NCBI GenBank assembly: GCA_030064795.1
Contig: JASJEI010000130.1
Span: 1 to 12,007, forward strand
Length of the DNA stretch: 12,007 nt
Origin: Pleurocapsa sp. MO_226.B13
GTDB lineage: Bacteria > Cyanobacteriota > Cyanobacteriia > Cyanobacteriales > Xenococcaceae
Direction: 5' to 3'
The notes beneath the pieces are model-generated. The model worked only from the letters and a program-made list of their open reading frames with translations. It had not been told where the DNA came from and ran no database searches. The position numbers were made by a program, and so were the translations under genes. Of this stretch, positions 1 through 12,007 are shown in pieces (within the stretch, counting starts at the first letter, position 1; every line of letters begins with the position of its first letter).

Positions 1-1
1 A

Positions 2-1447
2 AGAGAAGATCGATTCGGGAGTAATAGAGATAAAACAGCAGCAACAAACTTTAGAGTCAATCCAGTTTCAGACAGCAGGAGTAACGATTACTCAGACAGA
101 CAACGGAACATTTCTGACTCTGCCGACGGACTCGACTCTAAATCCTGGCTGGCAATGCCAGGGAAAACCTTGTCTGAAATTGGAGTCCTAAAGGATACCG
201 CTACGCATATAGATGATGAGCGAACTAGAAAACAGACTAATGACCGCTTTGGAGAAGTTAGCGCAGCAGTACAAGCAGGACATGACGAATCTATCCCACA
301 GATACAGCAAGGACATGAATCGGTTAGAGAAGCAGAACAAGCAGCTTCAACAGCAAGTGATGCACTTAAGCAAACAAGTGAAGGACTTGAACGGGCAAAT
401 CAAGAACTTGAATTTATCCAACAACAAACTGCTCTCAATCTTACAAGAATCAGGGTCGCTTTAAAGAAAAGAAGAGCCAAAGAACTGGATCGGTTTAAAA
501 CCGAGATTAATCTGGTTTCTTACGCTCGCAGTCAAGGTTATCGATATCTTAAAAGAGAATCAAGTCCAAATAGTGCGGTGCTGCGTCATAACTCAGGGGA
601 CAAAATAGTAGTTGCTACTGACAGATCCGGACACGGTATTTATTTTTCGGTCAGGGATAATGATGACAACGGTACGATTATTGATTTTGTCCAGAATCGC
701 AGTAATTTGAATTTAAGTGGGGTGAGAAAAGAGTTACGTCCGCATTTAGCCAAAAGCGATCGCTCTCTAATTGAGGATGTTGCCAAACCAATACCTATTA
801 ATCGAGATAAAATTTCTCTAATCAAAAAGTTTTCAGGGTTTTCCGCACCAACGAACAATTCTTATTTAGCTTCACGGGGGATTGGTAAATCTACCTTTGA
901 TGGCGATAGATTTACCAACCGAATCGCTACCGACAGCCAAGATCATGTGATTTTTCCCCACTATGACCGAGATGGGTTAACTGGATACTCGATTTTGAAT
1001 GTTAACTTTACTGGTTTTAGTAGGGGTGGAACTAAAGCTCTGTGGCAATCGAACCAGAATGAAGATGATACGAGATTGGTAATTACGGCTCGTGCTATTG
1101 ACGCACTGTCTTATCATCAACTGTTCCCCCACGAGCAGACTCGCTATATTTCTACAGAGGGTACGCCATCTAATTATCAAAAAGAGTTAATAGTAGAGGC
1201 GATGGCAGAGCTTAATAATACTGGAGATGAGATAATTATTGCTACAGATAATGATGAAGTGGGTGAGCGACTAGCTTCTACCCTCGTATCTTTAGCTCCT
1301 GATAGTACTCAGATTATGCGTCACTTGCCTGAAAACGCAGAGAGTTGGAATGAGGTGTTACAAAGACAGATTGATTTCAACAGGTATTTAGCCCAGCAGT
1401 CTAAGCAAAAATCAAAACAGAAAAAACGTAGTCAACTAGAACTTTAA
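2..1447 (+). CDS. Relaxase C-terminal part with DUF3991-TOPRIM module (5' end outside window)
   Basis: The frame is open from the window's second base to the TAA at 1445, so the ATG at 155 is probably internal and the protein begins upstream. The first ~155 codons are a charged, Gln/Glu-rich linker. Next comes DUF3991 at about 490-690 (motifs YARSQGYRYL, GDKIVVATD, GTIIDFVQNR). A TOPRIM fold follows at about 1076-1300, with IDALSYHQL and the acidic DND triplet (1247-1255). In this family the pair forms the primase-like C-terminus of mobilisation relaxases or a stand-alone protein; TOPRIM binds metal for nucleotidyl transfer. The glutamate expected before IDALS is absent: the sequence reads TARAIDALS where relatives usually have TES-IDALS. 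Two small frames nested in the linker support a relaxase origin. The HUH nuclease domain itself is not visible, so relaxase identity is inferred; the DUF3991-TOPRIM call is firm. Confidence 0.82.
   Translation, partial: REDRFGSNRDKTAATNFRVNPVSDSRSNDYSDRQRNISDSADGLDSKSWLAMPGKTLSEIGVLKDTATHIDDERTRKQTNDRFGEVSAAVQAGHDESIPQIQQGHESVREAEQAASTASDALKQTSEGLERANQELEFIQQQTALNLTRIRVALKKRRAKELDRFKTEINLVSYARSQGYRYLKRESSPNSAVLRHNSGDKIVVATDRSGHGIYFSVRDNDDNGTIIDFVQNRSNLNLSGVRKELRPHLAKSDRSLIEDVAKPIPINRDKISLIKKFSGFSAPTNNSYLASRGIGKSTFDGDRFTNRIATDSQDHVIFPHYDRDGLTGYSILNVNFTGFSRGGTKALWQSNQNEDDTRLVITARAIDALSYHQLFPHEQTRYISTEGTPSNYQKELIVEAMAELNNTGDEIIIATDNDEVGERLASTLVSLAPDSTQIMRHLPENAESWNEVLQRQIDFNRYLAQQSKQKSKQKKRSQLEL
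3..191 (+). CDS. C-terminal end of a MobB/MbeB-like relaxosome accessory protein (partial)
   Basis: A second frame, +1 relative to the relaxase frame, is open from base 3 to the TAA at 189-191. It reads as protein: a Gln-rich helix (EIKQQQQTLESI), a strand-like segment (GVTITQTDNGTFLTLP) and an ending NPGWQCQGKPCLKLES. From memory, the pattern of a short strand, LP, then GW..G.P..KL at the extreme C-terminus resembles the tails of MobB/MbeB accessory proteins, which assist the relaxase at oriT and are often encoded inside the mobA gene. The 5' part lies outside the window. It ends 21 bases before the MobD-like frame and shares its reading frame. The family call rests on this tail and on position, so it is tentative; an unrelated small plasmid protein is possible. 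Confidence 0.42.
   Translation, partial: EKIDSGVIEIKQQQQTLESIQFQTAGVTITQTDNGTFLTLPTDSTLNPGWQCQGKPCLKLES
213..464 (+). CDS. MobD/MbeD-like coiled-coil mobilisation protein nested in the relaxase gene
   Basis: An 83-residue protein beginning MMSELENRLMTALEKLAQQY. ColE1 MbeD/MobD-family proteins open in a very similar way (M-x-ELE-x-L-x-x-A-x-E-x-L-x-x-x-Y), so the start is well placed; the ATG at 216 is an equal alternative. The remainder is one long amphipathic helix with heptad-like spacing (QQVMHLSKQVKDLNGQIKNL), predicting a coiled coil and no membrane segment. MbeD-type proteins are small accessory factors needed for efficient plasmid mobilisation. The whole gene lies inside the relaxase-frame linker, shifted +1, which matches the ColE1 arrangement of mbeB and mbeD within mbeA. 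AAGGA at 192-196 is a weak, rather distant ribosome-binding candidate. The family call is from the N-terminal pattern and the context. Confidence 0.62.
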   Translation: MMSELENRLMTALEKLAQQYKQDMTNLSHRYSKDMNRLEKQNKQLQQQVMHLSKQVKDLNGQIKNLNLSNNKLLSILQESGSL

Positions 1448-1569
1448 TCGTAATGGTAGCGACATTGTAGGAAATAGACGTGTTTTTGAAAAGCCGAATC
1501 TACTAAAACAATAAATATCGCACTAATTTTTCTAAAATAAATAGATACGAGGTATTGAAATCAACAGGG

Positions 1570-1577
1570 GCGATCGC
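1570..1577. repeat. HIP1 octamer GCGATCGC (one of seven)
   Basis: Perfect GCGATCGC palindromes occur at 756-763, 1570-1577, 1972-1979, 2201-2208, 6454-6461, 7488-7495 and 11668-11675. HIP1 over-representation is a hallmark of many cyanobacterial genomes, so these sites support the taxonomic assignment. They fall in intact genes as well as in decayed ones. Confidence 0.9.
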
Positions 1578-1581
1578 AGAC

Positions 1582-2226
1582 ATGGTGGATAAAATTGCCT
1601 TCCAAAGTATTGGTGGAGTAGAAGGTATTTATTTGCCTAGTCAAGAAAACTCGGAATATGGAACTTTGCTTACTGATTATGGGATTTTTCCCGCCGAGGT
1701 ATCTAAGCGAATTATGAGAAAGTTTCCCAAAATTACGGGTCATCCCATATCTGAGTCATCAGGCCAAATACGATTAAGATTTCTAGCTTGGCTTATTGGT
1801 ATTGAAGAAGCTCCGTACTATCGTCTCGATCTGCGTTCAATTCACGATGAATTTCCCTCATGGATCTCAGGCGATAATTGGTTCTACCTCCAAGGAATAA
1901 TTACTGAACGCACTCCAGAAATAGTTACCTTAAAAATGCAGCGTAACCATTGGCAGGGTTATACAGAAGAAGCGATCGCTGCTTCAGTTAACTATCTAAA
2001 AATCCTTAATTGCCCTAGTAATGTAAGAGCATCACAATTTTGGAAATTTACAGTTAGTTTTAAAGAGGGTTTTTTACACTGTCTAACTGCTGAAAGGTTA
2101 GCCGATGCACGCAATACCAAGAAGATTTTAAAATCGTGGGCTACCGACCCATTACACGGCTCTCACTATGAAGAATTGTTAAATAGAACAGGTGTCAAAG
2201 GCGATCGCCGTATCGAAGTTACATGA
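1582..2226 (+). CDS. Unrecognised protein, 214 aa
   Basis: The frame is open from a TTG at 1555. I chose the ATG at 1582, which has AGGGG at 1566-1570 upstream, whereas the only purine-rich run before the TTG (GAGG, 1549-1552) is too close. No signal peptide or membrane segment is apparent. The sequence is rich in aromatic residues and shows strand-rich segments (NWFYLQGIITERTPEIVTL near the middle, FWKFTVSFKEGFLHCLTAERL near the end) that would suit a small beta-barrel or OB-like fold, but this is only an impression. I do not recognise the family. It lies about 130 bases after the mobilisation gene and 320 bases before the replication gene, co-oriented with both, so a plasmid-backbone role is a reasonable guess. 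Two HIP1 sites lie inside the gene and one more just before its ATG. Confidence 0.7.
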   Translation: MVDKIAFQSIGGVEGIYLPSQENSEYGTLLTDYGIFPAEVSKRIMRKFPKITGHPISESSGQIRLRFLAWLIGIEEAPYYRLDLRSIHDEFPSWISGDNWFYLQGIITERTPEIVTLKMQRNHWQGYTEEAIAASVNYLKILNCPSNVRASQFWKFTVSFKEGFLHCLTAERLADARNTKKILKSWATDPLHGSHYEELLNRTGVKGDRRIEVT

Positions 2227-2546
2227 GAAGAAGATCCTTGCATTGTCATTGCCTCACAAAAGGTTTACCGATTTGTATTAACTACACTAGCTCTAGAAGC
2301 GCAAAAACTAAGAGCATCTTAAAATTTAGACATTCAATCTCCACAGTTAGATAGATATGCCTTCTAGAGTTATTATTGTGGTTAGTTAAATACTAAGGAC
2401 GGACGCAAGTACGCGAGTCCAATCTCTCAAAGCAGTGCAATCTTGTTTGGCGACGAGACACTGAATTGAGTCAATTTCTTATGGATGGATACCCGTCCTT
2501 AAGTTTGATTGTACCGCGTTTGTCTGTCATCCTCAACTCTGAAAAC
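2227..2546 (+). promoter_or_regulatory. Leader region of the replication gene with small inverted repeats
   Basis: No convincing gene is seen here. The stretch carries CTCTAGAAG at 2291-2299 and its exact complement CTTCTAGAG at 2361-2369. It also has a short TTAGT/ACTAA dyad (2382-2396) and a 13-base palindrome at 2464-2476. Its position before a rep gene makes it a candidate for rep control or the origin, but I see no clear iteron array. The rep frame is technically open from a TTG at 2466. Confidence 0.4.
2464..2476. promoter_or_regulatory. Possible operator palindrome AATTGA-G-TCAATT
   Basis: This is a perfect 6-base dyad around a central G, 71 bases before the preferred rep start. It overlaps the TTG at 2466, which argues mildly against that TTG being the start. 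Short AT-rich dyads of this kind are typical repressor sites, but no binder is identified. Confidence 0.3.
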
Positions 2547-5500
2547 ATGGATACAGACCGGACAAAACTCAACCAGAACCCTCAAACCCCAGCAGCTCAA
2601 CAATTTAACCAAGTTGTTGACCATCACTTAACTGAGTGGAATAACAGTTGTGTAGACGAACAATTAACAACTCTTAACCTAAGAACTCTCATGGGAGCGA
2701 GCGCCTACGAATATTTACTTTACGGCTTGCCAGACTCGGAACGCCGTAACGATGGTAGGCTGAGAGATAAATGGTTAAATCGCTACGCTCATCTTGAGAA
2801 TGGTGGTTGGTGGGTTTCGGGATTAGACCCCCTCAATAACTGGCAACCGATGCAGTGGGGACGCTATAAGCCCGACAATCCTCGGATTATGGGTCACAAA
2901 AACAAACCCATCAAATACGAGTCTCCGCCTAATGTTGCCAACCGCGTCACCTACTTTAATGTTCCCGACCATATTTGGGACAGAGTAGCCAAACGCTACA
3001 AGATCAAGCGATATCACTCGCCTTTAGCCTTACGATTAACTGCCAAGCCCGCTGTCGCGGACGGGTGTGGGGTGTTGGGGGTAGGGTGTAGGAATAAACA
3101 CCATCCCAGTGACGGAGTATATTCTTTAACAGAAACAGGTTTGAGGCCATCTTTGCTCTTTTGTCTGAGAGATGGCATAAAACCCCCTTTTCTACAGCAG
3201 GTTCAGAATCCTCAATTTGACCCTACACCCCACACCCCAACCCCTAAACCCTATTGCTTCTGGTCGTGGGTACAGCAACATCCCGAAATCCCGATTATCC
3301 TCGCCGAAGGAGAAAAGAAAGCAGCTTGTTTGCTCTCACAAGGATTTGTAGCGCTCGCCCAGCCGGGGATCTGGAATGGACGAGTTGGCAAGAAGGGAAA
3401 AGAAAGATTACACCCCGACTTGATGCCAATGGCACAAAAGGGGCGTAAATTTACCATCCTCTTTGACTACGAAACCAAGCCCAAAACTCGCTATGCTATC
3501 TATCAAGCCACTCTCCGCACGGGGCAAGCAATTGAAGCTGCTGGTTGTGAATGTGACGTAGCCTCTTTACCAGGACCAGAAAAAGGCGTAGATGATTTTG
3601 TAGCTGCTCGTGGTGAGGACTCAGAATCATTATTGAGCGCGATTATCGATGACGCATACAGCTTAAAAGACTACCGACGGGTCTGTTTGACTAAAAAACG
3701 GGGACTCAGCGACAAATATCCCCCCAATGTCAAACTCAATACTCGCTTTCTAAGTAATGCTGTGAGCCTACCGACAACGGGGCTGGTGGTTCTCTGGAGT
3801 GGTATGGGAACGGGAAAAACCGAACTGATGGCAAGATTCCGCGAGTTGTATCCTACTATGCGCTTTTTGAATCTCGGTCATCGGGTAAATCTGCTTAAAA
3901 ACCTCTCTAAACGGTTAAATACGGAGATGTATTCGGCGTTATCTCAAGGAGATTTACGCTCGGCACTCGCTCTTTCCATTACCGTTGATAGTTTATATAA
4001 ACTACAAACCCAACTTAATGAATACGGCTGCGTGTTTATCGACGAAGCCTGTCAATATTTGGCACACCTCCTTCACAGTCAAACCTGTCGGTCACATCGG
4101 GCAGAAATTTTAGAGGTTCTAGAATACATTATCCGTAAAGCCAAACTGGTGGTGCTAGCCGATGCCCACATGGATGATGTTACCGTCGATTTCTTCCGTG
4201 CTATGCGCCCTGAGGGAGAAGTTCCCTTTATTATTAAGAATGATTACAAGGTAACTGGCAGAACGGTTTATTTCTACGAAGGTATTGATAACAGTGCCTT
4301 GGTTTCCAAAATCTTTACTGCCCTGATGCTGGGATTAAAGATCATGGTGGTTAGTGACTCTAAGAAGTTTATCAAGAAACTAGAAGCTGCCATGACGGTT
4401 AAGGTTTTTGACAACCAGCCACTTTTTGGTAAAGACGGTCAATTAGACAGCGAATCTGATAACAAACTACGCATCTGGTCGATACACGCGGAAAATAGCG
4501 GTAGTGAAGAGAATGTGGCATTTATCAAGGATATTTCCTCAGAAGTTAAAAATGTCGATGTTTTGCTGGCTTCTCCCAGTTTAGGTACGGGGGTTGATAT
4601 TCCCAATTATCATTTTGATGCCGTTTTCGGCGCATTCCATGCGGTGAGCCAAACAGCTACTGAATGCGCCCAATCCCTCCACCGCTATCGTCCCCAAGTC
4701 CCCTTACACATCTGGGTCGCTCCTTGTCCTCCCTTTGGGTACAAAGAAACTAATTCCGCCAAGATTAAGGAGCGGATGCTAGAACTTAACGAGATGACCG
4801 CATTTTTAATTCGCATTGACCCCGAAACTGGCATTCGAGGTGCGGAAAAAGACTGGGCGTTAGATGCTTATTGTGAAATTGAAGCTAACCGCAACCGTTC
4901 GATTAACAATTTACGGGACGATCTACACTCCCTGTTAGGCGAGATGGGGTATAACCTAGTTACCGCCGAAAAGCAAGCAGATACCCAAGTCGCGATGGAA
5001 TTATTTGAAGCTGGTCAATATTTAGACACCGCTCACCAACTAGCAGTAGTTCGGGCTGCTAACATCAGCAGTAGCGAATATTTAAGCCGTCAGTCAAAAG
5101 ACTACCTCCAACCAGAAGAAATTGTTGAATGCGAAAAATATCGGATTTCTAGAGATTACGGAATGCCCGTAACTGAAGAATTGGTCAAGCGGGATGCTGG
5201 GGGCTACCTGATCGGTCAAATAATTGCCTTAGAATCCCTGTTATTACCCTCAGAAGGAGAAATTATCGACCCGACAACAGGTAAAAAATATCCCGCACCA
5301 CCCCAGATTGTAGCTCAGAGGGATTTAAGAGAACGGGATAATTTACCCCTGTGTATGGATTGGCATAATTATTCTGGTTTATGGTTAGCCCGTCATATTT
5401 TAGGTTTACCCAAGATACTATCCCGATTGCTGGCAGGAGAAGCTCTTTGTGCCACTGACCCCGATGTGGTGCAGATGACTGAGACTGCTGTGATGGCTCG

Positions 5501-6092
5501 CGCCCAGATTAAAGCTATTCTTAACCTCACCATTCCCCAGAATTGTCAACCTATGTGGCTACTAGGAATATTGATAGGACAACTGGGGTTAAAGATGATT
5601 GGTCGGAAAAAGGGCAGACGGGGACAACAGGTTCGATATTACAGCTTGTCAGTCGAAGAATTAGCCTTCGCCGTAGAAGTTTTGCAATACCGAGAGCGAC
5701 AGCGAATTGAAAAAGCCGAAAGGGAACGGGAAATCCAAGAACAAAATCGCCTCCATCAGGCTATGATGCAGTCGCAGTATGGGATCGATCCACCAGCACC
5801 GACCGTAACCACTCCCCCCCTAAAAAGGGATATTTATCCATATGAGGGGGTGGTGGATACGGGAGAAAACGATCCTAAAAATGCCGCTCATAGTTCTAAT
5901 GAACCATTAACTGACACTCTAGAAAAGCTTAAACCGTGTCTGGAATTAATAGAACGAACAATTAATTTGGGTTTATCGGTAATTAAAGAGATTGTGATTG
6001 AGCTGCTGGCAAACAATGGCATACAAACCCATATTCTCAGTTGGCTACTACAATCTAAGAAACTGAGTATCGTGTATATGGGGGCTGGATAA
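2547..6092 (+). CDS. Plasmid replication protein, CyRepA1 family
   Basis: About 1181 residues from the ATG at 2547. The frame extends back to a TTG at 2466 with another ATG at 2481, but the extra residues look unlike the family start. The N-terminal region has YEYLLYG, RRNDGRLRDKW and ENGGWWVSGLDP. A DUF3854 (TOPRIM-like) segment follows, with WVQQHPEIPIILAEGEKKA (Glu254), FDYETK (Asp307) and KGVDDF. A helicase-like ATPase follows: Walker A GMGTGKT at 419-425, GHRVNLL, Walker B FIDEA around Asp499, ADAH, SLGTGVDIP near 678 and QSLHRYRP near 709. The C-terminal third is less conserved, with a charged coiled coil (about 1050-1075). This order is that of cyanobacterial CyRepA1, thought to initiate plasmid replication by primase-like and helicase-like activities. 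Residues ~172-233 are an unusual insertion encoded by a palindromic element. The stop overlaps the next ATG by one base. Confidence 0.9.
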   Translation: MDTDRTKLNQNPQTPAAQQFNQVVDHHLTEWNNSCVDEQLTTLNLRTLMGASAYEYLLYGLPDSERRNDGRLRDKWLNRYAHLENGGWWVSGLDPLNNWQPMQWGRYKPDNPRIMGHKNKPIKYESPPNVANRVTYFNVPDHIWDRVAKRYKIKRYHSPLALRLTAKPAVADGCGVLGVGCRNKHHPSDGVYSLTETGLRPSLLFCLRDGIKPPFLQQVQNPQFDPTPHTPTPKPYCFWSWVQQHPEIPIILAEGEKKAACLLSQGFVALAQPGIWNGRVGKKGKERLHPDLMPMAQKGRKFTILFDYETKPKTRYAIYQATLRTGQAIEAAGCECDVASLPGPEKGVDDFVAARGEDSESLLSAIIDDAYSLKDYRRVCLTKKRGLSDKYPPNVKLNTRFLSNAVSLPTTGLVVLWSGMGTGKTELMARFRELYPTMRFLNLGHRVNLLKNLSKRLNTEMYSALSQGDLRSALALSITVDSLYKLQTQLNEYGCVFIDEACQYLAHLLHSQTCRSHRAEILEVLEYIIRKAKLVVLADAHMDDVTVDFFRAMRPEGEVPFIIKNDYKVTGRTVYFYEGIDNSALVSKIFTALMLGLKIMVVSDSKKFIKKLEAAMTVKVFDNQPLFGKDGQLDSESDNKLRIWSIHAENSGSEENVAFIKDISSEVKNVDVLLASPSLGTGVDIPNYHFDAVFGAFHAVSQTATECAQSLHRYRPQVPLHIWVAPCPPFGYKETNSAKIKERMLELNEMTAFLIRIDPETGIRGAEKDWALDAYCEIEANRNRSINNLRDDLHSLLGEMGYNLVTAEKQADTQVAMELFEAGQYLDTAHQLAVVRAANISSSEYLSRQSKDYLQPEEIVECEKYRISRDYGMPVTEELVKRDAGGYLIGQIIALESLLLPSEGEIIDPTTGKKYPAPPQIVAQRDLRERDNLPLCMDWHNYSGLWLARHILGLPKILSRLLAGEALCATDPDVVQMTETAVMARAQIKAILNLTIPQNCQPMWLLGILIGQLGLKMIGRKKGRRGQQVRYYSLSVEELAFAVEVLQYRERQRIEKAEREREIQEQNRLHQAMMQSQYGIDPPAPTVTTPPLKRDIYPYEGVVDTGENDPKNAAHSSNEPLTDTLEKLKPCLELIERTINLGLSVIKEIVIELLANNGIQTHILSWLLQSKKLSIVYMGAG
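3063..3237. repeat. Palindromic G/C-rich element inserted in frame in the rep gene
   Basis: The left arm at 3063-3079 (a 13-base run GGGTGTGGGGTGT, then TGGG) pairs with the right arm at 3221-3237, 16 of 17 positions. A second register also pairs: GGGTGTAGG at 3084-3092 with CCTACACCC at 3222-3230. The 141-base interior contains a smaller hairpin, GCCATCT/AGATGGC, at about 3146-3176. Translation gives low-complexity residues (GVLGVG, TPHTPTPK) between the conserved N-terminal region and the FWSWVQ start of DUF3854, where relatives have only a short link. G-rich heptamer-like repeats of this style are common in filamentous cyanobacteria. Confidence 0.7.
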
Positions 6093-6593
6093 TGGGTAAA
6101 GCTTCTCGAAGGAAGAAACTTTGAAGAGTATTAGCCGATCTAAAAAAGCTAGATAGTACATCAGCCTCGCCCAACACACCAAAGCCAGGACAAGGCTCGT
6201 TGGTTATGAGTCTCTTGGACGAGCATCAAAAAATTACTGCTAAGGGGAGGGGAATTTTCTCTTTTACCTCTGACAGTCAGCCAGCCTATGTTCCTTTAAG
6301 CAATCTTCGCTCATCACAAACCCAGGCGATTTCTCTTGTTAACAGTTACGATCCTGAAACCGAATTTCTAGCCAGTAATTTTTCTCTAGTTTCCCACCTT
6401 TTAGACAGCCAAACAATCATCAAGTGGCACCCTTAGAAGTTAATCTCTGAAGAGCGATCGCCTTAGAGCGAGTGTTGTCTTCAAACGAAGGTTCTGGCTC
6501 AGTTTTTCAGGGTCAACTCTTTATCCAAGATTTAGCTCTACTTTAGATGAACAAATGCAACCAAACCAGAATCAGCTTTGGGATTTAGCTTAA
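6092..6593 (+). pseudogene. Broken gene translationally coupled to the replication gene
   Basis: The rep stop and a new ATG overlap as TAATG (6090-6094). The reading begins MGKASRRKKL and meets TGA at 6122. The same frame continues at once as RVLADLKKL and on through [13 protein letters not shown] to a TAG at 6434. Shifting frame near 6400-6427 gives [11 protein letters not shown] (6448), RAIALERVLSS and SVFQGQLFIQDL. A second shift near 6531-6546 gives STLDEQMQPNQNQLWDLA and a final TAA at 6591. Both TGA codons sit where CGA (Arg) would extend a natural sequence (KKL-R-RV, VNL-R-RA). Joined, the pieces make about 165 residues. I do not recognise the family. A 78-residue product from the ATG at 6200 to 6436 could still be made. 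Coupling to rep suggests an original replication-linked role; this is inference. Confidence 0.6.
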
Positions 6594-6875
6594 TTATTGA
6601 CGATATTGTGACGTATTCATAGCAAATAGAAGCAAGTTTAGGGCTTGTTCGGGCTTAATTTTTGTTTAAGTCCCGATACTCTCAATGCTATCGATATTTT
6701 GGCCAAACTTAGATTATTGCTTAATGGGACTGCTACTCCATCCCTAGTTCTTCCCGATTGACTCCTAGCTTGGAATCAAAGTGACAGGTAAAAGCCGAAG
6801 CGATAACGGCGCAGTTTATCTGGATTCCTATCACCTGAATATCGAGGAAAAAAGAAGCGATTAAATATAGTTCTG
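6594..6875 (+). other. Decayed, coding-like intergenic stretch before nrdA
   Basis: No intact gene is present. Short protein-like stretches remain in different frames: LIIDDIVTYS then QIEASLGLVRA split by a TAG; SPDTLNAIDILAKLRLLL up to a TGA at 6759; and LGIKVTGKSRSDNGAVYLD ending in TAA at 6862. Together they look like a gene broken by stops and shifts, of unknown family. An imperfect hairpin (TCGGGCTTAA with TTAAGTCCCGA, one bulged base) lies at 6649-6676 without a following T-run. The nrdA promoter must lie here or further upstream, but I cannot place it. Confidence 0.4.
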
Positions 6876-9134
6876 ATGCAACAGACCCGAGGGATAACAA
6901 CAGCTGCCACCGCCAAGGGGGCCAAGGTTCAGGTCATCAGGCGGGATGGTTCAAAGGCTCCCCTTAATCTGGACCAGATTCGCTCTGTTGTCGATTGGGC
7001 CTGTGCTGGATTTGATGCCAATCCCATTACTCTAGAAGCTAGACTAACAAACCGGTTGCGAAATGGGGTCACCACTAGAGAGATTCAGGCTCACCTCATT
7101 AACTGCGCTTTGGAGATGTGTAGTCCATCCGAACCAGACTGGCGCTATGTGGCAGGGCGACTACAGCTCTGGAATTGGTCTCAGGAGATCCTGGTCAGCC
7201 GTGGGGCTCAGAGGAGCGACTACTCCAGAACAGTTCGGTCAAAGGTTGAGTCTAACCAATACGACAGGAGGCTCCTGACTTATTCTGCAGATGAATTGTT
7301 CGAAGCGGGGTCTTGGATTAATCCTGATTGGGACACCAATTATGATTATGCTGGTGCCGTCCTCCTAACCAATCGGTATCTTTTACCCGATGAGTTGCCC
7401 CAGGAAGCATTTTTAACTTGCGCCCTACTCCTCGCTTCCATTGAAGTCCCAGCTCGTCGGATGATTTGGGCGAGGAGATTTTACGAAGCGATCGCTCAAA
7501 GAAAGATTTCTCTATCTACCCCGCTCCTGGCTAACCTGAGAATTCCCAACGGTTCGTTATCCTCGTGTTTCATCCTCAGCATGGACGACAATCTGGAGAG
7601 TATCTTTGACACCATTAAGGACGTGGCGAGAATCTCGAAAAATGGAGGTGGGGTGGGAGTAAATGTCAGCCGTGTTCGTGCAACTGGCAGTTGGGTGATG
7701 GGTAAACCCAATACCTCTGGAGGTGTTATTCCTTGGATTAAGCTACTCAACGATACTGCCCTCGCTGTCCATCAAGGAGGTCGCCGACCGGGTGCTGTCA
7801 CCGTTAGTTTGGATGTTTGGCATCTGGATGTCCCCTACTTCCTGGAGATGCAAGCAGAGAACGGCGAGCAGCGACGAAAAGCTTACGACATATTCCCCCA
7901 GCTAGTGCTGGCTGATGAGTTTATGCGTCGGGTGATGGCTAAAGAGGAATGGACATTAGTCGATCCCTACGAAGTGCGCATAAAGTTGGGAATCGAGTTG
8001 GCACAACTGTGGGGGGAGGAGTTCGAAAAAGCCTATAAGCGAATAGAACAGAACCTGGGACGAGAGATTGCTCTCTATAAGACCGTCAACGCCCGCGAGC
8101 TATTCAAGACGATCATGCGTTCGCAGGTAGAAACCGGAATGCCCTACCTCTGGTTCAAAGATGCTGCCAATCGCGCCAATCCTAACAAGCATCAAGGGTA
8201 TATTCCCGGAGGAAATCTCTGCCAAGAAAATTGGTCTAATGTTTTCCCTGGTATAGAAGCTCACACCTGCAATCTGCTATCCCTCAATTTAGCCAATATT
8301 AATGAGCCTGAAGTTCGAGGGCTGTGCTCTCTAGCAGTGCGGCTCCTGGACAACACCATCGACTTAACCTACCCCCCCTTTGAGACTAGCCAGACTCACA
8401 AGGAGAAATACCGCACGATTGGTGTTGGTGTCATGGGACTGGCTGACTGGCTGGCTAAGCGTCAGCTCTCTTACAGCGATTTGCCAGAAATCAGCCACTT
8501 ATTTGAAAACATTGGCTACTACTGTACCCATGCCTCGATGGAGTTAGCAAAGGAACGAGGGGCTTATCCAGCGTTTTCAGGTAGTGAGTGGAGTCAGGGG
8601 AAGCTGATTGGTGCCAAGCCCGTTGAGTGGTTTGAGCAGCACGCACAAGATAAGGAACGCTGGCTACAACTGAGCTCAGACATCAAGGAACACGGAATCC
8701 GCAACTCCCATATTACAGCGATTGCTCCCAACACCTCCTCTTCTCTGGTTCAGGGCTGTACGGCTAGCGTTCTGCCCGCCTACAGTCGCTTCTTTTACGA
8801 CAAGTGGGCAAAGGGAGTTGTTCCGATTGCACCGCCATTCATCAAAGGGTGCTTCTGGTTTTACCAAGAAAACCAAACCCTAGAGCCGAAGAAAATTGTT
8901 CGGGCTGTGGCAACGATTCAGCAGTGGATTGATACAGGGATCTCCATGGAGTTGCTGTTTAATCTTAACCAAGGGGTCTATTTTCCCGAACAACCAGAAC
9001 GCTCCCTCAAGGCTAAAGATATCTTTGAGACCTTAGTCATGGCTTGGCAAGAAGGATGTAAAGCAATTTATTATGTGCGGCTCGTGCAGAGAGATAGCTT
9101 CCAAGAAGAATCCTGTACTTCCTGTGCCAATTAA
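6876..9134 (+). CDS. nrdA: Ribonucleoside-diphosphate reductase, class I, alpha subunit
   Basis: 752 residues, close to the family's usual length. It makes deoxynucleotides by reducing ribonucleoside diphosphates in the cytoplasm and needs a radical-generating beta subunit (NrdB). An N-terminal ATP cone (about residues 17-105, VIRRDGSKAPLNLDQI) should allow dATP/ATP activity control. The catalytic barrel shows the redox cysteine Cys231 (SSCF) and NGGGVGVNVSRVR. The active-site trio Asn447-Cys449-Glu451 (NLCQE) follows, then the partner cysteine Cys465 (HTCNL) and APNTSSSLVQG. Tyr732-Tyr733 (AIYYVR) match the radical-transfer tyrosines. The C-terminal CTSC (747-750) is the swinging-arm pair that receives electrons from thioredoxin or glutaredoxin. 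No intein is present and all key residues are retained, so it should be active. The ATG at 6876 is the only good start, with no close ribosome-binding motif. No nrdB is in the window. It looks richer in G+C than its neighbours, suggesting separate acquisition. Confidence 0.96.
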   Translation: MQQTRGITTAATAKGAKVQVIRRDGSKAPLNLDQIRSVVDWACAGFDANPITLEARLTNRLRNGVTTREIQAHLINCALEMCSPSEPDWRYVAGRLQLWNWSQEILVSRGAQRSDYSRTVRSKVESNQYDRRLLTYSADELFEAGSWINPDWDTNYDYAGAVLLTNRYLLPDELPQEAFLTCALLLASIEVPARRMIWARRFYEAIAQRKISLSTPLLANLRIPNGSLSSCFILSMDDNLESIFDTIKDVARISKNGGGVGVNVSRVRATGSWVMGKPNTSGGVIPWIKLLNDTALAVHQGGRRPGAVTVSLDVWHLDVPYFLEMQAENGEQRRKAYDIFPQLVLADEFMRRVMAKEEWTLVDPYEVRIKLGIELAQLWGEEFEKAYKRIEQNLGREIALYKTVNARELFKTIMRSQVETGMPYLWFKDAANRANPNKHQGYIPGGNLCQENWSNVFPGIEAHTCNLLSLNLANINEPEVRGLCSLAVRLLDNTIDLTYPPFETSQTHKEKYRTIGVGVMGLADWLAKRQLSYSDLPEISHLFENIGYYCTHASMELAKERGAYPAFSGSEWSQGKLIGAKPVEWFEQHAQDKERWLQLSSDIKEHGIRNSHITAIAPNTSSSLVQGCTASVLPAYSRFFYDKWAKGVVPIAPPFIKGCFWFYQENQTLEPKKIVRAVATIQQWIDTGISMELLFNLNQGVYFPEQPERSLKAKDIFETLVMAWQEGCKAIYYVRLVQRDSFQEESCTSCAN

Positions 9135-9148
9135 TGGAATGTGACTGA

Positions 9149-9705
9149 AAAGATAAGAGCGAAGAAATTTGTCCCCCGGCGGGGCAAGAGCCCATTCATT
9201 GGCGATTACTGACCACTCATGATGTGATGTCATTTGAACAAGCACTACAAGTTATCGAGTGGTATAAATGGCGATGGCGGATTGAACAATTGTTTGCCAC
9301 CCTCAAAAAAGCTGGATTAAATCTCGAAGCTAGTCAGTTAGAATCTCCCAGAGCGATTTCTTTAGCTAACTGTCCTCGCTTTATCGATTGCGGTGCGAAC
9401 TTTTCAAATGATTGAAGGAAGAGATAATTGTGAATTACCTGCTTCTGTTGCTTTTGATGATGAACAACAACAATGCTTATCCAAAATTGCACCTTCCTAA
9501 GCTTAGACGCATTTAAAGTTGGATCGAGTACATCGAATTTTCAATTGTTTCAGCCGATTTAATCGTCAGGTTAAGTGCGAAATAGCTTATCAAGGAAAGA
9601 CCCCAAAACAACAAAACCCCTATCCTCCTGCTTCTTTACCCTGGGCTACTTGGTTGATTGCTCCATAAGGTGGATGGTCTGGGGTTCGACCGAGATACTT
9701 GTAAA
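9149..9705 (+). pseudogene. IS4-family transposase remnant
   Basis: The surviving reading starts near CPPAGQEPIHWRLLTTHDV and continues through WYKWRWRIEQLFATLKKAG, which contains the IS4 signature Y-2-R-3-E-6-K including the last catalytic glutamate. The N-terminal part with both catalytic aspartates is missing; the fragment begins right after the nrdA stop. That frame ends in a TGA at 9415, but a shift near 9375-9392 restores the family sequence (AVRTFQMIEGRDN, ELPASVAFDDEQQQCL, KIAPS). After 90 extra bases (9498-9587) it resumes as QGKTPKQQNPYPP and PWATWLIAP, a TAA, then GGWSG. The last ~35 residues and the element's right end are missing. It is dead as a transposase. No terminal inverted repeats or target duplication can be identified. 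Confidence 0.85.
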
Positions 9706-9790
9706 TTCGTGCCACATCTCCCTGTAACCATTGCTGGGTAAAGCTTTGAACTTTTATGATTGATTGCGAGCGCTTAAATCGTAGATACTC
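9683..9790 (-). pseudogene. Minus-strand coding fragment cut off at the IS4 remnant
   Basis: Read on the minus strand from about 9790 down, this gives EYLRFKRSQSIIK, VQSFTQQWLQ and GDVARIYKYLGRTPD with no stop. The upstream limit is a TAA at about 9791-9793. Beyond 9683 the DNA is better explained as the plus-strand IS4 sequence GGWSG. The fragment resembles, in opposite orientation, the + strand sequence just before the recombinase gene (ADVARFNMYLGATP), with an 11-base exact match (GATGTGGCACG). It is probably the 5' part of a second copy of the recombinase-associated gene, interrupted by the IS4 element. Confidence 0.45.
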
Positions 9791-9816
9791 TTAAGCTTGA
9801 AACCTTTATGATGTAT
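9741..9816 (+). repeat. Imperfect direct repeat, two copies 52 bases apart
   Basis: Copy one is at 9741-9764 and copy two at 9793-9816. Both read AAGCTT, then GAA, then TTTATGAT, with a one-base offset and a few mismatches between them. They lie in the gene-free stretch (about 9706-10028) after the IS4 remnant. Function unknown. Confidence 0.5.
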
Positions 9817-9870
9817 AGTTTTAAGTCGATTTATCAAAAGTGTAATTAACCCTCTGGGCTTTCTCGAAAT

Positions 9871-9973
9871 ACATTAGCAGACATTAAAAATGGCACTTAT
9901 GAAGAACATTAGCAGACGTAAACCCTAGTTTTTCGTTGATTGATTTCTGCTAATACAACTTATCAGACATAAA
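9871..9973. repeat. Cluster of ATTAGCAGAC-type motifs before the recombinase
   Basis: ACATTAGCAGAC is found twice exactly: 9871-9882 (followed by ATTAAA) and 9906-9917 (followed by GTAAA). An inverted partial copy, CTGCTAAT, is at 9947-9954, and a degenerate direct copy, TTATCAGACATAAA, at 9960-9973. The direct copies are about 35 and 54 bases apart. Their place directly upstream of a tyrosine recombinase gene fits arm-type or core binding sites of that enzyme, or an operator in a divergent promoter region. No binding has been shown. Confidence 0.6.
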
Positions 9974-10090
9974 GAGCCTGTTCAAAGGTCTGTTTCTGAA
10001 AACCATATATATCAGTGCTTTTAAGCCGATGTGGCACGTTTCAACATGTATCTCGGCGCGACCCCTCATTCAATGTCAGCTAGACAGAAT
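9974..10090 (+). pseudogene. Damaged N-terminal extension of the recombinase gene
   Basis: The frame one base ahead of the recombinase ORF reads EPVQRS, QCF, TAA (10022-10024), ADVARFNMYLGATPHSMSARQ, then stops at 10091. It matches the minus-strand fragment at 9683-9790 (RSQS..., QWLQGDVARIYKYLGRTP) residue for residue in places. MSARQ runs straight into QLDRIKEEL of the recombinase frame. The natural reading is that the recombinase originally began further upstream and has lost its N-terminus to a stop codon and a one-base frameshift near 10079-10085. Confidence 0.45.
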
Positions 10091-11336
10091 TAAAGAGGAA
10101 CTACAAGGGTTTGAAGATTTTTGTCGCCTAAATCTTGGAAATGAAGAAGCAACAGTAGATTTCTATTCAGGTTATATTCAGAGGCTATTGGGCTGGTTAT
10201 ATCTTCAAGAAAGAGATTTGGATAAAGTATCTATTACAAATTTGATTCCTGTTATCGATTGTAATTTGAAAATTGGGGATTTTGATGATGATTTTGATCG
10301 ATATGCTCTGGCAAAAGAAAAATGTAAGTTAGATTCAAAAAAAGCTGCTAAAGAGGTCAGGAATTTTCTCTCGTTATTTTTTAAGATGTATGGTGTAGTT
10401 AGCTTTGATTACCAAGAAAAACATATAGTATCTTTAATTACTTTAGCTAAATATCTGTATAAAGATCTAACTGACAAAGAAGATGTAGAGAATTACGAAG
10501 ATCTAGTAATTATTCAAAGTCTCAGAAATTTTAGAAGAAAACTTGAGAAGAATAGTTCTTGTTGCTCAAACATTAAAAATCTAAAATTTACTTGGGATGA
10601 GCTACTAATAATTAGAGAACAGCTTAAGTTTGAAGCTTCTTTAAAATATTCTTATTCACAATTGAAAAATGGACGTACTCATCGAGACTCAAGACCTAAG
10701 TCAGCCATAGCAACTAGCAAAATGAGATTTTTAATCTTCTGCTTTCTGACAATTATTCCCCCAGACCGAGCCAGAACTATTAGAGAATTACGTATTGGGG
10801 AAACTCTAAAATATGGATTAAAAACTAAAGAAGGATTTGTTCCTAAAGAAAAATTATCAAATTCAGCCCAGGCAAAATACTATATTCACTTGTTAGAGAA
10901 AGATTATAAAACAGGTAAGATATATGGAGAGTTTTGGGGCGAACTACCTAATTGTCAATTTAAAGATGATACTAAATTTTATGACTATCTAAATGATTGG
11001 ATTTATGGTGGTTGGAGAGAAGTATTACTTAGAAATGAAACTCATAACTATTGTTTTTGCCAATCTAGAGGAGCAAAACAACATAATAAGGAGACTTTTT
11101 ATGGTTTAGTAGCTAACACTTTTGAAAATAAAACAGGTATCAAAATGGGAACACATGAATTCAGAGATATTTTTTGTACTTATTTAGAAGAAGTTAATGC
11201 TTCTCGTGAAGTGAGAAGATCGGCTGCTTATTGGATGAAACATAGTGAGGAAATAGCTAGAAAGATTTATACAGTGGTAAACTTACAAGCCAAACTTGCA
11301 CCAGCATTTGAATTTATGAATCGATTGAATTTTTAG
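10029..11336 (+). CDS. Divergent tyrosine recombinase / integrase
   Basis: 435 residues from the ATG at 10029, the only ATG before the core-binding domain. The first ~17 residues are unlikely to be native because the same DNA encodes family-like sequence in another frame. An N-terminal SAM-like core-binding domain (FEDFCRLNLGNEEATVDFY, then RLLGWLYLQERDLDKVS) is followed by a catalytic domain. Visible catalytic residues are Arg247 (PPDRARTIREL), the box HEFR (His376, Arg379), His405 (WMKHSEE) and the nucleophile Tyr414 (KIYT). Tyr414 lies nine residues after His405, as in standard family members. The enzyme would cut and rejoin DNA at short sites through a phosphotyrosine link; excision, integration or dimer resolution are all possible. 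The gene is AT-rich, sits after a repeat cluster, and is 14 bases before a small DNA-binding-type gene, suggesting an operon. Confidence 0.85.
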   Translation: MWHVSTCISARPLIQCQLDRIKEELQGFEDFCRLNLGNEEATVDFYSGYIQRLLGWLYLQERDLDKVSITNLIPVIDCNLKIGDFDDDFDRYALAKEKCKLDSKKAAKEVRNFLSLFFKMYGVVSFDYQEKHIVSLITLAKYLYKDLTDKEDVENYEDLVIIQSLRNFRRKLEKNSSCCSNIKNLKFTWDELLIIREQLKFEASLKYSYSQLKNGRTHRDSRPKSAIATSKMRFLIFCFLTIIPPDRARTIRELRIGETLKYGLKTKEGFVPKEKLSNSAQAKYYIHLLEKDYKTGKIYGEFWGELPNCQFKDDTKFYDYLNDWIYGGWREVLLRNETHNYCFCQSRGAKQHNKETFYGLVANTFENKTGIKMGTHEFRDIFCTYLEEVNASREVRRSAAYWMKHSEEIARKIYTVVNLQAKLAPAFEFMNRLNF

Positions 11337-11350
11337 CTACAATACTTCTG

Positions 11351-11605
11351 ATGATAGATTCGCTATATATGACTGACAATTCATCAGAAGATAGTTCAAA
11401 CTTAGACGATCGCAGAAAAGGAAAAAAGGGTGTTAGGGGTAAACCTCTGTATCATAATGAAGTAAAAAAACGATACAACTTTACCTTGACTCCTACTGCT
11501 AGAGAGATTATGAATAGACACGCTATTAGTCAGGGATTATCTGCTTCTGACTGGTTGGAAAAGCTTTTGAGAATGGTGGGTGGCGAACCTAATGGTACAG
11601 AATAA
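11351..11605 (+). CDS. Small ribbon-helix-helix-like protein
   Basis: 84 residues from the ATG at 11351; an ATG at 11369 would give 78. The first ~35 residues are polar and probably disordered (DDRRKGKKGVRGK, basic). The rest has the form of a ribbon-helix-helix: a strand RYNFTLTP, a helix TAREIMNRHAISQG, a turn GLSAS and a second helix DWLEKLLRMV. Such proteins dimerise and bind DNA through the strand, acting as repressors or recombination accessory factors. The gene begins 14 bases after the recombinase stop on the same strand, so it is likely co-transcribed and may control the recombinase or its directionality. That role is inference; the fold call rests on the sequence pattern. Confidence 0.72.
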   Translation: MIDSLYMTDNSSEDSSNLDDRRKGKKGVRGKPLYHNEVKKRYNFTLTPTAREIMNRHAISQGLSASDWLEKLLRMVGGEPNGTE

Positions 11606-11664
11606 TATTAGAAATCTGTTTGATTTTCTTTGGCGATCACCACTTTGCGATAAGATGAAACTAA

Positions 11665-12007
11665 GCAGCGATCGCCCTAGCTCATGCTGAAGGCTTATCA
11701 ATCAGAACAATAGCTAAAGTCACTGGCCCCGAGTTCGAGTCGTATTCATCAACTGTTACACACTGATGAAGCAGATCGAATTCCTGACTGGCTGAACGAT
11801 CTATCAGCATCTTTGAGCGAAATAGAATTTGAATCAGATGATCGGCAGAAACGGGAACTATCTGAATTACAACAAGAGTTAGCAGATGAAGGAGAAGTGC
11901 TGCGTTGGTGTATCGAATGGTTGGAAAAATTAGCTCGTGGAGAAAAAGTGGTAGTCAATCTTCGTGCTTCAATTGACCCCAAAACAGCTTATGCAGGTAT
12001 TGATCGC
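11665..12007 (+). pseudogene. Frameshifted helix-turn-helix gene, continuing past the window
   Basis: From 11665 one frame reads IALAHAEGLSIRTIAKVTG, a typical helix-turn-helix first half, then continues wrongly as PEFESYSS to a stop. Dropping one base near 11731 (the G after CCCC) restores SSSRIHQLLHTDEADRIPDW, which completes the recognition helix. The restored frame stays open to the window end through a Glu-rich helical region (SELQQELADEGEVLRWCIEW) and NLRASIDPKTAYAGIDR. There is no good start codon: the first frame is preceded by a TAA at 11662 and the second by a TAG at 11711. The gene therefore appears 5'-truncated as well as shifted, although a sequencing error could explain the single-base shift. 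The ~60 bases before it hold nothing I can identify. Family unknown beyond the HTH pattern. Confidence 0.6.

Follow-up and report, generated by a model that had tools for sequence, protein, structure and literature searches.

The first 464 bases of a 12,007-bp stretch of a Pleurocapsa contig (hereafter the window, meaning the whole stretch analysed) raise the question of whether two small mobilisation genes are encoded out of frame inside a relaxase-primase gene. Our reading, which is very probably correct, is that the gene at the window edge represents the 3′ portion of a mobilisation module of the ColE1 type, carried by a cyanobacterial plasmid of the CyRepA1 type. In this module mobB and mobD would be nested (+1) in mobA and the C-terminus of MobA would carry a DnaG/T7-type primase module, the proteins acting as outlined below; the relaxase domain is attributed to the window protein on the evidence of its relatives.

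The long (host) frame occupies positions 2–1447 of the plus strand (frame 2). It is open from base 2 to a stop codon at 1445–1447 and codes for the C-terminal 481 aa of a MobA-type relaxase-DUF3991-TOPRIM protein whose 5′ end is cut by the window edge. The first residue aligns with residue 356 of P0001, the 827-aa homologue encoded by locus L001 (66% identity), and among the better matches of the 120 listed homologues none is the window protein itself, the closest being 69% identical. The relaxase runs on past mobD for 327 aa into the primase module (482–1444, plus strand). There the frame leads, as the initial annotation had proposed, to DUF3991 (863–1051), which scores just under its gathering threshold, and to Toprim_2 (1094–1360; E 1.4e-12). 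The core of the module has a DnaG/T7-type primase fold.

Bases 2–464 had been described as open in two frames at once. This holds throughout for the long frame; the nested frame is closed at 189–212, the mobB-mobD junction, as two consecutive genes require. The first nested segment (3–191, plus strand, +1 frame; 62 codons at 3–188, TAA at 189–191) codes for the C-terminal 62 aa of a MobB/MbeB-like protein with the conserved motif W-x-C-x-G-x-P-C-x-K. No Pfam match was found for this 62-aa tail, and MbeB_N (PF04837) was not listed for the MobB proteins of L001, L005, L006 and L007, that of L008 scoring 12.1 against 22 bits. The MobB assignment was nevertheless borne out by 79% identity over 61 aa to residues 108–168 of the L001 MobB (a 168-aa nested ORF) and by profile-profile alignment (hhalign) of the MobB relatives with annotated MbeB proteins (99.1%, E 3.7e-19 over 134 columns). 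In the 15 full-length MobB proteins the highest hydropathy over 19 residues is 1.44–2.41, suggesting a membrane segment that is clear in part of them only. The P-C-x-K cysteine motif is found in 16/16 tails; this C-terminal cysteine pair, placed after the hydrophobic segment and conserved in the cyanobacterial sequences, is absent from the E. coli MbeB compared. A disulphide between the two cysteines is possible if the tail is periplasmic.

The second nested segment (213–464, plus strand, frame 3; 83 codons at 213–461, stop at 462–464) encodes a complete MobD/MbeD-like coiled coil of 83 aa, or of 82 aa if translation starts at the second ATG, position 216, as homology would have it. It matches PF04899 (MbeD_MobD) with an E-value of 4.9e-11 and 43.0 bits against a gathering cut-off of 21.6, far ahead of the next family (7e-4), which makes the family identity specific. 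The score against NCBIfam plas_excl_MbeD (3.9e-12, 46.3 bits) is under the curated cut-off of 60, and the MobD of Citrobacter L007 reaches only 15.8 bits with PF04899. Family searches of the small proteins placed MobD directly in MbeD_MobD as anticipated; MobB fell outside MbeB_N and was placed by profile-profile comparison. Identity of the window MobD to those of L001, L003, L002 and L005 ranges from 78 to 59%. A Shine-Dalgarno-like site lies within 18 nt of the mobD start in nine of the 16 sequences compared (the L006 start was set by hand for this count), and none is present at the window mobD.

Both nested genes are present, in the same frame, in 15/15 cyanobacterial relatives and thus in 16/16 sequences with the window (L001, L002, L003, plasmids L005 and L006, L013, L014, L016–L022 and L025). 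The relatives came from one genome scan (three of its four loci), from plasmid searches and from an order-level search in which 13 of 291 genomes had a match at 1e-30. Set aside from the tests on these 16 sequences were copies of L001–L003, L005 and L006 (L010–L012, L015, L023, L026), partial loci (L024, L027–L032), two loci with no such relaxase at the match (L004, L009), and L007 (Citrobacter) and L008 (Polaromonas), whose nested ORFs agree in kind and offset and whose divergence is too great for the codon test. Upstream in the host frame, where a relaxase was expected, 14 of the 15 relatives carry the full motif H-x-H...R-V-E-L-H-F. In L002 the frame begins late, behind another ORF, and therefore includes just the final part of the motif (RVELHF). 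The contig of L018 ends before the start of the protein. In L001, a contig of a Pleurocapsa metagenome-assembled genome, the host frame is open for 839 codons (837 aa when counted from the first start listed) and carries the motif HTHTASNRVELHF; mobB (4681–5187) and mobD (5188–5439) are both in its +1 frame. A mobC gene lies just upstream in L001 (Pfam MobC, 4e-12) and is annotated upstream in L006, L007 and L008; this position is outside the window.

The relaxase part of the relatives matches NCBIfam MbeA over residues 2–505 (1.6e-40), under the cut-off of that model. Its motif III is H-x6-E-L-H, not a strict HEN triad, with the Glu in 122/125 and the last His in 124/125 aligned rows; five of six comparison plasmids have H-x6-E-[L]-N and the Aeromonas one (L038) is of the H..H-x-H kind. 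The enzyme is kin to MbeA and would work like it, and is not HEN in the strict sense. A structural model of the relaxase part was of low confidence (mean pLDDT 58.4, pTM 0.34); no relaxase fold was among the matches listed for it, and this was not taken as evidence. Fused and unfused proteins are mixed in the relaxase and primase trees, whose branches bearing on single versus repeated fusion are weak or long. No relative was found in the viral contigs searched, and among phage records there are two hits, covering 25% and 41% of the query, that fall in the relaxase part and lie on 5.3-kb records.

The mobB-mobD junction of the window holds 24 bases (186–209) that are absent from 4/4 aligned relatives. 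They are a copy of a dispersed repeat whose 20-nt core occurs, with at most one mismatch, 258 times in seven of ten genomes (18 exact copies in six genomes; none for the reversed control) and which resembles the tiny mobile repeats described from cyanobacteria. Since the insert is 24 long, the host frame is kept and gains eight residues; the mobB stop now comes one codon later and mobD now lies 21–24 bases away. Short duplications seem to flank some of the copies elsewhere (e.g., L049, L052). In Rippkaea (L006, 15054–15260) the same junction carries a 45-bp tandem array of 4.6 copies through which the relaxase frame reads. Insertions may survive at this point because only one frame codes there, unlike in the rest of the overlap.

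Selection in the overlap was analysed from both sides. With the host protein fixed and its synonymous codons resampled (20,000 samples), the probability that the nested frame has no stop was 0.045 for the window MobB fragment and 0.0004 for MobD; among the 15 relatives it was at most 0.0065 for every full MobB and 0.0001–0.072 for MobD. With the nested proteins fixed, 3.9 + 7.2 stops were expected in the host frame of the window, which has none. Over the 16 sequences the host frame is free of stops in 32/32 segments (3.9–12.5 expected per MobB and 6.6–9.6 per MobD segment), so about 11 (window) to 22 expected stops are avoided per sequence; the third frame of the same segments has 4–25. Inside the overlap the host wobble position was the most conserved one in seven of eight within-group comparisons (the exception being MobD of L019/L020), and the host first position, the wobble of the nested frame, was the most variable in 8/8. 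In single-coding control stretches the wobble was the most variable in 8/8; the C-terminal control was relied on because the truncated L002 probably raises the N-terminal value of the Pleurocapsa-like group (amino acid difference 0.457). Codon periodicity is therefore inverted inside the overlap, which marks the nested ORFs as genuine genes and as the dominant target of selection.

The same asymmetry is seen between groups. Similarity in the nested frame exceeds the host-fixed null by 75 SD for MobB and 51 SD for MobD (third frame, 17 and 15), and similarity in the host frame exceeds the nested-fixed null by 19 and 27 SD, respectively (third frame, 10 and 7); the SD values ignore shared ancestry, of which the third frame gives the estimate. 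Within groups, the host-frame residue difference in the overlap is about that of the third frame (0.416 vs 0.405 in the Pleurocapsa-like group). The nested genes thus rule in the overlap, where the host frame has chiefly to stay free of stops; selection on the latter extends to openness and, between groups, to residue class, not strongly to residue identity. The dual-frame constraint that the initial annotation proposed to test is present in both frames and is stronger in the nested one.

The state of the primase module bears on how the long frame is to be read. In the window the position of the TOPRIM catalytic Glu is occupied by GCT (Ala; 1088–1090, plus strand, from the alignment column and the sequence) and both Asp codons are kept (1247–1249, 1253–1255). 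The Glu/Asp/Asp triad is A/D/D in the window, K/G/D in L001 and E/D/D in 76/125 aligned rows. Since the conserved glutamate is missing, primase activity of the window copy is doubtful, and its sequence indicates that it is probably inactive; the designation relaxase-primase is right by descent and questionable by activity. Among 123 tree rows, the triad is kept in 76, the TOPRIM is degenerate in 18 and the module is absent from 29, a few of which may be proteins cut by contig ends. Proteins P0038 and P0065 have the relaxase domain of the mostly intact clade and a C-terminus nearer to that of the window (61–62%, TARAIDALS) than are those of their clade mates (about 50–52%), possibly by module exchange across the nested region.

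Three other explanations were weighed against our reading. It could be argued that the nested ORFs are chance open frames arising from the codon usage and helical make-up of the linker: a linker rich in Gln, Lys and Glu tends to leave the +1 frame open, openness over the length of MobD is by itself not unusual in certain relatives (P reaching 0.07), and coiled-coil profiles match many families. Chance does not account for the inverted codon periodicity, for a nested-frame similarity 51–75 SD above a host-preserving null when the third frame reaches 15–17 SD, or for homology to annotated MbeB and MbeD, and we give this explanation almost no credit. The opposite possibility, that the long frame of the window is the remnant of a relaxase-TOPRIM pseudogene in which the nested genes alone survive, would fit the lost TOPRIM Glu, the inserted 24-nt repeat and the low host-frame identity in the overlap. 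It is improbable, as 481 codons are open, including an overlap where about 11 stops are expected, and the insertion itself keeps the long frame.

A third explanation, which has a substantial chance of being right although we do not favour it, holds that the primase module is an inert C-terminal tail that helps the relaxase to fold or load, or lets the coupling protein recognise the signal, and that the nested genes are the only functional additions. Most of the degenerate and absent modules fall in the clade closest to the window (of its 43 rows, 28 lack the module, 12 have it degenerate and three intact), both the window and L001 lack the Glu, and the nested genes persist at 3/3 DNA loci without a TOPRIM (L002, L003, L013). 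On the other hand, the rows that keep E/D/D lie mostly in the sister clade (67/73) and also include P0003 and P0008, the two rows nearest the window in the primase tree; the fold matches active primases; and, among five stand-alone DUF3991-TOPRIM relatives on plasmids that were compared, three are classed as conjugative and one is found two genes away from TrbI/VirB10.

The cyanobacterial module, with genes nested in mobA, is a real, largely unannotated variant of a known one. On the ColE1-type pSNC3-Kan, mobB (2347–2865) and mobD (2872–3105) are described as “internally encoded” in mobA (1659–3212) (PMC9282650). The ColE1-type module (mbeC, and mbeA with nested mbeB and mbeD) has homologous MobA, MobB and MobD and shares with the cyanobacterial loci the gene order, the +1 offset (6/6 mobB and 5/5 annotated mobD in six ColE1-like or related plasmids) and a mobB end abutting the mobD start. 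The proposal that the locus follows the logic of ColE1 in a compact dual-coding module is hence upheld. The ColE1-type relaxase ends 18–35 aa past mobD (five plasmids with mobD), while here about 327 aa more follow; the layout is that of ColE1 with a C-terminal domain added and involves no new logic. In the MobA-RepB of RSF1010 and IncQ plasmids, mobB is likewise nested in the relaxase gene, and a relaxase-primase fusion is combined with a small nested mob gene as found here. The relaxase-fused primases of the RepB′ family are archaeo-eukaryotic (AEP; PMC5862659), unlike the DnaG/TOPRIM module described here, which moreover comes with a nested MobD. Among conjugative elements, Toprim primases include TraC1 of RP4 and SogL (PMC5512222). 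These and the stand-alone DUF3991-TOPRIM proteins, the nearest of which are 40–43% identical, are plasmid-borne with T4SS-type transfer, whereas the module of the window is fused to the relaxase of a mobilisable plasmid with nested genes. In Cardinium plasmids the same DUF3991-TOPRIM module is fused to a relaxase that the record (L039, 2149–4068) names MobV and that is thus of a different family.

A CyRepA1-family plasmid replication protein is encoded at 2466–6092 (plus strand; NCBIfam NF042913, E 2.3e-96, above cut-off) and points to plasmid DNA. Other features of the plasmid-like stretch are the large subunit of a ribonucleotide reductase with an ATP cone (6876–9134; Pfam, 1.4e-133), an ORF without significant Pfam match (1555–2226), a counterpart of which comes after the relaxase in each of L001, L002 and L003 (MVDKIAFQSIGGVEGIYLPS or close to it), a transposase DDE fragment (9224–9415) and a weak, below-cut-off phage-integrase match (10029–11336).

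Architecture, the nested genes and their family, selection on both frames, and the fold and decay of the primase are all read from sequence; each function in the mechanism proposed is borrowed from ColE1, RSF1010 and the conjugative primases. The relaxase would nick oriT and, attached to the strand, pass through the conjugation system of a helper. The MobA stretch over mobB and mobD is of low model confidence, probably a flexible linker whose main need would be to stay open, and MobB and MobD would be translated from their own ribosome sites within the linker DNA. MobB, with its probably membrane-spanning hydrophobic segment and cysteine-bearing tail, and the coiled-coil MobD would dock the relaxosome to the membrane or the coupling protein. 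Once the strand had been transferred, synthesis of its complement would have been primed by the primase module.

Nested mobB and mobD were not listed in the gene tables of records L005–L008, tables that are stated to be incomplete. The PLSDB record L033 presents the reverse situation, its likewise incomplete table listing nested MbeB and MbeD and not the enclosing MobA. A search of 5.8 billion proteins, which needs shared words and so gives lower bounds, returned at least 723 matches to the host protein, some of which are not fusions, at least seven to MobB, all on contigs of at most 3,030 bases, and none to MobD among the matches listed. In the open-licence literature no description of a relaxase-DUF3991/TOPRIM fusion with nested genes was found.

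The locus extends the ColE1 mobilisation layout into cyanobacteria and sets the same dual coding beside a different, TOPRIM-type primase, in parallel to RSF1010. Its nested genes have been missed by annotation, and the overlap can serve as a natural, well-controlled example in which to measure how selection acts on overlapping genes. More tentatively, and with somewhat less than an even chance in our estimate, many cyanobacterial plasmids may carry such an unannotated three-genes-in-one module, in which the relaxase would bring its own DnaG-type primase to the recipient, the primase would later decay or be deleted, and the hidden mobB and mobD, dominating selection in the shared stretch, would help to keep the linker, and hence the long frame, open.
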